A stretch of 64,000 nt of DNA from the NCBI RefSeq assembly GCF_030687295.1, contig NZ_CP117425.1, forward strand, positions 992,001 through 1,056,000, written 5' to 3'. Below the pieces are notes generated by a model. That model saw only the letters and a list, made by a program, of their open reading frames with translations. It ran no database searches and had not been told where the DNA came from. Each line of letters begins with the position of its first letter. Position 1 is the first letter of the stretch. Made by a program: the position numbers and the translations under genes. Of the stretch, positions 1-64,000 are shown in pieces. The DNA is from Pseudomonas beijingensis. Its GTDB lineage: Bacteria > Pseudomonadota > Gammaproteobacteria > Pseudomonadales > Pseudomonadaceae.

Positions 1-275
1 GCGTCAAGAAGGGTCGAGGTGAGCGCCTGAAGGATAAGGAGCATCCGGAACTGTTCTCTGGGTTGGTCTGGTCGGGGGAGCAGGCATTGCCGCTTGGCCT
101 GATCGACGGCTTGGGCAGTGCCAGTTCGGTGGCGCGGGATGTGATCGGTCAGAAGGACCTGGTGGACTTCACGATCGAAGAGTCACCGTTCGATCGCTTC
201 TCGAAAAAGCTGGGAGCGAGCATCGCCGAGCATCTGGCGATGTGGATGGGGTTCCAGGGGCCGGCGTTGCGCTAG
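1..275 (+). CDS. sppA: Signal peptide peptidase SppA, S49 family (C-terminal part)
   Basis: The window opens inside this gene; about 90 C-terminal residues are present, read in the frame beginning at base 3. The stretch containing WSGEQALPLGLIDGLGS is the usual end of the S49 serine-protease fold (W(T/S)G..A...GL(I/V)D.LG), which places the catalytic serine and lysine upstream of the window. SppA is a membrane-bound protease that degrades signal peptides left after secretion. In other pseudomonads it lies immediately before maf and the plsX-fab cluster, as here, although maf is on the opposite strand. Family assignment is firm; nothing can be said about the N-terminal anchor. Confidence 0.85.
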   Translation, partial: VKKGRGERLKDKEHPELFSGLVWSGEQALPLGLIDGLGSASSVARDVIGQKDLVDFTIEESPFDRFSKKLGASIAEHLAMWMGFQGPALR

Positions 276-312
276 CTTCTCATTTCGCGCGATCTTCTGT
301 GGCGAGGAGATT

Positions 313-406
313 GCTGTGGGAGCAAAGCTTGCTCGCGATGAGCGATAACTCGGCTGGCCTGTATCGTCACGGCGCCTGCATCGCGGGCAAGCCTTGCTCC
401 CACAAA
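313..406. repeat. Degenerate REP pair between sppA and maf
   Basis: Two inverted copies of the pseudomonad REP core (TGTGGGAGCAAAGCTTGC at 315 onward and GCAAGCCTTGCTCCCACA ending at 405) flank about 40 bases. The arms are less perfect than at other loci in the window. The pair sits between convergent sppA and maf, where it could fold in transcripts from either side. Confidence 0.7.
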
Positions 407-436
407 TGAATCTCTTCGCCATGCGTGTATGTTGGG

Positions 437-1015
437 TCAGGGAACCTGCACACCCTCGGCCTGCAACATATCCACAAGACGAATCAGCGGCAGCCCGATC
501 AGGCTGGTGGCGTCCGGCCCTTCGGTGCTCTGGAACAGGCTTACGCCCAGCCCCTCGGCTTTGAAGCTGCCGGCGCAGTCGTAGGGTTGCTCGGCGCGCA
601 GGTAGCGTTCGACGCGCTCTGGGTCCAGGGTGCGCATATTGACGGTAAACGGAACGCAATCGACCTGGCAGGCGCCGGTCTGGCTGTTGAGTAGCGCCAG
701 GCCGGTCAGGAACGTGACCCTGGCGCCGCTGGCGGCCAGCAGTTGTTCGCGTGCATTCTCGAAGGTGTGGGGCTTGCCCAGGATGCGCTCGCCAAGCACG
801 GCGACCTGATCTGAGCCGATGATCAGATGCCCCGGATGGCTGCCGGCCAGTGCCAGGGCTTTTTCCCGGGCCAGGCGTTTGACCAGTTCGAGGGCGTGCT
901 CGCCGGGGTGCTGGCTTTCGTCGATATCAGGTGAGCTGCAGACGAACGGCAGTCCCAGGCGGGCGAGCAATTCCCGACGATAGACCGAGCTTGAGGCAAG
1001 TAATAAAGGCAGCAT
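437..1015 (-). CDS. maf: Maf-family nucleotide pyrophosphatase
   Basis: 192 residues. The N-terminus LLLASSSVYRRELL is the Maf signature that binds the nucleotide triphosphate, followed by the conserved D-E-S motif (PDIDESQ) and the SDQVAVL segment carrying the catalytic aspartate. Maf/YceF enzymes hydrolyse non-canonical or methylated nucleotides such as m7GTP in the cytoplasm. I chose the ATG at 1015 because a GGAG lies six bases upstream; an in-frame ATG at 1021 directly abuts that GGAG and would leave no spacing. It is divergent from yceD, with about 105 bases between them. Which Maf subtype (dTTP/UTP or m7GTP) it is cannot be settled by eye. Confidence 0.9.
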   Translation of the reverse strand: MLPLLLASSSVYRRELLARLGLPFVCSSPDIDESQHPGEHALELVKRLAREKALALAGSHPGHLIIGSDQVAVLGERILGKPHTFENAREQLLAASGARVTFLTGLALLNSQTGACQVDCVPFTVNMRTLDPERVERYLRAEQPYDCAGSFKAEGLGVSLFQSTEGPDATSLIGLPLIRLVDMLQAEGVQVP

Positions 1016-1083
1016 GGACATCTCCAGAAGGCAGGCACGAATTCTAGCGAGGCATGCAAGTGACGGACAGGGCTGAATTTCCT

Positions 1084-1111
1084 TTGACATGGCCGGGGGC
1101 ATCCCTATAAT
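1084..1111 (+). promoter_or_regulatory. Near-consensus sigma-70 promoter of the yceD-rpmF-plsX-fab cluster
   Basis: A perfect TTGACA (1084-1089) and a perfect TATAAT (1106-1111) are separated by 16 bases. Normal initiation 6-9 bases after the -10 box puts the transcript start at about 1117-1121, on or just before the yceD ATG at 1121. The yceD message is therefore predicted to be leaderless or to have only a few untranslated bases. No Shine-Dalgarno sequence precedes that ATG, which fits. Confidence 0.8.
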
Positions 1112-1120
1112 GCTGCGCCT

Positions 1121-1648
1121 ATGTTGAATGACCCGATTCCACCTCACGTTGACCCGCGCAAATTGGCTGACCGTGGCACCACCCTTCAAGGTGAGCTGCT
1201 GCTGGCCGATTTGAAGAGACTCTGCGACCCGCTTTCCGACGATGTCGGTACGGTCCAGGCCAAATTCGTTTTTGAACGAGATGAACGTAAATCTGTGGTT
1301 ATCCACAGCTTTATCGACACTGAAGTCAAAATGGTTTGCCAGCGTTGTCTTGAGCTGGTCACCCTGCCGATCCACAGCGAATGCAGTTACGCCGTGGTGA
1401 AGGAGGGTGCGAATACCCAGTCGTTGCCGAAAGGTTATGACGTGCTGGAACTGGGCGAAGATCCATTGGATCTGCAGTCACTGATCGAGGAGGAGCTTCT
1501 GCTCGCCTTGCCCATTGTGCCTGCTCATCATCCGGAAGAATGCCAGCAGCCGGCGGGAGCAGATGAGCCCGAACCGAGCGAGGACGAGGTAACGCGGTCC
1601 AACCCGTTCAGTGTATTGGCGCAGTTAAAGCGTGACCCAAACGTTTAG
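1121..1648 (+). CDS. yceD: YceD family protein (DUF177), 23S rRNA accumulation protein
   Basis: 175 residues. It contains the DUF177 core with the metal-like pair C-Q-R-C (about residue 72) and the acidic FVFERDER and LELGEDPLDL segments. YceD is almost universally encoded just upstream of rpmF, as here (13-base gap), and in E. coli is linked to 23S rRNA processing or accumulation. The start at 1121 gives the usual N-terminus of pseudomonad homologues and sits at the predicted transcription start of a consensus promoter, without a ribosome-binding site. The acidic C-terminal tail before the last 20 residues is typical of the family. The molecular activity is not established. Confidence 0.88.
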   Translation: MLNDPIPPHVDPRKLADRGTTLQGELLLADLKRLCDPLSDDVGTVQAKFVFERDERKSVVIHSFIDTEVKMVCQRCLELVTLPIHSECSYAVVKEGANTQSLPKGYDVLELGEDPLDLQSLIEEELLLALPIVPAHHPEECQQPAGADEPEPSEDEVTRSNPFSVLAQLKRDPNV

Positions 1649-1661
1649 GAGTTAATCAATT

Positions 1662-1844
1662 ATGGCTGTTCAGCAGAACAAAAAATCCCGCTCTGCCCGT
1701 GACATGCGCCGTTCGCACGACGCTCTCGAGGCTAGCACCCTGTCCGTAGAAAAGACCACCGGTGAAGTTCACCTGCGTCACCACGTATCGCCAGAAGGCG
1801 TATACCGTGGTCGTAAAGTGATCGACAAGGGCGCCGACGAGTAA
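1662..1844 (+). CDS. rpmF: 50S ribosomal protein L32
   Basis: 60 residues, exact length for bacterial L32. The basic N-terminus [21 protein letters not shown] is the diagnostic family start, and the protein lacks the zinc-binding cysteines, as in other gammaproteobacteria. It is a structural protein of the large ribosomal subunit near the peptidyl-transferase region. An AGGAG lies ahead of the ATG. It lies between yceD and plsX, the standard coupling of ribosome synthesis with phospholipid synthesis. Confidence 0.97.
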
Positions 1845-1848
1845 TCAC

Positions 1849-2859
1849 TTGTCCGCTCAAGTCATCGCGATTGACGCAATGGGCGGGGACTTCGGTCCCC
1901 GCAGCATTGTTCAGGCCAGCCTTGCTTGTCTGAATGCTACACCCTCGCTGCACCTGACCCTCGTCGGTCAATCCCCCCTCCTGGAAGACATGCTCAGCGG
2001 CCAATCGGCTGTGGATCGCGCGCGCCTGACGATTGTCCCGGCGTCCGAAATCATCACCATGGACGAAAAGCCGGCCCAGGCCCTGCGCGGCAAGCCTGAC
2101 GCCTCGATGCGGGTGGCCCTTGAGCTGCTGCGCGATGGTAAGGTCCAAGCCTGCGTCAGCGCCGGCAATACCGGTGCGCTGATGGCGCTGTCGCGCTACG
2201 TACTCAAGACCTTGCCGGGGATCGACCGGCCCGCGATGGTGGCGGCGATCCCGACCCAGCGTGGTTTCTGTCAGTTGCTCGACCTGGGGGCCAACGTCGA
2301 TTGCAGTGCCGAACATTTGCTGCAATTTGCGGTGATGGGCTCGGTCGCGGCTGAAACCCTGGGCATCGTGCGTCCTCGCGTGGCGTTGCTGAACATCGGC
2401 ACTGAAGACATCAAGGGCAACCAGCAGGTCAAGCTGGCGGCCACGTTGTTGCAGGCTGCGCGGGGTATCAACTACATCGGTTTCGTCGAAGGTGATGGCT
2501 TGTACCGTGGCGAGGCCGATGTGGTGGTCTGTGATGGCTTCGTGGGCAATATCCTGCTCAAGTCCAGCGAGGGGCTGGCCACCATGATCGGCCAGCGCAT
2601 CGAGACCTTGTTCAAGCAAAGCCTCGCCTCGCGGGTGGTCGGCGCCCTGGCGCTGCCGTTGATGCGCCGGTTGCAGGCGGACCTGGCGCCGGCACGACAC
2701 AACGGTGCGAGTTTTCTCGGGCTGCAAGGGATCGTGATCAAGAGTCACGGGTCGGCGGGCGTGCAGGGTTTTCAAAGTGCGATCAACCGAGCGGTGATCG
2801 AGATCCAGGAGAACCTGCCGGAGCGCTTGCACGGTCGCCTCGAGGATTTGTTAACTTAG
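1849..2859 (+). CDS. plsX: Phosphate acyltransferase PlsX
   Basis: 336 residues. PlsX converts acyl-ACP and phosphate to acyl-phosphate, the acyl donor for PlsY in glycerol-3-phosphate acylation, at the inner face of the membrane. The family start [13 protein letters not shown] and the internal [12 protein letters not shown] and [10 protein letters not shown] motifs are all intact. The start codon is TTG at 1849, only four bases after the rpmF stop, so translation is probably coupled to rpmF. The reading frame is intact to the stop at 2859, and fabD follows after a leader of about 120 bases. Confidence 0.95.
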
Positions 2860-2982
2860 GCATTTTCGTCCGACAATGCTTAAATGTGACCGGTCGGTTC
2901 AACCCGCCATCCAACTTGCAGTTTGCTAGCGCCCCCAGGGGCGTCAATTTTTGACGACAAGATCATTAGGGGCTTTGTTTTC

Positions 2983-3924
2983 ATGTCTGCTTCCCTCGCA
3001 TTCGTCTTTCCAGGGCAGGGCTCGCAGTCCCTCGGCATGCTGGCCGAGCTGGGCGCGCAATACCCGCTGGTCCTCGAAACATTCAAAGAAGCTTCCGATG
3101 CGCTCGGCTATGACTTGTGGGCACTGACCCAACAAGGGCCGGAAGAGCAGCTCAATCAAACCGATAAAACCCAACCGGCCATTCTCACCGCCTCGATCGC
3201 CTTGTGGCGCCTGTGGCTGGCTGAAGGCGGCGCGCGCCCGGCGTTCGTTGCGGGTCACAGCCTGGGCGAATACAGCGCCCTGGTGGCCGCCGGCAGCCTG
3301 AGCCTGGGTGCCGCGGTGAAACTGGTGGAGCGTCGTGGCCAGTTGATGCAAGAAGCCGTTCCGGCCGGGGCAGGGCGGCATGGCCGCGATCCTCGGCCTG
3401 GAAGACGCCGATGTACTGGCCGCCTGTGCCGAAGCGGCGCAAGGCGAAGTGGTCAGCGCAGTGAACTTCAACTCCCCGGGCCAGGTGGTCATCGCCGGTG
3501 CCAAGGCGGCGGTCGAGCGCGCCATCGAGGGCTGCAAGGCCCGTGGTGCCAAGCGCGCCATGCCACTGCCGGTCAGCGTACCGTCGCACTGTGAACTGAT
3601 GCGTCCGGCCGCCGAACGCTTTGCCGAATCCATCGCTGCCATCGATTGGCAGGCTCCGCAGATTCCCGTGGTGCAGAATGTCAGCGCCAGCGTGGCGCCG
3701 GATCTCGAGACCCTCAAGCGCGATCTGCTGGAGCAACTCTACAAGCCGGTTCGCTGGGTCGAATCGGTACAGACCCTGGCAGCCAAGGGCGCGACCGAAC
3801 TGGTCGAATGCGGTCCTGGCAAAGTGCTGGCAGGCCTGAACAAACGCTGCGCCGAAGGGGCGTGTCGACTTCCAACCTCAATACCCCAGACGCTTTCGCT
3901 GCCGCCCGTGCAGCGCAGGCCTGA
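2983..3924 (+). CDS. fabD: Malonyl-CoA:ACP transacylase FabD (frame broken twice, probable sequencing errors)
   Basis: FabD loads malonate from CoA onto AcpP for chain elongation. The start ATG is at 2983 (MSASLAFVFPGQGSQS); the nucleophile elbow GHSLGE lies near residue 92 and the second conserved segment NFNSPGQVVIAG follows. The frame is lost in the G run 3367-3370 (one extra G) and again at 3857-3860 (two extra G). With these removed the protein is 312 residues, the usual length, ending DAFAAARAAQA at 3924. An upstream in-frame start at 2923 would only add an unrelated leader. The gene is essential, so real inactivation is very unlikely. fabG starts 15 bases downstream with a good AGGAG. 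Confidence 0.93.
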
Positions 3925-3939
3925 ACAGGAGAAGCTTGC

Positions 3940-4683
3940 ATGAGTCTGCAAGGTAAAGTTGCACTGGTGACCGGTGCAAGCCGTGGCATCGGCCAGGCCA
4001 TTGCCCTGGAACTGGGTCGTCAAGGCGCCATCGTTATCGGCACCGCGACTTCCGCTTCGGGCGCCGAGCGTATCGCCGCGACCCTGAAGGAAAACGACAT
4101 TCAGGGCACCGGCCTTGAGCTGAACGTCACCAGCGACGAATCCGTTGCGGCGGTGTTGGCAAGCATTCAGGAGCAGTTCGGCGCGCCGGCGATCCTGGTC
4201 AATAATGCCGGTATCACCCGTGATAACCTGATGATGCGCATGAAAGATGACGAATGGTTCGACGTCATCGACACCAACCTGAACAGTCTGTACCGGCTGT
4301 CCAAGGGCGTTCTGCGTGGCATGACCAAGGCTCGTTGGGGTCGAATTATCAGTATCGGCTCGGTTGTGGGTGCCATGGGCAACGCAGGCCAAGTAAACTA
4401 TGCTGCGGCGAAGGCCGGTCTGGAAGGTTTCAGCCGTGCGCTGGCGCGTGAAGTGGGTTCGCGCTCGATTACGGTAAACTCGGTTGCACCGGGGTTCATC
4501 GACACCGACATGACCCGTGAACTGCCGGAAGCACAGCGCGAAGCCTTGTTGACACAGATTCCGCTGGGTCGTCTGGGGCAAGCTCAAGAAATCGCGTCCG
4601 TGGTCGCTTTTCTTGCGTCGGACGGTGCGGCATACGTGACCGGGGCTACAATCCCGGTGAACGGCGGGATGTACATGAGTTAA
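3940..4683 (+). CDS. fabG: 3-oxoacyl-[ACP] reductase FabG
   Basis: 247 residues, full length. It is a classical short-chain dehydrogenase: the nucleotide-binding glycine motif TGASRGIG near residue 12, NNAG, the catalytic serine in SIGSVVG, and the YAAAK tyrosine-lysine pair. The C-terminus with PVNGGMYM is typical of FabG. It reduces 3-oxoacyl-ACP with NADPH in each elongation cycle. It sits between fabD and acpP, the canonical order. Confidence 0.96.
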   Translation: MSLQGKVALVTGASRGIGQAIALELGRQGAIVIGTATSASGAERIAATLKENDIQGTGLELNVTSDESVAAVLASIQEQFGAPAILVNNAGITRDNLMMRMKDDEWFDVIDTNLNSLYRLSKGVLRGMTKARWGRIISIGSVVGAMGNAGQVNYAAAKAGLEGFSRALAREVGSRSITVNSVAPGFIDTDMTRELPEAQREALLTQIPLGRLGQAQEIASVVAFLASDGAAYVTGATIPVNGGMYMS

Positions 4684-4874
4684 ATGTGACGGATTGCTTC
4701 AAAAAAATGTCATACGAGCTGTCTAAAATCCGTTATAAAGCTGCAATCAATTTATAGACGGCGGGCCGCTGGGTTTGAGGAGTGAAGCTTTCGGTTGAAA
4801 AACCGAAAAGTTCTTCTATACACTTACCCACCGGCCAGCTGCCTGAATTTGTCCATTAGGAGTGAAAACAAGGT
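4684..4874 (+). promoter_or_regulatory. acpP leader containing the RgsA-complementary ribosome-binding site
   Basis: The 190 bases between fabG and acpP hold an A-rich stretch (4700-4735) that may carry a separate acpP promoter, and a strong AGGAG at 4858-4862. Bases 4853-4863 (CCATTAGGAGT) are followed by GAAAACAAGG. The same 11-mer followed by AAAACAAAGG occurs at 11294-11314, on the strand opposite the predicted RgsA RNA. The RNA is therefore complementary to the acpP Shine-Dalgarno region. Confidence 0.6.
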
Positions 4875-5112
4875 ATGAGCACCATCGAAGAGCGCGTCAA
4901 GAAAATCGTTGCCGAGCAACTGGGCGTTAAAGAAGAAGAAGTTGTGAACACCGCTTCCTTCGTAGAAGACCTGGGTGCCGACTCCCTTGACACCGGTTGA
5001 GCTGGTGATGGCTCTGGAAGAGGAATTCGAGACCGAGATTCCTGACGAAGAAGCTGAGAAGATCACTACTGTACAAGCTGCTATCGACTACGTTACCAGC
5101 CACCAGGCGTAA
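4875..5112 (+). CDS. acpP: Acyl carrier protein AcpP (single frameshift, probable sequencing error)
   Basis: AcpP carries growing acyl chains on a phosphopantetheine arm. The N-terminus [18 protein letters not shown] and the GADSLDTVEL site, whose serine takes the prosthetic group, are clear. The frame is interrupted by one extra G at 4995-4996 (CACCGGTTGAG where CACCGTTGAG is expected), right after the modification site. Removing it restores 78 residues ending in YVTSHQA, the standard length. Because acpP is essential and highly expressed, this is read as an assembly error. It has its own strong AGGAG and is a predicted target of the RgsA-like sRNA at 11254-11381. A terminator follows at 5143. 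Confidence 0.93.
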
Positions 5113-5142
5113 TCGTTTTTAGTCGTCGCTAGCTGTCATGGA

Positions 5143-5180
5143 AAAACCGCACTGCCGTCACGGCGTGCGGTTTTTTCTTT
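5143..5180 (+). terminator. Rho-independent terminator after acpP
   Basis: A ten-base stem (AAAACCGCAC / GTGCGGTTTT) with a 12-base loop is followed by a run of T. It separates acpP from fabF and would let acpP be made in excess over fabF. Confidence 0.85.
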
Positions 5181-5220
5181 AGGCCTGATGCAAAGTCGTC
5201 ATTAGAAAAAGGAGAGTGCT

Positions 5221-6465
5221 GTGTCGCGTAGACGCGTCGTAGTCACCGGTATGGGTATGTTGTCGCCACTGGGCACGGATGTGCCGAGCAGTTGGCAGGG
5301 CATTCTGGCTGGCCGCAGTGGCATTGGTCTGATCGAACACACTGACCTTTCTGCCTATTCCACCCGTTTTGGCGGCTCGGTAAAGGGCTTCAATGTCGAG
5401 GAATACCTGTCGGTCAAGGAAGCCCGCAAGCTCGACCTGTTCATTCAATACGGTTTGGCAGCCGGTTTCCAGGCAGTGCGTAACGCCGGCCTGGAAGTCA
5501 CCGACGCCAACCGTGAACGCATCGGCGTGGCCATGGGCTCGGGTATTGGCGGCTTGACCAATATCGAAGAAACCAGCCGCACGCTGCACGATTCGGGGCC
5601 GCGACGGATTTCTCCGTTCTTCGTGCCGGGCTCGATCATCAACATGATTTCCGGTTTCCTGTCCATCCATCTGGGGGCGCAGGGACCCAACTACGCCATC
5701 GCCACGGCGTGTACCACCGGTACCCACTGCATCGGCATGGCCGCACGCAACATCATGTACGACGAAGCCGACGTGATGATTGCCGGTGGCGCTGAGATGG
5801 CCGCTTGCGGTCTCGGCATGGGCGGTTTCGGCGCGTCCCGTGCGCTGTCGACCCGCAATGATGAGCCCGCCCGTGCGAGCCGCCCGTGGGACAGGGGCCG
5901 CGATGGCTTCGTACTGTCCGACGGTGCCGGTGCGCTGGTGCTCGAGGAACTGGAGCACGCCAAGGCGCGTGGGGCGACCATCTATGCCGAGCTGATCGGT
6001 TTTGGCACCAGTGGCGATGCGTTCCACATGACCTCGCCACCGGCCGATGGCGCCGGTGCGGCCCGTTGCATCGTCAATGCCTTGCGTGACGCGAAAATCA
6101 ATGGCGAGCAGGTGCAGTACATCAACGCCCACGGCACTTCGACCCCGGCCGGCGACCTGGCCGAAGCCCAGGCGATCAAGACCGTGTTTGGCGAGCACGC
6201 CTACAAGCTGGCGGTCAGCTCGACCAAGTCCATGACCGGTCACCTGCTGGGTGCGGCTGGGGCGGTGGAAGCGATCTTCAGCGTACTGGCGATCAACAGC
6301 CAGACGGCGCCGCCGACCATCAACCTCGATGAGCCGGACGACGGCTGCGACCTGGACTTCGTGCCGCACACCGCCCGCAACATGGCGATCGATGTGGTGC
6401 TGTCCAACTCCTTCGGCTTTGGCGGGACCAACGGTTCGCTGGTGTTCCGCCGGTTCGCCGGTTGA
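5221..6465 (+). CDS. fabF: Beta-ketoacyl-ACP synthase II FabF
   Basis: 414 residues, full length, GTG start at 5221 with GGAGAG upstream. The thiolase-fold catalytic triad is visible: cysteine in TACTTGTH, histidine in NAHGTST and histidine in [10 protein letters not shown]. The C-terminal [12 protein letters not shown] loop is intact. FabF condenses malonyl-ACP with acyl-ACP (the C16:1 to C18:1 step and others). Its stop overlaps the pabC start by one base, the usual fabF-pabC coupling. Confidence 0.96.
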
Positions 6466-7280
6466 TGGAAAGCTGGGTCGACGGTCAGCCGGCCGACGTC
6501 CTGTCGCTGAAAGATCGCGGCCTGGCTTACGGCGATGGGTTGTTCGAAACCATTGCCGTGCACGATGGCAACCTGCTGTTGCTGGAGCGTCACCTGCAGC
6601 GCCTGGATGCAGGTTGCCAGCGGCTGGCGCTCAACGTCGACATGAGCGCGTTGAGCGCCGAGCTGGACGCCTACGCCCGCTGCCTGGGCGACGGTGTGCT
6701 GAAGCTGATCGTGACCCGTGGCGACAGCCTGCGCGGTTATGCCGCTGATCCATCGGCTCCGGCCAGGCGCATCCTGCAAGGCAGTCCACCGGCCGCTTAT
6801 CCCGCCGGCCATGCCGAACAAGGCGTCTACCTGTTTCCCTGCACCGTGCGTTTGGCCGAGCAGCCTTTGCTCGCCGGGCTCAAGCACCTCAATCGCCTGG
6901 AACAAGTGCTGGCCCGGGCCGAATGGCGCGATGCGCAGTACGCCGAAGGTCTGATGCTGGACGCGTCCGGACGGGTGATCGAAGGTGTGTTCAGCAACCT
7001 GTTCCTGGTGCGCGATGGCGTCTTGTTCACGGCGGACCTGAGCCGTTGCGGTGTGGCCGGCGTGATGCGCGCCGAATTATTGTTTCAAGCCAAGTCCCAA
7101 GGCATCGCCACCCAAATCACCGACATCCGCCTCGAACAACTGCACCAGGCCGATGAAGTCTTCGTCTGCAACAGCGTTTATGGCGTGTGGCCGGTACGCG
7201 GATGCGGTTCGGCGCGCTGGTCGGTTGGCCCGCTCACCCGTAAACTGCAGACCCTTGCCCGTGCGCTATTGGATGTTTGA
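6465..7280 (+). CDS. pabC: Aminodeoxychorismate lyase PabC
   Basis: 271 residues of the class IV PLP-dependent aminotransferase fold. The N-terminal DRGLAYGDGLFET is the family hallmark, the PLP lysine is in LKHLNRLEQV, and the ASGRVIEGVFSNLFLV strand follows. PabC releases pyruvate from 4-amino-4-deoxychorismate to form 4-aminobenzoate for folate synthesis. The ATG at 6465 overlaps the fabF stop; a TTG one codon earlier is possible. The genomic pairing with fabF and mltG supports PabC rather than a branched-chain or D-amino-acid aminotransferase. Confidence 0.9.
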   Translation: MESWVDGQPADVLSLKDRGLAYGDGLFETIAVHDGNLLLLERHLQRLDAGCQRLALNVDMSALSAELDAYARCLGDGVLKLIVTRGDSLRGYAADPSAPARRILQGSPPAAYPAGHAEQGVYLFPCTVRLAEQPLLAGLKHLNRLEQVLARAEWRDAQYAEGLMLDASGRVIEGVFSNLFLVRDGVLFTADLSRCGVAGVMRAELLFQAKSQGIATQITDIRLEQLHQADEVFVCNSVYGVWPVRGCGSARWSVGPLTRKLQTLARALLDV

Positions 7281-7283
7281 TTC

Positions 7284-10039
<2,756 letters not shown>

Positions 10040-10081
10040 CAGACACGGCCTAGACTGAGCTCAACCGTAGCGGAGATCAGC

Positions 10082-10438
10082 ATGAACGAACCTGTCAGCC
10101 CCGGACCACGCAACGGCATCCTGTCCCTGACCATCAAGGACAAGTCGGTGCTTTACGCCGCCTACATGCCCTTCATCAAGAACGGCGGCCTGTTCATTCC
10201 GACCAACAAGAATTATCGCTTGGGCGACGAAGTGTTCATGCTGTTGAGCCTGATGGATGAGTCGGAGAAAATCCCGGTCGCCGGCAAGGTGATCTGGCTG
10301 ACCCCCAAGGGCGCCCAGGGCAATCGGGCCGCCGGCGTGGGCGTGCAGTTCAACGACGGCGACAATTCGGCCCGCAATCAGATCGAAACCCACTTGGCCG
10401 GCTCCCTGAAGTCCGACCGTCCCACCCATACGATGTAG
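10082..10438 (+). CDS. pilZ: PilZ domain protein, type IV pilus biogenesis
   Basis: 118 residues. It matches the position and sequence type of P. aeruginosa PilZ, encoded between holB and tatD. Like that founding member it has no RxxxR cyclic-di-GMP site in its N-terminal part, and it has IKNGGLFIPT in place of the usual D/NxSxxG strand. Such degenerate PilZ proteins act through protein contacts (PilB, FimX) in pilus assembly rather than by binding cyclic-di-GMP. GGAGATCAGC precedes the ATG. Pilus function in this strain is inferred from the orthologous position. Confidence 0.85.
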   Translation: MNEPVSPGPRNGILSLTIKDKSVLYAAYMPFIKNGGLFIPTNKNYRLGDEVFMLLSLMDESEKIPVAGKVIWLTPKGAQGNRAAGVGVQFNDGDNSARNQIETHLAGSLKSDRPTHTM

Positions 10439-10449
10439 CCTGGCCTTTT

Positions 10450-11244
10450 ATGCTTGTAGATTCCCATTGTCACCTTGACCGTCTCGACCTCGCTGCCCAT
10501 GGCGGTTCCCTGGATGCTGCGCTGGACGCGGCCCGTGAGAGGGGTGTAGGGCACTTCTTGTGCATCGGCGTCAGCGCCGACAACGCCGCCGACGTCAAGG
10601 CCTTGGCCGAACGTTATGCCGATGTCGATTGTTCGGTCGGCGTCCACCCGCTGGACGTCCAGCCCGACGCCGCGCCGGCGCTCGATTGGCTGTTGCGTGA
10701 GCTCGATCATCCACGGGTGGTCGCCATTGGCGAAACCGGCCTGGACTATCACTACGAGCCGGAAGCTGCCGACGTGCAGCAAGCCTCGTTCCGGCTGCAC
10801 TTGGAGGCCGCCCGGCAGACCGGCAAGCCGGTGATCATCCACACCCGCGGCGCCCGTGCCGACACCTTGGCCTTGCTGCGTGATGCCGCGTTGCCCCAGG
10901 CCGGTGTGCTGCATTGCTTCACCGAAGACTGGAACATGGCCAAGGCCGCCCTGGACATGGGCTATTACATTTCCTTGTCCGGGATTGTCACGTTCCGCAA
11001 TGCCGATGCCCTGCGGGACGTTGCCAGCAAAGTACCGGCTGATCGGTTGCTGGTGGAGACCGACTCGCCTTACCTGGCGCCGATCCCGTATCGCGGCAAG
11101 CCGAACCTTCCGCAATACGTACGGGAAGTGGCAGAATTTCTGGCGATGTTGCGCGGTGAGTCCTACGAGCGGTTTGCCGAGCAGACGACGGAAAACTTTA
11201 AGCAATTGTTTCCGCTGGCTCACGTCCGTCCGGTGAATGCCTGA
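10450..11244 (+). CDS. tatD: TatD family metal-dependent hydrolase
   Basis: 264 residues of the amidohydrolase/TIM-barrel type. Metal ligands are visible in DSHCHLDRL at the N-terminus, the glutamate in GETGLDYHY, histidine in VIIHTRGA, histidine in LHCFTED and aspartate in ETDSPYL. TatD/YcfH enzymes are 3'-5' exonucleases or deoxynucleases. The gene ends the conserved fab-tmk-holB-pilZ cluster. Its end lies about ten bases from the terminator of the convergent RgsA-like sRNA. Confidence 0.92.
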   Translation: MLVDSHCHLDRLDLAAHGGSLDAALDAARERGVGHFLCIGVSADNAADVKALAERYADVDCSVGVHPLDVQPDAAPALDWLLRELDHPRVVAIGETGLDYHYEPEAADVQQASFRLHLEAARQTGKPVIIHTRGARADTLALLRDAALPQAGVLHCFTEDWNMAKAALDMGYYISLSGIVTFRNADALRDVASKVPADRLLVETDSPYLAPIPYRGKPNLPQYVREVAEFLAMLRGESYERFAEQTTENFKQLFPLAHVRPVNA

Positions 11245-11253
11245 ATTTCATGC

Positions 11254-11381
11254 AAAAAAAACCCGGGTTCTGGGGGGTGAATCCGGGTTAAGACCATTAG
11301 GAGTAAAACAAAGGCACGCGGTCCGTTGGTACCTTTATCAGCGCGTCACTTGGGGGAGATGTCGCGCCGACAGTTCAAGTA
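11254..11381 (-). ncRNA. rgsA: Candidate RpoS-dependent sRNA RgsA (P16)
   Basis: There is no credible protein gene in the 380 bases between tatD and the TetR gene. On the minus strand, CATACT (11393-11388) is a plausible -10 box, giving a start near 11381. The RNA would end in a seven-base stem (AACCCGG, 11289-11283, with CCGGGTT, 11266-11260) and a run of U (11259-11254), about 125 nt in all. P. aeruginosa RgsA lies in the same place, beside the tatD homologue PA2959. The internal single-stranded CUCCUAAUGG can pair with the acpP ribosome-binding site at 4853-4863. Ends are approximate; identity rests on synteny, size, terminator and target match. Confidence 0.75.
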
Positions 11382-11628
11382 TTGATCAGTATGCCAACCC
11401 GTCCAGTCTGGCCGGGGTGGTTTTTAAACAAATTTGGAATACGCTCGCTTCGGATAAGTTCTCACTGTCGCCAAAGCTCGCCAGCGCGGCGCATTGGCGC
11501 GGGAAAAGGCGAGCCGGGTGTGTACGGTTTTGTGAAGAACAGTGGCCGAGAACGGATGATCCGTGCATTTTTGCGTAAGTTAGGCATAATACCCGGCTTC
11601 GAATTTTGACCCTTCAGACCTTTTTCTT
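11382..11628. other. Intergenic region between rgsA promoter and TetR gene
   Basis: About 250 bases with no credible gene. It holds the upstream promoter area of the minus-strand RNA and, near 11577-11600, AT-rich sequence (TTAGGCATAATACC) that could provide the promoter of the TetR gene. Open frames here are short, lack ribosome-binding sites and have no family signature. Confidence 0.5.
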
Positions 11629-12267
11629 ATGCACAAAGAACCCCGTAAGGTCCGTGAGTTTCGCCGCCGCGAGCAAGAAATTCTCGACACCGCGCTCAAG
11701 TTGTTCCTCGACCAGGGTGAAGACAGTGTCACCGTCGAGATGATTGCGGATGCCGTGGGTATCGGCAAAGGCACGATTTATAAACATTTCAAATCCAAGG
11801 CGGAGATCTACCTGCGCCTGATGCTCGACTACGAGCGCGATTTGAACGAGCTGCTGCATTCGGCCGATGTGGACAAGGACAAGGAGGCCCTGTCCCGGGC
11901 GTACTTCGAGTTCCGCATGCGCGACCCGCAGCGCTACCGCTTGTTCGACCGTTTGGAAGAGAAGGTGGTCAAGGGCAACCAGGTGCCGGAGATGGTCGAG
12001 GAGCTGCACAAGATCCGCGCCTCCAACTTCGAACGCCTGACCCTGCTGATCAAGGGCAGGATCAGTGAAGGCAAGCTCGAGGACGTTCCGCCTTATTTCC
12101 ACTACTGCGCTGCCTGGGCGTTGGTGCACGGCGCGGTGGCGCTGTATCACTCGCCGTTCTGGAGCAACGTGCTGGAAGACCAGGAAGGTTTCTTCCAGTT
12201 CCTGATGGACATTGGCGTGCGTATGGGTAACAAGCGCAAGCGCGATACCGACCACCCGAGCAGTTGA
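11629..12267 (+). CDS. TetR family transcriptional regulator
   Basis: 212 residues. The N-terminal helix-turn-helix (DTALKLFLDQGEDSVTVEM, then GIGKGTIYKHFKSK) is a textbook TetR DNA-binding domain; the rest is an all-helical ligand domain. The location downstream of tatD/rgsA matches P. aeruginosa PA2957, reported as a TetR regulator. It is followed by moaA on the same strand after about 155 bases, so probably not co-transcribed. Ligand and targets are unknown from sequence. Confidence 0.88.
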   Translation: MHKEPRKVREFRRREQEILDTALKLFLDQGEDSVTVEMIADAVGIGKGTIYKHFKSKAEIYLRLMLDYERDLNELLHSADVDKDKEALSRAYFEFRMRDPQRYRLFDRLEEKVVKGNQVPEMVEELHKIRASNFERLTLLIKGRISEGKLEDVPPYFHYCAAWALVHGAVALYHSPFWSNVLEDQEGFFQFLMDIGVRMGNKRKRDTDHPSS

Positions 12268-12424
12268 CTGGCCGCACAGGCAACAAGACATTCAGCTGCC
12301 TTATTGCGCCATGTCCGCTTACATGGCGCAGTGCCCCAGTAATATACTCAGGCTTGGGTCTTGCGAAATCTTGATTTCTAGGTCAATTTTCGTGAGTCCG
12401 TTTTTTCTCATGCCGGAGTGATCC

Positions 12425-13393
12425 ATGATCGTTGACCGTCAAGGCAGGCGTTTCCGTAATCTACGGATCAGCCTGACCTCAGCCTGCAATTATGCCTGTA
12501 CCTACTGCGTGCCTGATGGCAAGCGGTTGGTGGCTGCGCAGGATGAACTGTCGGCCGACGCCATGGCGCGCGGCGTGGCCTATTTGATCGAGGCGGCCGG
12601 TATCGAGCGGCTGCGCATCACGGGCGGCGAGCCGCTGGTCAGCCCCAAGCTCGAGCGTTTCATGACGGCGGTGGGGCAGATGGGCCTGGAAGACATCAGC
12701 CTGACCACCAACGGCCAGTTGCTGGCGAAAAAACTGCCTTTGCTGGTAGACGCCGGTATCCGTCGCATCAATGTTTCCCTCGACACCCTGGACCCCGCTG
12801 CGTTTCGCAGTATCGCCCGTGGCGGTGACCTGGCGACCGTGCTCGACGGCATGGAACAGGCCCGGGCCGCCGGGCTGAAGATCAAGGTCAACATGGTGCC
12901 GTTGCGCGGGCAGAACCTGGACCAGGTGATGCCTTTGCTCGAATACTGCCTGGAACGTGGCTATGAGTTGCGTTTCATCGAGTTGATGCGCATGGGCCAC
13001 CTGGCCAGCGACTCCAATGCCTTCCTGCAGCAGTTCGTCAGCCTCCAGCAATTGCTCAGCCTGATCGGCGATCAATACGAATACCTGCAAGCCAACGCGC
13101 CGGTGGATGCCACGGCGGTGCGCTATGAGATACCGGGGCTGGGGCACTTTGGCGTGATCGCCAACGAAAGCGTGCCTTTTTGCCGTACCTGTTCGCGACT
13201 GCGGTTGTCTTCCACGGGCTGGCTGCACGGCTGCCTGTCGTCGAGTAACCGTCACTTCGTCGGCGACCTCCTGGACAAGCCTCGCCACCAGGCCCTGCCG
13301 GCGCTTCAGCGCTTGCTGGTCAAGGCCTTGGGGGACAAGCAGGAAGTGGCGTTCTCCGGTGGCGCGACCATCATGAAGATCATCGGCGGCTGA
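12425..13393 (+). CDS. moaA: GTP 3',8-cyclase MoaA (paralogue)
   Basis: 322 residues. It is a radical SAM enzyme with the N-terminal cluster CNYACTYC and the second cluster C-R-T-C plus a cysteine 13 residues later (LHGCLS), the arrangement specific to MoaA. It ends in MKIIGG, the C-terminal GG tail required for activity. MoaA converts GTP to 3',8-cyclo-GTP, the first step of molybdopterin synthesis. No other moa gene is adjacent, so it is likely one of two or more moaA copies, as is common in Pseudomonas. A perfect REP inverted repeat follows. Confidence 0.9.
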   Translation: MIVDRQGRRFRNLRISLTSACNYACTYCVPDGKRLVAAQDELSADAMARGVAYLIEAAGIERLRITGGEPLVSPKLERFMTAVGQMGLEDISLTTNGQLLAKKLPLLVDAGIRRINVSLDTLDPAAFRSIARGGDLATVLDGMEQARAAGLKIKVNMVPLRGQNLDQVMPLLEYCLERGYELRFIELMRMGHLASDSNAFLQQFVSLQQLLSLIGDQYEYLQANAPVDATAVRYEIPGLGHFGVIANESVPFCRTCSRLRLSSTGWLHGCLSSSNRHFVGDLLDKPRHQALPALQRLLVKALGDKQEVAFSGGATIMKIIGG

Positions 13394-13396
13394 TCT

Positions 13397-13474
13397 ATTG
13401 CTATCGCGGGCAAGCCTTGCTCCCACAAGTACGACGCTTACCATGTGGGAGCAAGGCTTGCCCGCGATAGCAAT
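13397..13474. repeat. Perfect REP inverted repeat after moaA
   Basis: The arms, ATTGCTATCGCGGGCAAGCC onward and its exact complement, are about 31 bases each with a 16-base loop. This is a complete BIME-type pair of the GCGGGCAAGC variant. It lies four bases after the moaA stop and would form a very stable mRNA 3' hairpin. Confidence 0.9.
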
Positions 13475-13580
13475 TTCCCATTCACTTGGGTTCGTCTGCC
13501 CCCCATCTTGATGAGCTGGCGCAAAAGCTGCATCCCACGACCATTCGCCGGTTTTCCGACACCGGTTTTTGGAGGGTAGG

Positions 13581-14186
13581 ATGCGTAGCCTGGTTTTACT
13601 GCTGGCCGTTTTGGCGCTTGGCGGTTGCATGAATGTCAGCGACATGGGAGAGGGCGTTCGTTATCACATGAGCGACGCCGGCCTGCTGGACCATAGCGAC
13701 AGCCGTCGGGTGAACAACCTGCGTATCCAGCCCGACTCGTTCATCTACATCGCCCAGGGCGCCTTCGCTCCGCCGGGCAGTGCCTATCCGCGTCCCAACG
13801 TCGTGGCCGAAGAAGCCTTCAATGGCTTCATCGAATATTTCCCCATGGTCCGTCGCGCCCGTGTTCCCGAAGGCCTCGACCAAGCCATGGGCGAAGCCCG
13901 TGCCGCCGGTGCCCATTACCTGCTGTACACCCGCTTCGCCAAGGCTGACAACCGCATCGGCAACACTGACGAATGGCAGGATGAAGAAGCCGTGGATCGC
14001 CTGGGTGTTGATACCAGCGTGATTCAAATCATGTTGATCGAGACCAGCACCCAGTATTTGATTGATACTGCACGAATCAAGAGTCGTGGCGGTTTACTGA
14101 CGTTGCACGACAAACAGCCCCAAGACCTCATCGCCCCGCCGTTGCGTGAATATGCCCGTAGCCTGTTGGGGATGAGTGACGAGTAA
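13581..14186 (+). CDS. DUF4823 family lipoprotein
   Basis: 201 residues. A short hydrophobic signal peptide ends in a lipobox (LALGGC, cysteine at about residue 16), so the mature protein is predicted to be lipid-anchored. The rest resembles the DUF4823 family, common in Pseudomonas and of unknown function. The start at 13581 follows GGAGGGTAGG; a GTG at 13569 would place charged residues ahead of the signal peptide. It is followed 15 bases later by the DUF1285 gene, likely as an operon. Confidence 0.8.
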   Translation: MRSLVLLLAVLALGGCMNVSDMGEGVRYHMSDAGLLDHSDSRRVNNLRIQPDSFIYIAQGAFAPPGSAYPRPNVVAEEAFNGFIEYFPMVRRARVPEGLDQAMGEARAAGAHYLLYTRFAKADNRIGNTDEWQDEEAVDRLGVDTSVIQIMLIETSTQYLIDTARIKSRGGLLTLHDKQPQDLIAPPLREYARSLLGMSDE

Positions 14187-14201
14187 TTACAAGGAGTCAC
14201 C

Positions 14202-14762
14202 ATGAGCGGACCGCAAAAAGCCAATGACTTGCTGGGGCAGATCCCCAAGACCAAAGGCCTGCCGCCGGTCCACTTGTGGAACCCTGACTTCTGCGGTGAC
14301 ATCGACATGCGCATCGCCCGGGACGGTACTTGGTATTACCTGGGCACGCCCATCGGGCGAAAGCCGATGGTCAAGCTGTTCTCCACCATCATCCGCCGCG
14401 ACGGCGATGTTTACTTCCTGATTACCCCTGTGGAAAAAGTCGGCATCAAGGTCGACGACGCGCCGTTTGTGGCCGTGACCCTTGAGGTCGAAGGGCAGGG
14501 GGAAGGGCAGTTGTTGCGTTTCACCACCAATGTCGAGGAAATCACTGAGGCCGGCGCCGAGCACCCGTTGCGGGTGGTGATCGATCCCCAGACCCAGGAA
14601 CCGGCGCCCTACGTGCATGTGCGCAGCAATCTCGAAGCGCTGGTCCATCGCAATGTGTTCTACCAACTGGTGGAGCTGGCGGTCAGCCGCGAGATCGACG
14701 GGCAGCGTTGGTTGGGCGTGTGGAGCGGCGGCGAGTTTTTCCCCATCGGCCTGGAGCCCTGA
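14202..14762 (+). CDS. DUF1285 domain protein
   Basis: 186 residues with the DUF1285 pattern: LWNPDFCGDIDMRIARDGTW, then WYYLGTPIGRKPMVKLFSTI and YFLITPVEKVGI. Structures of the family show two small beta-barrel-like halves, but no activity is assigned. It is soluble, without signal peptide, behind a good AAGGAG. A REP pair follows the stop. Confidence 0.85.
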   Translation: MSGPQKANDLLGQIPKTKGLPPVHLWNPDFCGDIDMRIARDGTWYYLGTPIGRKPMVKLFSTIIRRDGDVYFLITPVEKVGIKVDDAPFVAVTLEVEGQGEGQLLRFTTNVEEITEAGAEHPLRVVIDPQTQEPAPYVHVRSNLEALVHRNVFYQLVELAVSREIDGQRWLGVWSGGEFFPIGLEP

Positions 14763-14815
14763 TCCTCTGTAGGAGCGGTGGTTGATCCAACACCTGTGTT
14801 GGCTGGATGATCGCT

Positions 14816-14907
14816 ATCGCGAGCAAGCTCGCTCCCACAGTGAATTTGGGGTGCCTGCAATATCTGTGGGCGCCACCAAACCCTGTGGGAGCGAGCTTGC
14901 TCGCGAT
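14816..14907. repeat. REP inverted pair after the DUF1285 gene
   Basis: ATCGCGAGCAAGCTCGCTCC (14816 onward, ending CCACA at 14839) and its exact complement at 14884-14907 form a 24-base inverted pair around 44 bases. A related half copy (GGCTCGCTCCCCCA) at about 14951 is degenerate. Confidence 0.9.
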
Positions 14908-14997
14908 GACGGCAGCATTATCAACATCTCCTGAGCTGACCCACCGCTATCGGCTCGCTCCCCCAGGTGGGCTGCGTAAAAATTAAAATTGACACCC

Positions 14998-15012
14998 AAT
15001 CGTATGATGATT
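14998..15012. promoter_or_regulatory. Candidate GntR operator, copy 1 (upstream of gntR)
   Basis: AATCGTATGATGATT lies about 40 bases before the GntR-family gene, just after a TTGACA (14989-14994). The same motif, 14 of 15 bases in the other orientation, occurs at 17764-17778 ahead of araF. Two copies around one regulator and one transport operon suggest the operator of that regulator, including autoregulation. Confidence 0.6.
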
Positions 15013-15050
15013 AGCGTGGGCCTCCAATAAGAGTGGCCCGCGGGGTTTTC

Positions 15051-15797
15051 ATGTCCAGCAGTTTTCATGCGTCGACCGTCGATTGGCTGGGGGGCTGGAT
15101 AGCCGCTGGCCAGGTCAAGCCTGGGCAAACCATCAAGGTCGAGGCGGACTTGGGCGAGCAACTGGGCGTCAGTCGCACGGTGATTCGCGAGGCGATCAAG
15201 ACCCTGGTCGCCAAAGGCATGCTGGAAGTCGGGCCGAAAGTCGGCACGCGGGTGTTGCCGGTGCGCCGTTGGAACCTGTTCGATCCCCAAGTGGTGGGCT
15301 GGCTGTCACGCAGCGGCCTGCCGGAAAACTTCGTCGATGACTTGCTGGACCTGCGCCGTACCATCGAGCCCATGGCGGTGCGCTGGGCCTGCGAGCGGGC
15401 CACCGCCGATCAGGTGCAGGCGATCCGACTGGCCTACCATGCGCTGGAGCGGGCGGTGGACAGCGGCGCCGATTACAACCGCGCCGACCAGTTTTTCCAT
15501 GAGTGCATCCTGGCCGCCAGCCATAATCAATTCATCGAACAAATGGTCCCGGCCCTGGGGGCGCTGCTGGCGGTGTCGTTCGAGGTGTCGGCGGCCGACC
15601 CCGATGAACTGCGCCGCACCTTGCCCATCCACAAGGACATCGCCGACGCCATCGCCGCCCGTGACGCGGCGCGTGGCGTCTGGGCCTGCATGACCCTGAT
15701 CGATAACGCTGACCTGGCGATCAAACGCTTTTACCCCAATGTCATGGCCGGTCGAACAGACGCCGCCGGGCAAGCCGGGAACGGGAGGTTTCAATGA
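15051..15797 (+). CDS. GntR (FadR subfamily) transcriptional regulator
   Basis: 248 residues from the ATG at 15051; a GTG at 15033 would add six residues. The N-terminal winged helix (LGEQLGVSRTVIREAIKTLV) is the GntR signature, and the helical C-terminal domain carries the FCD metal/ligand pattern (DLLDLRRTIEPM, FFHECILAASHN). FadR-type GntR regulators of sugar-acid genes usually respond to the acid or its dehydrated product. Its stop overlaps the lactonase start (ATGA), so both are one operon. A plausible regulator of the lactonase, dehydrogenase and AraFGH, sensing galactonate or a relative. Confidence 0.9.
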   Translation: MSSSFHASTVDWLGGWIAAGQVKPGQTIKVEADLGEQLGVSRTVIREAIKTLVAKGMLEVGPKVGTRVLPVRRWNLFDPQVVGWLSRSGLPENFVDDLLDLRRTIEPMAVRWACERATADQVQAIRLAYHALERAVDSGADYNRADQFFHECILAASHNQFIEQMVPALGALLAVSFEVSAADPDELRRTLPIHKDIADAIAARDAARGVWACMTLIDNADLAIKRFYPNVMAGRTDAAGQAGNGRFQ

Positions 15798-16669
15798 AGT
15801 GGACGGCTGTGACGGAACACCGGGCGAGGTTGGGCGAAGGACCCTTCTGGGATGCGCCGACCCAAGCGTTGTATTGGGTCGATATTGCCGGCAAGCAGGC
15901 CCTGCGGCTGATCGGCGCCAATGTGGAGATCTGGCAGATGCCCGAGCATGTCTCCGCCTTCATACCGACCCAGAATGGCGACGCCTTGGTGACCCTGAGT
16001 AGCGGTGTCTACCGCCTCGATCTTGATTCGCCGGGCCTGGAACCGCGCCTGACGCTGCTGCGCATGGCTGACCCCCAGCCCGGCAATCGCGCCAACGAGG
16101 CCCGTTGCGACCCCCTGGGTCAACTCTGGCTTGGCACCATGCAGAACAACATTGGTGCCGAAGGCGAGGACTTGCCGATCGAGCACCGCTCCGGCGGCCT
16201 GTTTCGCATCGGGAGTGATGGCCGGGTCCAGCCCCTGTTGCGCGGGCTGGGCATTCCGAACACCTTGCTCTGGAGCCCTGATGGCACCACGGTGTATTTC
16301 GGCGACAGCCTGGATGGCACGTTGTATCGGCACTTTATTTACCCGGAAGGCAACCTGGCGCCTGCCGAGGTCTGGTTCGGCCCGCATCCGCGTGGCGGTC
16401 CGGATGGCTCGGCGATGGATGCCCGAGGCTATATCTGGAACGCCCGCTGGGACGGCAGTTGCCTGCTGCGGCTGACCCCGAATGGCCAGGTCGATCGGGT
16501 GATCGAACTGCCCGTCAGCCGCCCGACCAGTTGTGTGTTCGGCGGTGAAGACCTCAAGACGTTGTACATCACCAGCGCGGCGAGCCCGGTGGGTCATCCG
16601 CTGGACGGTGCCGTGCTGTCGATGCGTGTTGACGTGCCGGGCGTGGCGTGTACGAGGTTTGCTGGATGA
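15794..16669 (+). CDS. SMP-30/gluconolactonase family sugar lactonase
   Basis: 291 residues of the six-bladed propeller SMP-30 family. The metal-binding glutamate is in LGEGPFWD near the N-terminus, the asparagine is in RANEARCDPLGQLW and the aspartate is in the GGPDGSAMD segment. It opens aldonolactones to free aldonates. Between a GntR regulator and a sugar 1-dehydrogenase, and with galactonate genes 8 kb away, D-galactono-1,4-lactone (possibly also L-arabinonolactone) is the likely substrate. The stop codon abuts the palindromic operator of the next promoter. Confidence 0.87.
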   Translation: MKWTAVTEHRARLGEGPFWDAPTQALYWVDIAGKQALRLIGANVEIWQMPEHVSAFIPTQNGDALVTLSSGVYRLDLDSPGLEPRLTLLRMADPQPGNRANEARCDPLGQLWLGTMQNNIGAEGEDLPIEHRSGGLFRIGSDGRVQPLLRGLGIPNTLLWSPDGTTVYFGDSLDGTLYRHFIYPEGNLAPAEVWFGPHPRGGPDGSAMDARGYIWNARWDGSCLLRLTPNGQVDRVIELPVSRPTSCVFGGEDLKTLYITSAASPVGHPLDGAVLSMRVDVPGVACTRFAG

Positions 16670-16729
16670 ATCCCAAAATATGGGATGTAAATATATATAT
16701 TGAGATTGTTTGGCGGCCGGGTTTATAGT
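16670..16729 (+). promoter_or_regulatory. Palindrome-containing promoter of the SDR gene (copy 1)
   Basis: ATCCCAAAATATGGGAT (16670-16686) is a palindrome directly after the lactonase stop. TTGAGA (16700-16705) and TATAGT (16724-16729), 18 bases apart, follow. The same arrangement recurs at 24082-24141 before dgoK, with matching surrounding bases (ATATATTGAGATT, CCGGGTTTATAGTC, AACAGGTGAAG). This is a shared operator-promoter, most likely for the IclR regulator encoded at 28607. Confidence 0.75.
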
Positions 16730-16781
16730 CGGCTCCATCGGCAATACGCACTCACACTAAAAAAACAAAACAGGTGAAGTG

Positions 16782-16913
16782 ATGCAACGATCTTTCCTCG
16801 TACGCCCCGGTGGCGTACGCCGGCCACTGTTCTTTCAAGCGCCTTCGCGCCGGTCATCCGTGGATGCCCGGTTTTTGTCGTGCCCGCACGCAGGAGCCTT
16901 GAGCCATGGCTGA
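16782..16913 (+). CDS. Possible 43-residue upstream ORF in the SDR leader
   Basis: An ATG at 16782 follows AACAGGTGAAG, the same ribosome-binding site that drives dgoK in the paralogous leader. The frame runs 43 codons and ends in a TGA that overlaps the SDR start by eight bases, compatible with translational coupling. It spans a hairpin (CGTACGCC, five bases, GGCGTACG) at 16799-16819. The peptide is arginine-rich and matches no family I know. It may be a leader peptide or only a remnant. Confidence 0.35.
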   Translation: MQRSFLVRPGGVRRPLFFQAPSRRSSVDARFLSCPHAGALSHG

Positions 16914-17724
16914 GCCCTTGGTCTTGCCACCCGTGCCGGAGCCACCCAAGGGCGAACGCCTGAAGGACAAGGTCGTGCTGTTGACCGGTGCCGCCCAAGG
17001 CATTGGCGAAGCCATCGTCGCGGCGTTCGCTTCGCAACAAGCCCGGCTGGTGATCAGTGATATCCAGGCGCAGAAAGTCGAGGCGGTAGCCGCCCATTGG
17101 CGTGAACGCGGCGATGATGTGCAAGCATTGCAGGCCGATGTGTCGAAGCAGCAGGACTTGCAGGCCATGGCCCGTCGCGCCGTCGAGCTGCACGGTCGCA
17201 TCGATGTGTTGGTCAACTGCGCCGGCATCAATGTCTTCCGTGACCCGCTGGAAATGACCGAAGAGGACTGGCGTCGCTGTTTCGCCATCGACCTGGATGG
17301 CGCCTGGTACGGCTGCAAGGCGGTGCTGCCACAGATGATCGAGCAGGGCGTGGGCAGCATCATCAACATTGCCTCCGTGCATTCGTCCCACATCATTCCC
17401 GGCTGTTTCCCTTACCCGGTGGCCAAGCACGGCCTGCTCGGCCTGACCCGCGCCCTGGGCATCGAATACGCACCCAAAGGGGTACGCGTCAACGCCATCG
17501 CCCCGGGTTACATCGAAACCCAACTGAACGTCGACTACTGGAACGGCTTTGCCGATCCCCATGCCGAACGCCAGCGTGCGCTGGATCTGCACCCGCCACG
17601 GCGTGTCGGGCAACCGATCGAAGTGGCAATGACGGCCGTGTTCCTGGCCAGTGACGAAGCACCGTTTATCAATGCCTCATGCATCACCATTGATGGAGGA
17701 CGTTCGGTCATGTACCACGACTGA
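16906..17724 (+). CDS. SDR family sugar 1-dehydrogenase, probably D-galactose/L-arabinose dehydrogenase
   Basis: 272 residues. Classical short-chain dehydrogenase: TGAAQGIG cofactor loop near residue 29, NCAG, the serine in NIASVHSS and the YPVAK pair; the C-terminus ends in IDGGRSVMYHD. Aldose 1-dehydrogenases of this type oxidise galactose or arabinose to the lactone with NAD(P). The context (lactonase before it, AraFGH importer after it, dgoKAD in a co-regulated operon) supports galactose oxidation. The substrate is inferred, not read from the sequence. Confidence 0.82.
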   Translation: MAEPLVLPPVPEPPKGERLKDKVVLLTGAAQGIGEAIVAAFASQQARLVISDIQAQKVEAVAAHWRERGDDVQALQADVSKQQDLQAMARRAVELHGRIDVLVNCAGINVFRDPLEMTEEDWRRCFAIDLDGAWYGCKAVLPQMIEQGVGSIINIASVHSSHIIPGCFPYPVAKHGLLGLTRALGIEYAPKGVRVNAIAPGYIETQLNVDYWNGFADPHAERQRALDLHPPRRVGQPIEVAMTAVFLASDEAPFINASCITIDGGRSVMYHD

Positions 17725-17763
17725 ATATTCCTGGGTTGCAGTGGGAAACTTCGCCTGTAATCC

Positions 17764-17778
17764 AATCATCATACGATA
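17764..17778. promoter_or_regulatory. Candidate GntR operator, copy 2 (upstream of araF)
   Basis: AATCATCATACGATA matches the reverse complement of the motif at 14998-15012 at 14 of 15 positions. It lies 120 bases ahead of the araF start, in the 174-base gap after the SDR gene, where the araFGH promoter is expected. Confidence 0.6.
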
Positions 17779-17898
17779 TGACTATTTAGGCCTATGCTGT
17801 GTAGCAACTTGATGTAACCGCCCAGCCTGCGCATTTCCACCGTCGGTGGAGCAGACCCTGGACGTTTGGCTTTCAATAAAAAAAACAAGGAGTCAACT

Positions 17899-18903
17899 AT
17901 GAAACATCGTCGTGGGATCCGTTCCCTGTGTCGCGCCGCCCTGGCGGTTACCGCAGTCAGCCTCAGCAGCAGCTTGCTGGCGGCCGATCCCGTAAAAATC
18001 GGTTTCCTGGTCAAACAGGCTGAGGAGCCTTGGTTCCAGACCGAATGGGCGTTCGCCGAGAAGGCGAGCAAGGACAAAGGCTTTGAGTTGATCAAGATCG
18101 CCGTGCCTGATGGCGAGAAGACCCTCTCGGCCATCGACAGCTTGGCCGCCAACGGGGCCAAGGGCTTTGTGATCTGCCCGCCGGACGTATCCCTCGGCCC
18201 GGCCATCATGGCCAAGGCCAAGCTCAACGATCTCAAGGTGATTGCCGTGGACGACCGCTTTGTCGACGCCAGCGGCAAGTTCATGGAAGACGTGCCGTAC
18301 CTGGGCATGGCCGCGTTCGAAGTGGGTCAGAAGCAAGGTCAGGCCATGGCCGCTGAAGCGAAAAAGCGCAACTGGGACTGGAAAAACACCTACGCCGTGA
18401 TCAGCACCTTCAACGAGCTGGACACCGGCAAGAAGCGCACCGACGGTTCGGTCGATGCCCTGAAGAAGGCCGGGATGCCGGAAGACCACATCCTTTATTC
18501 GCCGCTCAAGACCCTCGACGTACCCGGCAGCATGGACTCCGTCAACTCGGCGTTGGTGAAGCTGCCAAGCGGCGCGACCAACCTGATCATCGGCGGCATG
18601 AACGACAACACCGTGCTGGGCGGCGTACGCGCCACCGAAGCGGCCGGGTTCAAGGCGGCCAATGTGATCGGTATCGGTATCAATGGCACCGATGCCATCG
18701 GTGAATTGAAAAAGCCTAACAGCGGCTTCTTCGGTTCGATGCTGCCAAGCCCGCACATCGAAGGCTACAAGACCGCCGAAATGATGTACGAGTGGATCAC
18801 CACCGGCAAGGAGCCGCCGAAGTACACCGCCATGGACGAGGTGACGCTGATCACCCGGGAGAACTTCAAGCAGGAGCTGGAAAAGATCGGCCTGTGGAAC
18901 TGA
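17899..18903 (+). CDS. araF: L-arabinose/galactose ABC transporter, periplasmic binding protein
   Basis: 334 residues with a Sec signal peptide (basic start MKHRRGIRSLCR, hydrophobic core, cleavage after SLLAA). The mature part is a type I sugar-binding protein closely resembling AraF (KIGFLVKQAEEPWF, GINGTDAIGEL). It captures the sugar in the periplasm for AraG/AraH. The start at 17899 follows AAGGAGT; a TTG at 17866 is less likely. In P. fluorescens relatives this importer serves galactose as well as arabinose. Confidence 0.9.
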   Translation: MKHRRGIRSLCRAALAVTAVSLSSSLLAADPVKIGFLVKQAEEPWFQTEWAFAEKASKDKGFELIKIAVPDGEKTLSAIDSLAANGAKGFVICPPDVSLGPAIMAKAKLNDLKVIAVDDRFVDASGKFMEDVPYLGMAAFEVGQKQGQAMAAEAKKRNWDWKNTYAVISTFNELDTGKKRTDGSVDALKKAGMPEDHILYSPLKTLDVPGSMDSVNSALVKLPSGATNLIIGGMNDNTVLGGVRATEAAGFKAANVIGIGINGTDAIGELKKPNSGFFGSMLPSPHIEGYKTAEMMYEWITTGKEPPKYTAMDEVTLITRENFKQELEKIGLWN

Positions 18904-18978
18904 TGGCCGGTTGATTCAAAAGCGGCCCTGGTCACATGAGTGGCGGGGTCGCTTGATCTCTGTAAGTTCGAGGTGGTT

Positions 18979-20523
18979 ATGCAAGCGCAAACAGCGACAC
19001 GGCAACACAACATCGGCGGCAGCTTGCGGTTCAACGGGATCGGCAAATCCTTTCCCGGCGTGCAGGCGCTGGCCAATATCAGTTTCGTCGCACATCCGGG
19101 GCAGGTGCATGCCTTGATGGGCGAGAACGGCGCGGGCAAGTCCACGTTGCTGAAGATCCTTGGTGGCGCCTACATCCCGAGCAGCGGTGACCTGCAGATC
19201 GGCGAACAGACGATGGCCTTCAAAGGCACCGCCGACAGCATCGCCAGCGGGGTGGCGGTGATTCACCAGGAACTGCACCTGGTGCCGGAAATGACCGTTG
19301 CTGAAAACCTGTTTCTCGGCCATTTGCCGGCGCGTTTCGGCTTGGTCAATCGTGGCGTGCTGCGCCAGCAGGCGCTGACGCTGCTCAAAGGCCTGGCCGA
19401 CGAGATCGATCCGCAGGAAAAAGTCGGTCGCCTGTCCCTCGGCCAGCGCCAATTGGTGGAAATCGCCAAGGCCTTGTCCCGTGGCGCCCACGTCATTGCC
19501 TTCGACGAACCCACCAGTAGCCTGTCGGCCCGGGAAATCGACCGTTTGATGGCGATCATCGCCCGCTTGCGAGACGAGGGCAAAGTGGTGCTGTACGTCA
19601 GCCACCGCATGGAAGAAGTGTTCCGCATCTGTAATGCGGTGACGGTGTTCAAGGACGGTCGTTATGTCCGGACCTTCGAGGACATGAGCGAGCTTACCCA
19701 CGATCAGTTGGTCACGTGCATGGTCGGTCGCGACATCCAGGACATCTATGATTACCGCCCTCGGGAGCGCGGTGATGTGGCGCTGCAGGTGAAGGGCCTG
19801 CTGGGGCCGGGCTTGCGCGAACCAGTGAGCTTCCAGGTGCACAAGGGCGAGATCCTCGGCTTGTTCGGGCTGGTCGGTGCCGGTCGTACCGAGCTGTTTC
19901 GCTTGCTCAGTGGCCTGGAGCGCCAGAGCGAGGGAAGCCTCGTGCTGCACGGCAAGGAATTGAAATTGCGTTCGCCCCGGGATGCCATCGCCGCTGGCGT
20001 GCTGCTCTGCCCGGAAGATCGCAAGAAGGAAGGCATCATCCCGTTGGGCAGCGTGGGCGAGAACATCAACATCAGTGCGCGCCCGGCTCATTCCACCCTT
20101 TGCTGCCTGCTGCGCGGTGATTGGGAGCGGGGCAATGCCGACAAGCAGATCAAGTCGCTGAAGGTGAAGACCCCGGCGGCCAGCCAGAAAATCATGTACC
20201 TGTCCGGCGGCAATCAGCAGAAGGCGATTCTCGGTCGCTGGCTGTCGATGCCGATGAAAGTCCTGCTGCTGGATGAACCGACCCGTGGCATCGACATCGG
20301 CGCCAAGGCGGAGATCTACCAGATTATCCACGACCTGGCGGCCGATGGCATCGCGGTGATTGTGGTGTCCAGCGACCTGATGGAAGTGATGGGCATTTCC
20401 GACCGAATCCTGGTGCTCTGCGAAGGGGCCATGCGCGGCGAGCTGCCGCGTGACCAGGCCAATGAATCCAACCTGCTGCAACTGGCGCTGCCGCGCCAAC
20501 GCGTTGCCGACGCGGCGAACTGA
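18979..20523 (+). CDS. araG: Sugar ABC transporter ATP-binding protein AraG
   Basis: 514 residues with two fused ABC domains. The first has a normal Walker A (GENGAGKST, about residue 52), signature LSLGQRQ and Walker B FDEPTSSLS. The second has the degenerate P-loop LVGAGRTEL typical of the CUT2 family, with LSGGNQQK and LLLDEPTRGID. The ATG at 18979 gives the standard N-terminus; an earlier in-frame start at 18940 would add 13 residues of intergenic sequence. It powers uptake through AraH. Confidence 0.92.
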   Translation: MQAQTATRQHNIGGSLRFNGIGKSFPGVQALANISFVAHPGQVHALMGENGAGKSTLLKILGGAYIPSSGDLQIGEQTMAFKGTADSIASGVAVIHQELHLVPEMTVAENLFLGHLPARFGLVNRGVLRQQALTLLKGLADEIDPQEKVGRLSLGQRQLVEIAKALSRGAHVIAFDEPTSSLSAREIDRLMAIIARLRDEGKVVLYVSHRMEEVFRICNAVTVFKDGRYVRTFEDMSELTHDQLVTCMVGRDIQDIYDYRPRERGDVALQVKGLLGPGLREPVSFQVHKGEILGLFGLVGAGRTELFRLLSGLERQSEGSLVLHGKELKLRSPRDAIAAGVLLCPEDRKKEGIIPLGSVGENINISARPAHSTLCCLLRGDWERGNADKQIKSLKVKTPAASQKIMYLSGGNQQKAILGRWLSMPMKVLLLDEPTRGIDIGAKAEIYQIIHDLAADGIAVIVVSSDLMEVMGISDRILVLCEGAMRGELPRDQANESNLLQLALPRQRVADAAN

Positions 20524-20533
20524 GAGGTAAATC

Positions 20534-21502
20534 ATGACCATTCAAAACAATGCACTGCCAACGGCACGCAAACCCCTGGACCTGCGCCGTTTCCTGGATG
20601 ACTGGGTCATGCTGCTGGCGGCCATCGGTATTTTCGTGCTCTGCACCTTGATGATCGACAACTTCCTGTCGCCGCTGAACATGCGCGGCCTGGGCCTGGC
20701 GATTTCCACCACCGGCATCGCCGCGTGCACCATGTTGTATTGCCTGGCGTCCGGGCACTTCGACTTGTCGGTCGGTTCGGTGATCGCCTGTGCGGGCGTG
20801 GTCGCGGCGGTGGTGATGCGCGACACCAACAGCGTATTCCTGGGTGTCAGCGCGGCGCTGGCGATGGGGCTGATCGTCGGCCTGATCAACGGCATCGTCA
20901 TCGCCAAGCTGCGGGTCAACGCCTTGATCACCACCCTGGCGACGATGCAGATTGTCCGGGGCCTGGCCTACATCTTTGCCAACGGCAAGGCGGTGGGTGT
21001 GTCGCAGGAATCGTTCTTCGTGTTCGGCAACGGCCAATTATTCGGTGTGCCGGTGCCGATCCTGATCACCATCGTCTGCTTCCTGTTTTTCGGTTGGCTG
21101 CTGAACTACACCACCTACGGGCGCAACACCATGGCCATCGGTGGCAATCAGGAAGCGGCGTTGTTGGCAGGGGTGAACGTCGATCGTACCAAGATCATCA
21201 TCTTCGCCGTGCATGGCTTGATCGGCGCCTTGGCCGGGGTGATCCTGGCGTCGCGCATGACCTCAGGCCAACCGATGATCGGCCAGGGCTTCGAGCTGAC
21301 CGTGATCTCGGCCTGCGTACTGGGCGGGGTGTCGTTGAGCGGCGGCATCGGCATGATTCGTCACGTCATCGCCGGCGTGCTGATTTTGGCGATCATAGAA
21401 AACGCGATGAACCTGAAGAACATCGACACCTTCTACCAATACGTCATCCGCGGCTCGATCCTGTTGCTGGCGGTGGTGATTGACCGCTTGAAGCAACGCT
21501 GA
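20534..21502 (+). CDS. araH: Sugar ABC transporter permease AraH
   Basis: 322 residues, highly hydrophobic, with eight to ten predicted membrane helices. The CUT2 permease signature is present (ATGHFDLS-like CLASGHFDLSVGSV, and LGGVSLSGGIG near the C-terminus). It forms the membrane channel for the AraF-delivered sugar. GAGAGG precedes the ATG ten bases after araG. A tandem REP array follows the stop. Confidence 0.93.
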   Translation: MTIQNNALPTARKPLDLRRFLDDWVMLLAAIGIFVLCTLMIDNFLSPLNMRGLGLAISTTGIAACTMLYCLASGHFDLSVGSVIACAGVVAAVVMRDTNSVFLGVSAALAMGLIVGLINGIVIAKLRVNALITTLATMQIVRGLAYIFANGKAVGVSQESFFVFGNGQLFGVPVPILITIVCFLFFGWLLNYTTYGRNTMAIGGNQEAALLAGVNVDRTKIIIFAVHGLIGALAGVILASRMTSGQPMIGQGFELTVISACVLGGVSLSGGIGMIRHVIAGVLILAIIENAMNLKNIDTFYQYVIRGSILLLAVVIDRLKQR

Positions 21503-21528
21503 AGCCAGAAATCGCTGGCGACTGATCT

Positions 21529-21902
21529 ACTGCTATCGCGAGCAAGCTCGCTCCCACAGGTTTTTTGTGTCAGGGCCCTGAACCTCGGCACAGCGCAGAA
21601 CCAGTGTGGGAGCGAGCTTGCTCGCGAAGGCGTCGGCACATCCAACATCTTCTAACCTGACCCACCGCCATCGCGAGCAAGCTCGCTCCCACAGGGTTTT
21701 TGTGTCAGGGCTCTGAACCTCGGCACAGCGCAGAACCAGTGTGGGAGCGAGCTTGCTCGCGAAGGCGTCGGCACATCCAACATCTTCTAACCTGACCCAC
21801 CGCCATCGCGAGCAAGCTCGCTCCCACAGGGTTTTTGTGTCAGGGCTTTGAACCTCGGCACAGCGCAGAGCCAGTGTGGGAGCGAGCTTGCTCGCGATAG
21901 CG
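21529..21902. repeat. Three tandem 135-bp units, each a REP inverted pair
   Basis: ATCGCGAGCAAGCTCGCTCC recurs at 21535, 21670 and 21805, exactly 135 bases apart. Each unit also holds the inverted mate (GGGAGCGAGCTTGCTCGCGA) and the same spacer (GAACCTCGGCACAGCGCAGA). The spacers are nearly identical, differing at a few positions such as GGCCCTG/GGCTCTG/GGCTTTG, so the units arose by recent tandem duplication of a whole BIME. The array lies between convergent araH and the next minus-strand gene. Confidence 0.92.
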
Positions 21903-21921
21903 TCCTCCCTGATGCCAACCA

Positions 21922-22302
21922 TCACCCCGCCTTGCGCAACGCTTCGACCAACTCCTGTTTGCGCATCTTCGAACGCCCGGGAATATTTTTCGCCCGGGCC
22001 TCCTTCATCAGGCTGTCCACGGTCTGGGTTCCATGGGAGGCTTTGCTGGTGCGCGGGTGACCTTCGCGGGTCTTGGCGGCGCGGCGGGCCGATTCCTTGC
22101 GGTCGGTTTTCTTGGCCGTCGCCGGTTTTTCCTTACCTGAGCCACCGGAGCGCTCGCCGCCACCGGACTGCTTGTTCACCGTCGCCCAGGCCCGTGCCTC
22201 GGCTTCGTTCTCGGACACACCTTTTTTCTCGTAACTCTTTTCAATGTGTTCGGCCTTGCGCTTTTGCTCAGCGGTGTATTTGTCTTTGCTTCCACGAGGC
22301 AT
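21922..22302 (-). CDS. Basic 'plasmid stabilization'-type protein with Rho_N-like C-terminus
   Basis: 126 residues, strongly basic. The N-terminal half (RGSKDKYTAEQKRKAEHIE, EARAWATVNK) matches small ChaB-like proteins often labelled plasmid stabilization protein in Pseudomonas. A lysine/serine-rich linker leads to a C-terminal SAP/Rho_N-like helix pair (VDSLMKEARAKNIPGRSKM, RKQELVEAL). DNA or RNA binding is likely. The ATG is preceded by GGAGGAACATCCC. The conventional label has no experimental support here. Confidence 0.75.
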   Translation of the reverse strand: MPRGSKDKYTAEQKRKAEHIEKSYEKKGVSENEAEARAWATVNKQSGGGERSGGSGKEKPATAKKTDRKESARRAAKTREGHPRTSKASHGTQTVDSLMKEARAKNIPGRSKMRKQELVEALRKAG

Positions 22303-22334
22303 GGGATGTTCCTCCTCAACTGTCCGGGCAGAGG

Positions 22335-22685
22335 CTACTGGCTGGCGGCGCCACCTTCAGAGCCCGAACTACCGGTCGTGGTTTTCGAGCCCACCCCGGT
22401 CTCGGCGTTATCAGGCGCGGTCGAGTCCGGCGTATTCATGCCACCCTGGCGCCCCGTGTCATTCCCCTGCACGCGCGGATCGGTGCCGGTGCTGGCCGGT
22501 GGCTGGCCATTGTTCAGGCCTCCGCCGCCGTTGCCGTCGGTGTTCAACTTGGGCAGGCCTTGCGTGGCGGGGGAGTTGGACTGCTCCACGGGGTCGGTCG
22601 GCCCGGTGTCCGAGGTAGAAACCGCGAAAGCCACCGAGGACAGCAGCGCGGCGAAGGTGAATGCAGTCAGCCTTGAAGTGATCAT
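22335..22685 (-). CDS. Small secreted Gly/Asn/Thr-rich protein of unknown function
   Basis: 116 residues. A signal peptide (TAFTFAALLSSVAFA) precedes a low-complexity mature region rich in Gly, Asn, Ser, Thr and Pro. The start at 22685 has a strong GGAGG; an earlier in-frame codon at 22829 would bury the signal peptide. It is 32 bases upstream of the basic protein gene on the same strand, so the two may be co-transcribed. I recognise no domain. Confidence 0.65.
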   Translation of the reverse strand: MITSRLTAFTFAALLSSVAFAVSTSDTGPTDPVEQSNSPATQGLPKLNTDGNGGGGLNNGQPPASTGTDPRVQGNDTGRQGGMNTPDSTAPDNAETGVGSKTTTGSSGSEGGAASQ

Positions 22686-22874
22686 GGTGTCGCCTCCATT
22701 TTTTAGAATGCTTACCTGGTCTTGGGCCGTGGCGGTTTGGGGTTGGTGCCTGGGGCGCGACGAATGGCATTTTGGAAAGAGGCTGGCGTCTGCGATCAAA
22801 TAGTTGGATCGGGATGTGACGAGCGGCACCTGGCGGCTTAGTATGGCGCTTTCAATTGGCTACAAGGCCTGTTC

Positions 22875-23357
22875 ATGTCGATCGAGATCCGTCCCGCGCA
22901 ACCCAGCGATGCGCCTCAAATCCTTGCCTTCATCACCGAGTTGGCCGATTACGAAAAGGCCCGCCACGAAGTCATCGCCAGTGTGGCCGACATCGAGCGC
23001 AGCCTGTTCAGTGAAGGCGCGACTGCCCACGGGCTGATCTGCCTGCGTGATGGCGTGCCGATCGGTTTCGCGGTGTTCTTCTTCAGCTATTCCACCTGGC
23101 TGGGCAGTAACTGCCTGTACCTGGAAGACCTGTACATCACACCCGAACAGCGCGGCGGCGGGGCAGGGAAGACGCTGTTGCGGCATCTGGCGAAGATCGC
23201 CTGTGACAACGATTGCGGTCGCTTCGAATGGAGCGTGTTGGACTGGAACACGCCGGCCATCGAGTTCTACAAATCCCTCGGCGCGCAACCACAGGAAGAG
23301 TGGGTGCGCTACCGAATGGACGGCAAGGTGCTACGGGATTTCGCGAACGGCAATTGA
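22875..23357 (+). CDS. GNAT family N-acetyltransferase
   Basis: 160 residues covering the whole GNAT fold. Motif A (LEDLYITPEQRGGGAGKTLL) holds the pyrophosphate-binding R/Q-x-x-G-x-G/A loop for acetyl-CoA, followed by DWNTPAIEFYKSLGA. The pattern resembles the diamine/thialysine acetyltransferase (SAT-like) branch, but the substrate cannot be assigned. It is convergent with the GST gene, whose stop is four bases away. Confidence 0.88.
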   Translation: MSIEIRPAQPSDAPQILAFITELADYEKARHEVIASVADIERSLFSEGATAHGLICLRDGVPIGFAVFFFSYSTWLGSNCLYLEDLYITPEQRGGGAGKTLLRHLAKIACDNDCGRFEWSVLDWNTPAIEFYKSLGAQPQEEWVRYRMDGKVLRDFANGN

Positions 23358-23360
23358 GAT

Positions 23361-23993
23361 TCACGAGTAGGCGTTGGATGCGTACTCGGCAAATCCGGGG
23401 CGCTGTTCGAGCCGCTTGCAATAAGCGGTCACCGCTGGATAGTCCGGGCGTTCCATGGGCGTCTGGCGCCAGCGGTGGGCGGACAAGCCAATGAGCACGT
23501 CCGCGAGGGAAAATGCCGTACCGGCCACGTAGGCGCCGGTGCGGTTCAACTGCTGCTCCAGCAAACCCATCTTCTCGTTCCAGCCTTTGACGCCGGCAGC
23601 GATGAGTTGTGGGTCCTGGAAATCCGGGTGTTTGCGCACAAGTCCGTAGAATGCATCACCCCATGACGGGTTGAGTTCTGTGGCTTGCCAGTCCATCCAC
23701 TGCTCGACACGCGCCCGGGCGGCAGGTTCGACGGGCAGCAGATCGCTGCGCCCATGCTTGCCCACCAAATAGCGGCAAATGGTGTTCGACTCCCAGAGCA
23801 CGCCATTCTCATCAATGATCACTGGCACCTGGGCATTGGGATTCAAGGCCAGGAATGCCGGGTCATGGGTCGAGGCAAAGCCGATGCCCCAGTCTTCGCG
23901 CTCGTAGGCGATGTCCAATTCCTGGCAGGTCCACAACACTTTTCTGACGTTGATCGAGGAAGTGCGACCGAGGATTTTCAGCAGTTGTCCCAT
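23361..23993 (-). CDS. Glutathione S-transferase family protein
   Basis: 210 residues. An N-terminal thioredoxin-like domain with GRTSSINVRKVLW and the glutathione-contacting VPVI and ESNTICRYL motifs is followed by the all-helical C-terminal domain. It resembles the YfcG/GstB-like group of bacterial GSTs. I chose the ATG at 23993; a GTG one codon upstream is possible. It is divergent from the dgoK promoter. Confidence 0.9.
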   Translation of the reverse strand: MGQLLKILGRTSSINVRKVLWTCQELDIAYEREDWGIGFASTHDPAFLALNPNAQVPVIIDENGVLWESNTICRYLVGKHGRSDLLPVEPAARARVEQWMDWQATELNPSWGDAFYGLVRKHPDFQDPQLIAAGVKGWNEKMGLLEQQLNRTGAYVAGTAFSLADVLIGLSAHRWRQTPMERPDYPAVTAYCKRLEQRPGFAEYASNAYS

Positions 23994-24081
23994 CACTTTT
24001 TCCCTAGTTGTTTGGCGTCCGGTCAGAAAACGTAGCAGGGTCTTGGGCGGATGGCGATTGGCTTTGTCGTTCGCGGATTTT

Positions 24082-24141
24082 ATCCCAATATATGGGAGTG
24101 ATATTTATATATTGAGATTATGTCGCGCCCGGGTTTATAGT
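24082..24141 (+). promoter_or_regulatory. Palindrome-containing promoter of dgoKAD (copy 2)
   Basis: ATCCCAATATATGGGAG (24082-24098) is followed by TTGAGA (24112-24117) and TATAGT (24136-24141) with an 18-base spacer. The layout and much of the surrounding sequence match the promoter at 16670-16729. It controls dgoK, whose ATG is 41 bases downstream. Confidence 0.75.
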
Positions 24142-24181
24142 CCGTCTCACTCACTGCCAAAAAACAGAACAGGTGAAGCGG

Positions 24182-25162
24182 ATGCAGGCGCAATTGATCG
24201 CGCTCGATTGGGGGACCACCTCATTACGGGCTTACAAACTCGCAGCCGGTGGCGAGGTGCTCGAGCAGCGTTCGCTGTCATCGGGGATCATGCAGTTGCC
24301 CTCCGGGCCGCGAAGCGTGGCCGGTCGGGTGTGCATCGACGGTTTCGAACTGGCCTTCGACGAGGCCTGCGGCGACTGGCTCGACGCACAGCCGGGCTTG
24401 CCTGTGATTGCCTGCGGCATGGTCGGCAGTGCCCAGGGCTGGCGTGAAGCGCCGTACTGCGACACACCCGCCAACGTCGCCAATCTCGGACATTCCCTAC
24501 AAACCGTTCGCAGCCTTCGCGGTGTCGATGTGCACATCGTACCGGGGGTGATTCAGCGCTCACGCTTGCCCAATGTCATGCGCGGCGAAGAAACCCAAGT
24601 GCTCGGTGCCTTGCACAGCCTGCCGGACGAAGCGGTGCTGATCGGCCTGCCCGGCAGTCATTCGAAATGGGTAGAAGTGGCCGATGGCTGCATCGTGCAT
24701 TTCGATACCTTCATGACCGGCGAGATCTTCGCCGTGCTCAGCGACCACAGCATTCTCGGCCGTACCCAGCAACGGAATGTGACGTTCGATGGCGCGGCCT
24801 TTGATCGCGGCGTGCAGGTAGCGTTATCGGTAGACGGCCAGATCGGTCCGTTGTCCACCGTGTTCAGCGCCCGCAGCCTGGGCTTGACCGGCGAGCTGGC
24901 GGCCAGCGCCCAGGCGGACTACCTCTCGGGCCTGTTGATCGGCCATGAACTGACGGCGTTGGCCGAGGTACAGCGCCGGCGCCGCGACAGCCTGCACCTG
25001 CCGACGGTGGTGCTGATCGGCAACTCCCAACTCTGTGTCCGTTATCAACGGGCCCTCGACGCCTGCGGCTTCGCCCGGGTGGTCCTGGCCGAACAGGCCA
25101 CCGAACGCGGTTTGTGGCAACTGGCCGTGGCGGCCGGGTTGCTCGATTCCACCGTCCCCTGA
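24182..25162 (+). CDS. dgoK: 2-dehydro-3-deoxygalactonokinase
   Basis: 326 residues. The N-terminal LIALDWGTTSLRAY is the sugar-kinase/actin-like phosphate loop of DgoK; IACGMVGSAQGW and GLPGSHSKWV are further family motifs. It phosphorylates 2-keto-3-deoxygalactonate with ATP. The ATG at 24182 follows AACAGGTGAAG. It opens the dgoK-dgoA-dgoD operon, 19 bases before dgoA. Confidence 0.93.
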   Translation: MQAQLIALDWGTTSLRAYKLAAGGEVLEQRSLSSGIMQLPSGPRSVAGRVCIDGFELAFDEACGDWLDAQPGLPVIACGMVGSAQGWREAPYCDTPANVANLGHSLQTVRSLRGVDVHIVPGVIQRSRLPNVMRGEETQVLGALHSLPDEAVLIGLPGSHSKWVEVADGCIVHFDTFMTGEIFAVLSDHSILGRTQQRNVTFDGAAFDRGVQVALSVDGQIGPLSTVFSARSLGLTGELAASAQADYLSGLLIGHELTALAEVQRRRRDSLHLPTVVLIGNSQLCVRYQRALDACGFARVVLAEQATERGLWQLAVAAGLLDSTVP

Positions 25163-25181
25163 ACCTGACTGGAGGTCTGAC

Positions 25182-25802
25182 ATGCTCACACAAGCACTGG
25201 CGCACAACGGGCTGATCGCGATCCTGCGGGGTCTGCGTCCCGAAGAGGCGGCGGCCATCGGCGAAGTCCTGTACAGCGCAGGATTTCGCGTCATCGAAGT
25301 ACCGCTCAATTCCCCCGAGCCGTACGAAAGTATCCGCATCCTGCGCAATACCTTGCCCGCTGATTGCCTGATCGGTGCCGGCACCGTGCTCACGCCGGAA
25401 CAGGTCGAGCAGGTGAGAGCCGCCGGTGGTCAAGTGATCGTCATGCCCCACAGCGATCCGAAGGTGCTGCGCGCGGCGAAAGCGGCGGGCTTGTACCTGT
25501 CGCCAGGCGTCGCCACGCCCACCGAAGCCTTTGCCGCATTGGCCGAAGGCGCCCATGTGCTGAAGATGTTTCCCGCCGAGCAAATGGGCCCGGCGGTGGT
25601 CAAGGCCTGGCTCGCGGTGCTGCCGGCCGGGACCGTGCTGGTGCCGGTGGGCGGGATCACACCGGACAACATGGCGGTGTTCGTCGAGGCTGGCGTCAAG
25701 GGTTTCGGCCTCGGCTCCGGGCTGTTCAAGCCGGGCCTGACAGCGGATGAAGTGGCGGTACGCGCCAAGGCCTACGTGGCCGCATGGAATGCCTTGAACT
25801 GA
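25182..25802 (+). CDS. dgoA: 2-dehydro-3-deoxy-6-phosphogalactonate aldolase
   Basis: 206 residues of the KDPG/KHG aldolase TIM barrel. GLIAILRG, the conserved glutamate in [13 protein letters not shown] and [10 protein letters not shown] are visible. The DgoA family has this LNSPEP pattern, unlike Eda. It splits 2-keto-3-deoxy-6-phosphogalactonate into pyruvate and glyceraldehyde 3-phosphate. A strong GGAGG precedes the ATG. Confidence 0.92.
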
Positions 25803-25851
25803 AGACTTTTCCAGCGCTCCGTGCGCTGCATCTGACAAGAGAGACAACAAG

Positions 25852-27000
25852 ATGAAAATCACCAAGCTGACCACGTTTATCGTTCCGCCGCGCTGGTGCT
25901 TCCTCAAGGTCGAAACCGACGAGGGCGTGACCGGTTGGGGCGAGCCCGTGGTCGAAGGCCGTGCCCACACGGTGGCGGCTGCCGTTGAGGAATTGTCCGA
26001 CTACCTGATCGGCAAAGACCCACGCAACATCGAAGACATCTGGACCGTGCTCTATCGCGGCGGCTTCTACCGCGGTGGTGCTATTCACATGAGCGCCCTG
26101 GCCGGCATCGACCAGGCGCTGTGGGATATCAAGGGCAAGGCCCTGGGCGTGTCGGTCAGTGACCTGCTGGGTGGCCAGGTGCGGGACAAGATCCGTGTGT
26201 ATTCGTGGATTGGCGGCGACCGGCCGGCAGATACCGCCCGGGCGGCGAAAGAGGCGGTGGCGCGGGGCTTCACGGCGGTGAAGATGAACGGCACCGAAGA
26301 GCTGCAGTTTCTCGACACCTTTGAAAAAGTCGACCTGGCCCTGGCCAACGTGGCGGCGGTGCGCGATGCCGTCGGGCCGAACGTCGGCATTGGCGTGGAC
26401 TTCCACGGTCGTGTGCACAAACCGATGGCCAAGGTGCTGATGAAGGAGCTCGACCCGTACAAACTGATGTTCATCGAAGAGCCGGTGCTCAGCGAAAACT
26501 ACGAAGCCCTCAAGGAGTTGGCGCCGCTGACCAGCACCCCGATTGCCCTGGGCGAGCGGTTGTTCTCGCGCTGGGACTTCAAACGGGTGCTCAGCGAAGG
26601 CTACGTGGACATCATCCAACCGGATGCGTCCCACGCCGGCGGCATCACCGAAACCCGCAAGATCGCCAACATGGCCGAAGCCTACGATGTAGCGCTGGCG
26701 CTGCACTGCCCGCTGGGCCCGATCGCCCTGGCGGCGTGCCTGCAACTGGATGCGGTCTGCTACAACGCGTTTATCCAGGAGCAAAGCCTGGGCATCCACT
26801 ACAACGAGAGCAACGACCTGCTGGATTACATCAAGGACCCGCAGGTGTTCGACTACGACAAGGGTTTCGTGAAGATCCCCAATGGTCCGGGCCTGGGTAT
26901 CGAGATCAACGAGGAATACGTCATCGAACGCGCCGCCATCGGCCACCGCTGGCGCAACCCGATCTGGCGCCATGCCGATGGTAGTTTTGCCGAGTGGTGA
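25852..27000 (+). CDS. dgoD: D-galactonate dehydratase
   Basis: 382 residues, enolase superfamily. The N-terminal cap starts MKITKLTTF; the barrel carries the metal ligands D (GVDFHGR), E (FIEEPVL) and E (IALGERLF), with catalytic histidines in DFHGR and LHCPLGP. This set matches DgoD. It dehydrates D-galactonate to 2-keto-3-deoxygalactonate, the entry step of the dgo pathway. A REP pair separates it from the transporter gene. Confidence 0.94.
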
Positions 27001-27072
27001 GTCACGCCTGATCCACCCAAAGTCCCTGTGGTCCTGTGGTGAATGCAAAGCTCATGCGCACCCCAGGTCCCC

Positions 27073-27161
27073 TGTGGGAGCGAGCTTGCTCGCGATGGCA
27101 ATGTATCAGTCACACATGCACCAACTGACACACCGTCATCGCGAGCAAGCTCGCTCCCACA
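27073..27161. repeat. REP inverted pair between dgoD and dgoT
   Basis: Two exact 24-base arms (27073-27096 and 27138-27161) in inverted orientation flank a 41-base spacer. The position inside an operon-like series may stabilise the upstream dgoKAD message or damp transporter expression. Confidence 0.9.
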
Positions 27162-27236
27162 GTTTGATCTTCGCAAGCAGGGAGATCTTCTTCGATGCGC
27201 CCGTTTCCTCAATAAACATAAAAAGAGGCACCTCAC

Positions 27237-28547
27237 ATGCAAGCGCACACCCTGAGCGCGCAAGCGTCGTTGGTGACGCCCAGCCGCAAGCGTTTTTTCA
27301 TCATGGTCCTGCTGTTCATCACCGTGGTGATCAATTACCTGGACCGCAGCAACCTCTCGATTGCCGCCCCTGCGCTGACCAGCGACCTGGGCATCGACCC
27401 GATCCACGTCGGGCTGATTTTCTCGGCGTTCGGCTGGACCTACGCCGCCATGCAGATCCCCGGTGGCTGGCTGGTGGACCGGGTGCCACCGCGTATTCTC
27501 TACAGCGTGGCATTGCTGTTGTGGTCGGTGGCCACGGTGATGCTGGGGTTCGCCGCCAGTTTCATCGCGCTGTTCGTGCTGCGCATGGCGGTGGGTGCCC
27601 TGGAAGCGCCGGCTTATCCGATCAACAGCCGCGTGGTGACCACCTGGTTTCCCGAGCGCGAGCGGGCCACGGCCATCGGTTTCTACACCTCCGGACAGTT
27701 TGTCGGCCTGGCCTTCCTGACGCCGGTATTAGCCTGGCTGCAACACGCCTTCGGTTGGCACATGGTGTTTGTCGCCACGGGCGCGGTGGGCATTCTCTGG
27801 GCGCTGATCTGGTACGCGGTGTATCGCGAGCCCCGGGATTTCAAAGGTGCCAACGCTGCCGAAATCGAATTGATCCGCGAAGGCGGCGGGCTGGTGGATA
27901 TCCAGGCCGATACCGCCAAGGCCAAGGCGAAATTCAGCTGGGCGGACCTGGGGATCGTCCTGACCCAGCGCAAACTGTGGGGCATTTACCTCGGTCAGTT
28001 CTGTCTCAACTCTACGTTGTGGTTTTTCCTGACGTGGTTCCCGACCTACCTGGTGAAATATCGCGGCATGGACTTCATCAAGTCTGGCCTGCTGGCGTCG
28101 TTGCCGTTCCTCGCAGCGTTTGTCGGCGTGCTGTGCTCCGGGTTTTTCTCCGACTGGTTGATTCGCCGCGGCGCCACCGTGGGGTTCGCGCGCAAGCTGC
28201 CGATCATCGGCGGGTTGCTGATCTCGACCTCGATCATCGGCGCCAACTTTGTCGAGTCGACGCCGCTGGTGATCGCTTTCCTGGCCCTGGCGTTCTTCGG
28301 CACTGGCCTGGCGTCGATCACCTGGTCGCTGGTCTCGACCTTGGCGCCGGCACGACTGCTCGGGCTGACCGGCGGGGTGTTCAACTTCATCGGCAACCTG
28401 GCGGCCATCGCCACGCCGATCGTGATTGGCTTCCTCGCCAGCGGCGATTCATTCGCCCCGGCCATTACCTATATCTCTGTCCTGGCATTGGCTGGCGCGC
28501 TGTCCTACATCCTGCTGGTCGGGAAGGTCGAGCGCATCGAGTTGTAG
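27237..28547 (+). CDS. dgoT: MFS transporter, probable D-galactonate permease
   Basis: 436 residues, twelve predicted membrane helices, anion:cation symporter family of the MFS (INYLDRSNLSIAAPALTSDL at the first helix and the loop motif WLVDRVPPRILYS). It is close in type to DgoT/GudP carriers. Its position after dgoD suggests uptake of galactonate with protons. Translation starts at the ATG 27237 with AGAGGCACC upstream. A paralogue of the same family starts the orphan operon at 58829. Confidence 0.85.
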   Translation: MQAHTLSAQASLVTPSRKRFFIMVLLFITVVINYLDRSNLSIAAPALTSDLGIDPIHVGLIFSAFGWTYAAMQIPGGWLVDRVPPRILYSVALLLWSVATVMLGFAASFIALFVLRMAVGALEAPAYPINSRVVTTWFPERERATAIGFYTSGQFVGLAFLTPVLAWLQHAFGWHMVFVATGAVGILWALIWYAVYREPRDFKGANAAEIELIREGGGLVDIQADTAKAKAKFSWADLGIVLTQRKLWGIYLGQFCLNSTLWFFLTWFPTYLVKYRGMDFIKSGLLASLPFLAAFVGVLCSGFFSDWLIRRGATVGFARKLPIIGGLLISTSIIGANFVESTPLVIAFLALAFFGTGLASITWSLVSTLAPARLLGLTGGVFNFIGNLAAIATPIVIGFLASGDSFAPAITYISVLALAGALSYILLVGKVERIEL

Positions 28548-28606
28548 TCCTACGGGGCGGGCGACCATAATGCCGCCCGTTTCCCGCTCACTGTTGAAGG
28601 CCGGCT

Positions 28607-29410
28607 ATGCAGCAAGACGATCCAAAAATCACCAAGGACGCCGCGCCCACAGGCACGCAAACATTGCTGCGTGGCCTGGGCGTGGTCCAGGCGGTCGCCA
28701 GCGGTGCCCGTGACTTGAAGGAAATCGCCCGGCTGATCGGCACCACCCGCAGCACCACCCATCGCCTGGCCAGTTGCCTGGTGGACGAACGTTACCTGCG
28801 CGTGGTGCCGCAAGTGGGTTACCTGTTGGGGCCAAAGTTGATCGAGCTGGGCTTCCAGGCCCGGGAAGAGTTGCCGCTGGTGAGCCTGGCGGGGCCGTAC
28901 CTGGACGAGCTGTCGGCGCTGACCGGAGACACCGTTCACCTGGCGATTCGCGAGGGCGACGAAGTCTTGTACCTGCTGAAGAATCCGGGGCGTAACGGCC
29001 CGGAAATGCGCTCGCGCGTAGGCCATCGCATGCCGTTGGCGCGCACCGGGATCGGCAAGGCGCTGATGCTCGATGACACTCAGGAACAATGGAAGCGGCT
29101 GTATGAAATCAGCCTCCCGGCGGGTGGGAAGAATCAGTTCTGGCCCCAGCATCAGGAGCAATCCTGGGAACAGTTCCAGCAACGGATGGTGGAGTACGTG
29201 GCGGGGGGCTATGCCTTCGACCTGGAAGACAACGAACCGTCGATTCGCTGTGTGGCGGCGCCGATCCGTGACGCCGGCAAGCGTATCGTCGCCGGCATCA
29301 GTATCGCCAGCACCGTGCCATACATGCCGCTGGAAAAGATGGCCGAGCTGATTCCCCTGGTCAAAGGGGTCACAGCCCGGCTGTCGGCGGAACTGGGTGC
29401 CAAGGTCTGA
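28607..29410 (+). CDS. IclR family transcriptional regulator
   Basis: 267 residues. The N-terminal winged helix (TLLRGLGVVQAVASGARDLK, GTTRSTTHRLASCLVD) and the C-terminal effector domain with SRVGHRMPLARTGIGKALML are the IclR family pattern. Located directly after the carrier gene on the same strand, it is the best candidate to bind the TCCCA-N5-TGGGA palindromes before dgoK and the SDR gene. The effector is probably galactonate or its dehydration product; this is inference. Confidence 0.9.
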   Translation: MQQDDPKITKDAAPTGTQTLLRGLGVVQAVASGARDLKEIARLIGTTRSTTHRLASCLVDERYLRVVPQVGYLLGPKLIELGFQAREELPLVSLAGPYLDELSALTGDTVHLAIREGDEVLYLLKNPGRNGPEMRSRVGHRMPLARTGIGKALMLDDTQEQWKRLYEISLPAGGKNQFWPQHQEQSWEQFQQRMVEYVAGGYAFDLEDNEPSIRCVAAPIRDAGKRIVAGISIASTVPYMPLEKMAELIPLVKGVTARLSAELGAKV

Positions 29411-29416
29411 CGAACG

Positions 29417-30469
29417 TCAGGCCTTGAGCGTCGCCATGTCGATGACGAAGCGGTACTTCACGTCGCCTGCGATCATGCGGCTGTAGGCTTCGTTGATCTG
29501 GCGAATGTCGAGCATTTCAATGTCGCAGCTGATGTTGTGTTCGGCGCAGAAATCCAGCACTTCCTGGGTTTCTGCGATACCGCCGATCAACGAGCCGGCC
29601 AGGACACGGCGACCCATGATCAGTTTTGCCGCGTGTACCGGCGGATCGATCGGCTCGACCAGGCCCACGATGATGTGCACGCCGTTGAAACGCAGCGTGT
29701 CGAGGTAGGGGTTGAGGTCGTGCTGCACCGGAATGGTGTCCAACAGGAAGTTGAAACGTCCGGCTGCGGCAGCCATCTGTTCGGCGTCGGTGGACACGAT
29801 CACGTGGTCCGCGCCTTGGCGACGAGCCTCGTCAGCTTTGCTGGCTGAGCGGGTGAAGAGCGTCACTTCTGCGCCCATGGCCTTGGCGAACTTGATGCCC
29901 ATGTGGCCGAGACCGCCCATGCCTAGCACGCCGACCTTGTCACCGGCCTTCACGCCATAGTGCTTGAGGGGTGAGTAGGTGGTGATGCCGGCGCAGAGAA
30001 GCGGCGCGGCGCTGGCCGGGTCGAGTGCGGCCGGGATGCGCAGCACAAAGTGCTCGTTAACCACGATGCTGTTGGAGTAACCGCCCATGGTGTGGCCGCC
30101 GCTCACGCGGTCCGGGCTGGCGTAGGTCTGGGTCATGCCTTCGAAACAGTATTGCTCCAAGTCAGCGTGACACGCTTCGCACTCGCGGCAGGAGTCGACC
30201 ATGCAGCCTACGCCCACCAGGTCGCCAACCTTGTAGCGGGTGACGTCCGCGCCGACGGCGGTGACTTTGCCGATGATCTCATGGCCGGGCATCAGCGGAT
30301 AAACGGCGATGCCCCATTCATTGCGGGCCTGATGGATGTCGGAGTGACAGACACCGCAGTAGAGAATATCGATCGCCACATCGTCGGCTCGCGGGCTGCG
30401 ACGCTCGAATTTCATGGGGGCGAGGGGAGTGGTGGCCGACTGGGCGGCATATCCGATGGCTGTGTACAT
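29417..30469 (-). CDS. Zinc-dependent alcohol dehydrogenase, cinnamyl-alcohol/YahK type
   Basis: 350 residues. The catalytic zinc site is in CGVCHSD and PGHEIIG; the structural zinc cysteines are in VGCMVDSCRECEACHADLEQYC. The NADP-binding loop is GMGGLGHMG. The family reduces a broad range of aldehydes. I selected the ATG at 30469 (MYTAIGYAAQ); an in-frame start at 30556 has no support. It is divergent from an AraC regulator and its end is seven bases from the IclR stop (convergent). Confidence 0.92.
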   Translation of the reverse strand: MYTAIGYAAQSATTPLAPMKFERRSPRADDVAIDILYCGVCHSDIHQARNEWGIAVYPLMPGHEIIGKVTAVGADVTRYKVGDLVGVGCMVDSCRECEACHADLEQYCFEGMTQTYASPDRVSGGHTMGGYSNSIVVNEHFVLRIPAALDPASAAPLLCAGITTYSPLKHYGVKAGDKVGVLGMGGLGHMGIKFAKAMGAEVTLFTRSASKADEARRQGADHVIVSTDAEQMAAAAGRFNFLLDTIPVQHDLNPYLDTLRFNGVHIIVGLVEPIDPPVHAAKLIMGRRVLAGSLIGGIAETQEVLDFCAEHNISCDIEMLDIRQINEAYSRMIAGDVKYRFVIDMATLKA

Positions 30470-30648
30470 GATGGACCTCGCTAAACAATGAACGGTGAGG
30501 CGTCCATTCTGGGAGTCCTGGCGACAGGCGGCGATGGCGATTCCTCCGCCTGTCATGCCTAATCCTCCGGTCTTGGCCAGGATTTGATCCTCTGTGGCGC
30601 GAGACCTGCGATGATGGTTTCATCCCCTTTTTCGTGAAGTTTTCACCC

Positions 30649-31539
30649 ATGTTGTTGACCCGCCATCTCGATGCCAACGCCACGTTGGTTTCATTGATAG
30701 AACCCTTGGCGACCCGCGACGGTTTCGTCCCGACGCCACTGCCCGGCGTGCATACGCTTCGGGCCAGCCAGGACGTCGCCCGTGGCCCGCAGCTCTACGA
30801 GCCGAGCCTGGTGATCATTGCCCAGGGCAGCAAACTGGCGTACCTGGGGCCTCGTACGCTGGAATATGGCGCCGGGCATTATCTGATCCAGGCCTTGCCG
30901 GTGCCGTTCGAATGCGAAACCTACGCCATGCCCAATGCTCCACTGCTTGGGGTTTCCGTTGCGATCGATCGGGCGATGCTGGGGGAGCTGGTGCTGGCCA
31001 TGGGGCTGGTACCGGGTCGGAACCTGGCGCCGCAGACGCCGGAATCGATGACCTGCGCAGTGCTCGATGACGCCATGCGTGGGTGTGTTGAACGCTTGCT
31101 GCGCTGCTTGCACGATCCGTTGGAATGCCAGGTCATGGGCCAGGCACGGCTGCGGGAGTTGCTGTTCGTCGCGTTGCGCGGGCCCCAGGCCGATGTGCTG
31201 CGGGCACTGGTGGAGCAGCAAGGCCAGTTCGCCCGGATCGCCGTGGCCTTGAGTCATTTGCATGCGCACTTCACCGAGCCGCTGAACGTCGAGACCCTGG
31301 CCAGTTGCGCGAACATGAGTGCTTCGACCTTCCATGAGCATTTCAAGCGCAGCACCTTGCTGTCGCCGGTGCAGTACCTCAAGCGGCTGCGACTGCTCAA
31401 GGCTCAGCGGTTGCTGCTGATCGAGGGCATGGGCGTGGCCCAGGTTGCACATCAGGTGGGGTATCAGAGCCCGTCGCAGTTCAGTCGCGAGTACAAGCGC
31501 TATTTCGAGCGCAACCCCGGGGAAGAGCGCGTGGCGTGA
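30649..31539 (+). CDS. AraC family regulator (AraC_N type)
   Basis: 296 residues from the ATG at 30649. The N-terminal domain (GPQLYEPSLVIIAQGSKLAY) is of the AraC_N group often controlling aldehyde or alcohol dehydrogenases. The C-terminal pair of helix-turn-helices (SASTFHEHFKRSTLLSPVQY, then VGYQSPSQFSREYKRYF) is complete. Divergent placement from the alcohol dehydrogenase suggests it regulates that gene, probably in response to an aldehyde. Confidence 0.9.
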   Translation: MLLTRHLDANATLVSLIEPLATRDGFVPTPLPGVHTLRASQDVARGPQLYEPSLVIIAQGSKLAYLGPRTLEYGAGHYLIQALPVPFECETYAMPNAPLLGVSVAIDRAMLGELVLAMGLVPGRNLAPQTPESMTCAVLDDAMRGCVERLLRCLHDPLECQVMGQARLRELLFVALRGPQADVLRALVEQQGQFARIAVALSHLHAHFTEPLNVETLASCANMSASTFHEHFKRSTLLSPVQYLKRLRLLKAQRLLLIEGMGVAQVAHQVGYQSPSQFSREYKRYFERNPGEERVA

Positions 31540-31554
31540 TCCACGCAAATCCCT

Positions 31555-31644
31555 TGTGGGAGCGAGCTTGCTCGCGATGGCGGTGTGTCAGCCGACATCT
31601 GTGTTGAATGATAAACCGCCATCGCGAGCGAGCTCGCTCCCACA
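31555..31644. repeat. REP inverted pair after the AraC gene
   Basis: TGTGGGAGCGAGCTTGCTCG (31555 onward) and its mate ATCGCGAGCGAGCTCGCTCC (31621 onward) form an inverted pair; the second arm has an A-to-G change in the centre. It lies between convergent genes. Confidence 0.88.
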
Positions 31645-31678
31645 TTTGGACTGTGGTGTGCCTTGAAATGTAGGCAAC

Positions 31679-31702
31679 AAAAAGGCCCCCATTGCGGGAG
31701 CC
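31679..31702 (-). terminator. Rho-independent terminator of the ETF-QO gene
   Basis: On the minus strand, GGCTCCC, a five-base loop and GGGGGCC are followed by a run of T, 20 bases after the ETF-QO stop. Confidence 0.75.
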
Positions 31703-31721
31703 TCGATGTTCAGCGTGTGGC

Positions 31722-33386
31722 TTACATGTTCGGGTAAGTCGGCCCGCCAGCGCCTTCCGGCGATACCCAGGTGATGTTCTGTGCAGGGTCCTTGATGTCG
31801 CAGGTCTTGCAGTGAACGCAGTTCTGGGCGTTGATCTGGAAGCGCTTCTCGCCGTCTTCCTTGGTCACCACTTCGTACACGCCAGCCGGGCAGTAGCGCT
31901 GGGCCGGTTCGTCGTACAGCGGCAGGTTCTTGCTGATCGGGATGCTCGGGTCGGTCAGCTTCAGGTGGCAGGGTTGTTCTTCTTCATGGTTGGTACCGGA
32001 GATGAACACCGAGCTGAGTTTGTCGAAGCTGAGCTTGCCGTCCGGTTTCGGGTAGTCGATTTTCTTGCAATCGGCCGCCAGTTTCAGGCAAGCGTAGTCA
32101 GGCTTGTTGTCGTGCAGGGTGAACGGTATTTTGCCGCCGAAGATGTTCTGGTCGAGCCAGTTGAAGCCGCCACCGATGATCGCGCCGTATTTGTGGATCG
32201 CGGCACCGAAGTTGCGGCTGGCGAACAGTTCTTCGTACAGCCAGCTGTTCTTGAAGTTGTCGACGTAGGCGGTCAGTTCGTCACCGCCTTCGGACTCGGC
32301 GAACAAGCGATCGGCCACGGCTTCGGCGGCGAGCATGCCGGATTTCATGGCGGTGTGGCTGCCTTTGATCTTGGCGAAGTTCAGGGTGCCGAGGTCGCAA
32401 CCGATCAGCGCGCCGCCCTTGAAGACCATTTTCGGCAACGAGTTCAGGCCGCCCTTGCAGATGGCACGGGCGCCGTAGCTGACGCGCTTGCCGCCTTCCA
32501 GGTACTGCTTGAGCACCGGGTGATGCTTGAGGCGCTGGAACTCGTCGAACGGCGACAGGAAGGTGTTGCTGTAGGACAGGTCGATAATCAGGCCGACCAC
32601 CACCTGGTTGTTTTCCAGGTGATAGAGGAAGGAGCCGCCGGTGTTCTCGGTGCCCATGATGTCCAGCGGCCAGCCAGCGGTGTGCACCACCAGGCCGGGT
32701 TGATGCTTGGCCGGATCGATTTCCCAGATTTCCTTCAGGCCGATGCCGTAGTGCTGGGCGTCGGCCTCGCTGTCGAGGTTGAAACGCTTGATCAACTGTT
32801 TGCCGATGTGACCACGGCAGCCTTCGGCGAACAGCGTGTATTTGCCACGCAATTCCATGCCGGGGGTGTAGAGGCCGTCCTTCGGGTGGCCTTCGCGGTC
32901 GACACCCAGATCGCCGGTGATGATCCCGCGAACCACGCCGTTTTCGTCGAACAGCGCTTCCTGGGCGGCGAAGCCCGGGTAGATTTCCACGCCCAGGTTC
33001 TCGGCCTGCTGGGCCAGCCAGCGGCACAGGTTGCCCAGGGAAATAATATAGTTGCCTTCGTTGTGCATGGTCTTGGGCACAAAGAAGTCAGGGATTTTGC
33101 TCGCGGCCTCGGCGTTTCTCAGGACATAAATGTCATCGCGAACGACGGGCGTGTTCAACGGCGCGCCGAGCTCTTTCCAGTCGGGGAACAGTTCGTTCAG
33201 GGCGCGGGGCTCGAACACCGCGCCGGAGAGAATGTGCGCACCGACTTCGGAACCTTTTTCGACCACGCAGACGCTGATTTCCTTACCGGCTTCGGCGGCC
33301 TTCTGTTTCAGTCGGCAAGCGGCAGACAGGCCAGCGGGGCCGGCACCGACGATGACCACGTCGAATTCCATGTATTCGCGTTCCAC
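31722..33386 (-). CDS. Electron transfer flavoprotein-ubiquinone oxidoreductase
   Basis: 554 residues. It has an N-terminal FAD site (VIVGAGPAGLSAACRL), a ubiquinone/membrane segment in the middle, and a C-terminal 4Fe-4S ligand set (CPAGVYE and NCVHCKTCDI). It passes electrons from reduced ETF into the quinone pool during fatty-acid and amino-acid oxidation. The GTG start gives MEREYMEFD, the form seen in other pseudomonads. It is divergent from etfBA, its electron donor, with a shared regulatory region of about 540 bases. Confidence 0.95.
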   Translation of the reverse strand: MEREYMEFDVVIVGAGPAGLSAACRLKQKAAEAGKEISVCVVEKGSEVGAHILSGAVFEPRALNELFPDWKELGAPLNTPVVRDDIYVLRNAEAASKIPDFFVPKTMHNEGNYIISLGNLCRWLAQQAENLGVEIYPGFAAQEALFDENGVVRGIITGDLGVDREGHPKDGLYTPGMELRGKYTLFAEGCRGHIGKQLIKRFNLDSEADAQHYGIGLKEIWEIDPAKHQPGLVVHTAGWPLDIMGTENTGGSFLYHLENNQVVVGLIIDLSYSNTFLSPFDEFQRLKHHPVLKQYLEGGKRVSYGARAICKGGLNSLPKMVFKGGALIGCDLGTLNFAKIKGSHTAMKSGMLAAEAVADRLFAESEGGDELTAYVDNFKNSWLYEELFASRNFGAAIHKYGAIIGGGFNWLDQNIFGGKIPFTLHDNKPDYACLKLAADCKKIDYPKPDGKLSFDKLSSVFISGTNHEEEQPCHLKLTDPSIPISKNLPLYDEPAQRYCPAGVYEVVTKEDGEKRFQINAQNCVHCKTCDIKDPAQNITWVSPEGAGGPTYPNM

Positions 33387-33510
33387 AGGCTATCTCCTAC
33401 TCAAGGCTCACAGTTTTTCTAATTGGAGGTTTGGCGTTGCATCCTTGTTTGCTTCGCAAAAAGCGACGAAATCGACAATGGATGAACCGCGGGTCTCTCT
33501 TAAGCGGCGC

Positions 33511-33555
33511 ATTATATCTACACCACTCTCAGGGTCCAATACAAACGTTTGTTTG
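33511..33555 (-). promoter_or_regulatory. ETF-QO promoter with an adjoining PsrA-type box
   Basis: On the minus strand TTGGAC (33539-33534) and TATAAT (33516-33511) are 17 bases apart, a near-consensus promoter. Directly upstream, CAAAC-GTTT-GTTTG (33542-33555 on the plus strand) fits the PsrA consensus (G/C)AAAC-N2-4-GTTT(G/C). PsrA is the fatty-acid-responsive repressor of beta-oxidation genes in Pseudomonas. The promoter call is strong; the regulator assignment is motif-based. Confidence 0.65.
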
Positions 33556-33929
33556 AAATTGCCGCAGCCCAGATAAATCACTGACGTACGGCTTATGACT
33601 GACCATTTTGCCGTATTGACCGGAATAGGCGTTCCGGTCAAGATACGGGCGGTTTTGCGCTCGCCGTAGGCTGACTGTTGGTTTCAAGAGCACCTCTAAA
33701 GACAGGGCGAAGGCAGCATAAAGTGACGTATTGCGCGGTTCCGAGGCGCAGTTTACACGCCGCGATAATGAATGACTCATCGGTCATCACTGACCAATGG
33801 TCTTCACTCCCGTGAGCAAGGTCATGTGTGGTTCATGCCGGCGTTTTTAGAGGTGCCCTTGCGCCCATGAGCATCAACCGCCAGGTTCGCCTAGGCGACT
33901 TTTTTTCACCGGAGAGTAACGAGGAATCC
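33556..33929 (+). other. Leader and regulatory region upstream of etfB
   Basis: About 375 bases with no credible protein gene; short frames on both strands lack ribosome-binding sites. An inverted repeat, TTGACCGGAATAGGCGTTCCGGTCAA (33615-33640), could form a hairpin or operator, its arms being TTGACCGGAA and TTCCGGTCAA. The etfB promoter must lie here but I could not assign it with confidence. Confidence 0.5.
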
Positions 33930-34679
33930 ATGAAGGTTCTTGTAGCTGTCAAACGAGTGGTCGACTATAACGTCAAGGTTCGCGTCAAGGCGGACAACTC
34001 CGGCGTCGACCTCGCCAACGTCAAGATGTCGATGAACCCCTTCTGCGAAATCGCCGTGGAAGAAGCCGTACGCCTGAAAGAGAAAGGCGTGGCAACGGAA
34101 ATCGTCGTCGTCTCCATCGGCCCGACCACCGCCCAGGAACAACTGCGCACCGCGCTGGCACTGGGTGCCGATCGCGCCATCCTCGTCGAATCCGCCGAAG
34201 ACCTGACTTCCCTGGCCGTGGCCAAGCTGCTAAAGGCCGTAGTCGACAAGGAACAGCCACAGCTGGTGATCCTCGGCAAGCAGGCCATCGACAGCGACAA
34301 CAACCAGACCGGCCAGATGCTCGCGGCATTGAGCGGCTACGGTCAGGGCACCTTCGCATCGAAAGTCGAAGTGTCCGGCGACAGCGTTGCCGTGACCCGT
34401 GAGATCGACGGCGGCGCGCAGACCGTTTCCCTGAAACTGCCGGCCATCGTCACCACCGACCTGCGTTTGAACGAGCCGCGCTACGCGTCCCTGCCAAACA
34501 TCATGAAAGCCAAGAAGAAGCCGCTTGAAGTGCTGACTCCGGACGCTTTGGGCGTTTCCACCGCCTCCACCAACAAGACCGTCAAAGTCGAAGCGCCGGC
34601 TGCACGCAGCGCGGGCATCAAGGTCAAGTCGGTGGCTGAACTGGTCGAGAAACTGAAAAACGAAGCGAAGGTAATCTGA
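33930..34679 (+). CDS. etfB: Electron transfer flavoprotein subunit beta
   Basis: 249 residues. [16 protein letters not shown], the AMP-binding-fold region with VVSIGP, and [16 protein letters not shown] are the family hallmarks. It forms the ETF heterodimer with EtfA and receives electrons from acyl-CoA dehydrogenases. I chose the ATG at 33930, preceded by GAGGAAT, over a long unsupported upstream extension. etfA starts three bases after the stop. Confidence 0.96.
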
Positions 34680-34681
34680 CT

Positions 34682-35611
34682 ATGACTATCTTGGTAATCG
34701 CCGAACACGATAACAAAGCGCTGGCTCCGGCCACGCTGAACACCGTTGCAGCCGCCGCCAAAATCGGTGGTGATGTCCACGTCCTGGTAGCCGGGCAGGG
34801 TGCTGGCGCCGTTGCCGAAGCCGCTGCGAAAATCGCTGGCGTGGCAAAAGTGCTGTCGGCCGACAACGCCGCCTACGCGCATCAGTTGCCGGAAAACGTT
34901 GCTCCGCTGGTCGCCGAGCTGGGCAAGGGCTACAGTCACATCCTGGCGGCCGCCACCTCCAACGGCAAGAACATCCTGCCGCGCGTGGCCGCCGCACTGG
35001 ACGTCGACCAGATCTCCGAAATCATCTCGGTTGAAAGCGCCGACACCTTCAAGCGCCCGATCTACGCCGGCAATGCCATTGCCACCGTGCAATCGAACGC
35101 TGCGGTCAAGGTCATCACCGTGCGTGCCACCGGTTTCGACCCGGTTGCCGCCGAAGGTGGTTCGGCTGCCGTTGAAGCAGTCGCTGCTGCTCATGACGCC
35201 GGCATCTCCAGCTTCGTCAACGAAGAATTGGCCAAGTCCGACCGTCCTGAACTGACCGCGGCCAAGATCGTCGTTTCCGGCGGTCGTGGCATGCAGAACG
35301 GTGACAACTTCAAGCACCTCTATGCCCTGGCCGACAAGCTGGGCGCCGCCGTCGGTGCTTCCCGCGCCGCGGTCGACGCCGGTTTCGTGCCCAACGACAT
35401 GCAGGTCGGCCAGACCGGCAAGATCGTTGCGCCACAGCTGTACATCGCCGTCGGTATCTCCGGCGCGATCCAGCACTTGGCTGGTATGAAAGACTCCAAG
35501 GTGATCGTGGCGATCAACAAGGATGAAGAGGCGCCGATCTTCCAGGTGGCCGACTACGGCCTGGTAGCGGACTTGTTCGAAGCCATCCCTGAGCTGGAGA
35601 AGCTGGTCTAA
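34682..35611 (+). CDS. etfA: Electron transfer flavoprotein subunit alpha
   Basis: 309 residues. The C-terminal FAD-binding signature is clear ([56 protein letters not shown]). EtfA holds the FAD that carries electrons to ETF-QO, encoded divergently nearby. A Rho-independent terminator follows the stop. Confidence 0.97.
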
Positions 35612-35633
35612 TCCGGCGTCTTCACTTATAAAG

Positions 35634-35662
35634 AGCCCGGCCCTTTGGCCGGGCTTTTTATT
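35634..35662 (+). terminator. Rho-independent terminator after etfA
   Basis: A nine-base GC-rich stem (AGCCCGGCC / GGCCGGGCT) with a four-base loop is followed by TTTTATTTT. Confidence 0.92.
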
Positions 35663-35702
35663 TTCTGCACTGTTTTTTTCGCTGCAAGGGGAGCATATCG
35701 CC

Positions 35703-36527
35703 ATGGATCTGCGTCGTTTGACCGGCTGGTCGTTGCTGTGGACGTTGGCGCTCGTGCCAGGCCTGTCTGTCGCCGCCGGCAAATGTGAACGCCTGATCGC
35801 CACCGGCAGCCCGGACGCGCCACCTTACCTCTGGCAAGACCCTCAGGACCCCAAGCACCTGATTGGCGCTGGCGCCGATCTGCTGGGGCACGTCGCGGCG
35901 GAGTTGGGGATCAAGATCGAATTGTTGTATGCCGGCAAGCGCGCCCAGGCGCTGGACGAAGTGCGCAGTGGACGCATGGACCTGCTCACCGACGCTCCGC
36001 TGACCGTCACCGGGCTGGAGGCGCTGGATTACGTCCATCCGCCCTTGCTGGAAAACGATTACCTTGTCTGGACCCGCCAGGACTCGACTTTGGTCATCAA
36101 CCAGCCCGAGGATCTTCACGGTCATCCCGGCGCCTTGTCGGAAAAGTCTCGCATGACCCAAGGATTCGGCGTTTTTGCCGAGCAGAAATTGTCCTTGGTG
36201 CGCACGCCCAACCTGACCCAGGCCTTTCAGAAATTGCTGTTGGGAGAGGTGGAATATGTCCTGGCGGGGCGCTATTCAGGCCTGGCGATGGCGCAGACAC
36301 TGGGGATGGCCAGCGACCTGCAAGCCGCGGCACAACCGGTGGACAAACCCGGGTTGTTCCTCGCGGTTTCCCATAACTCCGCCTGCAATGACCCATGGTT
36401 ACGCGGACAGCTGGCGCAAAAGATGACAGAATTGGCCGCGTCCGGTCTGACGGAGGCTGTGTTGCAGCGCAATCTAGAGCGTTGGAACACACAGTTGCAG
36501 CCACCTGTCAGTGCCCCAAAACAGTAG
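35703..36527 (+). CDS. Periplasmic solute-binding protein, family 3 type
   Basis: 274 residues. A signal peptide (GWSLLWTLALVPGLSVAAG) precedes a periplasmic binding fold: the APPY-like DAPPYLWQD, a GAGADLLGHVAAELG helix and the RMDLLTDAPLT strand common to amino-acid-type binding proteins. No permease or ATPase gene is near, so it may be an orphan receptor or sensor-like protein rather than part of an importer. It is ten bases upstream of a lipoprotein gene and may share its message. Confidence 0.78.
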   Translation: MDLRRLTGWSLLWTLALVPGLSVAAGKCERLIATGSPDAPPYLWQDPQDPKHLIGAGADLLGHVAAELGIKIELLYAGKRAQALDEVRSGRMDLLTDAPLTVTGLEALDYVHPPLLENDYLVWTRQDSTLVINQPEDLHGHPGALSEKSRMTQGFGVFAEQKLSLVRTPNLTQAFQKLLLGEVEYVLAGRYSGLAMAQTLGMASDLQAAAQPVDKPGLFLAVSHNSACNDPWLRGQLAQKMTELAASGLTEAVLQRNLERWNTQLQPPVSAPKQ

Positions 36528-36536
36528 GGAACATTA

Positions 36537-36896
36537 GTGACTATTCGACCTCTTTTCGCTGCCCTGGCCGTTCTGGCTCTGGCGGGCTGCGCAGCCGATC
36601 CGGCGCCGAATGAACAGATCCGCCTGACCGAACAGGCACTGGAGCAAGCCCGGGCCGTTGGCGCCACTGCCGACGAAGTGCCCGAATTGAAACTGGCTGA
36701 AGAAAAATTCGCCCGCGCCAAATCCAACATGGCCGACGAATCCTACAAGAAGGCGCGCATGCGGGCCGAACAGGCTGAACTCGACGCCCGCCTGGCCGAA
36801 GCGAAGGTGCTGACCCTCAAGAGCCAGGAGCAATTGAACGTGCTCGACACCCGCATCAAGCGCTTGCGCAAACAGTTGAGGGAGGACGCCCAATGA
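36537..36896 (+). CDS. DUF4398 lipoprotein
   Basis: 119 residues, GTG start. A lipobox (LALAGC, cysteine at about residue 20) predicts a lipid-anchored protein. The mature part is one long charged helix pair (TEQALEQARAVGATADEVPE, FARAKSNMADESYKKARMRA), typical of DUF4398. Its stop overlaps the start of the OmpA-family gene (ATGA), so the two are made together and probably act together at the outer membrane. Confidence 0.85.
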   Translation: MTIRPLFAALAVLALAGCAADPAPNEQIRLTEQALEQARAVGATADEVPELKLAEEKFARAKSNMADESYKKARMRAEQAELDARLAEAKVLTLKSQEQLNVLDTRIKRLRKQLREDAQ

Positions 36897-37703
36897 AGCA
36901 CTCCCACGTATTGGGCGGTTTGGTCCTCGCCGGCCTGGCCAGCTTGTATGGCTGCGCCGGCCAACGCAGCGAAGCGGCACTCGAGCAGGCCAGCACCGAT
37001 TTCCAGAAGGTCAAGGAAGACGCCAACGTGTTGCGTGCCGCACCCCGGGACTTGATCCGCGCCGGTGAATCCCTGGCTCGTGCCGATCGCTTGTCCAGCT
37101 ACTGGGGCAGCGGCGAGGACGTGCAGCATTACGCCCTACCTGAGCCAACGCTACAGTGCGATCGCCCGGGAACACAGTAACCAGGTGCTCAACGAAGAAC
37201 GTGCGGCGAAGCTCGAACTGGAGCGCCAGCGCCTGCAGTTGGCCTTGCGTGAATCCAAGTTGCTGAGTGTGCAGCAGCAGGGCAAATGGCTCGAAGAGCA
37301 GATCATGGCGATGGCGACCACCCAGACCGATCGCGGCCTGGTGATGACCCTGGGCGACGTGTTGTTCGACACCGGTGAAGCGGAACTGAAGAACTCGGCC
37401 AACCGGGTCGTGCTCAAGATCGTGCAGTTCTTGCAGCTCAACCCCAAGCGCGTGGTGCGTATCGAGGGGTATACCGACAGTACCGGCGGCAAGCAGGAAA
37501 ACCTCAAGCTGTCCCGCGACCGTGCACAGTCGGTAGCGGATGTGCTGGTGGACCTGGGGATTGATGAAAAGCGCATTCAGGTCGAAGGCTATGGGGATGA
37601 GTACCCGGTGGACGTCAATGCTTCCGAGCGGGGCCGGGCACAGAACCGTCGCGTTGAAATTGTGTTCTCCGACGAAAAAGGCCAGCTCGGCGCCGCCCGC
37701 TAA
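36893..37703 (+). CDS. OmpA-family lipoprotein with DUF4398-like N-terminus (one frameshift, probable sequencing error)
   Basis: An N-terminal lipobox (LASLYGC) is followed by a coiled-coil region and a C-terminal OmpA-like peptidoglycan-binding domain (FDTGEAELKNSANRVV, IEGYTDSTGGKQENLKLSRD, GRAQNRRVEIVF). The frame is lost at 37134-37136 (one extra C in GCCCTACC); without it the protein is 269 residues and reads through QHYAYLSQRYSAIA. It would tether the outer membrane to peptidoglycan. It is coupled to the DUF4398 gene and ends in a terminator. Confidence 0.87.
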
Positions 37704-37718
37704 GGGTTGCGTCACTGG

Positions 37719-37754
37719 AAAACCCGGCCCCTGTAACAGGCGCCGGGTTTTTTT
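37719..37754 (+). terminator. Rho-independent terminator after the OmpA-family gene
   Basis: AAAACCCGGC and GCCGGGTTTT arms enclose a short CTGT-AACAG inner stem; a run of seven T follows. Confidence 0.9.
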
Positions 37755-37804
37755 GGCCCTGCAGTCGACGCAGGATGAGTACAGTTAGAGCTGTCACTCC
37801 ACTG

Positions 37805-37857
37805 TACTGTCGAGTAATCTGGCAACTGTCCCAGTACACTTCTAAACTGTTCCGGTA
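37805..37857. promoter_or_regulatory. Direct repeats upstream of the MocR gene
   Basis: AACTGTCCCAGTA (37824-37836) and AACTGTTCCGGTA (37845-37857) are direct repeats 21 bases apart, two helical turns. A third, weaker copy (TACTGTCGAGTA, 37805-37816) lies 19-20 bases further up. MocR/GabR-type dimers bind such direct repeats, so this is a candidate autoregulatory site. Confidence 0.5.
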
Positions 37858-37903
37858 TCGTTTCCAACAAGAATAAAATGCCCGTGAAATCGAGTGCTGC
37901 GTC

Positions 37904-39346
37904 ATGACCAACCTCCTGCTCTATCAACGTATTGCTCAACAGCTGGCTGAAGACATCCGGCGTGGTGTGTATCAGCCCGGTGAACGCGTGCCTTCGGTGC
38001 GCAAAATGAGCTCGCAGCTCAACGTCAGCCATGCCACGGTGCTGCAGGCCTACGCCAACCTTGAAGACCAGGGGCTGATTCGCGCGCGGCCGCAATCGGG
38101 CTACTACGTGCACCAGACGCCGGCCCTGACGGCACCGACGCCGGACATTGCCCGGGTAGAGCGTCCGGGGCTGGTGACGCGCAGCAGCATCATCCAGCAG
38201 GTATTGGTCGAGTCGCGACGCGAAGGGGTGTTCCCCCTGGGCGCGGCGGTGCCGAGCGTCGACTATCTGCCTGTTCGAGCCTTGCATCAGCAACTGGCCA
38301 AGGTCACGCGTTTCCACAGCCCACGGGCGTTCAGCTACATGTTCAGCCCGGGTTTCGAGCCGTTGCGCCGCCAAGTGGCGATTCGCATGCGCGATGCCGG
38401 TGTCGTGGTGGACCCTTCCGAGGTGGTGATCACCCACGGATGCGTCGATGCGCTGCAGATGTCCTTGCGGGTGCTCACGCGGCCGGGGGATTTGATTGCC
38501 GCCGAGTCGCCGACCTATTACGGCTTGCTGCAACTGGCGGATCTATTGGGCCTCAAGGTCATCGAGATCCCCAGCGATCCGGTCACTGGTATGAGCCTGG
38601 AAGCCTTGCAGTTGGCGGCCAACCAGTGGTCGATCAAGGCGCTGGTGCTGACCACGCGCCTGAGCAATCCGCTTGGTGGCACCATGCCGGAAGAACGACA
38701 AAAGCAACTGCTGCGCCTGGCGTCGGACTTCGACATCCAGATCGTCGAGGACGATATTTATGGCGAGTTGATGTTCGAGCAGGGGCGTACCAAGGCCCTC
38801 AAGGCCTATGACCGACTGGACCGGGTTATCTACTGTTCGAGTTTTTCCAAGACCTTGTCGCCAGGAGTGCGCATCGGGTGGATGATCGCGGGGAAATTCC
38901 AGCAGGAAATCCAGCGGCTCCAGACCTTCAGCACTCACTCGGCGTGCAGCGTTACGCAGATGGGCATTGCCGCCTACCTGGAAAACGGCGGCTATGACCG
39001 GCACCTGCGCTATATCCGCCAGGAGTACCGCAAGAACCTCAGTGCCTTCCAACTGGCGGTGCAACAATACTTCCCCGAAGGCACGCAAATGAGCCGTCCC
39101 AACGGCGGTTTCATCCTGTGGGTCAGCCTGCCGGGGCGGGTCAATACCCAGGAGTTGCATGTGCGGGCGTTGCAACAAGGCATCAGTATCGCGCCTGGAC
39201 TGATTTTCAGTAACACCGAGCAGTTCAACCACTGCATTCGCTTGAATTGCGGTACACCCTGGAACCGCGAGGCAGAGCGGGCCTTGATGACGCTGGGGTT
39301 GTTGGCGACGCAATTGTGTCAAGAGACCGCCAACGGGTTTCTATAG
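37904..39346 (+). CDS. MocR-type regulator: GntR domain fused to PLP aminotransferase domain
   Basis: 480 residues. An N-terminal GntR winged helix (LAEDIRRGVYQPGERVPSVR, LNVSHATVLQAYANLEDQGL) is joined by a linker to a fold-type I aminotransferase domain. The PLP lysine is in YCSSFSKTLSPGVRIGWM and the aspartate in VEDDIYGE. MocR proteins use PLP-amino acid adducts as effectors and seldom act as enzymes. No obvious divergent target gene is present; it may act elsewhere. Confidence 0.92.
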   Translation: MTNLLLYQRIAQQLAEDIRRGVYQPGERVPSVRKMSSQLNVSHATVLQAYANLEDQGLIRARPQSGYYVHQTPALTAPTPDIARVERPGLVTRSSIIQQVLVESRREGVFPLGAAVPSVDYLPVRALHQQLAKVTRFHSPRAFSYMFSPGFEPLRRQVAIRMRDAGVVVDPSEVVITHGCVDALQMSLRVLTRPGDLIAAESPTYYGLLQLADLLGLKVIEIPSDPVTGMSLEALQLAANQWSIKALVLTTRLSNPLGGTMPEERQKQLLRLASDFDIQIVEDDIYGELMFEQGRTKALKAYDRLDRVIYCSSFSKTLSPGVRIGWMIAGKFQQEIQRLQTFSTHSACSVTQMGIAAYLENGGYDRHLRYIRQEYRKNLSAFQLAVQQYFPEGTQMSRPNGGFILWVSLPGRVNTQELHVRALQQGISIAPGLIFSNTEQFNHCIRLNCGTPWNREAERALMTLGLLATQLCQETANGFL

Positions 39347-39431
39347 GAATCAGCGGCTTAGCTTGATGTGCTTGTCAGCGCCTCATTATCAGGCGAGCAT
39401 GGGGATATCTGCCGTCAGTGCCGTTGTGTCT

Positions 39432-39911
39432 ATGAAAGCCATTGTTCCTGTTGCCTGGGTTTTGATCGGCCTGTTCAGTGCCTTCCAAATGGAAGGCGTC
39501 GCCGTGGCGGCTCCGGCGCAGGAAAAACCGGCCGTTAGTGCCACGAAGAATGCGTCGAAAAAAACCGCGGTGGCCAAGAAGCCGTCCGCTAAAAAGGCGG
39601 TTGCGGCGAAGAAAAAAAAGCGTGCCCCCATTGCTTCCAAGAGCAAATCCGCCCACCAGATCGCCAAGACCCCATTGCCACCGGCCAAGCTGGACCTGAG
39701 CCTGCCCCATGACATGGTCGAGGAACTGCAGCCACCGGGTAAGGTACCGCTGCCCAAGCGGGAACCGCTTTTACCGTCAATGTTCGGAGAGAAACCCGGA
39801 CCGTTCCAGCTCAATGGCCGGTTGTTGAGCAATGAAATGCAGCTGCCGTTGCGCAATCAGGAGCGCAACGAGGTGGAAGGTGCGGCACTGGATTTCGAGT
39901 TCAAGCAGTAA
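39432..39911 (+). CDS. Exported Ala/Lys-rich protein of unknown function
   Basis: 159 residues. A signal peptide (IVPVAWVLIGLFSAF, cleavage near VAVAA) is followed by a lysine/alanine-rich stretch (KKTAVAKKPSAKKAVAAKKK) like those of histone H1-type proteins, then a proline-rich C-terminal half. The periplasmic location argues against a DNA-binding role; cell-wall or anionic-polymer binding is possible. The start at 39432 is chosen because it begins the signal peptide. I recognise no domain. Confidence 0.65.
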   Translation: MKAIVPVAWVLIGLFSAFQMEGVAVAAPAQEKPAVSATKNASKKTAVAKKPSAKKAVAAKKKKRAPIASKSKSAHQIAKTPLPPAKLDLSLPHDMVEELQPPGKVPLPKREPLLPSMFGEKPGPFQLNGRLLSNEMQLPLRNQERNEVEGAALDFEFKQ

Positions 39912-40059
39912 ACCTTCCACAGGTATGCAGCTCGTCGCTGACCGTTCGGTCATCTCGCCAAGGGCAAAAAAACACGCAGACGGTAATTTAAAACGAGTGT
40001 TTTAGCCGTTACTCTGTGTGCTGTTATTCATCATTACCTGTCGTGAGGATGTTCTCGTC

Positions 40060-40314
40060 ATGAAGTGCCGTGAAGGCTGTGGCGCCTGTTGCATCGCCCC
40101 TTCCATCAGCTCACCGATTCCTGGCATGCCCCAAGGCAAACCGGCGGGAGAACGTTGCGTGCAATTGTCAGTCGATAACCTGTGCCGGATCTTCGGCCAG
40201 CCGGGGCGTCCGGCGGTGTGCTCGGCATTTGAAGCCGACGTCGAGGTGTGCGGCAGCAGCAGTGAAGAGGCCATCCGGTTGATCGGTTGGTGGGAGCAAG
40301 TCACGGCAGCGTAG
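40060..40314 (+). CDS. YkgJ family cysteine cluster protein
   Basis: 84 residues with the compact cysteine pattern CREGCGACCIAP, then RCVQL, NLCRIF and AVCSAF. The family (CxxCxxxCC) is thought to bind zinc or an iron-sulphur cluster; the function is unknown. The ATG at 40060 gives the conserved start. It is followed 45 bases later by the START-domain gene on the same strand. Confidence 0.88.
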   Translation: MKCREGCGACCIAPSISSPIPGMPQGKPAGERCVQLSVDNLCRIFGQPGRPAVCSAFEADVEVCGSSSEEAIRLIGWWEQVTAA

Positions 40315-40359
40315 TGAACGGATCCGAAATGAACGAACTTGGACAATAAGGAAAAGACT

Positions 40360-40968
40360 ATGGGTTCGCTGCATCGTATGGCTGTGTTGTGTGGGTTGAC
40401 CGTGTTGCTGGCAACGGCCACCGCTCAGGCAGAGGACTGGCAGGTTGCCAAGGAGAAGGACGGCATCAAGGTTTCCCTCAGTGAAGTGACGGGCTCCAAG
40501 TACAAGGCCTATCGCGGCGTGACGGTGATGAAAACCACCATGGCCAAGTTGCGGAGCCTGCAGGAGGACGTTGCTGGCGCCTGCGCCTGGATCCATGAGT
40601 GCAAGAGCCAGAAACTGCTCAAGCACGAAGGCGACAAGAGCTGGACTTATACCCAATTCAACACGCCATGGCCGGTCACGCCTCGGGACTCGGTGCTGGA
40701 AGTCATCACCGAGGAGGGCGCGGACGGCAGCCTGACCCGCAAGCTCAAGGGCTTACCTGAGTATTTGCCTGAGGAGAAGGGCTTTGTGCGTGTGACAAAG
40801 GTCGACGGTTTCTGGAAGTTCACTCCCAAGGGCGCGGACCAGGTCGAAGTGATCTATCAAGTGCACACCGAGCCGGGTGGTAGCGTACCGTCCATGGTGG
40901 CTAACAAGTTCGTGGTGGATGCGCCGTTCAACACCCTCAAGGCCCTGAAGGAACGCGCCGAAAAGTGA
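40360..40968 (+). CDS. START-domain lipid-binding protein, exported
   Basis: 202 residues. A signal peptide (AVLCGLTVLLATATAQA) precedes a START-like domain (WQVAKEKDGIKVSLSEV, YTQFNTPWPVTPRDSVLE, GFWKFTPKGADQVEVIYQVH). START folds bind lipids or sterol-like ligands in a deep pocket. The start at 40360 begins the signal peptide. A terminator follows. Confidence 0.85.
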   Translation: MGSLHRMAVLCGLTVLLATATAQAEDWQVAKEKDGIKVSLSEVTGSKYKAYRGVTVMKTTMAKLRSLQEDVAGACAWIHECKSQKLLKHEGDKSWTYTQFNTPWPVTPRDSVLEVITEEGADGSLTRKLKGLPEYLPEEKGFVRVTKVDGFWKFTPKGADQVEVIYQVHTEPGGSVPSMVANKFVVDAPFNTLKALKERAEK

Positions 40969-40984
40969 TTGGCCAGGTTGCACA

Positions 40985-41012
40985 AAAGAGACCGCCCTTG
41001 AGGCGGTCTTTT
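40985..41012 (+). terminator. Rho-independent terminator after the START-domain gene
   Basis: AGACCGCC and GGCGGTCT form an eight-base stem with a five-base loop, followed by TTTT. Confidence 0.85.
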
Positions 41013-41107
41013 CATGTGTGCCGTCCAGGCATCCAGCGGAACGATTATCCAGCCCTCAATGTCGAGATAAAGGTAAGCCAGGCCCTGAATTGATCAAGGA
41101 GACACTG

Positions 41108-41344
41108 ATGCAAAAGTGGGAAATCACTTTCATTGACGATCACGGTGTAAAAACCGTTCAGCAATTCGACTATGACCAGAAACCCACCATGGAGCAGGCT
41201 GCCCAACTGATTCGCGAAAGATTGCTTCCAGTGCTCAACAAGCTGGATATGAATGACTTGGAGAACCGAACCGAAGACCCGACAGTCAAGAACCTCAAGT
41301 CCCAGAACAGCATCGAAATCCTCAGCATTACACCGATTTCATGA
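41108..41344 (+). CDS. Small acidic protein of unknown function
   Basis: 78 residues from the ATG at 41108, which follows AAGGAGACACTG. It starts QKWEITFIDDHGVKTVQQFD and ends in SIEILSITPIS, suggesting a small alpha/beta fold. There is no signal peptide or recognisable motif. A longer frame starting at 41018 lacks a ribosome-binding site. Confidence 0.6.
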   Translation: MQKWEITFIDDHGVKTVQQFDYDQKPTMEQAAQLIRERLLPVLNKLDMNDLENRTEDPTVKNLKSQNSIEILSITPIS

Positions 41345-41545
41345 AACCTTGCCTGGTCTCGCTTGGCAGTGGCCATCACTTGCGGCTACTCTGCAATTGA
41401 GATCAGCGAAAGGATCGCCAAGGTCCGGTCTTGTCAGCTACATGCTTGTGTCCCGACGGCCATTTGATGCCGTATCGCTTGCAGCCTGAGGGCTTCTCGC
41501 ACGGGAAGACGGAAAGTCTATCCATCGGTTTTAGGAGGACGTTTC
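41345..41545. other. Intergenic region before rraB
   Basis: About 200 bases with no supported gene; GGAGGA directly before 41546 is the rraB ribosome-binding site. I see no clear promoter. Confidence 0.4.
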
Positions 41546-41887
41546 ATGAGCACAGCCTATCAAGAAGACATCAGCACCAGCGTATTGCGCCGCATGAAAG
41601 AAGGCGGTTTCGATTTTTCCCGATTCCATCCCATTGAGTTCTACGCCATTTTCCCGGACGAGGAGCGGGCGCGCAGGGCGGCAGGTCATTTTCGGGGCGA
41701 ATCGTTGAACGCGCAGATCAGTGCACGGGACGACGGGGCTTGGTCATTGGAACTGAGCCGGGTGATGTATGCCACTTACGATGACATAGGAGACTTCGAG
41801 CAAGACTTTGAGGCAGTCGTCGAACCCTTGGGTGGCGTTATCGAGGGCTGGGGTGTCAAGCAAGAGATCCGGCGGCTGCAGGCCTGA
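41546..41887 (+). CDS. rraB: RraB family regulator of ribonuclease E
   Basis: 113 residues, the size of RraB. EDISTSVLRRMKEGGFDFSR, HPIEFYAIFPDEE and FEAVVEPLGGVIEGWG follow the family pattern. In E. coli RraB binds RNase E and changes degradosome activity. A GGAGGA ribosome-binding site is present. A REP pair lies 80 bases downstream. The name rests on family resemblance; some members are simply called RraB-domain proteins. Confidence 0.8.
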   Translation: MSTAYQEDISTSVLRRMKEGGFDFSRFHPIEFYAIFPDEERARRAAGHFRGESLNAQISARDDGAWSLELSRVMYATYDDIGDFEQDFEAVVEPLGGVIEGWGVKQEIRRLQA

Positions 41888-41965
41888 CAGTCTGTCACCG
41901 CAACCACAGCAACGGCTGACCTTTGTGTCGGCCGTTTTCATGTCTGCGGATTACCCGAAAATCCT

Positions 41966-42057
41966 TGTGGGAGCCGAGCTTGCTCGCGATGACAGTGGGT
42001 CAGCTTGCATCAATGTTGAATGCACCGACGCCATCGCGAGCAAGCTCGGCTCCCACA
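41966..42057. repeat. REP inverted pair, AGCCGAGCTTG variant
   Basis: TGTGGGAGCCGAGCTTGCTC (41966 onward) and GAGCAAGCTCGGCTCCCACA (ending 42057) are exact complements. Both arms carry the same one-base insertion relative to the main REP core, so the arms have co-evolved or converted together. Confidence 0.9.
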
Positions 42058-42336
42058 GGGATTTGTGGCAGATGTCGAATATGTGAGTAACACCACCGCC
42101 GCCCGGTTTGTACCTAACTGTATCCAGACCGCGCTGCTTCGTTTTTCCATGGCTATGCTCAGGAGAGCGACGCCCCTGCGTCGCAATGAAGCGGGGGGCG
42201 GCGGGTTGGGGGCATCTGCTGCACTGTAAAAGTGCGCGGCCTCTCAATGGAGATTCCAACCCGTTGATCATAAAGCGTTTATGCCGATGGCACGGGGCTT
42301 GCGAAGCCTTGCTGCCAGGGTGACAAGGAGTACGGC
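42058..42336. other. Region upstream of the ATP-grasp gene
   Basis: About 280 bases. No supported gene. An ACAAGGAG at 42323-42330 serves the ATP-grasp gene. The middle part is G-rich (GGGGGGCGGCGGGTTGGGGG near 42195) and has no clear promoter that I can assign. Confidence 0.4.
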
Positions 42337-43749
42337 ATGATCCGCAGCGGTTTTGATGAAATGTACGATGCCGACGGCCAGGTCCGCCCGCACTATCAGG
42401 CGTTTGCCCGCTGGCTGGCCGAAACGCCCGACGAGTTGCTGGCGCAACGCAGGCGTGAAGCCGACCTGTTGTTTCATCGTGCCGGCATTACGTTCACGCT
42501 CTACGGCGACGAGCAAGGGACCGAGCGCCTGATCCCGTTCGATACGATCCCGCGCAGCATCCCGGCCAGCGAATGGCGGGTGGTCGAGCGCGCGGCTGCA
42601 TCCAGCGGGTCAAGGCACTGAACATGTTCCTGGCCGACCTCTACCACGAACAACGCATCATCCGGGCCGGTATCATTCCCGCCGAGCAGGTGCTGGCCAA
42701 CGAACAGTACCAACTGGCGATGCAAGGGCTAGACCTGCACCGTGACATCTATGCGCACATTTGCGGTGTCGACCTGGTACGCGACGGTGACGGCACCTAC
42801 TACGTGCTCGAAGATAATCTGCGTACGCCCAGCGGCGTCAGCTACATGCTCGAAGACCGCAAGATGATGATGCGCCTGTTCCCCGAACTGTTCGCCGCCC
42901 AGCGCATCGCCCCCATCGACCACTATCCGAACCTGCTGCTCGACACCCTGAAAAGCTCCAGTCCGCTGGACGACCCCAGCGTCGTGGTGCTGACGCCGGG
43001 GCGTTTCAACAGCGCATTCTTCGAGCACGCGTTCCTGGCCCGGGAGATGGGCGTGGAGTTGGTGGAAGGCGCCGACCTGTTCGTACGGGATGACAGAGTG
43101 TTCAATGCGCACCACCGACGGGCCGAAGGCGGTGGATGTGATCTACCGTCGCCTCGACGACGCGTTCCTCGATCCACTGGCCTTCAATCCGGATTCGATG
43201 CTCGGCGTACCGGGCCTGTTGTCCTCCTACCGTTCCGGCAACGTGGTGCTGGCCAATGCCATCGGCACGGGGGTGGCGGACGACAAGTCGGTGTACCCGT
43301 TCGTCACCGACATGATCCGCTTTTACCTGGACGAAGAGCCGATCCTGAAGAACGTTCCTACATGGCAGTGTCGTAATCCTGCTGAGCTTTCCCACGTACT
43401 GGCCAATCTTCCCGACCTGGTGGTCAAGGAAACCCAGGGTTCCGGCGGTTATGGAATGCTGGTGGGGCCGGCCGCGACGACGGCGCAAATCGATGCCTTT
43501 CGCGAGCGGATCAAGGCCAAGCCGCATGCCTACATCGCCCAGCCGACGCTGTCGCTCTCGACGTGCCCGACCTTTGTCGAAAACGGCATCGCCCCGCGCC
43601 ACATCGACTTGCGGCCGTTTGTGCTGGCTGGCCGCGAGACCCGCGTGGTCCCTGGCGGGCTGACGCGGGTGGCGTTGCGCGAAGGCTCCCTGGTGGTGAA
43701 TTCATCCCAGGGCGGCGGTACCAAGGACACTTGGGTGGTCGAGGATTGA
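42337..43749 (+). CDS. Circularly permuted type 2 ATP-grasp protein (two frameshifts, probable sequencing errors)
   Basis: Corrected length 469 residues. The family pattern runs [66 protein letters not shown] and [13 protein letters not shown]. The frame changes at the CGCGCG run around 42588-42594 (two extra bases) and at 43104-43105 (one extra A). These proteins are predicted peptide-bond or amide-forming ligases; they occur with alpha-E and transglutaminase-like partners, as here, and a few are known to act in peptide synthesis. The biological product of this trio is unknown. The next gene starts ten bases downstream. Confidence 0.87.
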
Positions 43750-43758
43750 GGAGCTGCC

Positions 43759-44711
43759 ATGCTGAGTAGAACCGCCTCGGACCTGTACTGGATGTCGCGC
43801 TACCTGGAGCGGGCCGAAAACCTCGCGCGGATGCTCGACGTCAGTTATTCGTTGTCATTGATGCCCCAGGACGGGCGTGGCGACGGCCTGCACGAGCTGG
43901 CCATGCCGCTGCTGATTACTGGCACGCTGGACGATTACCGGGAGCGACACGGCGACTTGCACGCCGAGCGCCTGCTGCATTTCTTTGCCCTGGAAGCGGC
44001 CAACCCGGCCAGCATCTACAGCTGTCTCGGTTCCGCGCGCGTCAGTGCCCATGCGGTACGTGGTCGAATCACCGCCGACATGTGGGAAAACATCAACGCC
44101 ACCTGGCTGGAAATTCGCGGTATCGGCGAGCAAGGCTTGAATCGCTACGGCATGAGCCGTTTCTGCGAGTGGATCAAGGAGCGCTCGCACCTGTTTCGTG
44201 GCGCGACCTACGGCACCATCATGCGTAACGACGCGTTCCGGTTCATTCGCCTGGGAACCTTTATCGAAAGGGGCCGACAACACTCTGCGCTTGCTCGACG
44301 CCCGCTACGAAATGGCCGGCGACCAGGCCGACGCGGTCAGCGACGGTACGGCCCACGCCTACTACCAATGGAGCGCGTTGTTGCGGGCCTTGTCGTCCTT
44401 CGAGGCCTACACCGAGATCTACCGTGAGGCCCCCGGGCGCTCGCCATGTGGCTGAGTTGCTGCTGTTGCGCGCCGACGTGCCGCGTTCGCTGCGCGCCTG
44501 TACCGAAGAAATCAACCAGATCCTCGCGAGCCTGCCGGGCACCAACGGCCGGCAGGCACAACGGCTGGCGGCGGAAATGGACGCACGCCTGCGCTACACC
44601 GGCATCAACGAAATCCTCGACGGGGGCCTGCATGCCTGGCTCACCGAATTCATCCCACTGGTCCGTGAACTGGGCAATGCCATTCACAGTTCCTACCTGG
44701 AGGTCATATGA
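43759..44711 (+). CDS. Alpha-E domain protein (two frameshifts, probable sequencing errors)
   Basis: Corrected length 316 residues, normal for the family. The all-helical alpha-E domain begins MLSRTASDLYWMSRYLERAE and recurs in the pattern FIRLGTFIERADNTLRLLDA. The frame breaks at 44270-44273 (one extra G) and 44430-44434 (one extra C). The domain is found almost only beside circularly permuted ATP-grasp and transglutaminase-like genes, so it is likely their partner. Its stop overlaps the transglutaminase start by four bases. Confidence 0.87.
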
Positions 44712-45511
44712 GACTCTCGATCAGCCACGAAACGGCCTACCACTATGAAGACCAGGTTCGCGCCAGCATCCAGTACCTGCGCCTGACGCCCCACGACAGC
44801 GAACGCCAGCATGTGCTGAGTTGGCAACTGGATTTGCCCCGGCCGGTGCGGGCGCAACTGGATCCGTTCGGCAACATCCTCCATGTGCTGACCCTGGATG
44901 AGCCCCACGAAACGGTCATCATCGGTGCTCGCGGACAAGTGGATATCGATCCGTTGCGCGAAGCCGAACACGAGAGCCAATCGGCGCTGCCGTTCCTGCG
45001 CTTCACCCGGCTGACCGAAGCGGACGAGGCCCTTCGAACTTTCGCCGCGCAGCAATGCCAGCAGCGTCGCGATCGCACGGCGCTGATCGACCTGATGCAC
45101 GGGTTGAACCAGCACATGATCTACACCCCCGGCACCACGGCAGTCGAGACCAGTGCGGCCCAGGCGTTCGCCGGTCGTAGCGGGGTGTGCCAGGACCATA
45201 CCCACGCCTTCCTGGCCTGCGCGCGCAGCCTGGGCGTGCCGGCGCGCTATGTGTCGGGGTATTTGTTCAGTGAAGAGAGCGAGCACCTGGCGAGCCATGC
45301 CTGGGCAGAGGCCTGGCTGGACGACGCCTGGTACAGCTTCGACGTGACCAACCAGTTGGCACGCCCGGAGCGTCACCTGAAACTGGCCGTGGGCCTGGAT
45401 TACCTGGACGCCTGCCCGGTGCGTGGCATGCGCCGTGGCGGTGGTTGCGAGCAGATGCACGCCAAGCTGGTCGTGACACCGGCGCCAGTGATCACGGTGC
45501 AACAACAATAA
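44708..45511 (+). CDS. Transglutaminase-like cysteine protease family protein
   Basis: 267 residues. An N-terminal beta domain (RLSISHETAYHYEDQVRASI) precedes the transglutaminase core with the catalytic cysteine in GRSGVCQDHTHAFLACAR, histidine in LASHAWAEAWL and aspartate in WYSFDVTNQ. Members of this group are predicted peptidases or amidases. It is the third gene of the ATP-grasp/alpha-E set and translationally coupled (ATGA overlap). Confidence 0.92.
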   Translation: MRLSISHETAYHYEDQVRASIQYLRLTPHDSERQHVLSWQLDLPRPVRAQLDPFGNILHVLTLDEPHETVIIGARGQVDIDPLREAEHESQSALPFLRFTRLTEADEALRTFAAQQCQQRRDRTALIDLMHGLNQHMIYTPGTTAVETSAAQAFAGRSGVCQDHTHAFLACARSLGVPARYVSGYLFSEESEHLASHAWAEAWLDDAWYSFDVTNQLARPERHLKLAVGLDYLDACPVRGMRRGGGCEQMHAKLVVTPAPVITVQQQ

Positions 45512-45528
45512 CCGCTTGGTGAGCGAGC

Positions 45529-45669
45529 TTTTGTGGCGAGGGGATTTATCCCCGCTAGGCTGCGCAGCAGCCCTAAAGCAGTGAACTCAATCTTGCTGGC
45601 ACACCGAGTTGCCTGGTTTGGGGGCCGCTTCGCGGCCCAACGGGGATAAATCCCCTCGCCACAAAAAAA
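45529..45669. repeat. REP-like inverted repeat of a second family (GGCGAGGGGATTTATCCCC)
   Basis: The outer arms TTTGTGGCGAGGGGATTTAT (to 45555) and its complement ending at 45667 enclose about 80 bases that hold a further hairpin (GGGGCCGC-TTCG-CGGCCC). This family differs from the GAGCAAGCTCGC REPs elsewhere in the window. It separates convergent genes. Confidence 0.8.
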
Positions 45670-45675
45670 GCAATC

Positions 45676-46488
45676 TTACGGGGCCGATGGCTGCTTGCGC
45701 CCCGCCATATGCTTCAAATAACCCACCAGCAAATCCAGCTCCGAGTCCGGTAGCACCGCTGCCGAGAACCCGGGCATCTTGCCTTGGGGCCAATGCCGCA
45801 TGCCTTGCGGGTCGCGAATGTAGCGTTTGAGGAAATCCCCGGAGAAGTATTCGGTGGGATTGAAAGGAATGTTCAGGTCAGGGCCGAACTGTGCATCGCC
45901 AGCGCCATTGAGCCGATGACACGCCAGGCAGTTCTTCTGGAACAGCGCGAAACCTTTATTGATCGGGTCGTCCTTGGCCAGGTTGGGCGCTGGTAGCAGG
46001 GCCGGGAAGCGTTCGGCCACCGCCGACAGGCGCTTGATGGTCGCTACCGCGTAGGGCCATTGTTCCGGGCTGATATGACCCGCCTGCGGGTCGGTCCAGA
46101 CCAAATAGAAAGGCCCGGCACTGGATTTGCCTTCCCCCAGCGACGGCCAGGGCTTGGTCGGGTCCTCGATCGCCAGCCAGGCCCGGGCCCCGCTCTTGTT
46201 GAGTAATGGCGCCGCGGGCATCTCGGCGGCGAAGCCGTCCAGGGCAACGGCCTGCAGGTGGTCGTCCGGTTGGATGCCTGTCAACAGTGACGTCAGCGGC
46301 ACGGCTCGATAACTCATGGGTTTCTTGTAGGAAACGTCCTCAGCAATCTGGACCGTTCGAGCGTCCGGGTGCTTGAGCAGTTCCTCGGTTTGCCAGGTAC
46401 GCGTGCTCGCGCCCAACTCCAGCACCAGTTGCGCGGCATAAATGGGCGTGCTGAGCAGCAACGCCCCGAACACAATGAGAGCTTTCAA
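45676..46488 (-). CDS. Exported class I cytochrome c with an N-terminal molybdopterin-oxidoreductase-like domain
   Basis: 270 residues from the TTG at 46488, which begins a signal peptide (ALIVFGALLLSTPIYA) and has GGAAGG upstream; an earlier start at 46539 would leave the signal peptide internal. Residues 20-110 (VLELGASTRTWQTEELLKHP, YRAVPLTSLLTGI) resemble the beta-sandwich found next to molybdopterin domains. The C-terminal part has a CLACH heme site, with a possible methionine ligand in GKMPGF. A periplasmic electron carrier is likely; the partner is not in the window. Confidence 0.8.
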   Translation of the reverse strand: MKALIVFGALLLSTPIYAAQLVLELGASTRTWQTEELLKHPDARTVQIAEDVSYKKPMSYRAVPLTSLLTGIQPDDHLQAVALDGFAAEMPAAPLLNKSGARAWLAIEDPTKPWPSLGEGKSSAGPFYLVWTDPQAGHISPEQWPYAVATIKRLSAVAERFPALLPAPNLAKDDPINKGFALFQKNCLACHRLNGAGDAQFGPDLNIPFNPTEYFSGDFLKRYIRDPQGMRHWPQGKMPGFSAAVLPDSELDLLVGYLKHMAGRKQPSAP

Positions 46489-46617
46489 ATCGATCGCCTT
46501 CCATGTCGAGGGGGGGGCCGCAAAGGTTGGCACAGCCATCGCAGCTCGAACAGTGAACCCATCACATTTTTTGGCGACACAACGTATTGGATGATGCAGA
46601 GGCCCCCGCGCGGGATT

Positions 46618-46713
46618 TCAGCCAATCACTTTGGTGATATTCGGCAAAATCAACAGCAGCGTCGTGGCAAAGAGAATGAGTCCGGCTTGACGAACTTTCG
46701 AATGTTTGAACAT
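46618..46713 (-). CDS. Possible 31-residue membrane microprotein
   Basis: The frame encodes a basic start (MFKHSKVRQ) and one hydrophobic helix (AGLILFATTLLLILPNI), then a short tail. AAGGCGGATCAG stands in ribosome-binding position. It lies 130 bases upstream of the cytochrome c gene on the same strand. The amphipathic one-helix design is that of small membrane-associated proteins. I know no named homologue. Confidence 0.5.
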   Translation of the reverse strand: MFKHSKVRQAGLILFATTLLLILPNITKVIG

Positions 46714-47099
46714 GGCTGATCCGCCTTTTTTGTTATGTCCTGAAAACCAGCCTGCATATCCATGACGGCTGGCGGTGCACTTCCTGTTCCGACAAGCGCC
46801 TCGGCAAAACCCGACGACTGACTTGTACAAGGATTACATTAGGGGCCGCGGCCGCCTTGGCTTAGATCCAATTCGTATCAGCTTGGTACGTGTCGCTATT
46901 AAAACGGCATGAGGCCTATTGCCACCTTCCTGCCGGCCCTTTTGCTAGACAGCTTGCCCACCTGAATCGGTTAACCCGATAGCTCGCTACCGTTCGTCTG
47001 AGCGTGGCCGTCAACGCCATTGAGCGCTGTGGTCATTGAATCCGGCGCCGCTGGGCTTATGGTTGGAGGCATCGTATTACCCCGTGGTTCGAGGACGTC
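46714..47099. other. Intergenic region between divergent microprotein and thiolase genes
   Basis: 386 bases. No supported gene. It must carry promoters in both directions. An imperfect palindrome ATCGGTTAACCCGAT (46966-46980) is a possible operator for the thiolase operon. I see no clear sigma-70 pair. Confidence 0.4.
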
Positions 47100-48305
47100 A
47101 TGACCCAAGCTTTGATTTTCGACGCATTACGCACGCCTCGTGGCAAGGGCAAGGCCGATGGCGCCCTGCACAGCGTCAAGCCGGTGAACCTGATGGGGGG
47201 GCTGCTCAGCGCCTTGCAGCAGCGCATGGATCTGGACACCAGCCAGGTCGACGACATCGTGCTCGGTTGCGTGACGCCAGTGGGCGAGCAGGGGGCCGAT
47301 ATCGCCAAGACCGCTGCGTTGGTAGCCAATTGGGATGTCAGCGTGGCGGGCGTGCAGCTGAATCGGTTTTGCGCCTCGGGCCTGGAAGCGGTGAACCTGG
47401 CGGCCATGAAAGTGCGTTCGGGGTTCGAAGACCTGGTGGTGGCCGGCGGCGTCGAATCCATGTCCCGGGTGCCCATGGGCAGCGATGGCGGTGCGTGGGC
47501 GCTGGACCCGCAGTCCAACCTGCACGGTCACTTCATTCCCCAGGGCATCGGCGCCGACCTGATCGCCACCCTGGAAGGCTTCAGTCGCGAGGACGTCGAC
47601 CGCTACGCGCTGCACTCCCAGCAAAAAGCCGCACGCGCCCGGGCCGACGGTTCGTTCGATAAATCCCTGGTGGTCGTGCGGGACCAAAATGGCATCGTGC
47701 TGTTGGACCACGACGAATTCATCCGCGCCGACTCCACCCTCGAAGGCCTGGGCAAGCTCAAGCCGAGTTTCGAAGCCATGGGCCAGATGGGCTTCGACGG
47801 TACGGCGCTGCGGGTCTACAGCCATGTCGAGCGAATCCATCATGTGCACACGCCGGGCAACAGTTCCGGCATCGTCGACGGTGCGGCGTTGATGTTGATC
47901 GGTTCCGAAGCCAAGGGGCGCGCCATGGGCCTGCAACCCCGGGCACGGATCGTCGCCACGGCCGTCACCAGTACCGACCCGACCATCATGCTCACCGGCC
48001 CGGCGCCGGCCACGCGCAAGGCACTGGCCAAGGCCGGGCTACGGGTGGAGGACATCGACCTGTTCGAAGTCAACGAAGCCTTCGCCTCGGTGGTGCTCAG
48101 GTTCATCCGGGACATGGCCATCGAGCCTGCCAAGGTCAACGTCAACGGTGGCTCCATCGCGCTGGGGCACCCTTTGGGGGCCACCGGCTGCGCCATCCTT
48201 GGCACACTGCTCGACGAGTTGGAGGCGCGTCGCCTGCGCTATGGCCTGGCGACCCTCTGTGTCGGCGGTGGCATGGGCATTGCCACCGTCATCGAACGCC
48301 TCTGA
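47100..48305 (+). CDS. Acetyl-CoA C-acyltransferase (thiolase)
   Basis: 401 residues, complete thiolase fold. The acylated cysteine is in [13 protein letters not shown], and the C-terminal active site is in [17 protein letters not shown] and LCVGGGMG. It splits 3-ketoacyl-CoA (or condenses acetyl-CoA). It is 26 bases upstream of a FadB-like gene, so the pair forms a beta-oxidation unit separate from the main fadBA. Substrate chain length is not predictable here. Confidence 0.92.
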
Positions 48306-48331
48306 GTCCCGATTTCAAGGAACACTTATCC

Positions 48332-50476
48332 ATGACCGCTGCCATCCGTTACGAAATCGCCCAGGACCGGATCGTCGTCCTGACCCTGGACATGCCAGGC
48401 CAGAGCGCCAACACCATGAATGCGGTGTACCGTGAGGCCATGGCCGCCTGCGTCGCCCGTTTGCAGGCAGAAAAGGACTCGATTGCCGGTGTGATCATCA
48501 CCTCGGCCAAGCACACCTTCTTCGCGGGCGGTGACCTCAACGAACTGGTCAAGGTCGGCAAGCCTGAAGCCAAGGCTTTCTACGAGATGGTCTTGCTGCT
48601 CAAGGCGCAACTGCGTGCCTTGGAAACCTTGGGAAAGCCCGTGGTGGCGGCCATCAATGGCGCGGCCCTCGGCGGTGGCTGGGAGATCTGCCTGGCCTGC
48701 CATCATCGTGTGGCGCTGGACCTGCCATCGGTGCAACTCGGTCTGCCCGAGGTCACCCTCGGCCTGCTGCCGGGAGGCGGTGGGGTGGTGCGGATGGTGC
48801 GTCTGCTCGGTTTGGAAAAGGCCCTGCCGTATCTGCTCGAAGGCAAGAAGGTCAGTGCACAACAAGCGCTGCAGGCCGGTTTGATCCATGAACTGGCGAA
48901 GGATCGTGACGAACTGCTGGCCAAGTCCCGGGCCTGGATTCTTGCCAACCCCAGCGTCGTGCAGCCCTGGGATGCCAAGGGCTATCAGCTTCCGGGCGGC
49001 ACGCCGTCCGACCCGAAAGTCGGGCAAATGTTGGCGATCGCCCCCTCGATCCTGCGCAACAAGACCCAGGGCTGCCTGCCGGCACCGGAGAAAATCCTCT
49101 GCGCAGCGGTGGAGGGCGCCCAGGTGGATTTCGACACTGCCCATCTGATCGAAACCCGCTACTTCACCGAGCTGACCACCGGCCAGGTGGCGAAGAACCT
49201 GATCGGTACCTTCTGGTTCCAGCTCAACGAGATCAAGGCTGGCGGCTCTCGCCCACAAGGTTTGGCGCCTTATCTGACGAAAAAAGTCGGCGTGCTCGGC
49301 GCCGGTATGATGGGGGCGGGAATCGCCTATGTCAGCGCCGTGGCCGGCATTGCAGTGGTACTCAAGGATGTCGACCTGGCGGCGGCCGAGAAGGGCAAGG
49401 CCCGCACGGCGGCGTTGCTGGATAAAAAGGTCGCCCGCGGCCAACTCACTGCCGAGCAGCGCGAAGCCACGCTGGCACGGATTCACCCCACCGACAGCAA
49501 CGCAGACCTGGCCGGTTGCGACCTGATCATCGAAGCGGTGTTTGAAGATCGCGCCCTGAAAGCCAGCGTGTCGGCTGCGGCCCAGGCGGTGGTGGGCGAT
49601 GATGCGGTGATCGCGTCCAATACCTCGACCTTGCCCATCACCGGCCTGGCCATGGCCGTGCCGGACCCGATGAAGTTCATCGGCCTGCACTTCTTCAGCC
49701 CGGTGGAAAAGATGCCGCTGGTGGAGATCATCAAGGGTGCACGCACCAGTGACGCGACCTTGGCCCGGTGTTTCGATTTTGTCCTGCAGATCAACAAGAC
49801 GCCGATTGTGGTCAACGACAGTCGCGGTTTCTTCACGTCGCGGGTGTTCGGCACCTTTACCAACGAGGGCATCGCCATGCTCGGCGAGGGCGTGAGTGCG
49901 CCGATGATCGAGACCGAAGCCCGTAAGGCCGGGATGCCGGTCGGGCCTCTGGCGATCTCTGACGAAGTTTCCCTCAGCCTGATGAGCCATATCCGCGCGC
50001 AAACCGCCAAGGACCTGCACGCAGAAGGGAAAACGCCGATTGAGCATCCGGCGTTCGCCGTGATTGACTTGCTGCTCAACGAATACCAGCGGTCGGGCAA
50101 GTCCGCCGGTGCCGGTTTCTATGAGTACCCGGCCAATGGGCAAAAGTACCTGTGGCCGCAGCTCAAAAGCCGCTTCGAGCAAGCCGACGGGCAGATTTCA
50201 CCCCAGGATATCCGTGATCGCCTGCTGTTCATCCAGGCCTTGGAAACCGTGCGCTGCGTGGAGGAGGGGGTGCTGACTTCGACCGCCGACGCCAACATCG
50301 GCTCGATCTTCGGCATTGGTTTCGCCGCCTGGACCGGCGGTGCGTTGCAGTTCATCAACCAATACGGCCTGCAAGACTTTGTCGGTCGCGCCCAGTATCT
50401 GGCCGAGCAATACGGTGAGCGCTTCTCACCGCCGGCCTTGTTGTTGGAGAAAGCCGCCCGGCACGAACTGTTCTGA
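48332..50476 (+). CDS. FadB/FadJ-like multifunctional enoyl-CoA hydratase / 3-hydroxyacyl-CoA dehydrogenase
   Basis: 714 residues. The N-terminal crotonase part shows GDLNELV and INGAALGGGWEICLACH, with a glutamate in GLPEVTLGLLPGGGG. The NAD-binding dehydrogenase part (VGVLGAGMMGAGIAYV, about residue 316) and its FFSPVEKMPLVEII catalytic histidine region follow, then the C-terminal domain. It hydrates enoyl-CoA and oxidises 3-hydroxyacyl-CoA. With the thiolase it completes one cycle of beta-oxidation; electrons enter via EtfBA/ETF-QO from 31.7-35.6 kb. Confidence 0.92.
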   Translation: MTAAIRYEIAQDRIVVLTLDMPGQSANTMNAVYREAMAACVARLQAEKDSIAGVIITSAKHTFFAGGDLNELVKVGKPEAKAFYEMVLLLKAQLRALETLGKPVVAAINGAALGGGWEICLACHHRVALDLPSVQLGLPEVTLGLLPGGGGVVRMVRLLGLEKALPYLLEGKKVSAQQALQAGLIHELAKDRDELLAKSRAWILANPSVVQPWDAKGYQLPGGTPSDPKVGQMLAIAPSILRNKTQGCLPAPEKILCAAVEGAQVDFDTAHLIETRYFTELTTGQVAKNLIGTFWFQLNEIKAGGSRPQGLAPYLTKKVGVLGAGMMGAGIAYVSAVAGIAVVLKDVDLAAAEKGKARTAALLDKKVARGQLTAEQREATLARIHPTDSNADLAGCDLIIEAVFEDRALKASVSAAAQAVVGDDAVIASNTSTLPITGLAMAVPDPMKFIGLHFFSPVEKMPLVEIIKGARTSDATLARCFDFVLQINKTPIVVNDSRGFFTSRVFGTFTNEGIAMLGEGVSAPMIETEARKAGMPVGPLAISDEVSLSLMSHIRAQTAKDLHAEGKTPIEHPAFAVIDLLLNEYQRSGKSAGAGFYEYPANGQKYLWPQLKSRFEQADGQISPQDIRDRLLFIQALETVRCVEEGVLTSTADANIGSIFGIGFAAWTGGALQFINQYGLQDFVGRAQYLAEQYGERFSPPALLLEKAARHELF

Positions 50477-50564
50477 CAGACTTGGGAAGGGGCTTGCCTT
50501 GGAACCGTGTTTCAGGGCAGGCTCTGGGGTGTGCAATATTCCCATCACGTGTCAGGTATTTTTT

Positions 50565-51299
50565 ATGTCGCTACGCATCTGCATTCTGGAAACCGATATC
50601 CTGCGTCCGGAACTGGTCGACCAATATCAGGGTTACGGGCAGATGTTCCAGCGCCTGTTTTCACAGCAGCCCATCGCGGCCGAATTCATCGTGTACAACG
50701 TGATGGAGGGGCATTACCCCAGCGATGACGAGGTGTTCGACGCTTATCTGGTGACCGGCAGCAAGGCTGACTCCTTCGGCACCGACCCTTGGATTCAAAC
50801 CCTCAAGACCTACCTGATGGAGCGCTACCAGCGCGGCGATAAACTGCTCGGTGTGTGCTTTGGTCATCAACTGCTGGCGCTGTTGCTGGGCGGCAAGACC
50901 GAACGCGCCACCCAGGGCTGGGGCGTCGGCACCCATCGCTACAAACTTGCGGCCAAGGCGCCGTGGATGAACCCGGTGATGGAAGAGCTGACCCTGCTGA
51001 TCAGCCATCAGGACCAGGTCACCGAACTGCCCGAAAGCGCGACCGTCATCGCCTCCAGCGATTTCTGCCCGTTCGCCGCCTACCACATCAACGATCAGGT
51101 GCTGTGCTTCCAGGGCCATCCGGAGTTCATCCATGATTATTCCCGGGCCTTGCTGGAGATTCGCCAGCAACACCTCGGCGAGCAGATCTACAGCCAAGGC
51201 GTGGCGAGCCTGGCCCACGAGCACCACGGCACGACGGTGGCGGAGTGGATGATGCGTTTCGTTGCGCACAAGCCGCAGGCCGAGACCAGCCAAGGCTAA
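50565..51299 (+). CDS. Class I glutamine amidotransferase-like protein
   Basis: 244 residues. The nucleophile is in LLGVCFGHQLLALLLGG, the histidine in CFQGHPEFIHDYS, with a glutamate five residues later pattern typical of GATase1. It resembles GuaA-like stand-alone amidotransferases of the YfeJ type. The synthase partner is unknown. The ATG at 50565 starts the family N-terminus MSLRICILETD. Three REP arms follow. Confidence 0.88.
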   Translation: MSLRICILETDILRPELVDQYQGYGQMFQRLFSQQPIAAEFIVYNVMEGHYPSDDEVFDAYLVTGSKADSFGTDPWIQTLKTYLMERYQRGDKLLGVCFGHQLLALLLGGKTERATQGWGVGTHRYKLAAKAPWMNPVMEELTLLISHQDQVTELPESATVIASSDFCPFAAYHINDQVLCFQGHPEFIHDYSRALLEIRQQHLGEQIYSQGVASLAHEHHGTTVAEWMMRFVAHKPQAETSQG

Positions 51300-51317
51300 A
51301 GATCATCACATCTCTAA

Positions 51318-51458
51318 TGTGGGAGCGAGCTTGCTCGCGATAGCGGTGGATCAGTTGGCGTTGATGTTGGATGTGCCGCCGTCATCGCGAGCAAGCTCGC
51401 TCCCACAGTGGATTTGCGTCGTACACCGATCCAGTGTGGGAGCGAGCTTGCTCGCGAT
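51318..51458. repeat. Three alternating REP arms
   Basis: TGTGGGAGCGAGCTTGCTCG (51318 onward), its inverted copy ending at about 51407, and a third direct copy 51435-51458 alternate in orientation. It is a BIME with one and a half pairs, between convergent genes. Confidence 0.9.
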
Positions 51459-51492
51459 GAATGCCACATAAACCTCACCGAAGAGCGCCCGC

Positions 51493-52464
51493 CTACAGCC
51501 ACCCCGACCGCTTGAAACTCGCCCACAACCCCGTACACCCCACCCCGATAAATCCAAGCACCAGAAAATACCCATAGTGCCAGGTCAACTCCGGCATATT
51601 TTCGAAGTTCATCCCGTAGATCCCGGCCACTGCCGTGGGAAATGCCAGGATCGCCGCCCACGCCGCGAACTTGCGCTGCACCACGCTCTGGCGCGACGCT
51701 TCGAGCAGTACGCCGACTTCGATGGTCTGGCTGGCGATGTCGGCCAGGGTCGCCAGGTCTTCCATTTGCCGCGTGACATGAATCTGCACGTCGCGGAAAT
51801 ACGGGCTCATGTTCTTGTCGATGAAGGGGAAGTCGAGTCGCTGCAACTCTTCGCTGATTTCCACCATCGGCGCTGCATAGCGACGCAGGCGCAACACGTC
51901 GCGGCGCAAGCTGTGCAGGTTCTGGATATCCCGCTCATTCAGCGAACTGCACAACACATTGCGTTCAAGCTCATCGATTTCGGCGTGAATGGCTTCACCC
52001 ACCGGCTGGTAGTTTTCAATCACGAAATCAAGGATGGCGTAGAGGACGAAATCTTCCCCATGTTTCAGCAAGAGCGGACGTGCCTCACAACGCTGTCGGA
52101 CATGGGCGTAGGACGCTGAGTGACCGTTGCGCGCCGTGATGATGTAGCCCTTGCCGGCAAAGATATGGGTTTCAATGAATTCCAGCTTGCCGTCCTCGCG
52201 TATCGGCGAATACGTGACGATAAACAGCGCATCGCCAAAGGTCTCCAGCTTGGGCCGGCTGTGTTTCTCCATGGCGTCTTCGATGGCCAATTCGTGCAGG
52301 TTGAATTGACGCTGCAGGTTGGTCAGCTCCAAGGCACTGGGCTCTTCGAGGCCGATCCACACAAAATGACCAGGTTTGGCAGCCCAGGCACTGCCTTCGT
52401 CGAGGGTGATATTGGTGACTTTCTTACCGGCGCTGTAGACCGCAGCGGCAACGACTCTACCCAT
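51493..52464 (-). CDS. corA: Magnesium/cobalt transport protein CorA
   Basis: 323 residues. A long cytoplasmic helical domain leads to two C-terminal membrane helices, with the signature YGMNFENMPE between them. CorA forms a pentameric Mg2+ channel. The ATG at 52464 gives the N-terminus GRVVAAAVYSAGKKV. The gene is single, with a terminator from the preceding minus-strand gene upstream. Confidence 0.93.
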   Translation of the reverse strand: MGRVVAAAVYSAGKKVTNITLDEGSAWAAKPGHFVWIGLEEPSALELTNLQRQFNLHELAIEDAMEKHSRPKLETFGDALFIVTYSPIREDGKLEFIETHIFAGKGYIITARNGHSASYAHVRQRCEARPLLLKHGEDFVLYAILDFVIENYQPVGEAIHAEIDELERNVLCSSLNERDIQNLHSLRRDVLRLRRYAAPMVEISEELQRLDFPFIDKNMSPYFRDVQIHVTRQMEDLATLADIASQTIEVGVLLEASRQSVVQRKFAAWAAILAFPTAVAGIYGMNFENMPELTWHYGYFLVLGFIGVGCTGLWASFKRSGWL

Positions 52465-52571
52465 AATGGTGGTTCACTTCTTATTGGAAAATGGCAGTGG
52501 CAGGCGACGTCCAGCTTAGCGCGCCCTGTTGCTTGTGAGTCAGCAAAATCTGAAGAGTTCGGCGGTAAAAG

Positions 52572-52596
52572 AAAACCCGCCGAGGGGGCGGGTTTT
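52572..52596 (-). terminator. Terminator after the acyltransferase gene
   Basis: AAAACCCGCC and GGCGGGTTTT form a ten-base stem with a five-base loop, starting just after the minus-strand acyltransferase stop; a T-rich run follows in that direction. Confidence 0.85.
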
Positions 52597-52599
52597 CCA

Positions 52600-53324
52600 T
52601 TACGCGGCTTGTAACTGCCGGTCCATTGTCGCGATGCATTCGCGCATTTGTTCACGGCATTGGGCGATGAGCCGGGGCATGTCCTCCATGCTCAATCCGG
52701 CCGTAGGAATCGTCGGCAATGAGCGTATGAGGATGTCACCGCTGCGCCAGCGATTGAGGCGCATGTGCGTGATGTAGCTGCTGACACACACCCCGGAATA
52801 ATCGGGACCCCGGCGGCGATTGCCATCTGGAATGCGCCTTTCTTGAACGGCAGCAGGTCCTCGCCCAGGTTGCGCGTGCCTTCCGGAAAAACCCAGATCG
52901 AGGTGTCCTCGTGTTGCAACGTATGTGTGGTGGTCAGCATCGACTGCCGCGCCTTGATCGCGTTGCCACGGTCGATCAACACATTGCCGGCCAGCCAGAA
53001 CAATTGCCCGAACAGCGGCACCCATTTCAGGCTCTTCTTGCCGATGCACACGGTACGGCGCGGCACCACGTTACCGAACATGAACAGGTCATAGTTGGAT
53101 TGGTGGTTGGCGATGATCACGCAGCCGTTGGGCTTATCCATCAGCGTGTCGACCTGTGTCCGGACCCGCAGGCCCAAAATGAACATGGCCGGCAATGCGT
53201 ACAGCCTTGCGCATAAACGACTGTTGTCCGGATTGAACGGTCGGCACAGACCCAGCATCACCCCGAGCACACCCGCCAGGACAAAGTGCAGGCCCATCAA
53301 CAACATACGCAGTACAAACAGCAT
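52600..53324 (-). CDS. 1-acyl-sn-glycerol-3-phosphate acyltransferase, PlsC family (one frame disruption, probable sequencing error)
   Basis: Corrected length 240 residues. An N-terminal membrane helix (LLMGLHFVLAGVLGVMLGL) is followed by the HX4D motif (NHQSNYDLF) and the FPEGTR block that binds glycerol phosphate. The frame breaks at 52791-52794 (two extra bases in a C4 run), between VPIIP and VCVSSYITHMRLNRW. It transfers an acyl chain to lysophosphatidate (sn-2 position) at the inner membrane. It resembles the LptA-type acyltransferase of Pseudomonas. Confidence 0.88.
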
Positions 53325-53586
53325 CTACAGGGCCCCATCGGGACAAAAGGTGGCGCAGTGTACGGATGTGCACTGTTTTCGGCAATTGCCCCTATAGAGG
53401 TAGGAAATGGACGATGTTTAAGCGCATGTTTCCACATGGCGCGACAGAAGCGGCCTAGAGCGGTTGCGGACTTTTAAACTCTGTACGTAGGAAAAATCCC
53501 AACTCTAGGGAAGGGCTGGACCCGTGGTGAGGGAGCAAGCTCCCTCGCCACGGTGATCCGTGTAAGCCTTGAGTGACCAAAGAGCG
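53325..53586. other. Intergenic region
   Basis: Only promoter sequence of the acyltransferase gene and a short GC-rich inverted element (GTGAGGGAGCAAGCTCCCTCGCCAC near 53527-53551, a simple palindrome of REP type) are seen. No gene. Confidence 0.45.
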
Positions 53587-54276
53587 TCAGCCCATATGCT
53601 CCTGATCCAGCAAGATCGCGCTGTCCAGGGTATCCAGCAACGCCTTGCGAACTTTCAGCTTGGTGTTCTTGTGGGCGGACATGTTGATTTTCTTCAACTG
53701 ACGCGCTGCTTCCAGGGCCGCGCCTTGCAGTTCCTCGGCCGACACCACCTTGTCGAGGAAGCCCGCATCCACAGCGCCCTGAGGATTGAACATCTCGGCA
53801 TTGATCACCGAGCGGTGAAACGCCGACTTGCGCAGACGATCACGAGCCAGTTCGATACCGGCATGGTGCATGGTCATGCCAATCTGCACTTCGTTCAGGC
53901 CAATGCTGAACGGCCCTTCCACACCAATGCGGTAGTCCGCCGACAGCAGCAGGAACGCACCTTTGGCCACCGCATGCCCGGGGCAAGCAACAACGACAGG
54001 GAAGGGGTGCGACAGCAGGCGACGGGCCAACGTCGAGCCGGCCGTGACCAGGCTTACCGCTTCCTTGGGACCGGCGGTCATCACTTTCAGATCGTAGCCG
54101 CCCGACAAAATCCCCGGCTGCCCGGTAATGATCACCACCGCCCGATCCTTCGTCGCCTGGTCCAGCGCAGCGTTGAACGCGGCAATCACATCCGGCGAGA
54201 TGGCATTGACCTTGCCGTTGTTCAAGGTCAGGGTCGCAATACCGTCTTCGAGATGGTAGGCAATCAAGTCGCTCAT
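53587..54276 (-). CDS. Enoyl-CoA hydratase/isomerase (crotonase) family protein
   Basis: 229 residues. The oxyanion-hole motifs are GILSGGYDLKVM and ACPGHAVAKGAFLLLSADYR. The usual second glutamate of hydratases is replaced in the segment GLNEVQIGMTMHHAG, where a glutamate is still present. It may be a hydratase, isomerase or hydrolase of the superfamily. I chose ATG 54276 (MSDLIAYHLEDG); an earlier start at 54354 is unsupported. Confidence 0.87.
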   Translation of the reverse strand: MSDLIAYHLEDGIATLTLNNGKVNAISPDVIAAFNAALDQATKDRAVVIITGQPGILSGGYDLKVMTAGPKEAVSLVTAGSTLARRLLSHPFPVVVACPGHAVAKGAFLLLSADYRIGVEGPFSIGLNEVQIGMTMHHAGIELARDRLRKSAFHRSVINAEMFNPQGAVDAGFLDKVVSAEELQGAALEAARQLKKINMSAHKNTKLKVRKALLDTLDSAILLDQEHMG

Positions 54277-54584
54277 GACGCTATTCCTTGTAAGAGAAGT
54301 GACGCAGACGTTACCCACCGCCGCAGGCCAGGTAAAGCGCCGTGACTGACTCATCGGTCAGCTCCAAGCCCCGCAAATAGCCTGGCCCGCCCATCCCGCT
54401 TCGCCTTCATCTATAGAGCAGCGCCTGCATAGCCCCGAAGATTGGCCGGTTTGCCCTGCCCAGGCGCGTTTGAAATATCCGACCAAGCTTAACCGCATGA
54501 AAATTCTGAAAAAAACCTTTGCCATCGGAAAAGCTTTCGACTACATTAGCGCGCCTCGACAGACTGAACAGTTTGTCGAGATAC

Positions 54585-54674
54585 GGTGAAGTGTCCGAGT
54601 GGCTTAAGGAGCACGCCTGGAAAGTGTGTATACAGGAAACTGTATCGAGAGTTCGAATCTCTCCTTCACCGCCA
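54585..54674 (+). tRNA. tRNA-Ser (anticodon GGA)
   Basis: 90 nucleotides. The acceptor GGTGAAG pairs with CTTCACC (54664-54670), followed by the discriminator G and encoded CCA. The anticodon loop CTGGAAA carries GGA, a long class II variable arm (TGTATACAGGAAACTGTATC) and the T arm GAGAGTTCGAATCTCTC follow. It reads UCC and UCU. An adjacent terminator hairpin lies 13 bases downstream. Confidence 0.96.
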
Positions 54675-54686
54675 CATTCGATACAC

Positions 54687-54721
54687 AAAACCCCTGGTTT
54701 TCCAAGAAAACCAGGGGTTTT
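54687..54721 (+). terminator. Terminator after tRNA-Ser
   Basis: A 16-base perfect stem (AAAACCCCTGGTTTTC and its complement) with a three-base loop. It should stop transcription in both directions. Confidence 0.93.
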
Positions 54722-54786
54722 GTGGTTTCTGGCGTCTGGAAAACACACAAGGTACGTGGAAGATCCGGGAATAAGCATGCTACCCC

Positions 54787-54875
54787 TGTGGGAGCGAGCT
54801 CGCTCGCGATGACGGCCATGCATCCAACATCAAAGTGACTGACCCACCGCTATCGCGAGCAAGCTCGCTCCCACA
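54787..54875. repeat. REP inverted pair downstream of tRNA-Ser
   Basis: TGTGGGAGCGAGCTCGCTCG at 54787 onward and GAGCAAGCTCGCTCCCACA ending at 54875 form an inverted pair about 88 bases long. The first arm has a central change (AGCTCG for AGCTTG). Confidence 0.85.
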
Positions 54876-55000
54876 GTGGCCTGATTACCAAACAGCATCA
54901 GGCAACCTCACAGCAGCATCGGGCAAAAGCTTCTGGGCACGTGCCGTTAAGGTTCTCTTGGAAGAGCGTCTTATCCACTGCACTGCCGTGAGAGAACATC

Positions 55001-55501
55001 ATGACCACATGGATGAATTTGGCTTGGCGCGTCCAGGCTCTTGCACTGTCTTTAGTGTTTCTAACCAACAACGTCTGGGCTTCGGAAAACGCTGAACATG
55101 CCAATACGGATCTGGTCCGCCAAGCGTTCACGAACTGGCAACAAGGCAAAGGCACCGTGTTCGATCTGCTGGCGCCTGACGCCATATGGACCGTTGCCGG
55201 ATCAAGCCCGGTGTCTACTGTATATAACAGCAAGACAGATTTAATGGAGCGGGCCGTAAGGCCGATCAGCGCTCGGCTGGCCACCCCTATCTCTCCCACC
55301 GTCCGAAGCATCATTGCCGAGGACGATGTCGTGGTCGTTCTATGGAACGGAAAGGCCACAGCCCTTGATCAAAGGCCTTACAACAACACCTACCTATGGC
55401 ACATGACCTTCAAGGACGGCCGGGTCACTGAAGTAACAGCTTTTCTGGATACCTACGTACTGGACGATCTTTTGCGTCGTGTAAAACCTGTGCAGCAATA
55501 A
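55001..55501 (+). CDS. Exported NTF2/SnoaL-like protein
   Basis: 166 residues. A signal peptide (VQALALSLVFLTNNVWA) precedes an NTF2-like cone fold (LVRQAFTNWQQGKGTVFDLL, YNNTYLWHMTFKDGRVTEV). The fold occurs in isomerases, hydrolases and binding proteins; no activity can be assigned. Start at the ATG 55001. Base composition is less GC-rich than neighbours. Confidence 0.8.
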   Translation: MTTWMNLAWRVQALALSLVFLTNNVWASENAEHANTDLVRQAFTNWQQGKGTVFDLLAPDAIWTVAGSSPVSTVYNSKTDLMERAVRPISARLATPISPTVRSIIAEDDVVVVLWNGKATALDQRPYNNTYLWHMTFKDGRVTEVTAFLDTYVLDDLLRRVKPVQQ

Positions 55502-55507
55502 GCAACG

Positions 55508-56347
55508 CTATGTGTCCGACATTCCAGGCACATCCATGTTGATCTTGCGCCAGGCCGCTTCGGAAAAGCTGTAGACCGAAAACGCGATCAGCCCCAACGC
55601 CATCACCATTAAAACCACACCGCCGGCTGGCAGGTTTTGCAGTGCATCGAGGGCGTCTTTCATGCCGGGTGGGTCCATGGCTTTATAAGTCGAACCACTG
55701 ATGATGAGCAGCAGGGCGATTTCAATGAATACGACCCCGCGGGCGATAAGGCCAAAGCGCGACACCGGGCGCACATAGCGCATAACGTCTTCGTCAGCTT
55801 TGAAATACTTCTCGAACGACGCCTTCCAGCCCTTGATGATGTGAGCGATGCCGACGCCAAGCGGTATCAGTGCGATGAGGTATATCAGCACATTCGAATG
55901 ATCCCAGGACAATAGGCGCGCGAGTAAATCCTGAGTCTCTCCCCCTCCGGAATTGCCTGAGCTTTTAAGACCGCTTATGAGCAACCCCAACGCAAAAAAC
56001 GCCAGGGCGCCGTTGATCAAGCCTCCAGCCAGCAAGCCTGCCCGAATCACCAAGCCTTTGAGCTCTTTACCGTGATGATCAACATCACGGGTTGCCTGTA
56101 ACAGGCGCCATCCGGCGAAAGCAAGTAAACCCATCACCACCAGGCCGACTAAAGCATGGCCGAATGGCTGGCTTAACAATGCCTCCAGGCTGCTGTGGCT
56201 ATCCTTCGATTTGCTCGAGTCTTGAGCCGCCAGCAAAGCGAAGATACCAATGATCAGATAGATAACGCCCCGAGCGGCATAGCCGCCTCGTGCCAGTAAA
56301 ACGAGGCTTTGGTGTGGGGACATAGGAGCAGATTCCGAAGAGGTCAT
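55508..56347 (-). CDS. DUF1206 family membrane protein
   Basis: 279 residues from the ATG at 56347; ATGs at 56323 and upstream at 56401 are alternatives and none has a strong ribosome-binding site. Six predicted membrane helices occur as three repeated pairs: LARGGYAARGVIYLIIGIFA, VIRAGLLAGGLINGALAFF, and VSRFGLIARGVVFIEIALLL each start a repeat with an R/G-rich loop. This threefold repeat defines DUF1206. Function is unknown. Confidence 0.85.
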   Translation of the reverse strand: MTSSESAPMSPHQSLVLLARGGYAARGVIYLIIGIFALLAAQDSSKSKDSHSSLEALLSQPFGHALVGLVVMGLLAFAGWRLLQATRDVDHHGKELKGLVIRAGLLAGGLINGALAFFALGLLISGLKSSGNSGGGETQDLLARLLSWDHSNVLIYLIALIPLGVGIAHIIKGWKASFEKYFKADEDVMRYVRPVSRFGLIARGVVFIEIALLLIISGSTYKAMDPPGMKDALDALQNLPAGGVVLMVMALGLIAFSVYSFSEAAWRKINMDVPGMSDT

Positions 56348-56532
56348 ACAGGAGCAGACCCATGGTATTGCGAGGGGTTCGATTGGCGTTCGAGCGTCCA
56401 CGGCTGTGTTTTTTGTGAAGCCGTTCGTTTTTTCGCATAGCGCTAATCAAAAGCTAAGCTTGATCCCGAACAAAAACTGCATATAAGCAGTCTTTTGAAG
56501 AGCCGAAATTCCACTCATCCTGAGGTTGCACA

Positions 56533-56760
56533 ATGAGTCTGATCGATTGCCCTGAATGCGCTTCGCGAATTTCCGATAAGGCCTACGCCTGTCCACATTG
56601 CGGCAACCCTTTCCGCGAACCGAGCTTCCGTCTGACGGAGAAAAACGTGGGGCAGATTGCCGGGGTGACTGGCGTCTGGCTCACCGCGCCCTGGATCGCA
56701 CGCATGGTTTTTGGCGTGGTCGCCGTGATCGCAGTGGCCGCGGTATTGATCCTGCGCTGA
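56533..56760 (+). CDS. Zinc-ribbon membrane protein, small
   Basis: 75 residues. An N-terminal zinc ribbon (CPECASRISDKAYACPHCG) is followed by a short linker and a C-terminal membrane helix (ARMVFGVVAVIAVAAVLIL). The ribosome-binding site is GAGG. Such proteins are small membrane-anchored regulators or chaperone-like factors; a specific role is unknown. Confidence 0.75.
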   Translation: MSLIDCPECASRISDKAYACPHCGNPFREPSFRLTEKNVGQIAGVTGVWLTAPWIARMVFGVVAVIAVAAVLILR

Positions 56761-56778
56761 TTGCATTTGGGTGGTCAG

Positions 56779-57252
56779 CTAGCGAGCCGCACAAACGTTC
56801 CGCCGAACATAATAATTGTCGAACTCACTGCTTTCGATGAATCGGAAACCATGGCGAATGTAAAAGCGATTCGAGGCGCTTTCTTTAAGGGCGCCAACCC
56901 TTATCGGGAGCGCGGCTGCATCCGCTTCCTTGAAAATATGATCGAGGACAGCAGAGCCTATTCCTGACCCTTGCGCATCTGGTATCACATACAAGTGGTC
57001 AAGTAAGAGCTCATTGTTGTGATGCTTGACCACAACGAATCCAACCCTCTTTCCCGACACATCAATGTGGTGCGTGTTACGAGGTTCGAAACTACTAATA
57101 AACCGCTCGCGTGCGCGTATTGGATCAAATCGCCCCACACGCTCCAGACTTTCGCGCATAGCCTCGATTCGAATACTCACCAGGGAATCCGAGTCGCTTT
57201 GTTGAGCGGGGACCAAAATGACTGGATGATTTTGATTGGGCTTGAGGGCCAT
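56779..57252 (-). CDS. GNAT family N-acetyltransferase
   Basis: 157 residues. The acetyl-CoA loop region reads LLDHLYVIPDAQGSGIGSAV, with VGALKESASNRFYIRHGFRF at the C-terminus. The substrate is unknown. It is convergent with the zinc-ribbon gene, about 18 bases apart. The start is the ATG at 57252. Confidence 0.85.
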   Translation of the reverse strand: MALKPNQNHPVILVPAQQSDSDSLVSIRIEAMRESLERVGRFDPIRARERFISSFEPRNTHHIDVSGKRVGFVVVKHHNNELLLDHLYVIPDAQGSGIGSAVLDHIFKEADAAALPIRVGALKESASNRFYIRHGFRFIESSEFDNYYVRRNVCAAR

Positions 57253-57326
57253 TCTTCATGCTCTGGTTTGCGTCCGGAAAGCCAGTATAGATAACCTGAC
57301 GATGCCGGCTCATGGCGTCGAAATAC

Positions 57327-58262
57327 CTAGCCATTGTTCAACGGCAACTGCGGACTGTCCGGATTCAACTGTTGTCGCCTGAACTGCCCCGGCGGCTGGC
57401 CATGTATCTGGCGAAAGCGCCTGGAAAAATAAGCCTCGTCGGCAAACCCGCACAACCTCGCCACTTCGCCCACTGGCCGTGTGCCATTGAGCAAGTAATT
57501 GCGCGCCGCATGCATTCGACGTTCGAGTACCAGTTCGGTGAAGGTCTTGCCGATTTCCTTGCGCAACCAGTGAGTCAGGTACGTGGGGGACAGGTACGTC
57601 GCGGCAGCCACCTTGATCAAGTTGAGATCGGGGTCGGCGATGTTCTTGCGCAAGTACTCGGACATTCTGGCCAGCGCATCGCGTCGGCTGACTTCAGCGG
57701 CATTTTCTTCGGCCAAGCGCTTGAGCGGCTCGGCATACAAGGCGCAGACGCTGCCGATCAGTTGCAGCAGCAGGCCCTTGAGCATCTCGCGGGTGCCGAA
57801 TTGTCGATTCTCGTCCAGTGCGCGCATCTGTGTGATCAACGCGCATACCTTGGCGAAATCGTCGTCGCCGAGAATGAAGTCCAGATGTTCTTGAAAGCGG
57901 AACGGTGACAGCTCGGGCGCCAACAGGATCGAAACCTCTTCCAGATCCATGGGATCGCACTGCAAGTGCGGCAGCAGGAACGTCTGGGAGAAGTTGATCA
58001 CGATGAAATTGCTGTCCGCCGGGTGCGGAATCACGTGCACGCGGTGGGGCAGGATGAAGGCCAGGGTATTGTGTGGAAACGGACGTTCGACGTTGCCAAT
58101 GTGTTGCACGGTGTCGCCGCCGAGGTTGATCTGGATCTGGAAGTACTCATGGCGGTGTGGGCTGGTTTCCGCGCGCCGGCCCTTTTTGTCGCGGATGTAG
58201 AAGTCGGTCAATTCGCTGCGTTGCTGCATGACATAGGTGGGGACTCGGCTCGGTGATGACAT
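57327..58262 (-). CDS. AraC family transcriptional regulator (cupin N-terminus)
   Basis: 311 residues. An N-terminal cupin-like domain (HRHEYFQIQINLGGDTVQHI) binds the effector; the C-terminal AraC HTH pair (VAAATYLSPTYLTHWLRKE, LCGFADEAYFSRRFRQIHG) is complete. It is divergent from the MFS-FAH-SDR-dehydrogenase operon at 58829-62799 and is the natural candidate activator. Start at ATG 58262. Confidence 0.9.
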   Translation of the reverse strand: MSSPSRVPTYVMQQRSELTDFYIRDKKGRRAETSPHRHEYFQIQINLGGDTVQHIGNVERPFPHNTLAFILPHRVHVIPHPADSNFIVINFSQTFLLPHLQCDPMDLEEVSILLAPELSPFRFQEHLDFILGDDDFAKVCALITQMRALDENRQFGTREMLKGLLLQLIGSVCALYAEPLKRLAEENAAEVSRRDALARMSEYLRKNIADPDLNLIKVAAATYLSPTYLTHWLRKEIGKTFTELVLERRMHAARNYLLNGTRPVGEVARLCGFADEAYFSRRFRQIHGQPPGQFRRQQLNPDSPQLPLNNG

Positions 58263-58828
58263 CTCCTGGGAATCCTCTGCGGGGCATGGCGGTGATAGCG
58301 ATTGTGGCGGTGCATCTGGCCTATTTTCAAGGTGTTATACGATGACTTGGCGCCTGGACTGAATTTTCTGTAGCCCGAGGATGGAGGGCGGTTGTCCAAA
58401 ACGAAAAATTCGTATTTAGAGTATTTATCCTTTAAAAACATATAGTTATTTACAATGTAAAAAACAGTTTTAAAAAACTCAGTGAGCTTGTTTTTTTGGA
58501 CAGGTTTCTTGGACCCGGTTTAGACCGGGAAAAATGATCTAACACCTCAGTTGATTTTGAATGGTTGTACGACCACTGTTGGGGCCACGCAACCCGACTC
58601 TCCCTCCAAAAACCATCAAAGGTGCGCACATCATGAACCTGTTCCTGCTTCACGTTGACCCTCCCGATTGCGCCTGCGACGGATCCTGTTGCAAGGCCTC
58701 TTTGAACACCTGACACCGGCTGTTCGCGCCTCTCATTCCTGTAGCGATTGTTCTGCCCCGGCATCGAGGGCATTGATTTCGGCTGCTCGTAAAACATTTC
58801 GACGCTTCTAACAATAACGAGGTCCACC
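58263..58828 (+). other. Regulatory region between AraC gene and the orphan operon
   Basis: 566 bases, AT-rich from 58390 to 58480. It holds TTGGAC at 58509-58514 and AATGAT at 58533-58538, with the perfect palindrome CCCGGT-TTAG-ACCGGG (58514-58529) in the spacer, and a second palindrome-like motif GGTTGTACGACC at 58563-58574. A 26-codon frame at 58634-58714 (MNLFLLHV... with CACDGSCC) behind AAAGGTGCG could be a leader peptide but has little support. Confidence 0.5.
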
Positions 58829-60160
58829 ATGTCGAACTCCCACACTTCCCAAATTGCCAGCGCTCGGGACGCCGCGGTGCCTGAGCGCCTGCCGTCGCGG
58901 CGGCGTTGGTTCATGCTGTCGTTGCTGCTGATCGCGACGATCATCAACTACATCGATCGGGTGAATATTTCGATTGCCGCACCGTTCCTCGCCAAGGACC
59001 TGGGCCTGGACAAGATCGAAATGGGCCTGATTTTTTCTGCGTTTGCCTGGACCTACGCCATTGCACTGGTGCCCGCCGGGTTCATCGCCGATCGCTTCGG
59101 TTCCAGGTTCACCTATGGGGTGTCGCTGATCAGTTGGTCGACCGTCACCGTGTGCCAGGGTTTTGCCACGGGTTTCGCTTCGCTGTTTGCCCTGCGCCTG
59201 GCGGTCGGCGCAATGGAAGCGCCGGCGTTTCCGGCCAACAGCCGGGCGGTCACGGTGTGGTTCCCGGCGCGTGAACGGGGCTTGGCCAGCAGCATTTACG
59301 TCTGCGGCCAGTACCTGGGCACGGCGCTGTTTACCGGTGCGTTGCTGTGGCTGGCGACCACTTATGACTGGCGTCATGTGTTCTACAGCACCGGGGCGCT
59401 CGGCATCGTCTTCGGGGTGGCCTGGCTGTTTCTGTATCGCGACCCGATGAACTGCAAGAAAGTCAGCCAGGAAGAACTCAAGTACATCGAGGCCGGGGGC
59501 GGGCTGGTCAAAAGCAGCCAAGAGCGCACCCGGTTCAACTGGCGGCAGATCGCCGAGCTGTTCAGCTATCGGCAGGTCTGGGCGATTTGCATCGGTAAGT
59601 TCGCCAGCACCTCGGCGCTGTACTTCTTTCTCACCTGGTTCCCCACGTACCTGATCGAAGAACGTCAGCTGACCATGATCAAGGCCGGGATCTTCGCCGT
59701 GTTGCCGTTCGTGGGCGCGACGGTAGGCATCATGCTCGCCGGGATCGTCTCCGACCTGCTGATCCGTCGCGGCTATTCGCTGTCCTTTGCCCGCAAGCTA
59801 CCGCTGGTGGTCGGCTCGATGCTGGGCATGTCCATCGTGCTGGTGAATTTCACCGATTCGAACGTGATCTGCATCGCCGTGCTGACGATTGCCTTCTTCT
59901 CCCAGGGCATCGCTTCGTCCTCATGGGCGGCGGTGTCGGAAGTGGCGCCCAAGGAACTGATCGGACTGACCGGTGGGATCACCAGCCTGGCGGCCAACAT
60001 CGGCGGGATTGTCACCCCCATCGTGATTGGCGCGATCGTTCACAAGACTGGCTCATTTGCCTTGGCCTTCTGGTTCATCGGCGGTGTGGCGCTGATCGGC
60101 ACCTTGTCCTATTCGTTGCTGCTTGGCCGTTTGTATCGCATTGAACTCAAGGCGCGCTGA
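58829..60160 (+). CDS. MFS transporter of the anion:cation symporter family
   Basis: 443 residues with twelve predicted membrane helices. The first helix motif IINYIDRVNISIAAPFLAKD and the loop GFIADRFGSRFTYG match the ACS family, the same family as DgoT at 27237. It is the first gene of a four-gene set and probably imports the substrate, a carboxylate, of the downstream enzymes. ATG at 58829 behind ACGAGG. Confidence 0.88.
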   Translation: MSNSHTSQIASARDAAVPERLPSRRRWFMLSLLLIATIINYIDRVNISIAAPFLAKDLGLDKIEMGLIFSAFAWTYAIALVPAGFIADRFGSRFTYGVSLISWSTVTVCQGFATGFASLFALRLAVGAMEAPAFPANSRAVTVWFPARERGLASSIYVCGQYLGTALFTGALLWLATTYDWRHVFYSTGALGIVFGVAWLFLYRDPMNCKKVSQEELKYIEAGGGLVKSSQERTRFNWRQIAELFSYRQVWAICIGKFASTSALYFFLTWFPTYLIEERQLTMIKAGIFAVLPFVGATVGIMLAGIVSDLLIRRGYSLSFARKLPLVVGSMLGMSIVLVNFTDSNVICIAVLTIAFFSQGIASSSWAAVSEVAPKELIGLTGGITSLAANIGGIVTPIVIGAIVHKTGSFALAFWFIGGVALIGTLSYSLLLGRLYRIELKAR

Positions 60161-60268
60161 GCCCGGAAAAAAGCTGTTTTTCTCCAACACGAGGCGGCAT
60201 TCCTCCAACTTAGCCAGGGATTGCCGCCGTACGCTGACGCTTCTATCAGGACTTTTACCAGGATGAAC

Positions 60269-60961
60269 ATGCCCGAGTATGTCTTTACCCCGGACCTGCC
60301 AGTAACCCTACCGGTTGTCGGCACCCCGCAGCGTTTTCCCGTCGGCCGGGTCTTTTGCGTCGGTCGCAACTACCCTTGGCCCGATACCCAGGGTGAATCC
60401 CGCGTGCCACCGGTGTTTTTCATGAAGCCTGCCAGTTGCGTAGTGGACGCGGTCGGTGACGTGACGTTTCCACCAGTGACCGAGGAGTTCGCTCATGAAA
60501 TCGAATTGGTCGTGGCCATCGGCGAGGGTGGCGCCAATATCCCTGAGGGCCAGGCGCTGGCCTATGTGTGGGGCTACGCGGCGGGTCTGGACCTGACCCG
60601 GCGTGATGTCCAGCGCCAGGCCAAGCGCAACGGGTTACCGTGGGAGGGCGCCAAGGTGTTTGACGGCGCCGCGCCGATGACGGCCATCGTGCCGGTGTCG
60701 CGGACAGGGCACCCCGAGGGCGAGTTGTGGCTGAACGTGAACGGTGAAGAACGCCAGCGTGACAGCCTCGACAGCCAGATCTGGTCGGTCAGCGAAGTGA
60801 TCGCTCGCATCTCCCAATCAGTGGCGCTGCGGGCCGGCGACCTGATCATGACCGGCAGCCCGGCAGGCGTCGATGTGCTGCAGCCGGGTGATGTCATCAC
60901 GGCCGGCATCGATGGCATCGGCGAACTGGAAATGCGCGTCGGTCCGCGTTTGTCTGACTGA
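60269..60961 (+). CDS. Fumarylacetoacetate hydrolase (FAH) family protein
   Basis: 230 residues from ATG 60269 with AGGA five bases upstream; ATG 60263 is an alternative. The FAH family metal ligands are in EFAHEIELVVAIG and the aspartate in GLDLTRRDVQ. Conserved lysine and arginine are in PWEGAKVFDGAAP, and TGSPAGVDVLQPGD closes the fold. It resembles acylpyruvate or fumarylpyruvate hydrolases (YcgM type), but members also include decarboxylases and diketo-acid hydrolases. The second gene of the orphan operon. Confidence 0.87.
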   Translation: MPEYVFTPDLPVTLPVVGTPQRFPVGRVFCVGRNYPWPDTQGESRVPPVFFMKPASCVVDAVGDVTFPPVTEEFAHEIELVVAIGEGGANIPEGQALAYVWGYAAGLDLTRRDVQRQAKRNGLPWEGAKVFDGAAPMTAIVPVSRTGHPEGELWLNVNGEERQRDSLDSQIWSVSEVIARISQSVALRAGDLIMTGSPAGVDVLQPGDVITAGIDGIGELEMRVGPRLSD

Positions 60962-60982
60962 ATTCGAGAAGGGAGAATCCAC

Positions 60983-61741
60983 ATGTCCAACACATTGAAA
61001 GTGGCTTTGGTGACGGGCGCCGGCAGCGGGATTGGCCGAGCGGTGGCCCTGGGCCTGATGGCAGACGGCTACACGCTGGTGCTGGCCGGGCGCCGCCCCG
61101 AGCCCTTGCAGACATTGGTCGAGTTGGCGGCTTGCGAGGGGCGCGAAGCCCTGGCGGTACCCACCGATGTGCGCGATCCGGCCAGTGTCGATGCGCTGTT
61201 TGCCGCCATCGCCGAGGCCTTCGGACGCCTGGACGTGGTGTTCAACAACGCCGGCGTCAATGCGCCCGCCGTGCCACTGGATGAGCTGACGTTCGAGCAG
61301 TGGCGAAACGTGATCGACACCAACCTCAACGGCGTTTTCCTGTGCGCCCGTGGTGCCTTCGGCCTGATGCGCCGGCAACAGCCCCAGGGTGGACGGATCA
61401 TCAACAACGGATCGATCTCGGCCCACACCCCACGGCCGTTCAGCAGCGCCTACACCGCCAGTAAACACGCGGTGCTGGGGCTGACCAAATCCCTGGCCCT
61501 GGACGGACGCGAATACAACATCGCCTGCAGCCAGATCGACATCGGCAACGCCCTCACCGAAATGTCCGTGCGCATGACCAAGGGCGTGCGCCAGGCCAAC
61601 GGCAGCATCGCGGTGGAGCCGATGGTGGACGTCAAACACGTGGCCGACGCGGTGCGCTACATCGCTGGCCTGCCGTTGTCGGCCAACGTCTTGAACATGA
61701 CCGTCATGGCCACGGCCATGCCATTTGCCGGTCGCGGTTGA
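60983..61741 (+). CDS. Short-chain dehydrogenase/reductase
   Basis: 252 residues. Cofactor loop [17 protein letters not shown], the serine in [10 protein letters not shown] and the YTASK pair. The C-terminus ([20 protein letters not shown]) is unlike FabG. It probably oxidises a hydroxy group in the catabolic route of the operon. The ribosome-binding site GAAGGGAG is strong. No substrate can be read off. Confidence 0.88.
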
Positions 61742-61842
61742 GCCTGCGCGGTTCATTTTGAGGACATGCACTCGCCACACTGATTCGAGCACGCCTTGGT
61801 TGCGCTTGAATCCGTTTTTTCCTATTTCGTTACGAGGTCTAC

Positions 61843-62799
61843 ATGAAGCCAGAAGTCTTGCAGCTCAGCCCAATCCTGATCCCCGAAATCAACGCCCGGC
61901 TCAACGAACTGTTCACGGTGCGGCGCTATTTCGAACAGGCTGACAAACAAGCCTATCTACAAGAACACGGCGTCAACATTCGCGGTGTGATCACCGGTGG
62001 GCATACCGGCATCAGCCAGGCGCTCATGGCACAACTGCCCCAACTGGAAGTGGTCGCGGTCAACGGCGTGGGCACCGATGCGGTGGACCTGGCCTACGCC
62101 AGGGATCGCGGAATCCGCGTCACGGCCACCGTCGGCGCGCTGACCGAAGATGTCGCCGACCTGGCAATCGGCCTATTGATTGCCGTGTGCCGGGGGCTGT
62201 GCACCGGTGATCGCTACGTGCGCTCCGGCCAATGGCCCCAGAGCCCGACGCCACTGTCTCCGCTGCCATTGGCCCGGCAGGTGTCCGGCATGCGCATCGG
62301 CATCGTCGGCATGGGTCGGGTCGGTCGCGCCGTGGCGACGCGCGCCGCCGCGTTCGGGTGTCCGATCAGCTACACCGACCTGCAGCCCATGAGCGACGTG
62401 AACCACACCTTTGTCGCCGATCTCAAACAACTGGCCCGCGACAGCGACGCCTTGATCCTCGCGGCGGCCGCCGACAAGGCTGAGGCCATCATCGATGCCG
62501 AGGTACTGCGTGCCTTGGGCCAGGGCGGATATCTTATCAACGTGGCTCGCGGCAAACTGGTCAACGAGGCCGATCTGGTAGCTGCGCTGACCGCCGGGGA
62601 AATCGCCGGTGCGGCTTTGGATGTGTTCGTCGATGAACCGCATGTGCCCGAGGCGTTGTTCGGCAATGAGCAGGTGGTGCTGCAACCGCACCGGGCGAGT
62701 GCGACGTTGCAGACCCGCACGCGGATGGGGGAGATGGTGGTGGCGAGTCTGGTGGATAGTTTTGCTGGGAAGGTGCCGCAGGGGTGTGTGACGGGTTGA
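61843..62799 (+). CDS. D-isomer-specific 2-hydroxyacid dehydrogenase
   Basis: 318 residues. The NAD-binding GMGRVGRAVATRAAAFGC pattern (GxGxxG near residue 155) and the active-site set (arginine in NVARGKLVNEADLV, glutamate in DEPHVPEAL, histidine in LQPHRASA) are those of the GhrB/glyoxylate-hydroxypyruvate reductase family. It would reduce a 2-keto acid to a 2-hydroxyacid, possibly detoxifying or draining a pathway product. It ends the operon, 100 bases after the SDR gene. Confidence 0.9.
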   Translation: MKPEVLQLSPILIPEINARLNELFTVRRYFEQADKQAYLQEHGVNIRGVITGGHTGISQALMAQLPQLEVVAVNGVGTDAVDLAYARDRGIRVTATVGALTEDVADLAIGLLIAVCRGLCTGDRYVRSGQWPQSPTPLSPLPLARQVSGMRIGIVGMGRVGRAVATRAAAFGCPISYTDLQPMSDVNHTFVADLKQLARDSDALILAAAADKAEAIIDAEVLRALGQGGYLINVARGKLVNEADLVAALTAGEIAGAALDVFVDEPHVPEALFGNEQVVLQPHRASATLQTRTRMGEMVVASLVDSFAGKVPQGCVTG

Positions 62800-62843
62800 A
62801 CGGGAGCCACTTCAGGGAAGCTTGAAGTGGCGATGCAATCGCG

Positions 62844-63194
62844 TCAGTCATATCCGGGTGGGAGCCGCGTCGCGACCTGGTTCCAACACCTGTCGACCTC
62901 CTTGGCAATGCTGCCGCTGCCTTTCCTGGGCTCGAGCCCATCGCTTGCGATGAGGTGCTCCAGCAACCACTCATCTGTCCATCCCACCCATTCGCCCGCG
63001 ACGGATCTGAGGTTGGCTTCGAGCACCGGGAATACTTCATTCCACAGGATGCTGCGTATTTCACTGGGCGAATAGCCGCTTTCAAGGACGACGCGGGCGA
63101 TGTAATCGTAGGTCAGGTCGTCCATCTCAGTGTCGAGAAAGAGCGATGAAAGGGCTTGCCAGATTTTCAGGCGGGTCGGGTCGGCAGGGTTCAT
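62844..63194 (-). CDS. DUF7079-like protein
   Basis: 116 residues from the ATG at 63194. The sequence LKIWQALSSLFLDTEMDDLT, ILWNEVFPVLEANLRSVAGE and WLLEHLIASDG fits my memory of the DUF7079 family, small alpha-helical proteins of unknown function. A longer frame up to 63341 lacks a start with ribosome-binding site. It is convergent with the 2-hydroxyacid dehydrogenase and divergent from the HigB-like gene. Confidence 0.7.
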   Translation of the reverse strand: MNPADPTRLKIWQALSSLFLDTEMDDLTYDYIARVVLESGYSPSEIRSILWNEVFPVLEANLRSVAGEWVGWTDEWLLEHLIASDGLEPRKGSGSIAKEVDRCWNQVATRLPPGYD

Positions 63195-63349
63195 GTTTTT
63201 GTCTCGGGATGTGTAGGTGATAAACCCATTTGGCCCAATGGTGCCGGCCAAATCGCCTGCTTGCACAGTGTGAGTCCCGTTGCCGCCAATAAATTCGAGT
63301 TGTGAAAAAACACAACCAGAGTACCATCGGCTCAAAGACAAGGAAGCCC

Positions 63350-63682
63350 ATGGATATACTCACGCCATCACGTTTTGACGACGCTGCGATTTTGTACCCG
63401 AACGACAAGGCCGGGCTTGAGCGTTGCCTGCGCATTTTGAGGATGGCTCGCCCCAAGGCGTTCGCGGACCTGCAAAAGCTTTTCGGTACGCAGGGTGTCG
63501 ACTTGTTCAAGCCCAGGGTCGCAATGAATTGGGTAGTGATCGACGTAGGCGGCAATAATCTCAGGGTGATAGGTGGCGTCAACTACACCCGGCAGAAGTT
63601 CTACGTCAAACACATCTACACGCATGCCGATTACGACGTTGCCAACGTCTGGTATGCAAGAAACAAAGGGGTAAGACGATGA
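63350..63682 (+). CDS. higB: HigB-like toxin of a type II toxin-antitoxin pair
   Basis: 110 residues from the ATG at 63350, behind AAGGAAG. The C-terminal half (WVVIDVGGNNLRVIGGVNYT, FYVKHIYTHADYDVANVWY) is the HigB family RelE fold. HigB toxins cleave mRNA at the ribosome. The stop overlaps the antitoxin start by four bases; toxin-first order is typical of higBA. A GTG at 63302 would give a longer, unlikely form. Confidence 0.82.
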   Translation: MDILTPSRFDDAAILYPNDKAGLERCLRILRMARPKAFADLQKLFGTQGVDLFKPRVAMNWVVIDVGGNNLRVIGGVNYTRQKFYVKHIYTHADYDVANVWYARNKGVRR

Positions 63683-64000
63683 GCGCAGCCCGGAACGACT
63701 TTCAAACCGTGATCGCAACGCTTGGCGAGCTATACGCGGTATTGGATCGCCTGCGCGGTGAGTTTGTGCATGGCATCAAGACCTCTGCCGACTATGAGCG
63801 TGCGACGGACTTGCTCGATGAACTCACCGACGGGCGCGAGCTGAGCAAGACCGAGGAGAGAATTCTCGTTGAACTCGAGGATGAAATCCTGGCCTACCAG
63901 CGCGACTCCGATCAGTTTCGCGAATCGAATGCCGCTTTTGAGGCGACCTGCACGCCTGTGCAATTGATCAAGGACCTGATGGAGACACTCGGGCTGACCG
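63679..64000 (+). CDS. higA: Antitoxin partner of the HigB-like toxin (cut by window end)
   Basis: 107 residues are visible (SAARNDFQTVIATLGELYA, then acidic EERILVELEDEILAYQRDS). The gene begins at ATG 63679 overlapping the toxin stop. The helical, acidic N-terminal part and the VQLIKDLMETLGLT segment, where an Xre-type helix-turn-helix begins in HigA proteins, fit an antitoxin that also represses the operon. The DNA-binding part is beyond the window. Confidence 0.75.
   Translation, partial: MSAARNDFQTVIATLGELYAVLDRLRGEFVHGIKTSADYERATDLLDELTDGRELSKTEERILVELEDEILAYQRDSDQFRESNAAFEATCTPVQLIKDLMETLGLT

Follow-up and report, generated by a model that had tools for sequence, protein, structure and literature searches.

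Two questions are raised by the locus beside the tatD homologue of Pseudomonas beijingensis: is the short RNA encoded there on the minus strand a regulator of acyl carrier protein synthesis, and is acpP the reason why its pairing segment has been kept? The locus lies in a 64,000-nucleotide stretch of contig NZ_CP117425.1 (positions 992,001 to 1,056,000), hereafter the window. A sequence-only reading of this stretch had proposed that an RgsA-like RNA at 11254-11381 is complementary to the acpP ribosome-binding site some 6 kb away, and that, like P. aeruginosa RgsA, reported to repress acpP and fis, it ties fatty-acid synthesis to stationary phase in this strain.

By its Rfam match, the minus-strand RNA at about 11371-11254 is the Pseudomonas RgsA (P16). 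The covariance search by which the sequence-only reading had suggested checking this identity agrees with it: RgsA (RF00628) matches the minus strand from 11456 to 11263 over model positions 1-194, at 188.2 bits (E 1.1e-45) against a gathering cut-off of 88.4 bits. The match is longer than the span first proposed because the promoter is included in the model, which covers about 87 nt upstream of the transcript start (Park 2013). Alignment to the published 5' end of CHA0 RgsA, GTCGGCG (Gonzalez 2008), places the start at 11371, while the 87-nt offset of the Rfam model (Park 2013) gives 11369 as an alternative; the RNA ends at a U tract near 11254, and the proposed span was correct to within about ten bases. 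The locus comprises the following features.

Positions 11421 to 11442, minus strand: conserved upstream element GTATTCCAAATTTGTTTAAAAA, 22 bp, at about -50 to -71, corresponding to the URS described by Gonzalez 2008
Positions 11401 to 11406, minus strand: -35 region CTGGAC, from the sequence and its conserved pattern
Positions 11378 to 11383, minus strand: -10 element AATACT, RpoS-type judging by where it stands with respect to the published start and promoter
Positions 11254 to 11371, minus strand: rgsA transcript, about 118 nt, from the Rfam match and the start aligned to published homologues
Positions 11337 to 11371, minus strand: 5' hairpin with a C-rich loop, from the minimum-energy fold
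Positions 11310 to 11336, minus strand: second hairpin with a single ACGGA (RsmA-type) motif, from the minimum-energy fold
Positions 11294 to 11308, minus strand: acpP-pairing segment UUUUACUCCUAAUGG, nt 64-78, mean unpaired probability 0.77
Positions 11254 to 11289, minus strand: Rho-independent terminator and U tract, from the fold and the U run in the sequence
Positions 10450 to 11244, plus strand: tatD homologue, convergent to rgsA, from the open reading frame list and Pfam TatD_DNase (PF01026, 276.8 bits)

The RNA folds at -38.4 kcal/mol, an energy equalled by none of 200 dinucleotide shuffles (z -3.4), and its minimum-energy structure consists of two hairpins, then the exposed segment, then the terminator. 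A simple promoter and terminator scan of the minus strand between 11100 and 11650 reported nothing; the terminator hairpin is nonetheless present in the fold and is followed by a U run, as had been noted from the letters, and the -10-like box described earlier is AATACT at 11383-11378. The promoter does not resemble sigma-70. Both the URS and the RpoS-type elements can be seen in the sequence, and the family rows conserve them. P. aeruginosa, P. syringae DC3000 and P. fluorescens CHA0 are the species in which RpoS dependence has been published, and by analogy it would be expected here as well; stationary-phase expression together with RpoS and GacA dependence is published for relatives (Gonzalez 2008; Park 2013). 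TGG[AC] followed 17-24 nt on by ATA[AC] occurs in 41/41 genus and family rows, these being the window plus 40 high-scoring matches of which one (L032) is the window's own genome, and in 39/40 order-level rows. The URS itself has six variants among the 41 high-scoring rows versus 33 among the 40 order-level rows.

Downstream, the neighbour recognized as tatD in the sequence-only reading is indeed a TatD-family gene (10450-11244, plus strand), facing rgsA, which reads from 11371 on the minus strand; this convergent arrangement is published for Pseudomonas (Gonzalez 2008). A TetR-family gene lies upstream of rgsA, and by their Pfam matches acpP, a gene for a ketoacyl synthase (fabF) and one for a PilZ protein belong to the same cluster. 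Further cluster genes are presumably fabG, mltG, tmk, holB and pabC.

On the acpP side, three features were delimited.

Positions 4853 to 4867, plus strand: acpP mRNA site CCAUUAGGAGUGAAA over the Shine-Dalgarno sequence, 15 bp with RgsA, duplex energy -28.8 kcal/mol
Positions 4870 to 4874, plus strand: AAGGU beside the start codon, forming a second 5-bp helix with GCCUU of RgsA in the duplex structure
Positions 4875 to 5112, plus strand: acpP coding region, its frame broken after codon 41, both pieces above the Pfam PP-binding (PF00550) cut-off

On the minus strand, CTCCTAATGG at 11303-11294 has its complement, CCATTAGGAG, at 4853-4862, and the 11 identical bases claimed for the Shine-Dalgarno region (4853-4863) were found. 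In the RNAduplex structure, UUUUACUCCUAAUGG (11308-11294) pairs with CCAUUAGGAGUGAAA (4853-4867) through 15 unbroken pairs, one of them U.G, at -28.8 kcal/mol including the second helix. Thus, the 11-base match first described stands, while the single bulge said to follow it, a bulged G, is one of two possible layouts; RNAduplex draws no bulge and uses the U.G pair instead. When the flanks were shuffled around an unchanged ACUCCU, none of 300 seeds matched this energy (z -3.6), and acpP ranks first against 65 other start regions in the window (those of open reading frames that a simple script called at 120 aa or longer), the next reaching -21.7 kcal/mol. It is also the best non-self site among 10,660 windows of 50 nt on both strands, where the next reaches -25.4. 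Energy alone is not decisive, because one of 12 fully shuffled seeds, scanned in coarser steps, finds a site within the 64 kb that is at least as strong as -28.8; decisive are the location on the Shine-Dalgarno sequence and the published pairing. The genome has two copies of the 11-mer CCATTAGGAGT, one at acpP and the other opposite rgsA itself. Within the predicted leader fold the acpP site is about half unpaired (probability 0.51), and the seed, mostly unpaired, is both accessible and complementary to a ribosome-binding site, as in an Hfq-dependent sRNA that blocks Shine-Dalgarno sequences.

This interaction has a published counterpart. RgsA is reported in reviews to repress fis and acpP directly with Hfq in P. 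aeruginosa (PMC9308961; PMC8395346), acpP1 being repressed there by base pairing (PMC5686131), and published data show Hfq peaking strongly at the 3' end of P. aeruginosa RgsA. The conserved region nt 71-77 is described as needed for repression of both genes (PMC9308961); counted from 11371, these positions read CCUAAUG and form the centre of the acpP match. A second region, 141-175, is also named as needed (PMC9308961), and no counterpart of it was placed here. The RgsA of this strain resembles those of P. aeruginosa, CHA0 and DC3000 in sequence family, convergent tatD, RpoS-type promoter, upstream element, single GGA, terminator and the pairing segment at nt 71-77, and acpP, a reported target in P. 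aeruginosa, is probably a target here too. It differs in the 15 unbroken pairs of its acpP duplex. The match is therefore the orthologue of a published interaction, and its main point was already known; the earlier interpretation of RgsA and acpP as partners draws support from the Rfam identity, the tatD neighbour and a segment containing the published nt 71-77, from which an effect in this strain would be expected. Among the titles and abstract openings searched, none described control of acpP by RgsA outside P. aeruginosa.

The ACGGA motif of the second hairpin raises the alternative that RgsA mainly titrates RsmA through its GGA hairpin, which would make the acpP match irrelevant. However, CHA0 RgsA, with a single GGA motif, is reported not to relieve hcnA repression (Gonzalez 2008), and the alignments show the pairing segment to be more conserved than the hairpin, with the proviso that one of them, A2, was selected by the seed motif and its seed is invariant by construction. 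We consider titration as the main role highly improbable.

That RgsA represses acpP by Shine-Dalgarno pairing in stationary phase or stress is, in our view, very probable, with its expression, Hfq binding and repressive effect in this strain expected by analogy with the relatives. According to the proposed mechanism, RpoS would turn on rgsA in stationary phase or under stress, as published in relatives, and the exposed ACUCCUAAUGG would pair, presumably with Hfq, across the acpP Shine-Dalgarno sequence up to the start codon. Such pairing would block ribosome entry and lower the synthesis of acyl carrier protein; fatty-acid synthesis would thereby fall as growth stops.

The acpP reading frame in this assembly carries a stop after 41 codons, with its continuation in another frame. 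Since AcpP1 alone serves fatty-acid synthesis in P. aeruginosa (PMC5686131), the break is probably an assembly or sequencing error.

The second target named at the outset fared differently. Repression of fis is published alongside that of acpP in the P. aeruginosa reviews, but pairing of the seed with fis is unremarkable here, at -18.7 with five of the 65 window starts as good or better, and none of 30 genomes showed a CATTAGGAG-type site in its fis leader. As a conserved partner of the seed, fis was accordingly rejected.

How widely the RNA itself occurs bears on what the segment is kept for. RgsA was found in 198/199 genomes sampled from the genus, in 93/119 of the family and, at E<=0.001, in 77/293 of the order, 15 of these over the Rfam cut-off; none of 14 control genomes gave a match. 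Sixty-four of the 77 order matches come from 17 families other than that of the window, and three of these matches exceed the cut-off. From the best 41 of these 64, 40 loci in 11 families were fetched (G317 was left out), and families f4, f17, f21, f32, f39 and f42 are represented by E-values of 3e-7 to 1e-3 only. Although 37 of the 40 fetched loci fall below the Rfam cut-off, a transcript-only model built from family sequences (R1) hits all 40 at the same place (E <=2.4e-4), which suggests that the cut-off misses most RgsA members outside the family. Gene position is independent support for these loci: in 28 of the 40, a tatD/pilZ homologue (19), a TetR-family gene related to the one neighbouring rgsA here (20), or both are found no more than about 9 kb away, while 12 have neither within that distance.

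Among named genomes, an 18-base piece of the segment retrieved at least 117 stretches, those listed including Endozoicomonas, Microbulbifer, Zooshikella, Aestuariicella, Halieaceae, Spongiibacteraceae and Cellvibrionaceae. Model R1 scores 79 of the 80 named loci listed, a result that is partly circular because these loci were chosen by 18 segment bases; the exception, a Brumimicrobium locus (L217), is probably a chance match. Among the papers searched, none mentions RgsA together with Microbulbifer or together with Endozoicomonas. The RNAs of other Pseudomonadales share promoter spacing, the C-rich loop, the ACUCCU-A/U-UGGUC segment and the terminator with RgsA of the window, and differ from it in lying mostly below the Rfam cut-off and in seldom pairing with acpP above control. 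In G401 and G420, two genomes of family f8, the contig with the RgsA-like match has a further, weak one some 41 kb away.

The pairing segment is nearly fixed across this range, with many of the compared rows being close relatives and not independent. Its core, ACTCCTAATGGTC, is present in 41/41 high-scoring genus and family rows, and in 35/40 further family loci, of which 36/40 keep a relaxed seed pattern and 4/40 are without it. In all 40 fetched order-level loci, ACUCCU is followed by two to five A/U and then by UGGUC: 25 have exactly ACTCCTAATGGTC, ten, all of family f28, have ACTCCTATTGGTC, and five show another change or extra A's.

Two sets of variants deserve mention in their own right. 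The same-family copies of RgsA that lack the pairing pattern (L179 and L180 of genus g132, L164 of g120 and L170 of g123) are natural seed variants that could reveal the purpose of the segment. The f28 loci with ACTCCTATTGGTC (L062, L064-L067, L069, L070, L074, L077 and L079) have a changed 5' flank, with which several of the opposite strands read as a Shine-Dalgarno sequence followed by ATG.

Pairing with acpP follows a narrower distribution. Scored against seeds that retain ACUCCU between shuffled flanks, it exceeds control in 13/14 genus genomes as well as in the window, and in 4/19 genomes from the family's other genera; among the 40 family loci, 33 could be scored, the rest being without a readable acpP leader or seed pattern. 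Outside the family it exceeds control in 5/39 RgsA-bearing genomes versus 2/26 without RgsA, the latter scored with a consensus seed and classed as lacking RgsA by strict search filters (25 of 30 out-of-family loci were scored, rgsA not having been fetched for the other five, and 26 of 28 in another set). We therefore do not accept acpP as an order-wide partner under a general rule.

Within the family, no seed change following a change in the acpP leader was seen, the leader varying while 36/40 loci keep the seed pattern: among the 36/40 family loci with a readable leader, nine have CCATTAGGAG, 18 have CCATAGGAG, which is one T shorter, and nine have other forms. Genus g3, which we guess to be the P. 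aeruginosa group, differs from this strain in carrying the leader with one T fewer (CCATAGGAG) and an altered seed flank, and pairing exceeds control in 0/3 of its genomes. A miss in the pairing test thus does not exclude regulation, because this genus fails it despite the published repression.

Nor does the nearness of the two genes in the window account for the targeting. acpP lies within about 9 kb of rgsA in 15/40 order-level loci, yet just one of the 14 that were scored (L077 having been missed by the leader finder) pairs above control. Nearness was therefore rejected as a driver; it is an old arrangement.

The contrast between a segment kept in 40/40 loci of 11 other families and acpP pairing above control in 5/39 leaders can also be read against acpP altogether. 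The segment would then be a general anti-Shine-Dalgarno sequence, ACUCCU, kept for other mRNAs, and the acpP match a by-product of the acpP Shine-Dalgarno sequence being AGGAGU, with repression weak or incidental; that the seed does not track acpP changes within the family fits this account. However, pairing in the genus extends well past AGGAGU on both sides and beats flank-shuffled seeds in nearly all of its genomes, no other window start comes near acpP, and repression of acpP is reported in P. aeruginosa (PMC9308961; PMC8395346; PMC5686131). We judge a mere by-product to be improbable. Regulation of acpP by RgsA remains the preferred reading, and the long acpP duplex, from the sequences compared, looks younger than the RNA that carries it. 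The duplex is chiefly a feature of the window's genus, and something further holds the segment; acpP alone is an unlikely reason for keeping it, because both the RNA and the segment predate the long acpP match and vary less than it does. The wider distribution of RgsA, and the old, nearly fixed segment set against the narrower acpP match, are the new part of this work.

What else might hold the segment was sought among start regions carrying CAWTAGGAG. Across 23 genomes the pattern gave 122 matches versus 119 for its reverse, which is no excess. Among 70 such loci compared (30 returned and 40 picked), pal (oprL) was the only gene common to genomes, appearing in this strain, in G291 and in G442, which is of another family; with 70 loci, some shared gene is expectable by chance. 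The identity of Pal was confirmed by NCBIfam TIGR02802, over its cut-off in 4/4 tested. Pairing with pal in this strain, at -22.7, beats the 65 window starts and is weaker than that with acpP. An extra A in the seed of G370 meets an extra T in its pal leader (z -7.0), and G263 has a 15-nt pal match running through the start codon (z -4.4). Genomes with RgsA show lower pairing energies than genomes lacking it (p 0.0005 for energy and 0.06 for z in a one-sided rank test), the pal starts having been picked by eye among candidates with a lipobox.

These observations suggest a further account, by which pal, encoding the Tol-Pal lipoprotein, is the main conserved target, acpP a later Pseudomonas addition, and RgsA chiefly a tuner of envelope anchoring in stationary phase. 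The comparison across genomes is less favourable to it: p<=0.05 is reached in 14/45 genomes with RgsA (10/24, then 4/21) versus 4/27 without, with 24 of 26 loci scored in the first RgsA-bearing set (G364 was unreadable and G219 had no fetched rgsA), 21 of 29 in the second, and 27 of 28 in the set without RgsA (G234 was unreadable). Of five extra-A seeds, that of G370 is the one with a matching pal insertion, such an insertion being absent in G420, G336, G381 and G490, and 0/7 scored genomes of family f8 pair with pal above control. One paper mentions both RgsA and oprL, in passages where they are treated as unrelated. Given such mixed support, we regard pal as the main target as unlikely, and pal as a candidate further target, to be taken as a lead.

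A broader picture may be drawn from these comparisons, albeit tentatively, as it is possible and in our estimate still somewhat unlikely to be right in full: RgsA would be an ancient stress regulator of the Pseudomonadales with a near-fixed anti-Shine-Dalgarno segment and other original targets, pal being the best candidate, while the acpP duplex would have been gained within the Pseudomonadaceae. The core targets of RgsA thereby become a concrete question, with pal as the first candidate. If this picture is true, RgsA would couple the supply of membrane lipids, and the anchoring of the envelope as well, to stationary phase.
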